From Paracoccus sp. (in: a-proteobacteria) (lineage in GTDB: Bacteria; Pseudomonadota; Alphaproteobacteria; Rhodobacterales; Rhodobacteraceae), in the NCBI RefSeq assembly GCF_030536915.1, contig NZ_JAUNPC010000024.1:1-38714 (forward strand): a stretch of DNA of 38,714 bases, given 5' to 3'. A program made the position numbers and the translations under genes. Positions 1 to 38,714 of this stretch are shown here, in pieces; within the stretch, counting starts at the first letter, position 1, and each line of letters starts with the position of its first letter. The notes under the pieces were generated by a model. That model saw only the letters and a list, made by a program, of their open reading frames with translations. It searched no databases and had not been told where the DNA came from.

Positions 1-1328
1 GCGTTGAGTGGATCGTCCGCGCGACCTCGGCATGATGCCGAGGAGCGAGGAGAGACCATGAGCGGACGACCGCACCAGGCGCCACAGCCCGGCTTTCAAG
101 GCGGAGGTGGCGCTTGCCGCCGTCAAGGGCGGGAGGACGCTGGTCGAACTGGCCGAGCAGTTCGACGTGCCTCCGGACCGGATCACGCAATGGCGGACGC
201 AGCTCCTGGAAGGCGCCTCCGGCGTTTTCGGCGCCGTCGCCCCCGCCGGGGCGGCTCCGGTGGTGGATGTGAAGAGCTTGCATGCGAAGATCGGCGAGCT
301 GACGTCCGAGAACGGTTTTTGTCCGGCGCGCTCGGGCCGAGGCAGGTCTGCTGCCGGGCGCAGGACGATGATCGACCGCGGCCATGGGCTGAGCGTCGGT
401 CGCCGGGCGAAGGCGCTCGGGATCGGTCGGGGCGGCGTCCGTTGCTTGCCGCGCCCGGTCCGGGAGGCCGATCCCGCGCTGATGCGCCGGATCGACGCGT
501 TGCACCTGGAGCATCCGTTCGCGGGCAGCCGGATGCCGAGGGGCCTGTGGCAGGCTGAAGGATGCCGGGCAGGTCGTCCTCGCGTCGCGACGCTGATGAA
601 GAAGATGGCGGTCGCGGCGCCCTTCCGCCGTCCGAACACGTCGAAACCGGCGCGGGGCCACAAGGTCCGTCCCTACCCGGCTCGCGAAATCCGGCGGGGG
701 TCCGGCCCAACCAGGTCCGGGCGATGGACATCACCTGCGTCCCGATGGCCCACGGCGTCGTCTGCCCCGCCGCCGTCATCGACCGGTTCAGCCGCAAGGT
801 CCCGGCCTGGCGGCTCTCGATCACGCTGCCGGCGGACTGTCTCGCATCGAGGCGCCGGAAGAGGCGCCCGCCCGCCACGGACGGCCCGGGATCCTCAACA
901 GCGACCATGGCTCGCGGTTCACCGGCGTCGAGTTCGTCAAGGTGCCGAAGAATGCCGAACTCGCCATCGGCATGGACGGCAGGGGGGCGGCGCATGCGCC
1001 GACGGCGCGGCAACATCTTTGTCGAGCGGCTCTGGCGGACGGTGATGAAACACGAGGAGGCGTATCTGCGCGCCTACGCCAGCGTCTCCGAGGCCCGGGT
1101 CCCGATCGGCCGCCATCCAAGGCTTCCACAACGGCAAAAGGCCGCATTCCAACCGTCAGGGAAACGATCCCCCGGATCGTTTCCTGATCCTCCTCATGCC
1201 TGGCGGGCAGACACCCGATCGGGCCTGTCTCAGCCAGCCGACGCCAATCCCGGCGGCGGCGCAACCAAGGCGGAGATCCACTTGGTACGAGACCCGACGT
1301 TGTTCAGATGAAGCGAACCACCTCTGTC
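1..1328 (+). mobile_element. Decayed IS3-family insertion sequence, near full length
   Basis: Pieces of both IS3-family transposase frames run in order on the plus strand. First comes an OrfA helix-turn-helix part (ALAAVKGGRTLVELAEQFDV), then OrfB parts, and a C-terminal stretch similar to the usual end of these transposases near 1200-1260. The start of the window lies at or very near the left end. The right end is placed near 1328, because from about 1329 the sequence belongs to a second element on the other strand. Exact terminal repeats could not be fixed. The best candidates are GAGTGGATCG near position 6 and, on the minus strand, GAGGTGGTTCG near 1315-1325. No intact transposase frame remains, so the element looks immobile. 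Confidence 0.75.
58..1260 (+). pseudogene. IS3-family transposase (OrfA and OrfB), several frameshifts
   Basis: Recognisable transposase segments switch reading frame several times. The initiator ATG at 58 is in one frame, but the OrfA body (residues like FKAEVALAAVKGGRTLVELA) is in another, so a frameshift lies near 75-85. OrfB pieces include RRAKALGIGRGGV, HPFAGSRM, the integrase-core start around 724-830 (AMDITCVPMAHGVV, IDRFSRKVPAWRLSIT) and FVERLWRTVMKHEEAYLRAY near 1017-1080. Family knowledge: IS3 elements make an OrfAB fusion by programmed -1 frameshifting. The breaks here are too many to be programmed, so this is decay. No DDE triad survives in one frame. Confidence 0.8.
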
Positions 1329-1723
1329 CTTCCACGTGGCCCGAACTTCATCGACGAGCTGGCGCCGCCGTGCAGGCCTCAGAGCTTTTTTGCGAGCATG
1401 TCCTGAAGCATGGCCTTGTCCAGGTTCAGATCGGCCACGAGCTTCTTCAACTTCGTATTTTCCTCCTCGAGCTGGCGCAGCCGCTGCATCTCGGAGGGCA
1501 TCAGCCCGGCATACCTCTTCCGCCAGGCGTGAGACGGATCGCCTCGCTGATCCCCGTCCGCGCAGTGGGCGAACTGCGGCACACCTCGCCAACCGTCGCG
1601 CCATCCTCCGCCTGCCGCAGCACGAAGGCAATCTGGGCCTCACTGAACTTCGATCTTTTCATGGGTCCTCTCCGTGTCCTCGGCCCAAAACTAGACTGGA
1701 AAATCCCAACGCGGCGCGGTCCA
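1329..1723 (-). mobile_element. Truncated IS3-family element (second type), left-end remnant
   Basis: This minus-strand remnant carries orfA and only the first few codons of orfB of a different IS3 subgroup. Its outer end is probably near 1723, where the minus strand reads TGGACCGCGCCG, a plausible IS3 terminal start. The inner end is cut at about 1328 by the element occupying 1-1328, which appears to have inserted into orfB. The missing part of orfB would then lie to the left of the window. Confidence 0.65.
1332..1662 (-). pseudogene. IS3-family OrfA with frameshift, plus truncated OrfB start
   Basis: OrfA begins at 1662 with MKRSKFSEAQIAFVLRQAE, the helix-turn-helix start of this IS3 subgroup. 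The frame is then lost after VGEVCR near 1590. The second half is readable in another frame (YAGLMPSEMQRLRQLEEENT, KKLVADLNLDKAMLQDMLAKKL) with its stop at 1379-1381. A short OrfB beginning (LRPARRRQLVDEVRATWK) follows and breaks off at about 1332, where the neighbouring IS begins. The leucine-zipper-like LEEEN region is the OrfA coiled coil. The gene is non-functional through both frameshift and truncation. Confidence 0.75.
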
Positions 1724-1979
1724 GAAAACGGGCAGCAGGTCAAGATGAAGGATCCCTGCGGCAGGTTGATGAATTGGCGGTGGTGTTGCTGCCTGCCGCC
1801 ATGGTACCATCATAAGCTGAGAAGCAAGCATGGCGCTTTCCTGGTGGCCACATTCTCGAAGCTGCAGTCGGGCATTCAGCACATGTCTGCCGAATCGCCG
1901 GCAAGGACGCCAAGACCCGCCGGAAAGGCCCTTGGGGAACGAAACTGCAAACCGGGCCACTTCGGAACAAGCCAAGTGC

Positions 1980-2056
1980 TGGTCGGGGCGAGAGGATTCG
2001 AACCTCCGGCCTACGGTACCCAAAACCGTCGCGCTACCAGGCTGCGCCACGCCCCG
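1980..2056 (-). tRNA. tRNA-Pro (anticodon UGG), CCA encoded
   Basis: The minus strand folds as a complete cloverleaf. The acceptor stem pairs CGGGGCG with CGCCCCG, followed by discriminator A and an encoded CCA. The D arm contains AGCCTGGTAGCGC. The anticodon stem-loop is ACGGT-TTTGGGT-ACCGT, placing UGG at positions 34-36. The T arm is GGAGG-TTCGAAT-CCTCT. It lies 48 bp downstream of the DUF192 gene on the same strand and could be cotranscribed with it. The 256 bp between its 3' end and the IS remnant (1724-1979) hold nothing I recognise. Confidence 0.96.
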
Positions 2057-2104
2057 GACCATGGGTCTTCTAGACCGGACACGCGGGGGGCGAAAGCGGA
2101 AAGC

Positions 2105-2605
2105 TCAGTCGCAGGGGATTGCAGCGCCGGATTGGGGCACCGCAGGGTGGCTCAGCACCGTGCCGGGAACCAGCCCCCGGCGCTCGGCTTCGGCCCCGCC
2201 GATCTCCAGCACCAGCAGCCGGTGCGGGTCGGGATCGCCCGGCGCGGCGCCGGGGATCGAGCTGAGATCAAGGGGACGCGCCTGAGGATGCACATGCCGC
2301 AGCACGCCGCGGGCATCGAAGAACAGGATGTCCAAGGGAATCAGCGTGTTCTTCATCCAGAAGCTGACCGGCTGCGGGGTTTCATAGACGAAAAGCATCC
2401 CCTGTCCGGCGGGCAGTTCCTTGCGCCACATCAGACCTTGCGCCCGCTCGGCCGGATCGTCGGCGATCTCGACCGCAACGCGGATCTCGGTCCCTTGCGG
2501 CGTCGTCAGGACTGCGGTTCCGGGGGAACAGTCGGCAGCCTGCGCGGCACCGAGGCCCGCGGCGGCCGCCATGACCGCAAGCGCCCCGGCCCGCGTCAAG
2601 TTCAT
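2105..2605 (-). CDS. DUF192 family exported protein
   Basis: This 166-residue protein has a clear Sec signal peptide ([19 protein letters not shown], cleavage after about residue 23 at AQA-AD), so it is predicted to be periplasmic. The mature part is one DUF192 domain with the family hallmarks [20 protein letters not shown] and [18 protein letters not shown]. The family's biochemical role is not established, so no function is assigned. The start ATG overlaps the stop of the upstream cold-shock gene (ATGA), which indicates translational coupling and fixes the start. A longer open frame upstream is only a shadow of the cold-shock gene. Confidence 0.88.
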
Positions 2606-3240
2606 GGCAGGACCTTCCTGGGCTGACCCGGCGGCTCGGCGGAGGGTGCCGAAAGCTTCCGCATCTTTTCCAGCATCTCGGCATCCGCCTGAAACTCGGC
2701 AAGGGGCTGGCCCTCGGTCACCGCCTTTTCCCAAGCCGCGACCTCGGCCGCGACCATGCCCCGCCCGGCGGCGAAGACCCGCAGGCAGACCGCCTCGCCA
2801 CCGACGAGATCGGCGAAGCCGAAGCGGCGCAGCACCTCGATATGCAGGAAGACGTCGCCCTTGCGGCCGAAGACATTGGCGAAGCCGAAGCCCTTGTTGC
2901 GGTCGAACCACTTGACCCGCGCCGGCAGCAGCGGCAGCGCCCTGACTTCGGCCTCATCCATGTCCGCAAGTTCTGCAATTGGCGGCGGCGCGTCCGACGG
3001 CGGCGGCGACACGGCCCGCACCTCGGTCGCCTGCCGCCCGCGTGCGGTCTGGACGGCAAGAACCTCAACTTCCGAGCCCTCGATGATCGAGCTTTGCCCG
3101 AAGCTGCGAAGCACATTGCCATGCAGAAGGATGTCGGCACCCCCCTCGGCATCGGCGATGAAGCCGAATCCCTTGGCCGGGTCGAACCACTTCACGCGGC
3201 CCCTGACCGGATGGGCAGGCAGTGTCTTGTCATCGCGCAT
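2602..3240 (-). CDS. Cold-shock protein with two cold-shock domains
   Basis: This 212-residue protein carries two cold-shock (OB-fold, nucleic-acid-binding) domains. The first spans about residues 12-75 (RGRVKWFDPAKGFGFIADAE, with DILLH), and the second about 105-165 (PARVKWFDRNKGFGFANVFG, with DVFLH). Both have RNP1-like KGFGF and RNP2-like FLH/LLH motifs. A Pro/Ser/Asp linker joins them, and a 45-residue tail with a short charged helix (AEMLEKMRKL) follows. Single-domain CspA proteins are about 70 aa, while double-domain versions are common in Alphaproteobacteria. The likely role is RNA chaperone or transcription antitermination. Its stop overlaps the start of the DUF192 gene by 4 bp. Confidence 0.9.
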   Translation of the reverse strand: MRDDKTLPAHPVRGRVKWFDPAKGFGFIADAEGGADILLHGNVLRSFGQSSIIEGSEVEVLAVQTARGRQATEVRAVSPPPSDAPPPIAELADMDEAEVRALPLLPARVKWFDRNKGFGFANVFGRKGDVFLHIEVLRRFGFADLVGGEAVCLRVFAAGRGMVAAEVAAWEKAVTEGQPLAEFQADAEMLEKMRKLSAPSAEPPGQPRKVLP

Positions 3241-3264
3241 CAGGAATCTCGTTAAATCAACGCT

Positions 3265-3293
3265 ATAATAATGGAATCATCAAGTCTGGATCA
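3265..3293 (-). promoter_or_regulatory. Candidate promoter of the cold-shock/DUF192 unit
   Basis: On the minus strand TGATCC (3293-3288) is followed by a 17-nt spacer and TATTAT (3270-3265), about 25 bp upstream of the start codon at 3240. The -10 matches TATAAT at five of six positions, but the -35 is unlike TTGACA. TGATCC resembles the -35 reported for Rhodobacter sphaeroides sigma-E promoters; that link is tentative. The flanking 3294-3423 stretch is unusually AT-rich for this genome and holds no ORF I can support. Confidence 0.4.
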
Positions 3294-3423
3294 CGGAGGA
3301 CCCGTCAGCAAACGCCGAGAGGATTAACACAGGATCACTGCAAGGAAAACCATTCTCACATTTGCAGGATCAAAGACTTCAGGAGCATCCGCAAGCTTCA
3401 ATCGCCCCAAGGTTGCAAATTCT

Positions 3424-4032
3424 TCAGGGTTGCAGGCGCATCACGTCCCAGCCCTCCTGCCCGCGCGTCCAACGGAAACGGTCGTGCAAGCGGAAGGCGC
3501 CATCGGCCCAGAATTCGATCTGGACAGGGGCAATGCGAAAGCCGCCCCAGAACGGGGGGCGCTGGGGATTGAGCCCTTGGCGCAGGCTCTGACGGGCGAC
3601 TTCGGCCATCAGGGCGCTGCGGCTTTCCAGTGGCTGGCTCTGGCGGCTGGACCACGCGCCGATGCGGGATTCGAGCGCCCGGCTGGCGTAATAGGCGTCG
3701 GCCTGCGGCCCTTCCTCGCGTGTGACGGCGCCGCGCACGCGGACTTGGCGGCGCAGGGATTTCCAGTGCATCACAAAGGCCGCCTTGCCGGTTTCCCCGA
3801 TCTGGCGGCCCTTGGCGCTGTCGTAGTTGGTGTAGAAGACAAAGGCGCCGTTCGGTCCTATCTCGATTTCCTTCAGCAGCACCATGCGGGCGTCGGGCAG
3901 GCCCTCGGCATCCACGGTGGCCAAGGCGATGGCATTGGGGTCGTTCGGCTCGGTCCGCGCGGCCTCGTCCAGCCAGCGCCGGGCGATTTCAAAGGGATCG
4001 TCGCCCGCGAAAATGCCGGTGCGGTCGCTCAT
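3424..4032 (-). CDS. pdxH: Pyridoxamine 5'-phosphate oxidase
   Basis: This 202-residue FMN enzyme oxidises pyridoxine or pyridoxamine 5'-phosphate to PLP, the last step of vitamin B6 salvage and synthesis. Visible family features are [20 protein letters not shown] near the N-terminus, the FMN/substrate-binding [15 protein letters not shown], the [12 protein letters not shown] strand pair, the SRQSQPL region and the C-terminal [16 protein letters not shown] plus LHDRFRW. The length matches the family (about 200-220 aa). It is divergent from fabI across 62 bp, so both promoters must lie there. Pathway linkage with neighbours is not evident. Confidence 0.96.
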
Positions 4033-4094
4033 CTTGATGCCCCTCTGGCTTTGCCCTAATCCTCACCGAAGGTTGAAATCGTGAGGGACGGCCC

Positions 4095-4937
4095 ATGTCA
4101 AGCGAGCGCCCGGTTGCAGGTCTGATGGCGGGAAAGCGGGGCCTTGTGATGGGCCTTGCGAATGACAAGTCGATCGCGTGGGGCATTGCCCGCGCGCTGG
4201 CGGACCAAGGGGCGGAATTGGCCTTTTCCTATCAGGGCGAGGCGCTGAAGAAGCGGGTCGAGCCGCTGGCCGCGCAGCTTGGATCGGACATCGTTCTGCC
4301 CTGCGACGTGGCGGACATGGATTCGGTCGATGCGCTGTTTGCGTCGCTGAAGGAGCGTTGGGGGCAGATGGATTTCCTCGTCCATGCCATCGGTTTTTCC
4401 GACAAGGAGGAGTTGCGGGGCCGCTATGTCGACACGACGCGCGACAACTTCCTGATGACGATGGATATTTCGGTCTATTCCTTCACCGCCGTGACGCAGC
4501 GCGCAACGGCGATGATGCCGGCGGGCGGGTCGGTCCTGACCATGACCTATTACGGAGCCGAGCGGGTGATGCCGCATTACAACGTCATGGGTGTGGCGAA
4601 GGCGGCGCTCGAGGCCTCGGTCCGCTACCTGGCCGAGGATCTGGGCAAGGACGGCATCCGCGTGAACGCGATCTCGGCCGGGCCGATCAAGACGCTGGCC
4701 GCATCGGGGATCGGGGACTTCCGATACATCCTCAAGTGGAACGAACTGAACTCGCCGCTACGACGCAACGTCACGACCGAGGACGTGGGCAAGTCGGCGC
4801 TGTACCTGCTGTCGGACCTCGGGTCCGGCGTCACCGGAGAGACTCACCACGTCGATGCGGGCTATCATGTCGTCGGCATGAAGGCCGTGGACGCGCCCGA
4901 CATCGACGCGGTGACGGGGCGCAAGGCCGCCGAATGA
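4095..4937 (+). CDS. fabI: Enoyl-[acyl-carrier-protein] reductase (NADH)
   Basis: This short-chain dehydrogenase reduces trans-2-enoyl-ACP in the last step of each fatty-acid elongation cycle; it is the triclosan-target type. The 280-aa protein shows the FabI-specific nucleotide-binding start KRGLVMGLANDKSIAWGIA. The catalytic pair is Tyr162 and Lys169 (Y-x6-K), with the extra FabI tyrosine at Tyr152/153. It also has NAISAGPIKTLAASGI and the C-terminal GETHHVDAGYHVVGM. The start is preceded by GAGGGACGGCCC, with the ATG at 4095. It is followed after 10 bp by a LysE-type exporter gene on the same strand. Confidence 0.96.
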   Translation: MSSERPVAGLMAGKRGLVMGLANDKSIAWGIARALADQGAELAFSYQGEALKKRVEPLAAQLGSDIVLPCDVADMDSVDALFASLKERWGQMDFLVHAIGFSDKEELRGRYVDTTRDNFLMTMDISVYSFTAVTQRATAMMPAGGSVLTMTYYGAERVMPHYNVMGVAKAALEASVRYLAEDLGKDGIRVNAISAGPIKTLAASGIGDFRYILKWNELNSPLRRNVTTEDVGKSALYLLSDLGSGVTGETHHVDAGYHVVGMKAVDAPDIDAVTGRKAAE

Positions 4938-4947
4938 CCCGCCGCTG

Positions 4948-5559
4948 ATGGGCGCGATCACCCTGCCCGCGCTGAGCCTGTTCGTCGCGACTCTGGCGCT
5001 GGCGATCCTGTCGCCCGGCCCCGCCATCATCGCGGCCAGCCGGTCCGCCGCCGCGCGGGGGCGGCAGGCGTCGATGCCCTATGCGATGGGGCTGGCGATG
5101 GGCGCTTCCTTCTGGTGCCTGTTTGCACTGTTCGGCCTGACGGTGCTGTTCCGGGTGCTGCCGCAGTCCTACACAGTGCTGCGGTTCTTGGGCGGCGCTT
5201 ATCTGATCTGGATCGCCATCCAGATGTGGCGCCACGCTACCGATCCTCTGGCGATGGAGGGCGAATCCGTCATCGGCCCCGGCTTTCTGCAGGGGCTTGC
5301 GCTGAACCTGTCGAACCCCAAGCCCGCGCTGTTCTATGCGGGCGTCATCATGACGATCTTCCCGGTCCTTTCGACGGCGGGGGCGGCGGTCATCTATCTG
5401 GTGGCGCTGTCGGTCGAGGTCTGCTTTTACGCCGCCGTGACGGTTCTGATGGCGACAGGCCCGATGCGGCGCGGCTATCGTGCCGCCAAGACGGCGATCG
5501 ACCGCGTCGCCGGCACGCTGATCGGGGCGCTCGGCCTGACGCTGATGCTCCGCAACTGA
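4948..5559 (+). CDS. LysE/RhtB family amino-acid exporter
   Basis: This 203-residue integral membrane protein has about six hydrophobic segments, arranged as in the LysE/RhtB translocator family. The first segment carries the typical [20 protein letters not shown] motif (SPGP followed by small residues and a cytoplasmic loop). [15 protein letters not shown] in the middle is the second family signature. It probably exports an amino acid or similar small metabolite; the substrate cannot be read from sequence. It starts 10 bp after fabI and ends 14 bp before the phosphoribosyltransferase gene, so the three are likely cotranscribed. An ATG at 4948 with poor Shine-Dalgarno context is the most upstream plausible start. 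Confidence 0.9.
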
Positions 5560-5573
5560 AAAGGAGTTCACCG

Positions 5574-6098
5574 ATGTCCCGCCCCGAAGGACGCCCCGAC
5601 CGCCTGCCGCATGAACGCGGCTTCCATGTCAGCTGGGACCAGATGCACCGCGACGCCCGTGCGCTGGCCTGGCGGCTGCAGGACAAGACCCCGCAAGAGG
5701 GTGGCGAGTGGCGCGCCGTGGTGGCGATCACGCGCGGCGGCATGGTCCCGGCGATGATCGTCGCGCGGGAGTTGGACATCCGCACCATCGACACGATCAG
5801 CGTCAAGTCCTATCGCAAGGGCGAACAGGGCGAGTTGCAGGTGCTGAAGGCCCCCGACGCCGCGATGATGGGCGAGGGCGAGGGCGTGCTGGTCGTCGAT
5901 GATCTTGTGGACAGCGGCCGCACGCTGGAACTGGTGCGGAAGATGTATCCCAAGGCGCATTTCGCAACCGTCTATGCCAAGCCCAAGGGCAAGCCGATGG
6001 TCCAGACCTATATCACCGAGGTCAGCCAGGACACCTGGATCTTCTTCCCCTGGGACCTGGCCCTGCAATATGTCGAGCCTTATCGGGGCAGCGACTGA
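5574..6098 (+). CDS. gpt: Xanthine (guanine) phosphoribosyltransferase
   Basis: This 174-residue type I phosphoribosyltransferase converts xanthine or guanine plus PRPP to the nucleotide (purine salvage, cytosol). Key features are [20 protein letters not shown] (PPi loop), the flexible-loop [11 protein letters not shown], the PRPP-binding [17 protein letters not shown] around residues 103-120, and WIFFPWDL near the C-terminus, which is typical of bacterial XGPRTs. The start is set by AAAAGGAG six bases upstream of the ATG at 5574; the longer open frame upstream overlaps the exporter gene. A strong terminator follows the stop directly. Confidence 0.93.
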
Positions 6099-6104
6099 AA
6101 CGAC

Positions 6105-6126
6105 AGGCCGGGGTTTTCCCCGGCCT
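6105..6126 (+). terminator. Intrinsic terminator after gpt
   Basis: A perfect 9-bp stem AGGCCGGGG/CCCCGGCCT with a TTTT loop is followed by TTCG. The short T tract is weak, but the hairpin is very stable and sits 7 bp after the gpt stop. It can also serve the convergent small-gene unit that ends at 6133. Confidence 0.85.
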
Positions 6127-6132
6127 TTCGCA

Positions 6133-6303
6133 TTATCCCGTGGCCTTGCCGGGATTGGGTGCGGGCACGTCCCCTTCCTTGGTCTGGGGGTCGCGGATCG
6201 CGGCCTCCTGCTCGGACTGCTGGCGCTTCATACGCTCGGCATTGTCCGGCCGGACCTCCTCGGTGCGCTGGTAGCGGACGGTTTCAGAAGTCAGGTTACC
6301 CAT
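6133..6303 (-). CDS. Small hydrophilic protein, 56 aa
   Basis: This 56-codon gene starts MGNLTSETVRYQRTEEVR and ends with a Pro/Gly/Lys-rich tail. It is highly charged (many Glu, Arg, Gln), with no membrane segment and no cysteine, and is probably a soluble, partly helical or disordered protein. Support for coding is an excellent AAGGAG Shine-Dalgarno 7 bp before the ATG and the start 15 bp after the stop of the small gene at 6319-6510, forming a two-gene unit. I do not recognise the family. The position under a stress-type promoter suggests a stress-related protein (inference). Confidence 0.7.
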   Translation of the reverse strand: MGNLTSETVRYQRTEEVRPDNAERMKRQQSEQEAAIRDPQTKEGDVPAPNPGKATG

Positions 6304-6318
6304 GCTGTTCTCCTTTTG

Positions 6319-6510
6319 TCAGGCGCCGACATCGTCGGGGCCGCGGGCCTCGGTCGGTTCGGTGCCATTGGCGGGGATGCCGTCGCGCGCCGCCTCGCCG
6401 GTGTATTCGTTCTGCAGGGTCGAACCGCCTGCATCCTTGTCCGTCTCGCCTCGCTTGAGGTCGCTGACGGCGTGGCGCGGCTCGGCAGGATCTTCTGGAT
6501 CGGGCATCAT
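6319..6510 (-). CDS. Small acidic protein, about 63 aa
   Basis: This small, very hydrophilic, acidic gene product (MMPDPEDPAEPRHAVSDLKR..., about 63 aa) is rich in Asp, Glu, Pro, Gly and Thr and likely disordered in isolation. The start at 6510 (two ATGs in tandem) is chosen because GGAG lies 6 bp upstream. A start at 6528 (adding MTTETT) is open, but it has no Shine-Dalgarno sequence. The gene is first in a two-gene minus unit with the 56-aa gene. Composition recalls small general-stress proteins of Alphaproteobacteria, but no specific family is recognised. Confidence 0.65.
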   Translation of the reverse strand: MMPDPEDPAEPRHAVSDLKRGETDKDAGGSTLQNEYTGEAARDGIPANGTEPTEARGPDDVGA

Positions 6511-6536
6511 CGTCGTCTCCGTTGTCATGGGGGAAG

Positions 6537-6562
6537 AACCGGCAGCAGCAGATGCCGGTTCC
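6537..6562 (-). promoter_or_regulatory. Candidate EcfG-type promoter for the two small minus genes
   Basis: On the minus strand GGAAC (6562-6558) is followed by 17 nt and GGTT (6540-6537). The alphaproteobacterial general-stress sigma factor EcfG recognises GGAAC-N16/17-CGTT, so this has one mismatch in the -10. It lies 27 bp upstream of the start at 6510. The same bases form a 9-bp inverted repeat (GAACCGGCA/TGCCGGTTC), so the match could be partly coincidental. Confidence 0.4.
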
Positions 6563-6565
6563 CAA

Positions 6566-6591
6566 GGAACCCCCAAGGGCGCCATGACGTT
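6566..6591 (+). promoter_or_regulatory. Candidate EcfG-type promoter for the 58-aa gene
   Basis: GGAAC (6566-6570), a 17-nt spacer and CGTT (6588-6591) exactly match the GGAAC-N16/17-CGTT consensus of EcfG general-stress promoters. The expected start site is near 6598, giving a 24-nt leader before the ATG at 6622. No sigma-70-like alternative is obvious in this 90-bp divergent region. Confidence 0.55.
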
Positions 6592-6621
6592 TGCATGAGA
6601 TGCCTTGCCGGGGAGGATTGC

Positions 6622-6798
6622 ATGGCCAAGGAAATCCGCCGCTATGAACTGGCGCTTGATACCGATGAGGACGAAGCCGGTCTGATGAAGGCGCGGATGC
6701 GGGTCGAGGAGGCCCAGCGCATCCGCCGCAGCCTGAAAGAGATCATGTCGAATCCGCCGGCCGACGCGCGGTCCACGCGGCTGTCCGAGGCAAGATGA
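6622..6798 (+). CDS. Small charged helical protein, 58 aa
   Basis: This 58-residue protein (MAKEIRRYELALDTDEDEAG...) is rich in Lys, Arg, Glu and Asp. The central stretch LMKARMRVEEAQRIRRSLKE looks like one long amphipathic helix. It has no signal peptide and no membrane segment. The start is set by GGGAGG 6 bp upstream of the ATG. It stands alone, divergent from the two other small genes, under the best GGAAC-N17-CGTT match in the window. The family is unrecognised; a stress-response role is inferred from the promoter only. Confidence 0.7.
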   Translation: MAKEIRRYELALDTDEDEAGLMKARMRVEEAQRIRRSLKEIMSNPPADARSTRLSEAR

Positions 6799-6907
6799 AT
6801 CCTGCAGCGTGGATGGCCCCCAAGCGCCATCCACCTGTGACGCGCACCCGGGGCGTGCAGGCACGCGACCGGGCCATCGCCGTTCGCCTTCTTCGGCCGA
6901 ACATTTA

Positions 6908-6938
6908 GGGGTCAGGAGCGCCTCCCCTCTCCTGCCCC
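6908..6938 (-). terminator. Possible terminator after trpE
   Basis: Just after the trpE stop the minus strand can pair GGGGCAGGAG with CTCCTGaCCCC (one bulged base) across a 10-nt loop. The T tract is poor (TAAATGTT), so this is a weak call. Confidence 0.35.
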
Positions 6939-6951
6939 CGGCTGCGCGCCG

Positions 6952-8454
6952 TCAGCCGTTCCCGCTCAGAAAGCGCGCAGCCCCTTCCGCAGCCCGGATC
7001 ATGGCGCGGGACTTGTGCAGACATTCCATGAACTCGGCCTCGGGGTCGCTGTCATAGACGACGCCGCCGCCGGATTGGACGTAAAGCTTGCCGTCCTTGA
7101 CCACGCCGGTCCGCAGGGCGATGCACATGTCCATCTCGCCATTCGCCGCGAAATAGCCGATGGCGCCGCCGTAGATGCCGCGCTTTTCGGGTTCCAGTTC
7201 GTCGATGATCTGCATCGCGCGGACCTTGGGGGCGCCGCTGACGGTGCCCGCCGGCAGGCCCGCCAGCAGGGCCGACAGCGCGTCCTCGCCCTCGCGCAAC
7301 TCGCCCACGACGTTCGAGACGATATGCATGACGTGGGAATAGCGCTCGATGATGAATTCCTCGGTCGGGCGCACGGTGCCGACCCTGGCCACGCGGCCCA
7401 CGTCGTTTCGCCCCAAGTCCAGCAGCATCAGATGCTCGGCCAGTTCCTTTTCATCGGCCAGCAGGCTCGCCTCGTTGGCGCGGTCCTCGTCGGGCGTCGC
7501 GCCGCGCGGGCGGGTGCCGGCGATGGGACGGATCGTCACCTCGTTATCCCGCAGGCGCACGAGGATCTCGGGGGATGCGCCGACGATCTGGAAGCCGCCC
7601 ATGTTCAGGAAGAACATGAAGGGCGACGGGTTCGTCCGCCGCAGGCTGCGGTAAAGCGCAAAGGGGGGCAGCGGGAAGTCGATCGCCCAGCGCTGCGACG
7701 GCACGCATTGGAAGATGTCGCCCGCGCGAATGTAGTCCTTGGCCTTTTCCACCGCCGCAACATAGCCCTTGCGGGTGAAGTTCGATCGCGCCTCGCCGAT
7801 GGCGGCGGTCTCGCCCAGCGCCCGAGGCTCGGGCACGGCGCGGTCCAGCGAACGCAGCGCCTCCATCACCCGCTCGGCGGCCTGCGCATAGGCCGCGCGG
7901 GCCGGAACGGCCGGATCGGCCCAGGCGGGGGCGCAAAGCAGCACCTCGCCCTTCACCCCGTCCAGAACCGCCACGACCGAAGGGCGCAGCAGCATGGCGT
8001 CGGGCACGCCGATGGGATCGGGATTGATGTCCGGCAGATGCTCGACCAGCCGGATCATGTCGTAGCCCAGATAGCCGAACAGGCCCGCGCCGCTGGCCGG
8101 GACGCCCTCGGGCATCTCGATCCGGCTTTCCGCGATCAGGGCACGCAGGCTCTCCAGCGGCGGGCGGGGGTCATCCTCGAAGGCGTCGGAATAGCGGGCC
8201 TGCCGGTTGATGCGGGCCTGTGTGCCGCGGCATTCCCAGATCAGGTCGGGCTTCATCCCGACGATGGAATAGCGGCCCCGCACCTCGCCCCCGGTCACGC
8301 TTTCCAGCATGAAGGACAGCGGCGCGGCCTCGGCCAGCTTCAGCATCAGGCTGACGGGCGTGTCCAGATCGGCAGCCAGCCGGATCGTGACCAACTGGTT
8401 GCGCCCCTCGGCCCAGGCCCGCTCGAAGGTGGCGAAGTCAGGCGTCAGTTCCAT
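6952..8454 (-). CDS. trpE: Anthranilate synthase component I
   Basis: This chorismate-binding subunit makes anthranilate from chorismate, using ammonia supplied by TrpG, in the first committed step of tryptophan synthesis. The 500-aa protein has the N-terminal TrpE domain (MELTPDFATFERAWAEGRNQ, with SFMLESVTGGEVRGRYS near residue 45) and the C-terminal chorismate-binding domain with QRWAIDFPL, PIAGTRPRGATPDEDRANE, LLLDLGRNDVGRVARVGTV, GTVSGAPKVRAMQII and GGAIGYFAANGEMD. I choose the ATG at 8454, which forms a TGATG overlap with the stop of the foldase gene; a GTG one codon upstream is possible. trpG lies in the divergent unit starting at 12794. Confidence 0.95.
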   Translation of the reverse strand: MELTPDFATFERAWAEGRNQLVTIRLAADLDTPVSLMLKLAEAAPLSFMLESVTGGEVRGRYSIVGMKPDLIWECRGTQARINRQARYSDAFEDDPRPPLESLRALIAESRIEMPEGVPASGAGLFGYLGYDMIRLVEHLPDINPDPIGVPDAMLLRPSVVAVLDGVKGEVLLCAPAWADPAVPARAAYAQAAERVMEALRSLDRAVPEPRALGETAAIGEARSNFTRKGYVAAVEKAKDYIRAGDIFQCVPSQRWAIDFPLPPFALYRSLRRTNPSPFMFFLNMGGFQIVGASPEILVRLRDNEVTIRPIAGTRPRGATPDEDRANEASLLADEKELAEHLMLLDLGRNDVGRVARVGTVRPTEEFIIERYSHVMHIVSNVVGELREGEDALSALLAGLPAGTVSGAPKVRAMQIIDELEPEKRGIYGGAIGYFAANGEMDMCIALRTGVVKDGKLYVQSGGGVVYDSDPEAEFMECLHKSRAMIRAAEGAARFLSGNG

Positions 8455-10352
8455 CACTGCAGCCGCGCATCGGCCGCGGCAAGCGCGCCGTCGTTGATCG
8501 TGATCCCGTGCTTGGCCTGCAGCGCGCGGGCATAGGCGTTGAACAGGTCCGCCTGCAGCGAGTTCGTCAGCCGGTTTTCGACGCCTGCAATGATCGGCTC
8601 GGCCTCTTCGGCTGCCAGATCGGCGGGCTTGATCGCGTCGAGGCGGATGATGAACACCCGGCCCTCAGCCTCGACGGCGGCGACCTCGCCCGGCTCGGTC
8701 AGGCGGAAGCCGTCGGCGACGACGGATTGCGGCACGCCCTCGATGCCGGTGTCGCGCTCGACATCCGTCGCGACCTGAAAGCCCTGCGCGGGCGCAAGCG
8801 CGGCCGGTCCCACGGTCTCGTCGGTGCTGGCCGGCGCGTTCGCCTCGGCCTCGGATTCGACGACCAGCTCGCGTTCCTCGGCGCGGGCCTTCAGCTCGCG
8901 CCGGGTCTCGGCGGCGGTCCAGTCGGCCAGCACCTCGTCACGCACCTCCTCGAAGGGGATCAGCGCAGGGGCGACAAGCTCGTCCAGCCGCATGGCGAAG
9001 ATGCCGCCTTCGTCGAACTGGTGAAGCTGGGGGAAATCGGATTCGGACAGGACGCGGGCGCGCTCGCGGAAGCCGGGATAGGCCGCGATCCCTTCCGAGG
9101 GCGTTTCGGCCGAGAACTCGATGGTCCCAAGCTCCATGTCGGTGGCCTCGGCCAGTTCCTCCAGCGTGGCGCCGCCGGCGATCCGGTCCTCCAGGTCATG
9201 CGCCTGCTCCTCGATCACCCGGCGGGCACGGTCGGCGGCGGCCTCGGCGCGCAGGTCCACCACCGCCTGCTCGAAGGGGATGTCCACCGGGTCGAGGATC
9301 GCGTTCATCGAGATCAGCGCCGGGCCGAGGGGGGTCTGGACCGGCCCCACGACGCCCGGCTGATCAAGCGCGAAGACGGCGGGTCCCGCCACGCCAAGCT
9401 CGGCTTCGGAAAGTTCGCCAAGGTCGATGTCGGTCAGGGTCAGTCCGCGTTCGACCGCAAGCTGCTCGAAAGTGGCTTCCCCGGCGTCCAGCCGTGCCCT
9501 GGCGGTGGCGGCATCGGCGTCCGAGGGATAGACCAGCCGCTCGACCATGCGGCGCTCGGGCTGGCGGAACTCGTCGATGCGGCTTTCATACAGGTCGCGC
9601 AGGGCGGTCTCGTCCAGTTCCACGCTGTCCACCAGCATCTCGGGGGTCAGCCAGGCATAGGTGATCCGCCGCACCTCGGGCGCGGTGAAGCGGGCGGCGT
9701 TGGCCTGATGCCAGGCCACCAGCGTCTCGTCGTCCGGGGGGGTGATGGGGGCGGCCAGATCCTCGGTGGTCAGTTCGTCCCAGGAAAAGTCGCGGCGTTC
9801 CAGAATCCAGGCGGCGGTGGTGTCGCGCAGGGTCTGGGGCGCGGTGACGCCGCCCACGACCGCGTCCTGCAGGATCAGGCGGGCGGCGTCCATGCGGACA
9901 TCCTCTTCGAACTCGGCGGGGCGCAGGCCCTCCTGCCGCAGAACCTCCTGATAGCGGGCGGGGTCGAACTGGCCGCCGGTGGTCTGGAAGCCGGGGGCCG
10001 AGGTCAGGTCACGCAGCACCGTCTCGTCGCCCACGGACAGGCCGATGCGCCGGGCCTCTTCCTCAAGCGCGGCGGCTGTGAACAGGCGGGCCTGCACGTT
10101 CTGGGTGATGCCGATGGCGCGGGCCTGCTCGGGCGTCAGGGTCTGGCCGGTCTGGGCCGCCAGCGCCCGCAGTTCCGAGGACACCGCGCGCAGGTAGTCG
10201 TCGCTGTCGATCTCGGTATCCCCCACCGCGCCGATCGCGGCCGAGCCGATGCCCGAGAAGTTGGTGATCCCGAAGCCGCCGAGGCCCAACAGCAGCATCC
10301 CCATCAGCAGCCAGACCACCGTCGATTTCCCCTTGGTCCGCAGGCTGCTCAT
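8454..10352 (-). CDS. ppiD: PpiD-like membrane-anchored peptidyl-prolyl isomerase/foldase
   Basis: This 632-aa protein has one N-terminal membrane span (about residues 12-31, STVVWLLMGMLLLGLGGF), a short cytoplasmic tail and a large periplasmic part. It begins with a SurA-N-like domain (GDTEIDSDDYLRAVSSELRA) and continues with parvulin-like and coiled regions, matching PpiD in size (about 620) and layout. The parvulin segment is divergent, so isomerase activity is uncertain, and many PpiD proteins act mainly as Sec-associated chaperones. The start MSSLRTKGKST at 10352 is chosen because the upstream open frame overlaps the aminotransferase gene. It overlaps trpE (TGATG), implying translational coupling. 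Confidence 0.85.
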   Translation of the reverse strand: MSSLRTKGKSTVVWLLMGMLLLGLGGFGITNFSGIGSAAIGAVGDTEIDSDDYLRAVSSELRALAAQTGQTLTPEQARAIGITQNVQARLFTAAALEEEARRIGLSVGDETVLRDLTSAPGFQTTGGQFDPARYQEVLRQEGLRPAEFEEDVRMDAARLILQDAVVGGVTAPQTLRDTTAAWILERRDFSWDELTTEDLAAPITPPDDETLVAWHQANAARFTAPEVRRITYAWLTPEMLVDSVELDETALRDLYESRIDEFRQPERRMVERLVYPSDADAATARARLDAGEATFEQLAVERGLTLTDIDLGELSEAELGVAGPAVFALDQPGVVGPVQTPLGPALISMNAILDPVDIPFEQAVVDLRAEAAADRARRVIEEQAHDLEDRIAGGATLEELAEATDMELGTIEFSAETPSEGIAAYPGFRERARVLSESDFPQLHQFDEGGIFAMRLDELVAPALIPFEEVRDEVLADWTAAETRRELKARAEERELVVESEAEANAPASTDETVGPAALAPAQGFQVATDVERDTGIEGVPQSVVADGFRLTEPGEVAAVEAEGRVFIIRLDAIKPADLAAEEAEPIIAGVENRLTNSLQADLFNAYARALQAKHGITINDGALAAADARLQ

Positions 10353-10437
10353 CGGCTGGTTTCCTCGTCTGGTGCAATTCGCCCGCGTTCTTAGGGCGCG
10401 GGGGTGTTGCGGGCAAGCCGCCGCTTGGGGCGCAGGC

Positions 10438-11613
10438 TCAGGCGCGGATGGCGGAGAGCCGTTCCGCCAGCGTGGCAATGCCAGCCTCGTCCACATTGGC
10501 GAAGGCGATGCGGACATGGCGGGCACCCTCGGGGTCATTCTCGGGCATGAACATGGTGCCTGGCAGCAGCAGCACGCCCGCCTCTTGCAACAGCCGGGGC
10601 GCGAGCGTGGCCGAGCTTTCCGCGAAGGGGTGTTCCGCCCAGGCGAAATAGGCGCCGCAGCCCTTGAGCCGCCAGCCGTCAAGCCCCGCCATCGCCCGGG
10701 TCATGGCGGCGCGGCGGCGCAGGATTTCCTGCCGCTCTCCGGCCAGCCAGCCGCGCAGGTTCCGCATTCCCCACAAGGCCCCGATCTGGCCAAGCTGCGA
10801 GGCGCAGATGGCCAGCGTGTCCAGCACCTTTTCGGCCTGGACCTGCCGCTCGGGGCTGGCGACCAGCGCGCCGACCCGGTGCCCGGTCAGGCGATAGGCC
10901 TTGGAGAAGGAATAAAGCTGGATCAGCGTGTCGCCCCAGTCGGGATCGGTGAACAGATCGTGCGGGGCGCCGTCGCGCGAGTCGAAGTCGCGATAGGTTT
11001 CATCCAGGATCAGCGCGAGGCCGCGGCTGCGGGCAAGGTCGTAGAAGCCGCGCAGCACCTCGGCCGGGTATTCCGCACCCGACGGGTTGTTGGGGCTGAC
11101 CAGCACCAGCGCCCGCGTGCGCGGCGTCACCAGCGCGGCGGCGGCTTCCGGGTCGGGCACCATCCCCTGCCCGCAGGACAGGGGCACCGCCGTGATGCCC
11201 TGCATGTCCATCCACATCTTGTGGTTGAAATACCACGGCACGACGATGATGACCTCGTCCCCCGCCCCCGCGACGGTGGCCATGGCAGCGCAGAAGGCCT
11301 GGTTGCAGCCTTGGGTGATGGCCACCTGATCGGCGGTCAGGCGGGCGGAATAGGCGCGGCTCCATTCGGCGGCGACAGCTTCGCGCAGTTCGGGCCTGCC
11401 CAGGACGTCGCCGTAAAGATGCGCCCCGGCCTGGGTCAGCGCGGCCTCGGCGATGGCCTGCCGCAGCCCCTCGGGCGGCGGACCGACGGGGGCGGCCTGA
11501 CTGACATTGATCAGCGGACGCCCCGGGTCCGGGGCCAGCCCGTCCAGCCAACGCCGCGCCTCCATGATCGGAGGGCGGAAGGTGGCGGCAAGACGAGGGT
11601 TCAGGGGCAGCAT
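10438..11613 (-). CDS. PLP-dependent aminotransferase, class I/II
   Basis: This fold-type I aminotransferase of 391 aa shows VSQAAPVGPPPEGLRQAIAE, ITQGCNQAFCAAM (cofactor phosphate region), VSPNNPSGAEYP (the Asn of the NNPSG motif), ILDETYRDF (Asp that pairs with the pyridine nitrogen), the PLP lysine in YSFSKAYRLTGHRVG at about residue 235, and a substrate-carboxylate arginine in HVRIAFANVDE near the C-terminus. Substrate specificity cannot be read with confidence. The start overlaps the stop of the upstream Ala/Pro-rich gene (TGATG). The 85 bp to ppiD contain no clear promoter, so all four minus genes may form one unit. Confidence 0.9.
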   Translation of the reverse strand: MLPLNPRLAATFRPPIMEARRWLDGLAPDPGRPLINVSQAAPVGPPPEGLRQAIAEAALTQAGAHLYGDVLGRPELREAVAAEWSRAYSARLTADQVAITQGCNQAFCAAMATVAGAGDEVIIVVPWYFNHKMWMDMQGITAVPLSCGQGMVPDPEAAAALVTPRTRALVLVSPNNPSGAEYPAEVLRGFYDLARSRGLALILDETYRDFDSRDGAPHDLFTDPDWGDTLIQLYSFSKAYRLTGHRVGALVASPERQVQAEKVLDTLAICASQLGQIGALWGMRNLRGWLAGERQEILRRRAAMTRAMAGLDGWRLKGCGAYFAWAEHPFAESSATLAPRLLQEAGVLLLPGTMFMPENDPEGARHVRIAFANVDEAGIATLAERLSAIRA

Positions 11614-12623
11614 CAGCGCGAGGCTCCGGGGTTGATGTCGGACAGGTCGGGGCCGGGCGGGGTCGCCGCCGCGGGCTGGGGCAATGCGGGGGCGCTGCGG
11701 GCACCGGCGGCGGGCGCGAACAGGGCCTGCGGGATCGAGAGGTCGGGCGCGGGACGCGGGGCGCGGGCGGGGCTGTCCTCTGCCGCGGGCTGGTCCGGTT
11801 CCGCTGCGGCTGGCCGGCGATCGGCGGCAGGCTCCGGCGCAGGCGGATCGCCCGGCGTTGCGGAAGCGGTGGGGTCCGGCGCGACAGCCGCAAGCGCCTC
11901 GTTCACAGGTCCGCGCGGCTCGGGCACGCTGTCCAGTTGAGGGGCGGCAACCCGCCCGGGCGCAACCACGATTGCAGGGGCTTCCTCGGCCGGGGCGATG
12001 AGCGGTTCCGGCACGAAGGCCTCGGGGGCCGGCAGGTCGGACAAGGCGGGCGCCGCCGGAACGGGCGGCGCCTCGACCGAGGCCGGCGCGGGTGGCGGCG
12101 CCCCCTCCCCGCTGGCCGCAACGCTGCGGGGAACATGGCGTTCGATGGGCGCGGGGGACGCCTGGGGCACCCGCGGCGGATCGTCCGACCCGCGCCGGAA
12201 GTCCGAGCCGATGGGATCGGGAAGCCGCTCTGCCGGGCTTGCGGGCTCGCGCGGGGCAGCAACCGTATTCCCGAGGGGGCTTTCCTGCGCCCCGGCTGCA
12301 TCCGGCGCAGCCGTGACGGGCACTTCCCCAGAAGACGCGGCAGGCGCGGCGGGCAGGCCCCCTACCGTGCGGTCCGCCTCTTGCGGCGGCACGGGAACAG
12401 AGGTCGGCGCAGCCGCCGCAGCCTCGGCCTGCACCGGCGCGGAAGGCGGGTTGGCGCTTGCCGGTGGCTCGGCACGCAGTGGCTGCGCTTCGGGCCGGGC
12501 TGTCGAAGCCGCCTCGGGCTTCTGTTCGACATCGACACTCCGCGGAAAGGCCAGCGACAGCGCGGCCAGCGTCGCGCCGCAGATCAGCGTGCCGTGAACC
12601 AGCCCGGTCCAGAAACCCGCCAT
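11613..12623 (-). CDS. Ala/Pro-rich membrane-anchored protein, function unknown
   Basis: This 336-residue protein has one N-terminal hydrophobic segment (about residues 5-26, WTGLVHGTLICGATLAALSL) followed by some 300 residues dominated by Ala, Pro, Glu and Val, with no folded domain I can recognise. The layout (short anchor, then Pro/Ala-rich periplasmic stretch with LPDPIGSDFRRG) resembles the N-terminal part of divergent polysaccharide deacetylases of Rhodobacterales, which carry a catalytic domain after such a linker. That domain is absent here, so this may be a truncated relative or an independent low-complexity surface or envelope protein (inference). It is first in the minus unit leading to trpE. 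Confidence 0.65.
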   Translation of the reverse strand: MAGFWTGLVHGTLICGATLAALSLAFPRSVDVEQKPEAASTARPEAQPLRAEPPASANPPSAPVQAEAAAAAPTSVPVPPQEADRTVGGLPAAPAASSGEVPVTAAPDAAGAQESPLGNTVAAPREPASPAERLPDPIGSDFRRGSDDPPRVPQASPAPIERHVPRSVAASGEGAPPPAPASVEAPPVPAAPALSDLPAPEAFVPEPLIAPAEEAPAIVVAPGRVAAPQLDSVPEPRGPVNEALAAVAPDPTASATPGDPPAPEPAADRRPAAAEPDQPAAEDSPARAPRPAPDLSIPQALFAPAAGARSAPALPQPAAATPPGPDLSDINPGASR

Positions 12624-12793
12624 GCCATCGCCCCTTGCCTGTCCGTTGCCCGTCTTTGCCCGCCTTGCGGCGGTGCGAAAGCATCCGGCGGGGTTGACCC
12701 CCCGCGCGGCTTGGGAGCATCTATAGCCTACCGCCGCCGCCGGGCCATCCCCCTTTGGCGGCCCTGGAACCCCGACCCTGCTGCGAGGCGCCG

Positions 12794-13450
12794 ATGACTT
12801 CCACGGCCATTGTCCGGCCTTCCTTCCCCGCCCCTGCGGCGGGCGCAAGAAGGCCGTCGATCCTGATGATCGACAATTACGACAGCTTCACCTGGAACCT
12901 CGTCCACTACCTGGGCGAGGCCGGGGCCGAGGTCGAGGTCATCCGCAACGACGCGCTGACGGTCGAGCAGGCGCTGGCGCGGGGGACCGACGGCATCCTC
13001 GTCTCGCCCGGCCCCTGCGCGCCGGGGCAGGCGGGGATCATCGTCCCCCTGATCCGGGCGGCAGCCGAGGTACAAGTGCCGCTGCTCGGCGTCTGCCTCG
13101 GCCACCAGGCCATCGGCGAGGCCTTCGGCGGCCGCGTCATCCGCGCCCCGCGCATCGTCCATGGCAAGACCGACGCCATCACCCATGACGGCACCGGGGT
13201 CTTCGCCACCCTGCCCTCGCCCCTTCGTGCCACGCGCTATCATTCGCTGACGGTGGAGCCCGAAAGCCTGCCAGACTGCCTGCGCGTCACCGCCACGGCA
13301 GGCGACGGCACGATCATGGGGCTGGCGCATCGCAGCCTGCCCATCGAGGGGGTACAGTTCCATCCCGAAAGCATCCGGTCCGAGCACGGGCACGAGATGA
13401 TCGCCAACTTCCTGCGCCGCTGCTCCAACGCGGTCGAGACCGCCGCATGA
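12794..13450 (+). CDS. trpG: Anthranilate synthase component II, glutamine amidotransferase
   Basis: This class I glutamine amidotransferase releases ammonia from glutamine for TrpE. The 218-aa protein shows [35 protein letters not shown], the nucleophile Cys101 in [15 protein letters not shown], and the His190/Glu192 pair in GVQFHPES. The ATG at 12794 with GAGG 6 bp upstream is preferred. It gives about 22 residues before the conserved core, and an internal ATG at 12866 would give the canonical family start, so the N-terminus is uncertain. It overlaps trpD by 4 bp (ATGA). A weak promoter candidate (TTGACC at 12694) lies in the 170-bp divergent region shared with the Ala/Pro-rich gene. Confidence 0.95.
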
Positions 13451-14475
13451 CCACACCGAACGACATCCGCCCGCTGATCGGGATCTCCGCCACCCGCCCA
13501 CTGACGGGGGAAGAGGCCGAGGCGGCCTTCGGTGCGCTTTTCGACGGCAAGGCCACGCCCGCGCAGGTCGGCGGCCTGCTGATGGCCATGCGCGTCCGCG
13601 GCGAGACGGTGGACGAGATCGCCGCCGCCGTCCGCGCCATGCGCGCCCGCATGAACCGCATCACCGCGCCGGAAGGGGCCATTGACATCGTCGGCACCGG
13701 CGGCGACGGCAAGGGCACGCTGAACATCTCGACCGCGACCGCCTTCGTCGTGGCGGGCGCGGGCGTCCCCGTGGCCAAGCACGGCAACCGCAACCTGTCG
13801 TCGAAATCCGGCAGCGCCGACGCGCTGACGCATCTGGGGCTGGACGTCATGGGCGGACCGGCGCAGGCGCAGCAGTCGCTGGATGAATGCGGCATCTGCT
13901 TCATGATGGCGACCACCTATCATCCCGCCATGCGCCACGTCGGCCCCGCCCGGCACGAACTGGGCACCCGGACCATCTTCAACCTGCTGGGTCCGATGAC
14001 GAATCCGGCGGGCGTCAGGGCGCAACTGACCGGCGCCTTTTCGGCCGAATGGCTGCGGCCCATGGCGGAAACCCTGCGCGAACTCGGCTCGACCTCGGCT
14101 TGGCTGGTCCATGGCGGCGACGGGACCGACGAGCTGTCCATCGCCGAGCCCAGCCGCGTGGCCCAGTTGAAGAACGGCGAGATCACCGAGTTCGAGATCT
14201 CGCCCGAGGACGCGGGCCTGCCCGTCCATCCCTTCGACCACATCGTCGGCGGAGAGCCCGCCCAGAACGCCGCCGCCTTGCGTGCGCTGCTGGACGGCGC
14301 GCCGGGCGCCTATCGCGATGCCGTGCTGCTGAATGCGGCGGGTGGGCTGGTCGTGGCGGGCCGCGCCGCGACCCTGTGCGAAGGAGCCGAGATCGCCCGC
14401 GAGTCCATCGACTCGGGCAAGGCCCGTGAACGCCTCGCCCGCCTCGCCGCGATAACCGGCGCACCGGAAGCCTGA
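13447..14475 (+). CDS. trpD: Anthranilate phosphoribosyltransferase
   Basis: This enzyme transfers phosphoribose from PRPP to anthranilate, step two of tryptophan synthesis. The 342-aa protein contains the N-terminal helical domain ([33 protein letters not shown]) and the PRPP-binding core [20 protein letters not shown], followed by [20 protein letters not shown] and [12 protein letters not shown]. The length fits the family. The start overlaps the trpG stop, indicating coupling. It is followed, after 53 bp with an RBS hairpin, by ung rather than directly by trpC. Confidence 0.97.
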
Positions 14476-14512
14476 GGGACTCCCGTGACGTCTTTCGGCC
14501 CAAAATATCCCC

Positions 14513-14527
14513 GCCGGAGGCTCCGGC
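14513..14527 (+). repeat. Inverted repeat covering the ung ribosome binding site
   Basis: GCCGG-AGGCT-CCGGC forms a hairpin that contains the GGAGG Shine-Dalgarno sequence of ung; its GTG start lies immediately downstream at 14529. The preceding bases CCCAAAATATCCCC plus CGCCGGAGGC look like a short motif that, from memory, recurs between genes in Rhodobacterales genomes. Only this copy is present in the window. Confidence 0.5.
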
Positions 14528-14528
14528 C

Positions 14529-15179
14529 GTGACCCAGCCGCTGCCGCCGCCAGCCTGGGCGCATCTGCCCTTCTTCACCGAAGCCTGGCCCGCCATCCGC
14601 GACCGTCTGCGGGACCACGACTGGCTGCCCGGCCCCGAGCGCGTCTTCGCCGCGCTTCAGGCGGTCGCTCCGCAGGATGTCAGGGTGGTGCTGCTGGGAC
14701 AGGACCCCTACCCCACGCCCGGCCATGCCAATGGCCTCGCCTTTTCGGTGAACAGGGGCGTGCCGCTGCCGCGCTCGCTCGCCAATATCTTCAAGGAACT
14801 CGAGGCAGAGACGGGCGCCCGCCCCGTCTCGGGCGACCTCACCCCCTGGGCACGACAGGGCGTGTTGCTGCTCAACACCGCACTGTCGGTCGAGCCCGGA
14901 AAAGCCGGCGCTCATGCCCGCTGGGGCTGGGAACGGCTAGCCCGCGAGGCGATTGCCGAGGCGCAGCGGCACGGCCCGCTGGCCTTCATCCTCTGGGGCG
15001 CCCATGCGCAGCGGGTGGCCGAGGGCCTGCCGCGCTCGCAGGACCTCGTGGTGCAAAGCGCCCACCCCTCGCCGCTATCGGCGAAGCGGGGCTTCTTCGG
15101 CTCGCGCCCTTTCAGCCGGGTGAACGACTGGCTGACCGAACATGACCTGCGCCCCATCGACTGGGTGGCAGCCGCCTGA
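14529..15179 (+). CDS. ung: Uracil-DNA glycosylase, family 1
   Basis: This enzyme removes uracil from DNA and starts base-excision repair. The 216-aa protein shows the family 1 catalytic motif GQDPYP at residues 57-62 (Asp59 activates water), the uracil-pocket segment GLAFSVNRGVPLPRSLANIF, VLLLNTALSV, FILWGAHAQ and the DNA-intercalation loop AHPSPLSAKRGFFGSRPFS near 177. It starts at GTG 14529, with GGAGG 8 bp upstream inside a small hairpin. It is placed between trpD and trpC in the same direction, with no functional link to tryptophan synthesis. Confidence 0.96.
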   Translation: MTQPLPPPAWAHLPFFTEAWPAIRDRLRDHDWLPGPERVFAALQAVAPQDVRVVLLGQDPYPTPGHANGLAFSVNRGVPLPRSLANIFKELEAETGARPVSGDLTPWARQGVLLLNTALSVEPGKAGAHARWGWERLAREAIAEAQRHGPLAFILWGAHAQRVAEGLPRSQDLVVQSAHPSPLSAKRGFFGSRPFSRVNDWLTEHDLRPIDWVAAA

Positions 15180-15221
15180 CGCGCGGTTGCTTCCGGCACC
15201 CGCTCGGGGCTAACTGCGGCC

Positions 15222-16010
15222 ATGGATATTCTCGAACGCATCAAGAGCTACAAGCTTCAGGAAATCGCCGCCGCCAAGGCCGCGCGGTCGCTGTCCCTGG
15301 TCGAGGCCGACGCCCGCGCCGCGCCGCCCGTGCGCGGCTTTGCCCGCGCGCTGGCCGACAAGGCCGCGGCCGGACCGGCCCTGATCGCCGAGATCAAGAA
15401 GGCCAGCCCCTCCAAGGGTCTGATCCGTCCCGACTTCGACCCGCCACGTCTGGCCGAGGCCTATCAGGAAGGCGGCGCGGCCTGCCTTTCGGTCCTGACC
15501 GACGGCCCCTCGTTCCACGGTGCGCCCGAGTTCCTGATCGCTGCCCGCGAAGCCTGCGAGCTGCCGGTGCTTCGCAAGGATTTCCTGCACGACCCCTATC
15601 AGGTGGCCGAGGCCCGCGCCTGGGGCGCCGACTGCGTCCTGATCATCATGGCATCCGTGGACGACGCGCTCGCCGCAGAGCTTGAGGATGCCGCGACCCA
15701 CTGGGGCATGGACGCGCTGATCGAGGTCCATGACGAATGGGAACTCGACCGCGCGATGCGGCTGTCCTCGCCGCTGCTGGGGATCAACAACCGCAATCTC
15801 AAGACCTTCGAGGTCGATATTCAGACGACCCTGCGGCTTGCCCCACGTATCGCGGGCGAGCGGGACGTGGTCTGCGAAAGCGGCCTCTTCACGGCGGGCG
15901 ACCTGTCGCGGATGATGGAAGGCGGCGTCCGCCGCTTCCTCATCGGCGAAAGCCTGATGCGGCAGGATGACGTCGCCGCCGCCACCCGCGCCATCCTGGA
16001 GGTCGCATGA
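15222..16010 (+). CDS. trpC: Indole-3-glycerol phosphate synthase
   Basis: This enzyme closes the indole ring: CdRP to indole-3-glycerol phosphate. The 262-aa TIM-barrel protein starts [20 protein letters not shown] and carries the catalytic and phosphate-binding segments [79 protein letters not shown] and [14 protein letters not shown]. It is a monofunctional enzyme with no fused TrpF. The stop overlaps the moaC start by 4 bp (ATGA). A short gap of 42 bp separates it from ung. Confidence 0.97.
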
Positions 16011-16480
16011 CCCTCACCCATTTCGACGCCAGCGGTCAGGCGCATATGGTGGACGTTTCCAGCAAGGAGCCAACCGCCCGCGAAGCCGTGGCCGAGGCCG
16101 CCGTGGTCATGTCACCTGAAACGCTCGCGCTTGCCCAGGGCGGCGCAGCCAAGGGCGACGTACTGGGCGTGGCGCGGCTCGCCGGGATCATGGGCGCCAA
16201 GCGCACGGCCGACCTCATCCCGCTCTGCCATCCGCTGCCCTTGGACAAGGTGGCGCTGGACCTGATCCCCGACCCTGCGCTTCCCGGCATCCGCATCACC
16301 GCGACCGCACGCACCACAGGCCGCACCGGGGTCGAGATGGAGGCGCTGACCGCCGCCACCGTCGCCGCGCTGACCGTCTATGACATGCTCAAGGCCGCGC
16401 AGAAGGACATGCGGATCGAGGGCGTCCGTCTGCTGAAAAAGACCGGCGGCAAGTCCGGCACGTTTGAGGCCGCGCCATGA
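16007..16480 (+). CDS. moaC: Cyclic pyranopterin monophosphate synthase
   Basis: MoaC acts with MoaA to turn GTP into cyclic pyranopterin monophosphate, the first stage of molybdenum cofactor synthesis. The 157-aa protein matches the family length and shows [19 protein letters not shown] (with the conserved CHPL), [20 protein letters not shown] and the C-terminal [11 protein letters not shown]. It overlaps trpC upstream and moeA downstream by 4 bp each, so expression is tied to the trp genes. The trpC-moaC-moeA linkage is a known alphaproteobacterial arrangement. Confidence 0.97.
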
Positions 16481-17667
16481 GCGGGCTGCTGACCGTCGAT
16501 CAGGCGTTGGCGATGGTGCTGGACCTCGCGCAGCCGCCCGGCGCCGAGGACGTGGACATCCAGGATGCGCTGGGCCGGGTGCTGCTGCGCGACGCCGTCT
16601 CGACCATGACCCAGCCGCCCTTCGACTCGGCGGCCATGGATGGCTACGCGATGCGCGACGCCGACCTGCCGGGGCCGCTGCGCGTTGTGGGAGAGGCCGC
16701 CGCCGGCAGGTCTTGGGCCGGAACGCTGGCGGCAGGCGAGGCCGTCCGCATCTTCACCGGCGCCCCCGTGCCCGTCGGCGCTGACCGCGTGGTGATGCAG
16801 GAAGACATCGCCCGTGACGGCGACCGGATCACGATGACCGGCCAATCCGCCCGCACCCATATCCGCCTTCGCGGCAATGACTTCGCCGAGGGCGACCGTC
16901 TGCCCGCAGGCCGCCGCCTTTCGCCCGCCGACCTCGCGCTGCTGGCCGCGATGAATGTGCCGCGCGTGACCGTCGCCCGGCAGCCGCAGGTGGCCGTGCT
17001 GGCCGGAGGGGACGAACTGGTGCGTCCGGGCGAGGTTCCCGGCCCCGGCCAGATCATCAGCTCGAACGACATCGCGGTGGCGGCGCTTGCCCGCATGGCC
17101 GGGGCCGAGGCGCTGATCCTGCCGCTTGCCCGCGACACCGAGGACAGCCTGCGCCAAGCCTTCGGCGAAGCAAGGGGCGCAAGCCTGATCGTGACCATCG
17201 GCGGGGCCTCGGTCGGCGACCACGACCTGATCGGCCGCGTGGCCGAAGGCTTGGGGATGCAGCGCGCCTTTCACCGCATCGCCATGCGCCCCGGCAAGCC
17301 GCTGATGGCCGGGCGGCTGGGGGAGACTGCGATGCTGGGCCTGCCCGGCAACCCGGTCTCGGCCATCGTGACGGCGATCTTGTTCATGCAGCCCCTTCTG
17401 CGGCGGATGCAGGGCGAAAGCGACGCGGGACCGAGGCTTCGTCACGGCATCCTCGGCCGTGACCTGCCGCCGGAAGGCAACCGCCAGCATTACCTGCGCG
17501 CGACGCTGAGCGAGGACGAGCATGGCAACGTGGTCACGCCCTTCGAGGATCAGGACTCGGCTCGCCTGACGCTGATGGCCGGGGCACAGGCGCTGCTGGT
17601 CCGGCCGGCGGATGATCCGGCCCGGACGGCAGGGGAACGGATTCGCTACATCCCCCTGACTTGTTAA
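16477..17667 (+). CDS. moeA: Molybdopterin molybdotransferase
   Basis: MoeA inserts molybdate into adenylylated molybdopterin. The 396-aa protein begins [20 protein letters not shown] and contains [55 protein letters not shown], the MoCF-type [12 protein letters not shown] and [11 protein letters not shown], and a C-terminal domain IV. The length is typical (about 400). It overlaps moaC by 4 bp. The stop TAA at 17665-17667 is followed by the AT-rich lexA promoter region. A TTAA-N7-TTTA sequence (17664-17678), close to a CtrA site, spans the stop. Confidence 0.96.
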
Positions 17668-17696
17668 CCTTTTGTTTAGGCGAATCGGGTTATTCA

Positions 17697-17725
17697 TTGA
17701 CGCGAGACGAGGTCGATCCTAGAAC
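17697..17725 (+). promoter_or_regulatory. Sigma-70-type promoter of lexA
   Basis: TTGACG (17697-17702), a spacer of exactly 17 nt and TAGAAC (17720-17725) form a good housekeeping promoter 42 bp upstream of the lexA start. The -10 overlaps the first half of the SOS box. Confidence 0.7.
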
Positions 17726-17736
17726 ATAAGCCGAAC
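17722..17736 (+). promoter_or_regulatory. LexA (SOS) box of lexA
   Basis: GAAC-ATAAGCC-GAAC is a direct repeat with a 7-nt gap. GTTC-N7-GTTC (this sequence on the other strand) is the established LexA site of Rhodobacter sphaeroides and relatives. It overlaps the -10 and likely start site, as expected for LexA autorepression. Confidence 0.88.
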
Positions 17737-17766
17737 GCACTCGTCAGGCTGGGGGACAAACACGCC

Positions 17767-18468
17767 GTGCTGACCAAGAAGCAGATCCAGTTGCTGGAAT
17801 TCATCCAGTCCCGCATGGCTCGCGATGGCGTTCCTCCCTCATTTGATGAAATGAAGCTGGCGCTTGACCTGCGCTCGAAATCGGGAATCCACCGGCTCGT
17901 GACTGCCCTTGAGGAACGCGGCTTCATCCGTCGCCTGCCCCACCGCGCCCGCGCGCTGGAAATCGTCCGCCTTCCTGAAGCGCTGATGCGGGGCGAGGCA
18001 GAGGCAGCCGGGTTCAAGCCCCGCGTCATCTCGAACGACCGTCCGCCGCGTCCGCGCGGGGCGATGCCGGTTGTGGACAGCCCGGCGGTGGAACTGCCGG
18101 TCATGGGGCGCATCGCCGCAGGGGTGCCGATCGAGGCGATCTCCGAGGTGTCGCATCACATCGCGGTGCCCGGGACCATGCTGACGGGCCGCGAACACCA
18201 CTACGCGCTGGAAGTGCGGGGCGATTCGATGATCGAGGCGGGGATAAACGATGGCGACGTGGTGGTGATCCGCGAACAGGACACGGCCGACAATGGCGAC
18301 ATCGTCGTGGCGCTTGTCGAGGGCGCCGAGGCCACGCTGAAGCGTTACCGCCGCCGCGGCGGGATGATCGCGCTGGAAGCGGCCAACGCGGCTTACGAGA
18401 CCCGCGTGCTGCCCGAGGACAAGGTCCGCATCCAGGGCCGGCTTGTCGGGCTGATCCGCAGCTACTGA
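17767..18468 (+). CDS. lexA: LexA repressor, SOS regulator
   Basis: LexA represses SOS genes and cleaves itself when RecA filaments form. The 233-aa protein has the winged helix N-terminal domain ([40 protein letters not shown]) and a longer alphaproteobacterial linker. The Ala118-Gly119 cleavage site lies in IAAGVP. The catalytic dyad is Ser154 (GDSMIEAGI) and Lys192 (EATLKRY). The start is the GTG at 17767, with GGGGG upstream near 17752. It has its own promoter with an SOS box, so it can be expressed independently of moeA. Confidence 0.97.
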
Positions 18469-18470
18469 AC

Positions 18471-18488
18471 GATCCTGCAGTCAGGATC
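18471..18488 (+). terminator. Inverted repeat after lexA, weak terminator candidate
   Basis: GATCCTG-CAGT-CAGGATC begins 2 bp after the lexA stop. The stem is perfect (7 bp), but there is no following T tract, so factor-independent termination is doubtful. Confidence 0.35.
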
Positions 18489-18846
18489 AGGCGCAGCGGG
18501 ACGGTTCTGTATTGCCTGCTCTGTCATGGGTGAACCTGACTGGCATGGGCCAGCGCATACCCGGTGCCAGGTGAAGGCGGCTGCAATCAGCACCGCCACA
18601 ATCCCTTTTACTGCTTGGCACACCTTGGCTGCGCCTGGATCAAGCGCATGAACGCGGGGGTGCCTCACCATGTCCAGCTATCGCCTGCTGCGATGATGGC
18701 TGCAGGTAGCCCTTGGTTCTCTCTGCACAGTCGTGCGCTGATATGGCTGCCGGACCGCACAGGCTGGGTGCAGAACTCACTGATCTGCTTCCGTCAGCCA
18801 AGTGCGAGCAGACGGAAGCGCCTTCCTGCGCTTCCGGTCCGAGGCA
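18489..18846. other. Gene-free stretch downstream of lexA
   Basis: There is no ORF with convincing codon usage or Shine-Dalgarno sequence on either strand. The third-position GC bias that marks genes elsewhere in the window is lost. A minus-strand frame with a hydrophobic run (QAVKGIVAVLIAAAFTW, about 18560-18615) exists, but its start and composition are poor. It may be a remnant. Confidence 0.5.
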
Positions 18847-18948
18847 TCAGACAAGGGCTGGAAGCCACAGCATCGCAATCGTGGCAATCGCAATCGAAGC
18901 AACACAGAGCATGTCGCCCAGAACTTCGATTTCAAAGGATGGTTTCAT
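18847..18948 (-). CDS. Candidate 33-aa single-span membrane peptide under an SOS box
   Basis: This 33-codon ORF begins MKPSFEIEVLGDML. The rest is a hydrophobic run of about 18 residues (CVASIAIATIAMLWLPAL), predicted to form one transmembrane helix with a short charged N-terminal part. GGAG lies 7 bp upstream of the ATG, an ideal Shine-Dalgarno sequence. A GTTC-N7-GTTC LexA-type box (19004-19018) lies 55 bp upstream on the same strand, and no other gene lies between. Small SOS-induced membrane peptides that block division are known (SidA, 29 aa, in Caulobacter). Similarity to SidA in sequence is not claimed; size, topology and regulation are alike. Expression is unproven. Confidence 0.55.
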   Translation of the reverse strand: MKPSFEIEVLGDMLCVASIAIATIAMLWLPALV

Positions 18949-19003
18949 CTCGGCGCTCCATCAATGTTAACGCTTTGTTCTCATCCCTGCGACCATCTGT
19001 AAA

Positions 19004-19018
19004 GAACTTTTAGCGAAC
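19004..19018 (-). promoter_or_regulatory. Second LexA-type (SOS) box
   Basis: The minus strand reads GTTC-GCTAAAA-GTTC, the same direct-repeat half-sites and 7-nt gap as the lexA box. It is immediately followed by TTTACA (19003-18998), a near-consensus -35. The matching -10 (GAACAA at a 17-nt spacing) is poor, so the promoter itself is not resolved. The only downstream ORF is the 33-codon one at 18847-18948. Confidence 0.65.
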
Positions 19019-19031
19019 ATGCGGACGGAAG

Positions 19032-19238
19032 CTATCGTGGCGGCGTGTTCCAGGGGCTGCGGTCCCCGGTTCTGACGACAACCTTCCCATTGATTTGCAG
19101 GGTGATTTCCTCAAGCGCCTTGGCCACCGACAACAGCAGGCAGGCCGTTCCCGAGCAATGACGGAAGATCGGGTGTCATCCTTGCGGCTCGACGGCACAG
19201 CGCAGCGCATTGATTGCGATTCGCAGCCTGCCTGCCAT
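19032..19238 (-). pseudogene. Small ORF of 67 sense codons interrupted by one in-frame TGA
   Basis: One reading frame runs 69 codons from the ATG at 19238 to TAG at 19032. It has a single TGA (19176-19178) after 20 codons. The first part reads MAGRLRIAINALRCAVEPQG. The second part, after the TGA, begins HPIFRHCSGTACLLLSVAKA and ends with a strand-like VVVRTGDRSPWNTPPR. Both halves look protein-like, so this may be a recently inactivated small gene. There is no strong Shine-Dalgarno sequence. The family is unrecognised. Confidence 0.35.
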
Positions 19239-19488
19239 TGACCGCCAGCAACGGCGATCAGTGTTCCGCATCCGCTTTCGCGAGGTTTCCAGACCCCGCA
19301 GCGCAGATAGGTGGCGCAATCATTGTCAGCGCCTGTAGCTGAACCATGGGCCTGTGAAGCGGTCGCACAGCTCCGGCCTGCATGTCATTGAGTTCGGGCA
19401 GGAATCCCGTTCAAGCAGGTTTCTGCAGCCTTGCAGAACAGGAAAAGGGATCAATGGCAGGCTGATGATGGCCCATGCGGGCTTTGAC
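19239..19488. other. Gene-free stretch between the interrupted ORF and recG
   Basis: There is no supported gene. The sequence is of mixed composition with multiple stops on both strands. The recG stop lies at 19489-19491. No clear terminator hairpin for recG was seen. Confidence 0.5.
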
Positions 19489-21624
19489 TCAGCCGGCCGC
19501 CATCAGGCCGATGGCGCGATCCTGTTCCATCAGCCACAGCAGCGTCCGAACCGCTCGTCCCCTCCCGCCCGAAAGATCGGGGTCCTGATCCAGCAGCAGG
19601 CGCGCGTCCTGCCTGGCCGTCGCCAGCAGCTCGGCTTGCCGTTCAAGGTCGGCCACGCGGAAACGCGGCAGCCCGGACTGAGCCGTCCCGATCACGTCGC
19701 CGGCGCCGCGCATGGCCAGATCCTCCTCGGCGATGCGGAAGCCGTCCTCGGTTTCGCGCAGGATCTGCAGGCGGCGGCGGGCGGATTCGGACAGCGGCTC
19801 GTGGTAGAGCAGAAGGCAGCTCGAGGCGCCTTCGCCCCTGCCCACCCGGCCGCGCAACTGGTGCAACTGCGCAAGGCCGAAACTTTCGGCGCGCTCGATC
19901 ACCATGATGGTCGCTTCGGGGACGTTGACGCCGACCTCGATCACCGTCGTGGCGACCAGAAGCTGCGCACGGCCCACGGCGAAGTCGGCCATGGCCGCGT
20001 CGCGCGCCTCGGGCGGCATCTGGCCGTGGACCAGCCGGACGAGGTCGCCAAATCGCGCCCGCAGCATCTGGAAGCGGTCCTCGGCGGCGGTCAGATCCAC
20101 GAGTTCGCTTTCCTCGACCAGCGGGCAGACCCAATAGGCCCGCGCACCCCGCGCCATGGCGGCCTGAAGCCGGGCCGCCACCTCCTCGATGCGCGAGTCG
20201 GGCAGCGCGGTCGTGACCACCGGCTTCCGGCCCGGTGGCTTTTCGTCCAGCACCGACAGGTCCATGTCGCCGTATTGCGCCAGCGCGAGACTGCGCGGAA
20301 TGGGGGTCGCCGTCATCACCAGCATATCGGGGCGCTGGCCCTTGGCCGCGAGTTCCAGCCGCTGCGCCACCCCGAAGCGGTGCTGTTCGTCGATGACGGC
20401 CAGCCGCAGGTCGTGGAAGGTGACGCCGGGCTGGAAGACGGCGTGGGTACCGACCAGCGCAGCGATGCGGCCCGCCGCAAGGTCCGACAGCAGGGTTTCG
20501 CGCGCCTCGCCCTTGTCGCGCCCGGTCAGCAGGGCGATGCGGACGCCGGCAGCCTCGGCCAGCGGCATCAGCGCGGGAAGATGCTGGCGGGCGAGGATTT
20601 CCGTCGGCGCCATCAGCACGCCCTGCCCGCCCGCTTCGACCGCCGCCAGCAAGGCCAGCGCAGCGACCAGCGTCTTGCCCGACCCCACGTCGCCCTGCAG
20701 CAGCCGGTTCATGCGCTGGGGGCTGGCCATGTCGGCGGTGATCTCGGCCACGGCGCGGGTCTGCGCAGCCGTGGGGGGCCAAGGCAGCGCATTCAGCACC
20801 CGGTCCTGCAGCCGTCCGTCGCCTTTGGTGATCCGGCCTGCCGTGCGCCGGCGGTCGCGGCGGACCAGCGCAAGGGTCATCTGGTGGGCCAGCAGCTCGT
20901 CATAGGCCAGCCGCTCGCGCGCGGGGGACAGCAGCGACAGGTCGTCCATGCCCCTGGGGTCATGCGCAGCCTTGATGGCGGAAAGCCAGTCGGGCCAGCT
21001 GCGCTGAGCCAGGACCGAGGGCTCGATCCAGTCCGGCAGCGACGGGGAGCGGTCGATCGCGGCGGCGGCGGCGCGGGCGACCACCCGCTGGGTCAGGGCG
21101 CCCGCCAGCGGGTAGACCGGCTCGAAGCCGGACGGCGGCGGATCCGAGGGCGGCAGAATGTGGTCGGGATGGACCATCTGGGCGAGGCCGTCGAACAGTT
21201 CGACCTTGCCCGAGACGACGCGCGTGGCACCGATGGGAAGCTGCGATTCGATCCAGGGCGCGCGGGCGTGGAAGAAGACCAGCGCGAGGTCGCCCGAGTC
21301 GTCCGCGCAGATCACCCGCCACGGGCGGCCCCGGCTTGCGGGCTGGTGGTGGCGGAGGACACGAACAGTGACGGTGGCGATCTCGGGCGGGCGCAGGTCT
21401 GCCAGACGTGCGACCGTGCGGCGCGCGATTCCCGCGACGGGCAGGTGGAACAGCAGGTCGCGCGGTCGGGTGACGTTCAGCGCGGCAAAGGCCTCGGCCG
21501 CCTTGGGGCCGACGCCGGGCAGGGTTTCCACGCCAGCAAACAGGGGGAACAGGACGGGTGGACGGCCCTTTGGTGCCGAGGGACGCGGCACGGCGGGTTC
21601 GGAAGGCTCGGACGCGCTTGCCAT
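19489..21624 (-). CDS. recG: ATP-dependent DNA helicase RecG
   Basis: RecG remodels stalled replication forks and branch-migrates Holliday junctions. The 711-aa protein has the N-terminal wedge (OB) domain with FAGVETLPGVGPKAAEAFAA and RPRDLLFHLP. Superfamily 2 helicase motifs follow: Walker A GDVGSGKTLVA at about residue 308, APTEILARQH, DEQH (VIDEQHRFG, about 411), TATPIPRSLAL, VHGQMPPEARD, TTVIEVGVNVPEA and QLRGRVGRGE. The start MASASEPSEP at 21624 is chosen to match the normal N-terminus. The frame stays open for another 134 codons upstream, but that part is low-quality coding sequence. It lies downstream of ligA on the same strand. Confidence 0.95.
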   Translation of the reverse strand: MASASEPSEPAVPRPSAPKGRPPVLFPLFAGVETLPGVGPKAAEAFAALNVTRPRDLLFHLPVAGIARRTVARLADLRPPEIATVTVRVLRHHQPASRGRPWRVICADDSGDLALVFFHARAPWIESQLPIGATRVVSGKVELFDGLAQMVHPDHILPPSDPPPSGFEPVYPLAGALTQRVVARAAAAAIDRSPSLPDWIEPSVLAQRSWPDWLSAIKAAHDPRGMDDLSLLSPARERLAYDELLAHQMTLALVRRDRRRTAGRITKGDGRLQDRVLNALPWPPTAAQTRAVAEITADMASPQRMNRLLQGDVGSGKTLVAALALLAAVEAGGQGVLMAPTEILARQHLPALMPLAEAAGVRIALLTGRDKGEARETLLSDLAAGRIAALVGTHAVFQPGVTFHDLRLAVIDEQHRFGVAQRLELAAKGQRPDMLVMTATPIPRSLALAQYGDMDLSVLDEKPPGRKPVVTTALPDSRIEEVAARLQAAMARGARAYWVCPLVEESELVDLTAAEDRFQMLRARFGDLVRLVHGQMPPEARDAAMADFAVGRAQLLVATTVIEVGVNVPEATIMVIERAESFGLAQLHQLRGRVGRGEGASSCLLLYHEPLSESARRRLQILRETEDGFRIAEEDLAMRGAGDVIGTAQSGLPRFRVADLERQAELLATARQDARLLLDQDPDLSGGRGRAVRTLLWLMEQDRAIGLMAAG

Positions 21625-22001
21625 GTCCGGCCCGTCCTTTCGTGCAGAGGGCGCTTCCCGCTGTTGCGTGGCGAAAAGACCGCCCTGCCTTTCCGCAGCG
21701 GCGGGATGCGCCGAAGCGCCGTTGTCTTCTGAATGCTGCGCCCTGCCCTTGGCGGGTCTTGCCAAGGCTTGGCCTTCCTCGGGCCGGGCGGATGCCCGGG
21801 TCCCCGCATCCGTGCAGGCGAGGTCACGATCCTCTGCAGGCCTGCCCGCGGGTCTTGGGGAGTTTGGTTCTTCTTCGGACCGGAAGGACGTCCGGGCCTT
21901 CTCGTGAAAGGCCGGGTCGTCCCGGTCCGGCCCGGTCCGCCGCGCAGGTCCAACCGCCCGCCCGCCCCCCGATGCAGGGCCACCGGGCGAACCGGCCCCC
22001 G
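21625..22001. other. Intergenic stretch between ligA and recG
   Basis: No gene is supported. The recG frame is open throughout, but with poor codon usage and no homology to RecG proteins. It contains several short inverted repeats, for example GCCAAG-G-CTTGGC at 21761-21773 and GGCCTT/AAGGCC near 21898-21916, which could be ligA terminators or recG leader structure. Confidence 0.5.
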
Positions 22002-25400
<3,399 letters not shown>

Positions 25401-25431
25401 CGGGCTGACGGCCCGCGGATAGTCGCCCACC

Positions 25432-27243
25432 ATGGCCCGCGCACCTCTTCTGCAACTCACCGACATTTCCCTGACCTTCGGCGGCAACCCCGTCTTCGAG
25501 GGCTTGTCCCTGACGGTCCAGCCCGGCGACCGCGTGGCGCTGGTCGGGCGCAACGGCTCGGGCAAGTCCACGCTGATGAAGGTCATGGCCGGGATGGTCG
25601 AACCCGACGGGGGGGAGGTCATTGTCCCAACCGGCACGACCGTCGGCTACATGGAGCAGGACCCGGACCTGTCCGCCTTTGCCACGCTGGGCGAATTCGC
25701 CGCGGCAGGGCTGGGGCCGGGCGAGGAATACCGCGTCGAGATGGCCGCCGAGGGGCTGAAGTTCGACCCCCACCGCCCCGTCGCCACCGCGAGCGGCGGC
25801 GAGCGCCGGCGGGCGGCACTGGCGCGGCTGCTGGCCGAGGCGCCGGAACTCATGCTGCTGGACGAGCCGACCAACCACCTGGACATCGAGGCGATCGGCT
25901 GGCTGGAACAGCAATTGTCCGAGACCCGCGCGGCCTTTGTGCTGATCTCTCACGACCGCGCCTTTCTGCGGCGGCTGACCCGCGCGACCCTGTGGATCGA
26001 CCGGGGCGAGGTGCGGCGGCAGGAAAAGGGCTTCGAGGCTTTCGAGGAATGGCGCGAGGAAACCTGGGCCGCCGAGGACGACGCGCGCCACAAGCTCGAC
26101 CGCAAGATCAAGGCCGAGGCGCGCTGGGCCGTCGAAGGGATCAGCGCCCGGCGCAAGCGCAACATGGGCCGGGTACGGGCGCTGCAGGCGATGCGGGCGG
26201 AACGCGCGGCGCAGATCCGGCGGCAGGGCACGGCGGCGATGGCGCTGGAATCGGGGACCCAGTCGGGCAAGCGGGTGATCGAGGCCAAGGGGATCTCCAA
26301 GGCATTCGGCGAGCGGGTGATCCTGCACCCATTTGACCTGCGGGTGATGCGGGGGGATCGGGTGGCCTTCGTGGGGCCGAACGGCGCGGGGAAGACGACG
26401 CTGATCAAGATGCTGACGGGAGAGATTGCGCCAGACACCGGCGCGGTGACGCATGGCACCAACCTTGAGATCGCCGTCTTCGATCAGGCCCGTTCCTCCA
26501 TCGACGACAACGTGTCGCTGTGGGAGGCGCTGACCAATGATCCCGCGATGCGGGTTTCGGGGCGCTCCGATCAGGTGATGGTGCGCGGGCAGCCGAAGCA
26601 TGTCGTGGGGTATCTCAAGGATTTCCTGTTCGACGACGCGCAGGCGCGCGCTCCGGTCGGCAGCCTGTCAGGCGGAGAAAAGGCGAGGCTGCTGCTGGCG
26701 CGGATCATGGCGCGACCCTCGAACCTGCTGGTGCTGGACGAGCCGACGAACGATCTGGACATCGAGACGCTGGATCTGCTGCAGGACATCCTGGGCGAAT
26801 ACGACGGCACGGTGCTGCTGGTCAGCCACGACCGCGACTTCATCGACCGCGTGGCAGATACGACCGTGGCCATGGAAGGCGACGGCCGCGCCGTGATCTA
26901 TGCGGGCGGCTGGAGCGACTACCGCGCCCAGCGCGGCGAGTATGCGCCCGAGGCCGTGGCAGCTCCTGCCCGGTCCGCGAAGGCCGAGCCGGTCAGGGCC
27001 GAGGCACCGCGCAGGAACGGCCTCAGCTTCACCGAGAAGCATCGGCTGGAAGCCTTGCCGGCGGTTATGGAGCGGCTTGAAGCCGAGATCGCGAAGCTGA
27101 CCGAGTTCCTTGCGCAGCCGGACCTGTTCCAGACCGCGCCCGCCAAGTTCGCCAAGGCCTCGGAAGGACTGGCCGAGCGGCAGGCGGCCTTGGCGGAGGC
27201 TGAAGAGGAATGGCTCGCCCTGGCCGAGCGCGTCGAGGGCTGA
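25432..27243 (+). CDS. ABC-F family ATPase, Uup-like
   Basis: This soluble protein has two ABC ATPase domains and no membrane domain, 603 aa. The first domain has GRNGSGKSTLMK, ASGGERRRAALARLL and MLLDEPTNHLDIEAI. The second has GPNGAGKTTLIK, LSGGEKARLLLARIM and LVLDEPTNDLDIETLD. A linker of about 80 residues lies between them, and a C-terminal coiled-coil (LSFTEKHRLEALPAVMERLE...) is typical of Uup. The family acts on ribosomes, or in Uup's case on DNA transposon excision and branched DNA. The Uup assignment rests on the C-terminal domain. It is upstream of rplU but separated by a 270-bp region with its own promoter. Confidence 0.92.
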   Translation: MARAPLLQLTDISLTFGGNPVFEGLSLTVQPGDRVALVGRNGSGKSTLMKVMAGMVEPDGGEVIVPTGTTVGYMEQDPDLSAFATLGEFAAAGLGPGEEYRVEMAAEGLKFDPHRPVATASGGERRRAALARLLAEAPELMLLDEPTNHLDIEAIGWLEQQLSETRAAFVLISHDRAFLRRLTRATLWIDRGEVRRQEKGFEAFEEWREETWAAEDDARHKLDRKIKAEARWAVEGISARRKRNMGRVRALQAMRAERAAQIRRQGTAAMALESGTQSGKRVIEAKGISKAFGERVILHPFDLRVMRGDRVAFVGPNGAGKTTLIKMLTGEIAPDTGAVTHGTNLEIAVFDQARSSIDDNVSLWEALTNDPAMRVSGRSDQVMVRGQPKHVVGYLKDFLFDDAQARAPVGSLSGGEKARLLLARIMARPSNLLVLDEPTNDLDIETLDLLQDILGEYDGTVLLVSHDRDFIDRVADTTVAMEGDGRAVIYAGGWSDYRAQRGEYAPEAVAAPARSAKAEPVRAEAPRRNGLSFTEKHRLEALPAVMERLEAEIAKLTEFLAQPDLFQTAPAKFAKASEGLAERQAALAEAEEEWLALAERVEG

Positions 27244-27336
27244 GGCGCCGCAACCGGGGGCTTCGCTCCTCTATCGTCGCATACGACGATCCCGCGATAT
27301 TTGCGCGAAGAAGATGAAGCCCGCGCGGCATCCGCG

Positions 27337-27365
27337 TTGACTCGGACGCGCAAATGCGCCATATA
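27337..27365 (+). promoter_or_regulatory. Sigma-70-type promoter of rplU-rpmA
   Basis: TTGACT (27337-27342), exactly 17 nt, then CATATA (27360-27365). The -35 matches TTGACA at five of six positions. The predicted start near 27372 gives a leader of about 144 nt. Confidence 0.65.
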
Positions 27366-27372
27366 CCCGCGA

Positions 27373-27398
27373 CCGGCCGGGCTTGCGCCCTTGGCCGG
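27373..27398 (+). promoter_or_regulatory. Long hairpin at the 5' end of the rplU leader
   Basis: CCGGCCGGGC-TTGC-GCCC-TT-GGCCGG makes a 10-bp GC stem with a 2-nt bulge. It is followed by CTGTTCATTTTAA. It could be an attenuator or a ribosomal-protein binding site; with the T-rich tail it resembles an early terminator. Confidence 0.5.
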
Positions 27399-27515
27399 CT
27401 GTTCATTTTAACACCACCCCGCAAGGGTGCGCTGTCCGAAGGCAGGGGCCTGCAAGGCCCGACGAACGCCGGGAAACCGGGGCCACAGGGCGCGGCAGAC
27501 GAAAGAGACGAGACG

Positions 27516-28001
27516 ATGTTCGCAGTCCTGAAGACGGGCGGCAAGCAGTACCGGGTGCAACCCGGTGACGTGCTGCGCGTCGAGAAACTGGCCGCCGAAG
27601 CCGGCGAAAAGGTACAGTTCAACGAGATCCTGATGATCGGCTCGACCATCGGCGCGCCCCTGGTCAGCGGCGCCGGTGTGGTGGCCGAGGTCATCGACAC
27701 CATCAAGGCCGACAAGGTCATCACCTTCCACAAGCGCCGCCGCAAGCATTCCTCGCAGCGCACCCGTGGGCACCGCCAGCAACTGACGCTGCTGCGCGTG
27801 ACCGAACTGCTGGAAACCGGCGCGGACTCGTCGGACGTCAAGGCGGCCGTGGGCGCGCGTGCGGCGGGCCGCAACCGCGTTGAAGGCGACGACCGCTATG
27901 CCCTGAACAAGACCGAGCAGGCCGAGATGGCCCGCCGCGTCGCCAGCGGCGAAGCCGCCGAGAAATCGGCCGAGCCCGCCACCACCGCTGAGGAGAACTG
28001 A
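27516..28001 (+). CDS. rplU: 50S ribosomal protein L21
   Basis: L21 binds 23S rRNA in the large subunit. The 161-aa protein starts [20 protein letters not shown], continues with [16 protein letters not shown], and ends its core with the RNA-binding [20 protein letters not shown]. Typical L21 is about 103 aa. Here a 58-residue charged Ala-rich C-terminal extension follows ([19 protein letters not shown]..., ending in TTAEEN), as seen in other Alphaproteobacteria. It sits 3 bp before rpmA and is cotranscribed with it. Confidence 0.96.
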
Positions 28002-28004
28002 TCC

Positions 28005-28274
28005 ATGGCACACAAGAAAGCAGGCGGCTCGTCCCGGAACGGCCGCGATTCCGCCGGTCGCCGCCTTGGCGTCAAGCTGTTCGGCGGCCAGTCGGTCGTC
28101 GCCGGCAACATCATCGTGCGTCAGCGCGGCACCCAATGGTGGCCGGGCCAGAACGTCGGGATGGGCCGCGACCACACGCTGTTCGCCCTGACCGAAGGCA
28201 CCGTGAGTTTCCGCAAGGGCCTGAAGGGCCGAACCTTCATCTCGATCGAACCCGCGGCCACCGCGGCCGAGTAA
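28005..28274 (+). CDS. rpmA: 50S ribosomal protein L27
   Basis: L27 reaches the peptidyl-transferase centre with its N-terminal tail. The 89-aa protein begins [20 protein letters not shown] and has [20 protein letters not shown] and [14 protein letters not shown], the standard sequence and length. There is no N-terminal leader requiring cleavage, unlike in Firmicutes. It follows rplU directly, and a terminator candidate lies 23 bp after the stop. Confidence 0.97.
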
Positions 28275-28297
28275 GCCGATCGGCGCAAGCACATTGC

Positions 28298-28326
28298 AAC
28301 GGGGATCGGCGCGGCCGGTCCCCGTT
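28298..28326 (+). terminator. Terminator candidate after rpmA
   Basis: An 8-bp stem AACGGGGA/TCCCCGTT encloses a GC-rich 13-nt loop that can pair further. It is followed by CGCATTTC. It probably ends most rplU-rpmA transcripts before the acetyltransferase gene. Confidence 0.55.
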
Positions 28327-28374
28327 CGCATTTCAGGTTCGCCGCCCAGCCGGCGACACACTGGGGGAGCAGCG

Positions 28375-28965
28375 ATGGATCAACCCGAACTCTTGACCGG
28401 CAGCCGGCCTCATGGCGCGACGGCGCCGGATCTTGCGCAGCCGGACGCCCAGGCAGCGATCCCGGCCGGCCGGTTCCTGCTGCGCCCGCTCCGTACCTCG
28501 GATGCGGGGCTGATCCAGCATTACACCGCAGACCGCCGCGTGGCCGAGGGGACTCGGGCCATTCCCCATCCCCTGCCGCCCGGCGCGTCCGAGCAATATG
28601 TCGCCCGCGCCATGGCCGCCAACCGGACCGAGGATGTCTGGGCCATCGATGCGGCCGATTCGGGGCTGGGCGAGCTTCTGGGCGTTGTCTCACTGACGCG
28701 GATCGAGCCTGACCGGTCCGAGCTCGGTTTCTGGATCGGCTCGGGCTTCTGGAACACGGGCGTCGCGACCGAGGCCGTGCAGGCGCTGGTGGCGGCGAAC
28801 CCGCATCGCTCGCGCACGCTGTTCGCCGAAGCGTTCCAGGACAATCCCGGTTCGGCCAAGGTGCTGACGAACGCGGGCTTCGCCTATCTCGGCGATGCGG
28901 AAAGCTGGTCGGTGGCGCGGGGCGCGCTGGTGCCGACCTGGACCTATCTGCGCCAGATGCGCTGA
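28375..28965 (+). CDS. GNAT family N-acetyltransferase, RimJ-like
   Basis: This 196-aa acetyl-CoA-dependent acetyltransferase of the GNAT type shows RFLLRPLRTSDAGLIQHYTA (start of the fold), ELGFWIGSGFWNTGVATEAV (acetyl-CoA binding motif, in a variant form) and the C-terminal NPGSAKVLTNAGFAYLGDAE. The overall pattern is that of the RimJ/RimL-like group, whose known members modify ribosomal proteins, sugars or drugs. The substrate cannot be assigned. The N-terminal 30 residues are Pro/Ala-rich and variable. The ATG at 28375 has GGGGGAGCAGCG upstream. It is placed next to the ribosomal genes but behind a terminator. Confidence 0.85.
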   Translation: MDQPELLTGSRPHGATAPDLAQPDAQAAIPAGRFLLRPLRTSDAGLIQHYTADRRVAEGTRAIPHPLPPGASEQYVARAMAANRTEDVWAIDAADSGLGELLGVVSLTRIEPDRSELGFWIGSGFWNTGVATEAVQALVAANPHRSRTLFAEAFQDNPGSAKVLTNAGFAYLGDAESWSVARGALVPTWTYLRQMR

Positions 28966-28977
28966 GGCGCAAACGCC

Positions 28978-29475
28978 TCAGACCCCCAGCGAGATCGCGT
29001 TGGCCGCACCCGTCACGAGGACGGATTCAGTCCGCGCCAGCACCGAGGAGCCGAGCGGCAGGGCCACCGTCAGGGTGTCGGCGCCGGGCTGCGCGGGCAT
29101 CCGGGCGGCAGGGGCCTCGGCAGGCGGCGGCGCGCCGACCAGCCGCAGCCGCAGCACGCCGTCGGGATCGGGCAGCACCCTGTCGCCGGGCCGGGGCGTG
29201 GCCGTCACAAGCTCGACATTCCACCAGCCCTTGGTCGGCGGCATCGCCGTGACGACCAGAAGGCGGCCTTCCAGCGTCTGCTCCCACCGCGCCGACAGCA
29301 CCTGCGCCACCGGCAGGCGCGCGTCGTCGCGGATGTCATAGCCGTCCTCGGGCACAAGCGTCTGCGGCGCGCGGGGGGCGCGCTCTCCTCCGAACCAGCG
29401 CATGGGGTTCAGGCTGCTGTCGCCGCAACCGGCGAGCATCAGGCAGGCGGCCATCGGCCAGATTGCGCGGTTCAT
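28978..29475 (-). CDS. Predicted lipoprotein, function unknown
   Basis: This 165-aa protein has a lipoprotein signal MNRAIWPMAACLMLAGCGDS (lipobox LAGC, Cys17), so it is membrane-anchored in the periplasm. The mature part is mostly beta-rich (ARWEQTLEGRLLVVTAMPPT, WWNVELVTATPRPGD), with no motif that identifies a family for me. It converges with the GNAT gene (12 bp between stops) and is divergent from sufE. An upstream in-frame ATG adds about 15 residues before the signal and is rejected. Confidence 0.75.
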   Translation of the reverse strand: MNRAIWPMAACLMLAGCGDSSLNPMRWFGGERAPRAPQTLVPEDGYDIRDDARLPVAQVLSARWEQTLEGRLLVVTAMPPTKGWWNVELVTATPRPGDRVLPDPDGVLRLRLVGAPPPAEAPAARMPAQPGADTLTVALPLGSSVLARTESVLVTGAANAISLGV

Positions 29476-29601
29476 CGGCAGGCTTCCCCTTCTTGCATCC
29501 TGCCGGTGATAGGACATCGGCGGCGGACCCGGAAGGGGCGCTTTGACCTTGGCCACCCGAGGCATTATATCACGCGCCCGCAGCAGACGCAGGAAGCCAG
29601 C

Positions 29602-30015
29602 ATGGCCACGCCCGCCTTTGAAGACATCGCCGACACCTTCGACTTCCTCGACAGTTGGGAAGACCGCTACCGCCATGTGATCGAGCTTGGCCGCGCCATG
29701 CCGCCGATGGACCCGGCACTGCAGGTTCCCGCCACCAAGGTCGAGGGCTGCGCGAGCCAGGTCTGGATCATGCCGCGTATTCAGGATGGCCGCTTCGACT
29801 TCCAGGGCGACAGCGACGCGCTGATCGTGCGCGGGCTGATCGCCGTGCTGCACGCGCTGTATTCCGGCCTGCCGGTGGATGCGGTCGAGAAAGTCGATGC
29901 CCCGGCCGAGCTTGGCCGGCTGGGCCTTGACGCGCATCTGTCGGCCCAGCGGTCGAACGGGCTGCGCGCCATGGTCCAGCGCATCCGCGACAGCGCCGCC
30001 GCCGCGGTCGCCTGA
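29602..30015 (+). CDS. sufE: SufE family sulfur acceptor
   Basis: SufE accepts sulfur from the cysteine desulfurase SufS as a persulfide for Fe-S cluster assembly. The 137-aa protein matches the family length and shows SWEDRYRHVIELGRAMPPMD and the active-site Cys50 in KVEGCASQVWI. The region LIVRGLIAVLHALYSG and the C-terminal GLDAHLSAQRSNGLRAMVQR are also conserved. No suf operon genes are next to it. It converges with the glutathione peroxidase gene, with 5 bp between the stops. Confidence 0.95.
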   Translation: MATPAFEDIADTFDFLDSWEDRYRHVIELGRAMPPMDPALQVPATKVEGCASQVWIMPRIQDGRFDFQGDSDALIVRGLIAVLHALYSGLPVDAVEKVDAPAELGRLGLDAHLSAQRSNGLRAMVQRIRDSAAAAVA

Positions 30016-30020
30016 CCCCC

Positions 30021-30569
30021 TCAGGCGGGCTCGGCCAGGGCGCGGTCGATGGCCGCGACCAGCCGCGGATCGTCCGCCGCCACGTCCGGGGCGAAGCGCC
30101 CGATTACCTTTCCGTCGCGGCCGACCAGGAACTTCTCGAAGTTCCACTGCACCTCGGGGGCGGGGTTCACGGGAATCCCGAAGCCTTCCAGCCGAGTGCG
30201 CCACGGCCCGTCGCCCTCGGCCTGCGGCGCCTCGGCGATCAGGCGGGCGTAAAGGGCGTGCTTGTCCGCGCCTGCGACCGAGGCCTTGGCAGCCAGCGGA
30301 AAGCTCACGTCAAAACGGCTCTGGCAGAAGTCGAGGATCTCGGCGTCCGTGCCCGGTTCCTGCTGCTTGAAGTCGTTGGCAGGCACGCCGAGGATGACCA
30401 GCCCTTGGTCCTTCTTCGCGCGATGCAGGGCCTCAAGCCCCTCATACTGAGGGGTCAGGCCGCATTTCGAGGCGACATTGACGACCAGCAGGACTTTGCC
30501 CGCCCAGTCGGCCAGCCGGGCCTCTTGGCCGTTGTTCATCCTGATCCCGATTTCGGCCAGTTCGCTCAT
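30021..30569 (-). CDS. Glutathione peroxidase family protein (Cys type)
   Basis: This thiol peroxidase of 182 aa reduces hydroperoxides with glutathione or thioredoxin. The peroxidatic residue is Cys36 in [17 protein letters not shown] (not selenocysteine). Gln and Trp of the catalytic group are in [11 protein letters not shown] and [14 protein letters not shown]. The length is slightly above the 160 typical of the BtuE/GPx group. The start ATG overlaps the mnmA stop (ATGA), so it is translationally coupled to the tRNA-thiolation gene. Confidence 0.93.
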
Positions 30570-31732
30570 CGGCGTGATTCCCTTCTGGTGATCCAGCCGC
30601 CGCCCAGCACGCGGGTCGAACCGGCTTCGTAGAAGACGCAGGCCTGTCCGGGGCTGACGCCCTGTTCGGCCTCGGCAAGAACGACCTCGGCCGTGGTCGG
30701 GCCGGTCGGGCGCAGCATCGCCGGCGCGGGCGGCCGGGTCGAGCGGATGCGGACGGCGATCTCGCGTTCCGCCACATCGGTGAAGGCGCCGGCGCCCAGC
30801 CAGTTGACCTCGGCCACCGGCACGGTCCGGGTCGCCAGCGCCGAACGCGGCCCGACGACGACATGGCGCGCCTCGGGGTCCAGCCGGACGACATACAGCG
30901 GATCGCCCAGGCCGCCGATGCCGAGGCCGCGGCGCTGGCCGATGGTATAGTGGATCACGCCGCGATGCTGCCCCAGCATGTTGCCGTCCATGTCCACGAT
31001 GTCGCCCGGATCGGCGGCGCCGGGGCGCAGCTTCTCGATCACCGCGGCATAGTTGCCTTCCGGCACGAAGCAGATGTCCTGGCTGTCCGGCTTGTCGGCG
31101 ACGACCAGCCCGTAACGCGCGGCAAGCGCCCGCGTTTCCGCCTTGCTGACAAGGCCGCCCAGCGGAAAGCGCAGGAACTCCAACTGCTCACGGGTGGTCG
31201 AGAACAGGAAGTAGCTCTGGTCGCGGTTGCCGTCCGCGGCCATGTGCAGTTCGGCCCCGTCGGGACCTTCCAGCCGGCGGATGTAGTGGCCCGTCGCCAT
31301 GCAGTCGGCGTCAAGCTCGCGCGCCGTTTCCAGCAGGTCGCGGAACTTCACCCGCTCGTTGCAGCGGATGCAGGGGACCGGGGTGGCCCCCGCGAGATAG
31401 GCGTCGGCGAATTCCTCGATCACCGACTCGCGGAAGCGGTTTTCATAATCCAGCACGTAATGCGGGATGCCGATGCGTTCGGCCACGCGGCGGGCGTCGT
31501 GGATGTCCTGGCCGGCGCAGCAGGCGCCCTTCTTCTTCAGCGCGGCGCCGTGGTCATACAACTGCAAGGTGACGCCGATCACGTCATAGCCTTCCGACTT
31601 GAGCAGCGCGGCCACGACAGAACTGTCGACGCCGCCGGACATGGCGACGACGACCCGCGTTTCGGCGGGGGTGCGGGCAAAGCCGAGGCTGTTGAGGGCG
31701 GGCGCGGTGCGGCGCGGATCTTGGACTGTCAC
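30566..31732 (-). CDS. mnmA: tRNA-specific 2-thiouridylase
   Basis: MnmA makes 2-thiouridine at position 34 of tRNAs for Lys, Glu and Gln. The 388-aa protein has the PP-loop ATP-binding motif [13 protein letters not shown] near residue 31, GVTLQLYD, the first catalytic cysteine in [26 protein letters not shown] and [13 protein letters not shown] with the second catalytic cysteine. The C-terminal beta domain ([24 protein letters not shown]) follows. The length fits the family (about 370-390). Sulfur supply through the IscS/SufE route is known for this modification; sufE lies nearby but on the other strand. Confidence 0.96.
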
Positions 31733-31872
31733 GGGAATGTCCGTTCAGACGGGAAATGGCAGAATGCCCGAATATACGAAAAATGCCGATTGTTTCAACC
31801 GGCTCGCATTCACCGGGACTTAACGGCTTGATGGCACAGAGGGACAGACGGCAACCACGGGGAAAGCAAGCC

Positions 31873-32154
31873 ATGTTCGTCCGAAAATCTTTGCGGCCTA
31901 GGACGGCGACACTGGGGGATGGCAGCGTGCTGACCCTTGCGGACCTGCCATCGGGAACGGAACGCTGGGTCGCCCGGCGCAAGGCGACGGTGGTGCAGGC
32001 CATCGACCACGGGCTTCTGACCCGCGACGAGGCGATCGCCCGCTATGGCCTCAGCGAGGAGGAACTGGACGGCTGGATCACCACCTCCTCGCGCCTGGGG
32101 CCGGCGGCGCTGAAGGTGAAGGCGATCCGGAAAAACCGCCTGCGCGCAACCTGA
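31873..32154 (+). CDS. sciP: SciP-like CtrA inhibitor (DUF1153)
   Basis: This 93-aa helix-turn-helix protein of the DUF1153/SciP family reads MFVRKSLRPRTATLGDGSVL, then ERWVARRKATVVQAIDHGLL and DEAIARYGLSEEELDGW. In Caulobacter SciP binds CtrA and prevents it from activating promoters. The length matches the family from the ATG at 31873. An upstream in-frame ATG at 31831 would add 14 residues not seen in relatives. It is directly upstream of ctrA in the same direction, with 85 bp between. Confidence 0.88.
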   Translation: MFVRKSLRPRTATLGDGSVLTLADLPSGTERWVARRKATVVQAIDHGLLTRDEAIARYGLSEEELDGWITTSSRLGPAALKVKAIRKNRLRAT

Positions 32155-32174
32155 GGCTGATTCGTGATGGCGTG

Positions 32175-32189
32175 CTAACCGGATCTTAA
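32175..32189 (+). promoter_or_regulatory. Candidate CtrA binding site upstream of ctrA
   Basis: CTAA-CCGGATC-TTAA matches the CtrA full site TTAA-N7-TTAA with one mismatch, 50 bp before the ctrA start. Autoregulation of ctrA is known in Caulobacter. A second TTAAC half-site lies upstream of sciP near 31819. Confidence 0.6.
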
Positions 32190-32239
32190 CTATTAGGTCC
32201 CTAACGTGAGGCATCACGGAACACGAGGGAGACCAAGTC

Positions 32240-32953
<714 letters not shown>

Positions 32954-33136
32954 GCCGTCCGCCCTTCATGGCGCCTCGGCGTTTTCAGGCAACAGGGCTT
33001 GCCGCCCTTGGCCACGGCATCAAGCCGCGTGGTTCCGGTGGTCTGCTCGTCCTGCGCCCCGGCGTCTTCTGAGATCATGCCCCTTCCCTGCCCCGGCGAG
33101 ATGGGGCAATCCGGGATGTGACATGAGGGGCAGGCC

Positions 33137-34090
33137 ATGACGCAGAAGATCATCATCGACACCGATCCGGGCCAGGATGACGCCGTGGCGATCCTGCTCG
33201 CGCTGGGCGCCCCCGAACTTGAGGTGCTGGGCCTCACGGTCGTTGCCGGAAACGTTCCGCTCTCCCTGACGCTGCGCAATGCCCTGCAGATCTGCGAGCT
33301 TGCCGGCCGTCCCGACCTGCCCGTCCATGCCGGCTGCAAGGAACCGCTGGAGGGCCGGCTGATCACGGCCGAGCATGTCCATGGCGAGTCCGGCCTTGAC
33401 GGCGTGGAATTGCCCGAGCCCACGATGCCGGTCGCCCCCGGCCATGCCGCCGATTTCATCGTCGAGACGATCCGGCGAGAGCCTGCGGACAGCGTGACCC
33501 TTGTGCCCATAGGTCCGCTGACCAACATCGCCGAGGCGTTCCGCCGCGCCCCCGACGTCTCCGGGCGGGTCGGGCGCATCGTCCTGATGGGCGGCGGCAC
33601 CTTCGGCAACGTGACGCCCGCCGCCGAGTTCAACATCCACGTCGATCCCCTAGCCGCCGCCGAGGTCTTTGCCTCGGGCGCCAATCTGGTGGTCCTGCCG
33701 CTTGATGCGACGCACAAGGCGCTGACCAGCCGCGACTGGATCGAGACGGTGCGCGCGGCCGGCCCTGTCGGCGCTGCGGTCGCCGGCTGGACCTCGTCCT
33801 ACGAACGCTTCGACCGCGAGAAATACGGCGCCGAGGGCGCGCCGCTGCATGATCCCTGCGCCGTCGCCTGGCTGATCGACCCGACCCTTTTCACGGGGCG
33901 TCGCATCAATGTCGAGATCGAGACCGGGGGCCAATGGACCCGCGGCATGACCGTCGCCGACTGGTGGGGCGCGACGGACCGCGCGCCGAACGCGCTCTTC
34001 ATCCGCGATCTGGACCGTGACGGGCTGTTCCGCCTTTTGGCCGACCGCATCGCCCGGCTGGACGCAGGACACGCCAGCGCCACACGATAG
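33137..34090 (+). CDS. Inosine-uridine preferring nucleoside hydrolase
   Basis: This 317-aa nucleoside hydrolase cleaves N-glycosidic bonds of ribonucleosides for salvage. It has the calcium-binding signature DTDPGQDDAVAILLAL at the N-terminus, LTVVAGNVPL, VTLVPIGPLTNIAEAF, LMGGG, PAAEFNIHVDPLAAAEVF and HDPCAVAWLIDPTLF, the full set of family motifs. It is probably cytosolic, since there is no signal peptide. The start has GAGGGGCAGGCC before the ATG at 33137. It follows ctrA after 183 bp without functional link. Confidence 0.93.
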   Translation: MTQKIIIDTDPGQDDAVAILLALGAPELEVLGLTVVAGNVPLSLTLRNALQICELAGRPDLPVHAGCKEPLEGRLITAEHVHGESGLDGVELPEPTMPVAPGHAADFIVETIRREPADSVTLVPIGPLTNIAEAFRRAPDVSGRVGRIVLMGGGTFGNVTPAAEFNIHVDPLAAAEVFASGANLVVLPLDATHKALTSRDWIETVRAAGPVGAAVAGWTSSYERFDREKYGAEGAPLHDPCAVAWLIDPTLFTGRRINVEIETGGQWTRGMTVADWWGATDRAPNALFIRDLDRDGLFRLLADRIARLDAGHASATR

Positions 34091-34101
34091 GGCACGACGA
34101 G

Positions 34102-34124
34102 CCGCCTTTGTCGGCAAAAGGCGG
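34102..34124 (+). terminator. Inverted repeat after the nucleoside hydrolase gene
   Basis: CCGCCTTT-GTCGGCA-AAAGGCGG is an 8-bp stem with a 7-nt loop, 11 bp after the stop. The T tract is weak, so this is only a candidate terminator. Confidence 0.45.
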
Positions 34125-34728
34125 TATCTGGTGCCGCAAACGCCTGCGGCATGGTCAGTCGAGGCGGAATAATTCCTCGAAGACAGCTACTTTCAGAGCC
34201 TTCATCGCTCGTCGCCGACGTCACAAGTCCGCCGAGCAAGTCTGTCTGACCTTTCGGGTGGCCCCTTGATCGTCACCAGCCTTGTTCCCTAGGGTCAACC
34301 AGGCGAGCCATGCCAAGGCTGCCCACCACATCTTCGGCGCGGCGAAGCCTTCAGGCTCTGCACAGCGGAACATGCAGGCGTTCCCTTGGCCCAAAGGGAG
34401 TTCTGATCCGATCGAAGCAGTCGAGCAACAATCGTCTTTCCCTTGTCGTCAAGCGGGCAGTACCCGTCAGCGCCGTTCCTGTGCAGGCTGCCAACTTCTG
34501 GCCGGGGCTGCATGGGACGATGGAATGCAGATCACCTGGCGATCCTCGGGCAAAGCTGGCGTCCTTCCCCGCCTGCGCTGCAGGAAACCGCATCGGGACC
34601 TCGCGGTGGCAGTTCCATCCCCCGCGATGCCGGAGGCCGGATTCGCGCCTGACCTGCGGACAAGACGCGTCATCGGGACCCGCACGGCCCCTCTGGACAG
34701 GGCAGCCCGCCTTCGGCATCCCCGCGCC
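34125..34728. other. 600-bp stretch without a recognisable gene
   Basis: Neither strand has an ORF with the strong third-position GC of the neighbours, which suggests non-coding or imported, decayed DNA. A minus-strand 50-codon frame (34221-34373, starting MFRCAEPEGFAAPKMWWAAL) has a hydrophobic run but ordinary codon statistics and only AAGGGAA upstream. I do not annotate it as a gene. The plus frame is open into the YitT-like gene but lacks protein character. Confidence 0.5.
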
Positions 34729-35367
34729 ATGAACAGCGCCACGCCGACTGCCCCGGACAGCCCTGCACTGCCCCAGCCTCATCCGCACAGCCGGCTGGAG
34801 GATGCCCAAGGCATTGCTTTCGGCGCGGTGATGGCTGCCTTCGGGGCGTTGCTGCTGGGCAGCGCGGGGCTGATCACCGGGCAGCTTGCGGGGCTTGCGC
34901 TGCTGATCTCGCAGGCGACCGGCTGGGGGTTCGGGCCGGTCTATCTGGTGCTGAGCCTGCCCTTCTACGGCTTCGGCTACCGGCGGATGGGCTTGGGATT
35001 CCTGCGCCGCACCATCGCGGCGGTGCTGCTGATGGTGGTGGCCTCGATGCTGCTGCCCAAGCTCATCAGCTTCGACAGCCTGCATCCGGGCGCGGCAGCT
35101 CTGCTGGCGGGCTTCGTCTCGGGCTCGGGGCTGCTGGCGCTGTTCCGGCATCGCACCAGCCTGGGCGGGATCGGGGCCGTGGCGCTGGACCTTCAGGACC
35201 GCTTGGGGGTCAAGGCGGGCTGGGTGCAGATGGGCTTCGACGCGGTGCTGTTCGCCGTCGCGCTCATGCTTCTGCCGCTGGACCGGGTGCTGTGGTCGGC
35301 CCTGGGCGCGGCGGTCCTGAACCTCGTCATCGCGATCAACCACCGCCGCGACCGCTATATCGTCTGA
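34729..35367 (+). CDS. YitT/DUF161 family membrane protein
   Basis: This 212-aa integral membrane protein has about five to six hydrophobic segments. Segment one contains GIAFGAVMAAFGALLLGSAG and ITGQLAGLALLISQATGW, and segment two FGPVYLVLSLPFYGFGYRRM, matching the YitT N-terminal membrane domain (GGxxG-like and LxxxxPFYxxGxRRxG). It lacks the C-terminal DUF2179 cytosolic domain found in longer relatives. The function of the family is not established. The start at 34729 precedes the first conserved segment; the frame extends far upstream but without membrane or codon support. Confidence 0.8.
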   Translation: MNSATPTAPDSPALPQPHPHSRLEDAQGIAFGAVMAAFGALLLGSAGLITGQLAGLALLISQATGWGFGPVYLVLSLPFYGFGYRRMGLGFLRRTIAAVLLMVVASMLLPKLISFDSLHPGAAALLAGFVSGSGLLALFRHRTSLGGIGAVALDLQDRLGVKAGWVQMGFDAVLFAVALMLLPLDRVLWSALGAAVLNLVIAINHRRDRYIV

Positions 35368-35368
35368 T

Positions 35369-35722
35369 TCACGCGGGCACCCCGAGTGCGCGCTTGACGC
35401 TTGCTGTCCAGCCCAGGAACTGCTGGTCCCCGGCGACGATGGCGGGGCGCTTCATCACCGAGGGCCGCGCCTCAAGCATCGCGACGGGGTCCTCGGCGCG
35501 TTCTTCCTCGGACATGCCGCGCCAGGTCAGGCTTGCCCGGTTGATGAGCTTGTCGCCGAAATCCGACACCAGGCGCGCGCGCTCATCCTGCGACAGCGGC
35601 GCGTCCCTGACATCGCGGAAGTCCACGCTCCAGCCGGCTTCCTCAAGCGCGGCCTGCGCCTTCTGGCAGGTCGAGCAATGCGAAAGCCCGAGCATGGCCA
35701 GCCGTCGTGCGTCCTTCGCCAT
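35369..35722 (-). CDS. ArsC/Spx-like thioredoxin-fold reductase
   Basis: This 117-aa protein of the ArsC/Spx family shows a CxxC in GLSHCSTCQKAQAALEEAG (Cys16, Cys19), then DKLINRASLTWRGMSEEERA and PSVMKRPAIVAGDQQFLGW. True ArsC enzymes use one catalytic cysteine followed by K/R and an Arg triad. The two-cysteine arrangement makes a general thiol reductase or YffB-like protein as likely as arsenate reductase, and no other ars genes are nearby. The ATG overlaps the stop of the 25-aa lipoprotein gene (TGATG), so the two are coupled. Confidence 0.85.
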   Translation of the reverse strand: MAKDARRLAMLGLSHCSTCQKAQAALEEAGWSVDFRDVRDAPLSQDERARLVSDFGDKLINRASLTWRGMSEEERAEDPVAMLEARPSVMKRPAIVAGDQQFLGWTASVKRALGVPA

Positions 35723-35799
35723 CAGATGAACGGAACCAGCGGCACGCCGCAGGCGGCCAGCGCCAGCAGCGCGGAAAGGGCAAGCAGGGTCTTCATCAT
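35722..35799 (-). CDS. 25-aa small lipoprotein
   Basis: This 25-codon gene encodes almost only a lipoprotein signal (MMKTLLALSALLALAACG, lipobox LAAC, Cys17) and an eight-residue mature tail, GVPLVPFI. GGAG lies 3-6 bp before the tandem ATGs. It begins 10 bp after the DUF3422 stop and its stop overlaps the arsC-like start (TGATG), a tight operon that argues for real translation. From memory, similar tiny lipoproteins with a VPFI-type ending occur in Rhodobacterales; function unknown. Confidence 0.7.
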   Translation of the reverse strand: MMKTLLALSALLALAACGVPLVPFI

Positions 35800-35809
35800 C
35801 TTCTCCGTG

Positions 35810-37159
35810 TCAAAGATCGCCATGGCCGGAACGGTCGCCCGCGGCATCGTGCAGCCGCGCCCGGACCCGCCGCATCCCCAGCCAGACGGCAAGGACCACC
35901 AGCGGCGTCAGCGCGGCGATGACGATGCTGCGCTCGATCCCCGCGGATGCGGCGAAAGGATAGACCGCATAGCCCAGAAGGCCAACGGCGTAGTAGCTGA
36001 TGGCGACGACGGACAGCCCCTCGACCGTGTGCTGCAGGCGCAGTTGCAGGTCGGCGCGGCGGTCCATGCGTTCCAGCAGCGCCTGGTTCTGGCCGCTGCG
36101 CTGGACATCGACGCGGGTCCGCAGCAGCTCGCCCGCCCTTGCGGCGCGGTTCACCATCGCGTCCAGCCGCAGTTCCGCCGATTGCACCGTCCGCATCGCG
36201 GGCAGAAAGCGGCGCACCATGAATTCGTTCAGCGTCTGGCGGCCCTGAAAGCGCGTCTCGCGCAAGGACGCGATGCGGTCATGGACGATCGCCTCGTAGG
36301 CCCGTGTCGCGCCGAAGCGGAAGCCGTGCTGCGTTGCCGCCGATTCGAGCTTGAGCGACAGGGTCAGCAGCTCCTGCAGCACGGCTTCCGCCGGGCGGGT
36401 GTCGTCGCCCAGCCGCTCGACCAGCGCGGTCAGACGGGTTTCCAGCGCATTCATCGTCGCGTTCAGCGCCCGCACCCGCGGCAGCGCCAGCATCGACATG
36501 GCGCGATAGGTTTCCAGTTCCAGCAGCCGCTGGACGATGCGCCCGAGCCGCCCTGCTCCAAGCTCGGGGGACGCGAAGACGGCGAAGCGCATCCAGCCCG
36601 CCGGGTCGATGCGGAAGTCGGTGGCGACCACCGCCGTGCCGTCCAGCACCTGCACCGCGACCAGCCCGTCGGCCGCGAACCAGGACGACAGAAGCGGCGT
36701 GATCGCATCGGGATCGTCCGGCATCGGCGCGACATGGACCATCGCCGCCGCCACCCGGCGTCCCGGCGCACGGGCCTGCCAGTCGGCGGGGAACATCTCG
36801 GCCAGCGCGGGGTCGAAGGGACGATGCGGCCGGCCGGGGGTGAAGCCGGCGTAGCTGACGAACTCGGTATGGCTTTCCCAGCGCAACTCGTGCCGGCCGA
36901 GTTGCGCGGCATAATGGCCGGCATCGGTCTGCGGCACCGGCGCGCCGTGCCGCATGACCAGTTCGGCCAGATGCGCGATGTCGAGGCTGCGGTCGCGGTT
37001 GGCGGCGTCCCGAGGCTCCTTGAAGGCCAGGTAGACCGCCGTGCAGGGCACCGCCAGCCGCGGCGAGGGGCGGGCGTGCAGTTCGTTCACCATCTCGTAG
37101 CGCAGGGGGTGGTCCAGGGGCTGCGGGGCAGAGGGGGGCATCGGCAGGGGTTGGGTCAT
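35810..37159 (-). CDS. DUF3422 family membrane protein
   Basis: This 449-aa protein matches the DUF3422 family: N-terminal HPLRYEMVNELHARPSPRL, then HELRWESHTEFVSY, GLVAVQVLDGTAVVATDFRI and ELETYRAMSMLALPRVRALN. A helical middle follows, with two C-terminal membrane spans (about residues 390-435, VVAISYYAVGLLGYAV and IVIAALTPLVVLAVWLG). The CorA-like layout (large soluble part, two terminal helices) suggests a membrane channel or transporter role, but the function is not established. It is first in the unit with the 25-aa lipoprotein and the ArsC-like gene, and divergent from the transpeptidase. Confidence 0.9.
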   Translation of the reverse strand: MTQPLPMPPSAPQPLDHPLRYEMVNELHARPSPRLAVPCTAVYLAFKEPRDAANRDRSLDIAHLAELVMRHGAPVPQTDAGHYAAQLGRHELRWESHTEFVSYAGFTPGRPHRPFDPALAEMFPADWQARAPGRRVAAAMVHVAPMPDDPDAITPLLSSWFAADGLVAVQVLDGTAVVATDFRIDPAGWMRFAVFASPELGAGRLGRIVQRLLELETYRAMSMLALPRVRALNATMNALETRLTALVERLGDDTRPAEAVLQELLTLSLKLESAATQHGFRFGATRAYEAIVHDRIASLRETRFQGRQTLNEFMVRRFLPAMRTVQSAELRLDAMVNRAARAGELLRTRVDVQRSGQNQALLERMDRRADLQLRLQHTVEGLSVVAISYYAVGLLGYAVYPFAASAGIERSIVIAALTPLVVLAVWLGMRRVRARLHDAAGDRSGHGDL

Positions 37160-37291
37160 GGACTGACGAAAGCCGCAAAGATGCGCCGGGCGCAAGCCGT
37201 CCCCTAAAGGGGCAATGAGGCGTTCGTGATCGGCCCTGCCGTTGCGCCGGCGAGGGCCTTTGGGCAGGATGAACGGAAAACCACGGGACAG

Positions 37292-37804
37292 ATGATGAAA
37301 CGCACGCTTCGATTGTCGGTGGCCGCGCTGCTTGTGGCGCTGGCCGCCTCTTGTGCGCCCAGCAAGTTCAAGACCTACAACGGGCCTCCGGTCACGCAGA
37401 TCGTGGTGAACAAGTCGGCCCGGCAGATGCTGTTCCTGAGCGGATCGAACCTGATCGGAGGCTACAACATCGGCCTTGGGAACGAGCCGATCGGTCACAA
37501 GCAGTTCTCGGGCGACGGCAAGACGCCCGAGGGGCTTTACCATATCGACCGGCGGAACCCGAACAGCCGCTATCACCTGTCCATCGGGGTGTCCTATCCC
37601 AACCCGCAGGACAGCGGCTTCGCGCTGATGCAGGGCAAGCATCCCGGCGGCGACATCTTCATCCACGGGCAGGGGCCCGAGGGACAGGCGCTGGCGCCGC
37701 TCAAGCGGGACTGGACGGCGGGCTGCATCGCCGTGACCGACGCCGAGATGGAGGACATCTACGCCATGGTCCGCGACGGAACGCCGATCCTGATCAATCC
37801 CTGA
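37292..37804 (+). CDS. L,D-transpeptidase family lipoprotein
   Basis: This 170-aa YkuD-domain protein crosslinks or trims peptidoglycan stem peptides. A lipoprotein signal (MMKRTLRLSVAALLVALAAS, Cys21) places it in the envelope. The YkuD domain begins VTQIVVNKSARQMLFL, and the catalytic motif has His125 (IFIHGQGP) and Cys145 (DWTAGCIAVTDAEM), the form typical of the YafK-like group. The start at 37292 has GGGACAG before tandem ATGs; a further upstream in-frame start would precede the signal and is rejected. A strong terminator follows. Confidence 0.93.
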   Translation: MMKRTLRLSVAALLVALAASCAPSKFKTYNGPPVTQIVVNKSARQMLFLSGSNLIGGYNIGLGNEPIGHKQFSGDGKTPEGLYHIDRRNPNSRYHLSIGVSYPNPQDSGFALMQGKHPGGDIFIHGQGPEGQALAPLKRDWTAGCIAVTDAEMEDIYAMVRDGTPILINP

Positions 37805-37847
37805 GCAGGCCGGCCCCGGAAAGCGCCTTGTCCCGGTCCCGGAATGC

Positions 37848-37878
37848 AAGAACCCCCGCACGATGGGGGGGGGTTCTT
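37848..37878. terminator. Bidirectional intrinsic terminator
   Basis: AAGAACCCCC pairs with GGGGGTTCTT across an 11-nt loop containing extra Gs, followed by TTCGTTT on the plus strand. It lies between the convergent transpeptidase and pntB genes and can end both. Confidence 0.85.
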
Positions 37879-37896
37879 TCGTTTCAGCGCCTCTGA

Positions 37897-38714
37897 TCAG
37901 GAGATCATCGGCAGCAGCGCGTCCAGCGACTTCTTTGCATCGCCGTAGAACATGCGCGTGTTCTCCTTGTAGAACAGCGGGTTCTCGATGCCCGAATAGC
38001 CGGTGCCCTGCCCGCGCTTGCTGACGAACACTTGCTTGGCCTTCCAGACCTCCAGCACCGGCATCCCGGCGATGGGGCTGTTGGGGTCTTCCTGCGCGGC
38101 CGGGTTCACGATGTCGTTCGAGCCGATGACGATCACCACGTCGGTCGAGGGGAAGTCCTCGTTGATCTCGTCCATCTCCAGGACGATGTCATAGGGGACC
38201 TTGGCCTCGGCCAGAAGCACGTTCATGTGGCCCGGCAGGCGGCCGGCGACGGGGTGGATGGCGAAGCGCACCTCTTTGCCCGCGGCGCGCAGCTTGCGGG
38301 TCAGTTCGCTGACCGACTGCTGCGCCTGCGCCACGGCCATGCCGTAGCCCGGGACGATGATGACGCTGTCGGCCTCGTTCAGCGCCGCCGCCACGCCGTC
38401 GGCGTCGATGGCGATCTGCTCGCCCTCGATCGCCATCGCCGGTCCCGCCTCGCCGCCGAAGCCGCCGAGGATCACGCTGATGAAGCTGCGGTTCATGGCC
38501 TTGCACATGATGTAGCTGAGGATCGCACCCGAGGAACCCACAAGCGCGCCGACCACGATCAGCAGGTCGTTGGACAGCGTGAAGCCGATCATCGCCGCGG
38601 CCCAGCCCGAGTAGCTGTTCAGCATCGACACCACCACCGGCATGTCGGCGCCGCCGATGCCCATGATGAGGTGCCAGCCGATGAAGCCCGCGATGATCGC
38701 CAGCAGGATCAGCC
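37897..38714 (-). CDS. pntB: NAD(P) transhydrogenase subunit beta, partial (C-terminal part)
   Basis: The C-terminal 271 residues of PntB, continuing past the window end. The visible part begins with the last membrane helices ([40 protein letters not shown]). It then has the NADP(H)-binding domain [59 protein letters not shown] and [20 protein letters not shown], ending [12 protein letters not shown]. With PntA the complex uses proton flow to make NADPH. The gene start and pntA would lie to the right of the window. Confidence 0.97.

What the first reader, a model, noticed from the sequence alone, without database searches (positions are those of the whole stretch)
18847..19018. SOS-box-linked 33-aa membrane micro-ORF beside lexA: candidate SOS-induced inhibitor peptide
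Seen: on the minus strand a GTTC-N7-GTTC box (19018-19004) with the same half-sites and spacing as the lexA box lies 55 bp upstream of a 33-codon ORF. The ORF has GGAG at ideal distance, and its product is a short charged start plus one transmembrane helix. Nothing else is downstream that the box could serve. Established: Rhodobacter LexA binds GTTC-N7-GTTC, and Caulobacter SidA (29 aa, membrane) is an SOS-induced division inhibitor. Inference: this is a lexA-linked SOS-induced membrane peptide, possibly acting on the divisome or membrane. Such short genes are normally missed by annotation.
Basis: partly seen in the sequence, partly recalled or inferred. Interest (0 to 1): 0.75.

Follow-up and report, generated by a model that had tools for sequence, protein, structure and literature searches.

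The report
Conserved SOS-controlled membrane micropeptide beside recG
Most bacteria examined in the Rhodobacter family carry, just after the DNA-repair gene recG, a tiny membrane-protein gene behind what looks like a DNA-damage switch; it may be a brake on cell division that curated protein-family libraries have missed.

Summary
The 33-codon ORF (18847-18948, minus) and its GTTC-N7-GTTC box are as described. Alone, the box is weak evidence (2 in the window, 0.67 expected). But the peptide belongs to a conserved family: 100 of 101 genus genomes and 357 of 394 family genomes, about one per genus. Purifying selection is clear (dN/dS 0.16; 52 of 52 disjoint pairs). An exact box lies upstream in 147 of 149 distinct loci found by peptide. 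The conserved neighbour is recG (150 of 155 loci), not lexA (6 of 155). The peptide has one predicted transmembrane helix, with Asp at its start (155 of 155) and Leu-Pro at its end (154 and 153 of 155). Four family libraries gave only isolated weak matches. Best reading: a LexA-repressed, damage-induced membrane micropeptide, most likely a late-divisome inhibitor that works like SidA. Coding and conservation are shown; LexA control is strongly inferred; the division target is inference. No expression or phenotype data were available.

The parts
18847..18948 (-). micropeptide gene, 33 codons plus TGA; one predicted transmembrane helix. Asp12, Leu27, Leu29 and Pro30 are the conserved positions; position 15 is Gly in 151 of 155 relatives but Cys here
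19004..19018 (-). LexA box A, GTTCGCTAAAAGTTC, exact GTTC-N7-GTTC, directly abutting the -35-like element
   Evidence: exact box in 147 of 149 distinct loci
18998..19003 (-). -35-like element TTTACA
   Evidence: TTTAC follows the box in 129 of 147 loci
18974..18984 (-). conserved RTGAGAACAAA element, read as an extended -10 region (17 nt from TTTACA to GAACAA); unlike TATAAT
   Evidence: bases 35-44 after box start 92-100% conserved in 147 loci; its RTG is in random frame relative to the ORF; the sigma-70 consensus scan found nothing here
18966..18980 (+). LexA-like site B, GTTAACGCTTTGTTC (1 mismatch of 8), overlapping the -10 region
   Evidence: a site with at most 1 mismatch in 152 of 155 genes that have box A (149 of them at the same offset); three diverged loci have an exact site of this orientation in place of box A
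18956..18959 (-). Shine-Dalgarno GGAG, 7 nt before ATG
18813..18835 (-). possible hairpin after the ORF; no U tract, terminator function uncertain
   Evidence: z -1.65; 15 of 200 shuffles fold as well; not reported by the terminator scan
19489..22026 (-). recG, the conserved upstream neighbour (ORF as called 845 aa; the true start is probably further in)
   Evidence: (TIGR00643 637.9 bits, a little under the cut-off of 659.4)
17767..18468 (+). lexA, convergent neighbour here and in 5 other same-genus loci
17722..17736 (-). LexA box of lexA, reference operator

Best explanation
This is a conserved gene for a single-pass inner-membrane peptide of 31-45 aa. In undamaged cells LexA keeps it off by binding box A, next to the -35, and probably also site B, over the -10. 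DNA damage leads to LexA self-cleavage, the promoter fires, and a short mRNA with a Shine-Dalgarno sequence is translated. The peptide inserts as one helix. The conserved acidic residue at the start of the helix and the L-x-L-P at its end suggest a specific protein partner in the membrane. The most likely partner is the late divisome (FtsW/FtsI/FtsN), so that septation pauses during repair, as with Caulobacter SidA. Shown here: the ORF, coding selection, the conserved operator-promoter block, the recG linkage and the distribution. Strongly inferred: LexA control. Inferred: membrane insertion. Inferred and weaker: inhibition of division through FtsW/I/N.
For: Coding: pooled pN/pS 0.219 (JC dN/dS 0.164), pS>pN in 52 of 52 disjoint pairs; substitutions at codon positions 1/2/3 of 1165/419/3233 over 249 non-independent pairs (the flat pattern downstream comes from unaligned sequence and is only a rough control). 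Distribution: 100 of 101 genus genomes, 357 of 394 family genomes, 149 of 149 order genomes, all of the same family and 148 of them at least 90% complete. Operator: exact box in 147 of 149 loci; second site within one mismatch in 152 of 155 genes that have box A; in 39 close pairs the box/-35 block is 95.6% and the -10/site B block 91% identical against 61% for the spacer. Of 14 unmatched genomes whose recG end could be read, 9 still have an exact LexA-type box followed by a small hydrophobic ORF. lexA and recA of this genome carry the same type of box. Peptide: Asp in 155, Leu29 in 154, Pro30 in 153 of 155 aligned members; hydropathy peak of at least 1.6 in 153 of 154. Size and regulation match SOS membrane division inhibitors: SidA binds FtsW (PMC4211646, passages); YneA acts through FtsW TM7 (PMC13396833, abstract and passages). 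No hit on plasmids or phages with one 40-aa query.
Against: No expression, binding or phenotype data. Any LexA-controlled membrane effector would look the same, so the divisome target rests on analogy; the models of SidA, SosA and ChiZ on FtsW are called not of high confidence by their authors. Five followed genomes have neither box nor small hydrophobic ORF within 600 nt after recG, and 3 of these have lexA (G208, G153, G117), so it is not universal. Among diverged members found by position the Asp is Glu in 2 (L241, L242), and L250 lacks the motif. Charge does not settle the topology: mean net charge is near zero on both sides.
Confidence: 0.58

Rival explanations
1. SOS-induced membrane toxin of the TisB/DinQ type: the peptide perturbs the membrane and slows growth or promotes persistence, with or without an antisense RNA.
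For: Size, hydrophobicity and LexA-type operator fit; DinQ is a toxic SOS-regulated single-TM peptide with antisense RNAs (PMC3567139, start of abstract in listing). Two LexA-like sites suggest that leak is costly.
Against: Near-fixed chromosomal place: one match in 93 of the 100 matched genus genomes, and four second matches inspected (genus and family genomes) have no box. No plasmid or phage hit with one query. Box start to ATG is only 62-123 nt. No Rfam match in 18400-19500. Strict positions in the helix suggest a protein partner. An antisense RNA inside the ORF is not excluded.
Confidence: 0.17
2. SOS-induced regulator of another membrane protein (transporter, protease, respiratory complex, or gene-transfer-agent release), unrelated to division.
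For: Small single-TM proteins often modulate a larger membrane protein (recalled); the conserved Asp and L-x-L-P fit any specific partner. LexA is required for gene-transfer-agent production in Rhodobacter capsulatus (PMC9638019, passages).
Against: No candidate partner gene is linked: flanking genes after the ORF differ between the 10 loci looked at.
Confidence: 0.2
3. The conserved element is only a LexA operator or regulatory RNA, and the ORF is incidental.
For: The promoter block is more conserved than the ORF.
Against: Strong coding signature; profile E-values down to 5e-19; even where the profile failed, 9 of 14 readable recG ends keep a small hydrophobic ORF behind a LexA-type box (the ORFs were looked for after recG, so position was given).
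Confidence: 0.02
4. The peptide works with RecG, for example by bringing it to the membrane.
For: recG is upstream on the same strand in 150 of 155 loci.
Against: The operator and promoter-like block lie after the recG stop, so expression should differ; shared position alone is weak evidence.
Confidence: 0.03

Closest known systems
SidA of Caulobacter crescentus
   Same: very short (29 aa) LexA-repressed inner-membrane protein of an alphaproteobacterium (PMC4211646, passages)
YneA / SosA / ChiZ (Gram-positive SOS division inhibitors)
   Same: SOS-induced small membrane proteins; YneA blocks septal wall synthesis through FtsW
   Different: YneA and ChiZ carry a LysM domain and SosA an extended helix (PMC13396833, passages); this peptide ends a few residues after its helix
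TisB / DinQ of E. coli
   Same: SOS-induced hydrophobic single-TM peptides (TisB recalled; DinQ from the listing)
   Different: no antitoxin RNA seen, short leader, near-fixed locus
DidA of Caulobacter
   Same: small DNA-damage-induced TM division inhibitor
   Different: DidA is SOS-independent and binds FtsN (PMC4211646, passages); here a LexA-type operator is present

Membership tests
LexA (SOS) regulon of Rhodobacteraceae | GTTC-N7-GTTC operator at the promoter | tested here: met
   147 of 149 distinct loci, plus a second site
LexA (SOS) regulon of Rhodobacteraceae | LexA binding and RecA-dependent induction by DNA damage | not testable with these tools
   needs gel shift, ChIP or RNA-seq
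SidA family | sequence homology to Caulobacter SidA | tested here: inconclusive
SidA family | binds FtsW and blocks septation | not testable with these tools
   no assay possible
Small single-TM SOS membrane peptide (functional class) | under 50 aa, one hydrophobic helix, LexA-type operator | tested here: met
   31-45 aa in 155 genes; hydropathy 153 of 154; operator. By sequence only
Type I toxin (TisB/DinQ-like) | antisense RNA antitoxin or long structured leader | tested here: inconclusive
   no Rfam match; leader short; antisense RNA inside the ORF not excluded
YneA/ChiZ | LysM domain | tested here: not met
   33-aa product without a Pfam match
Any Pfam / NCBIfam / PHROG / PADLOC family | match above chance shared by the members | tested here: not met
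   isolated weak matches, at most 3 of 39 members (best E 0.0028); with 30 members, with 39

The most novel reading that the evidence does not exclude
An undescribed micropeptide family, kept next to recG in most sampled Rhodobacteraceae under a two-site LexA operator, is the SOS cell-division checkpoint of this whole family. Its conserved acidic residue at the helix start docks into a late-divisome membrane protein. It arose independently of SidA, YneA and SulA.
Probability: 0.48. Interest if true: 0.82.

Novelty: new variant of a known kind. Interest (0 to 1): 0.72.

Why it matters
I found no description of how Rhodobacteraceae, a large group with several model organisms, hold division during DNA damage (searches; open-licence papers only). 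A nearly fixed 31-45 aa gene with a LexA-type switch is one concrete candidate that is easy to delete. It also shows that a family-wide gene can be missing from curated protein-family libraries, probably because it is short. If it acts on FtsW/FtsI/FtsN, its strict residue pattern would help map how unrelated tiny helices switch off septal wall synthesis.

Tried and rejected
Box statistics in the window alone were too weak to decide. 'lexA-linked' was rejected as the general rule. The conserved RTGAGAACAAA might have been an upstream start codon; rejected because its frame relative to the ORF is random (of 155 genes: 42 in frame, 17 of these with a stop; 56 and 43 out of frame; 14 without the motif). 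Second matches in four genomes (L270-L273) lack a box and are not counted as copies. Plasmids and phages: no match at E<=1 with one 40-aa member; no positive control was run for so short a query. RNA family: none. PDB sequences: one match at E 1. Consensus sigma-70 promoter: none.

My first check of 14 unmatched genomes looked only for boxes in the GTTC direction and found 6 with box and peptide and 8 with neither. A recheck in both directions raised this to 9 with an exact box and a small hydrophobic ORF (L250 is doubtful by motif) and 5 with neither. A first count of conserved residues was anchored on the Asp and the Leu themselves, so it could not test them; the alignment replaces it.

Rows dropped: before the box counts, 9 loci scoring under 20 bits, L097 without a hit, L091 (outside the family), and duplicates (173 loci before merging). 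The 155-gene set requires box A and 24 bits, so L031 and L077 (no exact box) and L213 (no start chosen) are not in it. Only the 20 listed of 37 unmatched family genomes were followed: 16 had recG, 14 with a readable end. The genome sets overlap.

Full report
WHAT IS THERE. On the minus strand the order is recG (22026-19489), LexA box A (19018-19004), TTTACA (19003-18998), RTGAGAACAAA (18984-18974), GGAG (18959-18956) and a 33-codon ORF (18948-18847). lexA (17767-18468, plus strand) converges on it. Named relatives place it in Rhodobacteraceae; that the genus is Paracoccus is my guess and comes from no call.

CHANCE OR NOT. In the window alone, two GTTC-N7-GTTC matches against 0.67 expected mean little. 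The test is whether box and peptide travel together when only the peptide is searched for. tblastn of 33 residues hit 81 of 101 same-genus genomes at E<=1. A profile of 39 members (A2) hit 100 of 101 in the genus, the one miss being 71% complete; 357 of 394 in the family, about one genome per genus; and 149 of 149 drawn from the order, all of the same family. In the class 13 of 289 matched at E<=0.02: 4 are family members (E 2.5e-8 or better), and 9 lie at E 0.003-0.02, 7 of them inside open frames of 185 aa or more, and look like background. A scan of the species-genome collection confirmed 161 relatives and kept 80, with titles such as Phaeobacter, Ruegeria, Leisingera, Sulfitobacter, Rhodovulum and Frigidibacter, some unnamed Rhodobacteraceae or Alphaproteobacteria bins, and one Nocardioides marinus record that is probably mislabelled. 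That scan used one motif, which favours the Roseobacter-type members.

OPERATOR. Of 149 distinct loci, 147 have an exact box within 250 nt upstream of the match. Aligned on the box, the consensus is tGTTC.caAAT-GTTC-TcAaAAA-GTTC-TTTACa, about ten variable bases, then aA.RTGAGAACAAAg.ggCAAC. The GAAC-N7-CAAC part is a one-mismatch LexA site: within one mismatch in 152 of the 155 genes that have box A, exact in 6, and at the same offset (38) in 149 (offsets 34-42 scanned). In the window it is GTTAACGCTTTGTTC at 18966-18980, plus strand. Three diverged loci (L239, L241, L242) have box A and an exact second site, as read from their printed sequences, and three more (L245, L250, L252) have only an exact GAAC-N7-GAAC, just before the ORF. 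This makes site B a likely true LexA site. In 39 close pairs the box/-35 block is 95.6% and the -10/site B block 91% identical, the spacer between them 61%, the ORF 86% and the 250 nt after the stop 71-79%. lexA and recA of this genome carry the same type of box. That two sites mean costly leak is inference.

PEPTIDE. In 155 genes it is 31-45 aa, with ATG in 153. Substitutions fall mostly on third codon positions (1165/419/3233); pooled dN/dS is 0.164 and pS exceeds pN in 52 of 52 disjoint pairs. In an alignment of all 155, the window's Asp12 is Asp in 155, position 15 is Gly in 151 (Cys here), Leu27 is Leu in 152, position 28 is His in 108 and Trp in 38, Leu29 is Leu in 154 and Pro30 is Pro in 153. 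The profile that found these members favours such residues; in diverged members found only by position the Asp is Glu in 2 (L241, L242) and L250 lacks the motif. One hydrophobic stretch spans the C-terminal half (153 of 154 pass a hydropathy mean of 1.6). Net charge on either side averages near zero, so topology stays open.

NEIGHBOURHOOD AND GAPS. recG lies upstream on the same strand in 150 of 155 loci and lexA within the fetched flanks in 6, all of the window's genus; in 3 of the 5 loci without recG (L025, L026, L037) lexA is present. After the ORF the flanking genes differ; the longest ORF, a rough call, is on the opposite strand in 8 of 10 loci. Of 37 unmatched family genomes the 20 listed were followed: 16 have recG, and 14 have a readable recG end. 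Nine of these 14 have an exact LexA-type box followed by a small hydrophobic ORF that the profile missed; five have neither within 600 nt. Three of those five have lexA, so some SOS-proficient lineages seem to do without it at this place.

COPY NUMBER. Of the 100 matched genus genomes, 93 have one match. Four second matches were inspected (L270-L273, from genus and family genomes) and have no box. One 40-aa member found nothing in the plasmid and phage collections.

MECHANISM. LexA repression, release on DNA damage, translation of a single-helix membrane peptide and action on a membrane partner is the simplest chain. The divisome is the best candidate because unrelated SOS-induced small membrane proteins act there: SidA on FtsW (PMC4211646, passages); YneA through FtsW TM7, with low-confidence models placing SidA, SosA and ChiZ there too (PMC13396833, abstract and passages). 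In Caulobacter, loss of lexA causes filamentation through sidA (PMC12700426, passages). A TisB/DinQ-like toxin is a main rival; against it stand the near-fixed place, the short leader and the strict residue pattern.

KNOWN OR NEW. Pfam and NCBIfam (30 members) and PHROGs and PADLOC (39 members) gave only isolated weak matches, the best at E 0.0028 and never for more than 3 members. The Dinoroseobacter shibae study that predicts LexA sites has no occurrence of 'recG', 'small protein' or 'division inhibitor' in its main text (PMC6473078, term search). Ten searches of the open library listed no paper that, by title or start of abstract, describes this gene. The original SidA paper was not looked for by id, and a Rhodobacter capsulatus LexA study was not held. 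Small-protein catalogues may hold the sequence without a name; they were not searched. So it works like a known kind, but belongs to no family that I could match.

Noticed in passing
window 18966-18980: Second LexA-like site overlapping the -10 region; part of a promoter block conserved across the family.
   Followed up: yes
relatives, about 10 nt before box A (not in the window): A third GTTC half-site precedes box A in 107 of 155 genes; in L239 and L242 it is in perfect GTTC-N7 register.
   Followed up: partly
L245, L250, L252 (recG ends of G224, G189, G132): Only the site-B-type box GAAC-N7-GAAC lies between recG and a diverged small hydrophobic ORF; box A may be a later addition, or lost here.
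   Followed up: partly
window about 18700-18770, minus strand: A stretch between the micropeptide gene and lexA is well conserved with the closest relative L022; no Rfam match.
   Followed up: partly
L270, L271, L272, L273: Other small or C-terminal hydrophobic segments with a D-x-I/L-G-A-x-A-L motif but no LexA box; possibly an unrelated membrane-protein family.
   Followed up: partly
G266 (recG locus L243): A genome listed as 100% complete gave no lexA match at E<=1e-15 and has no exact box or small hydrophobic ORF after recG.
   Followed up: no
L176: Record titled Nocardioides marinus carries a Rhodobacteraceae-type locus; probably a mislabelled assembly.
   Followed up: no
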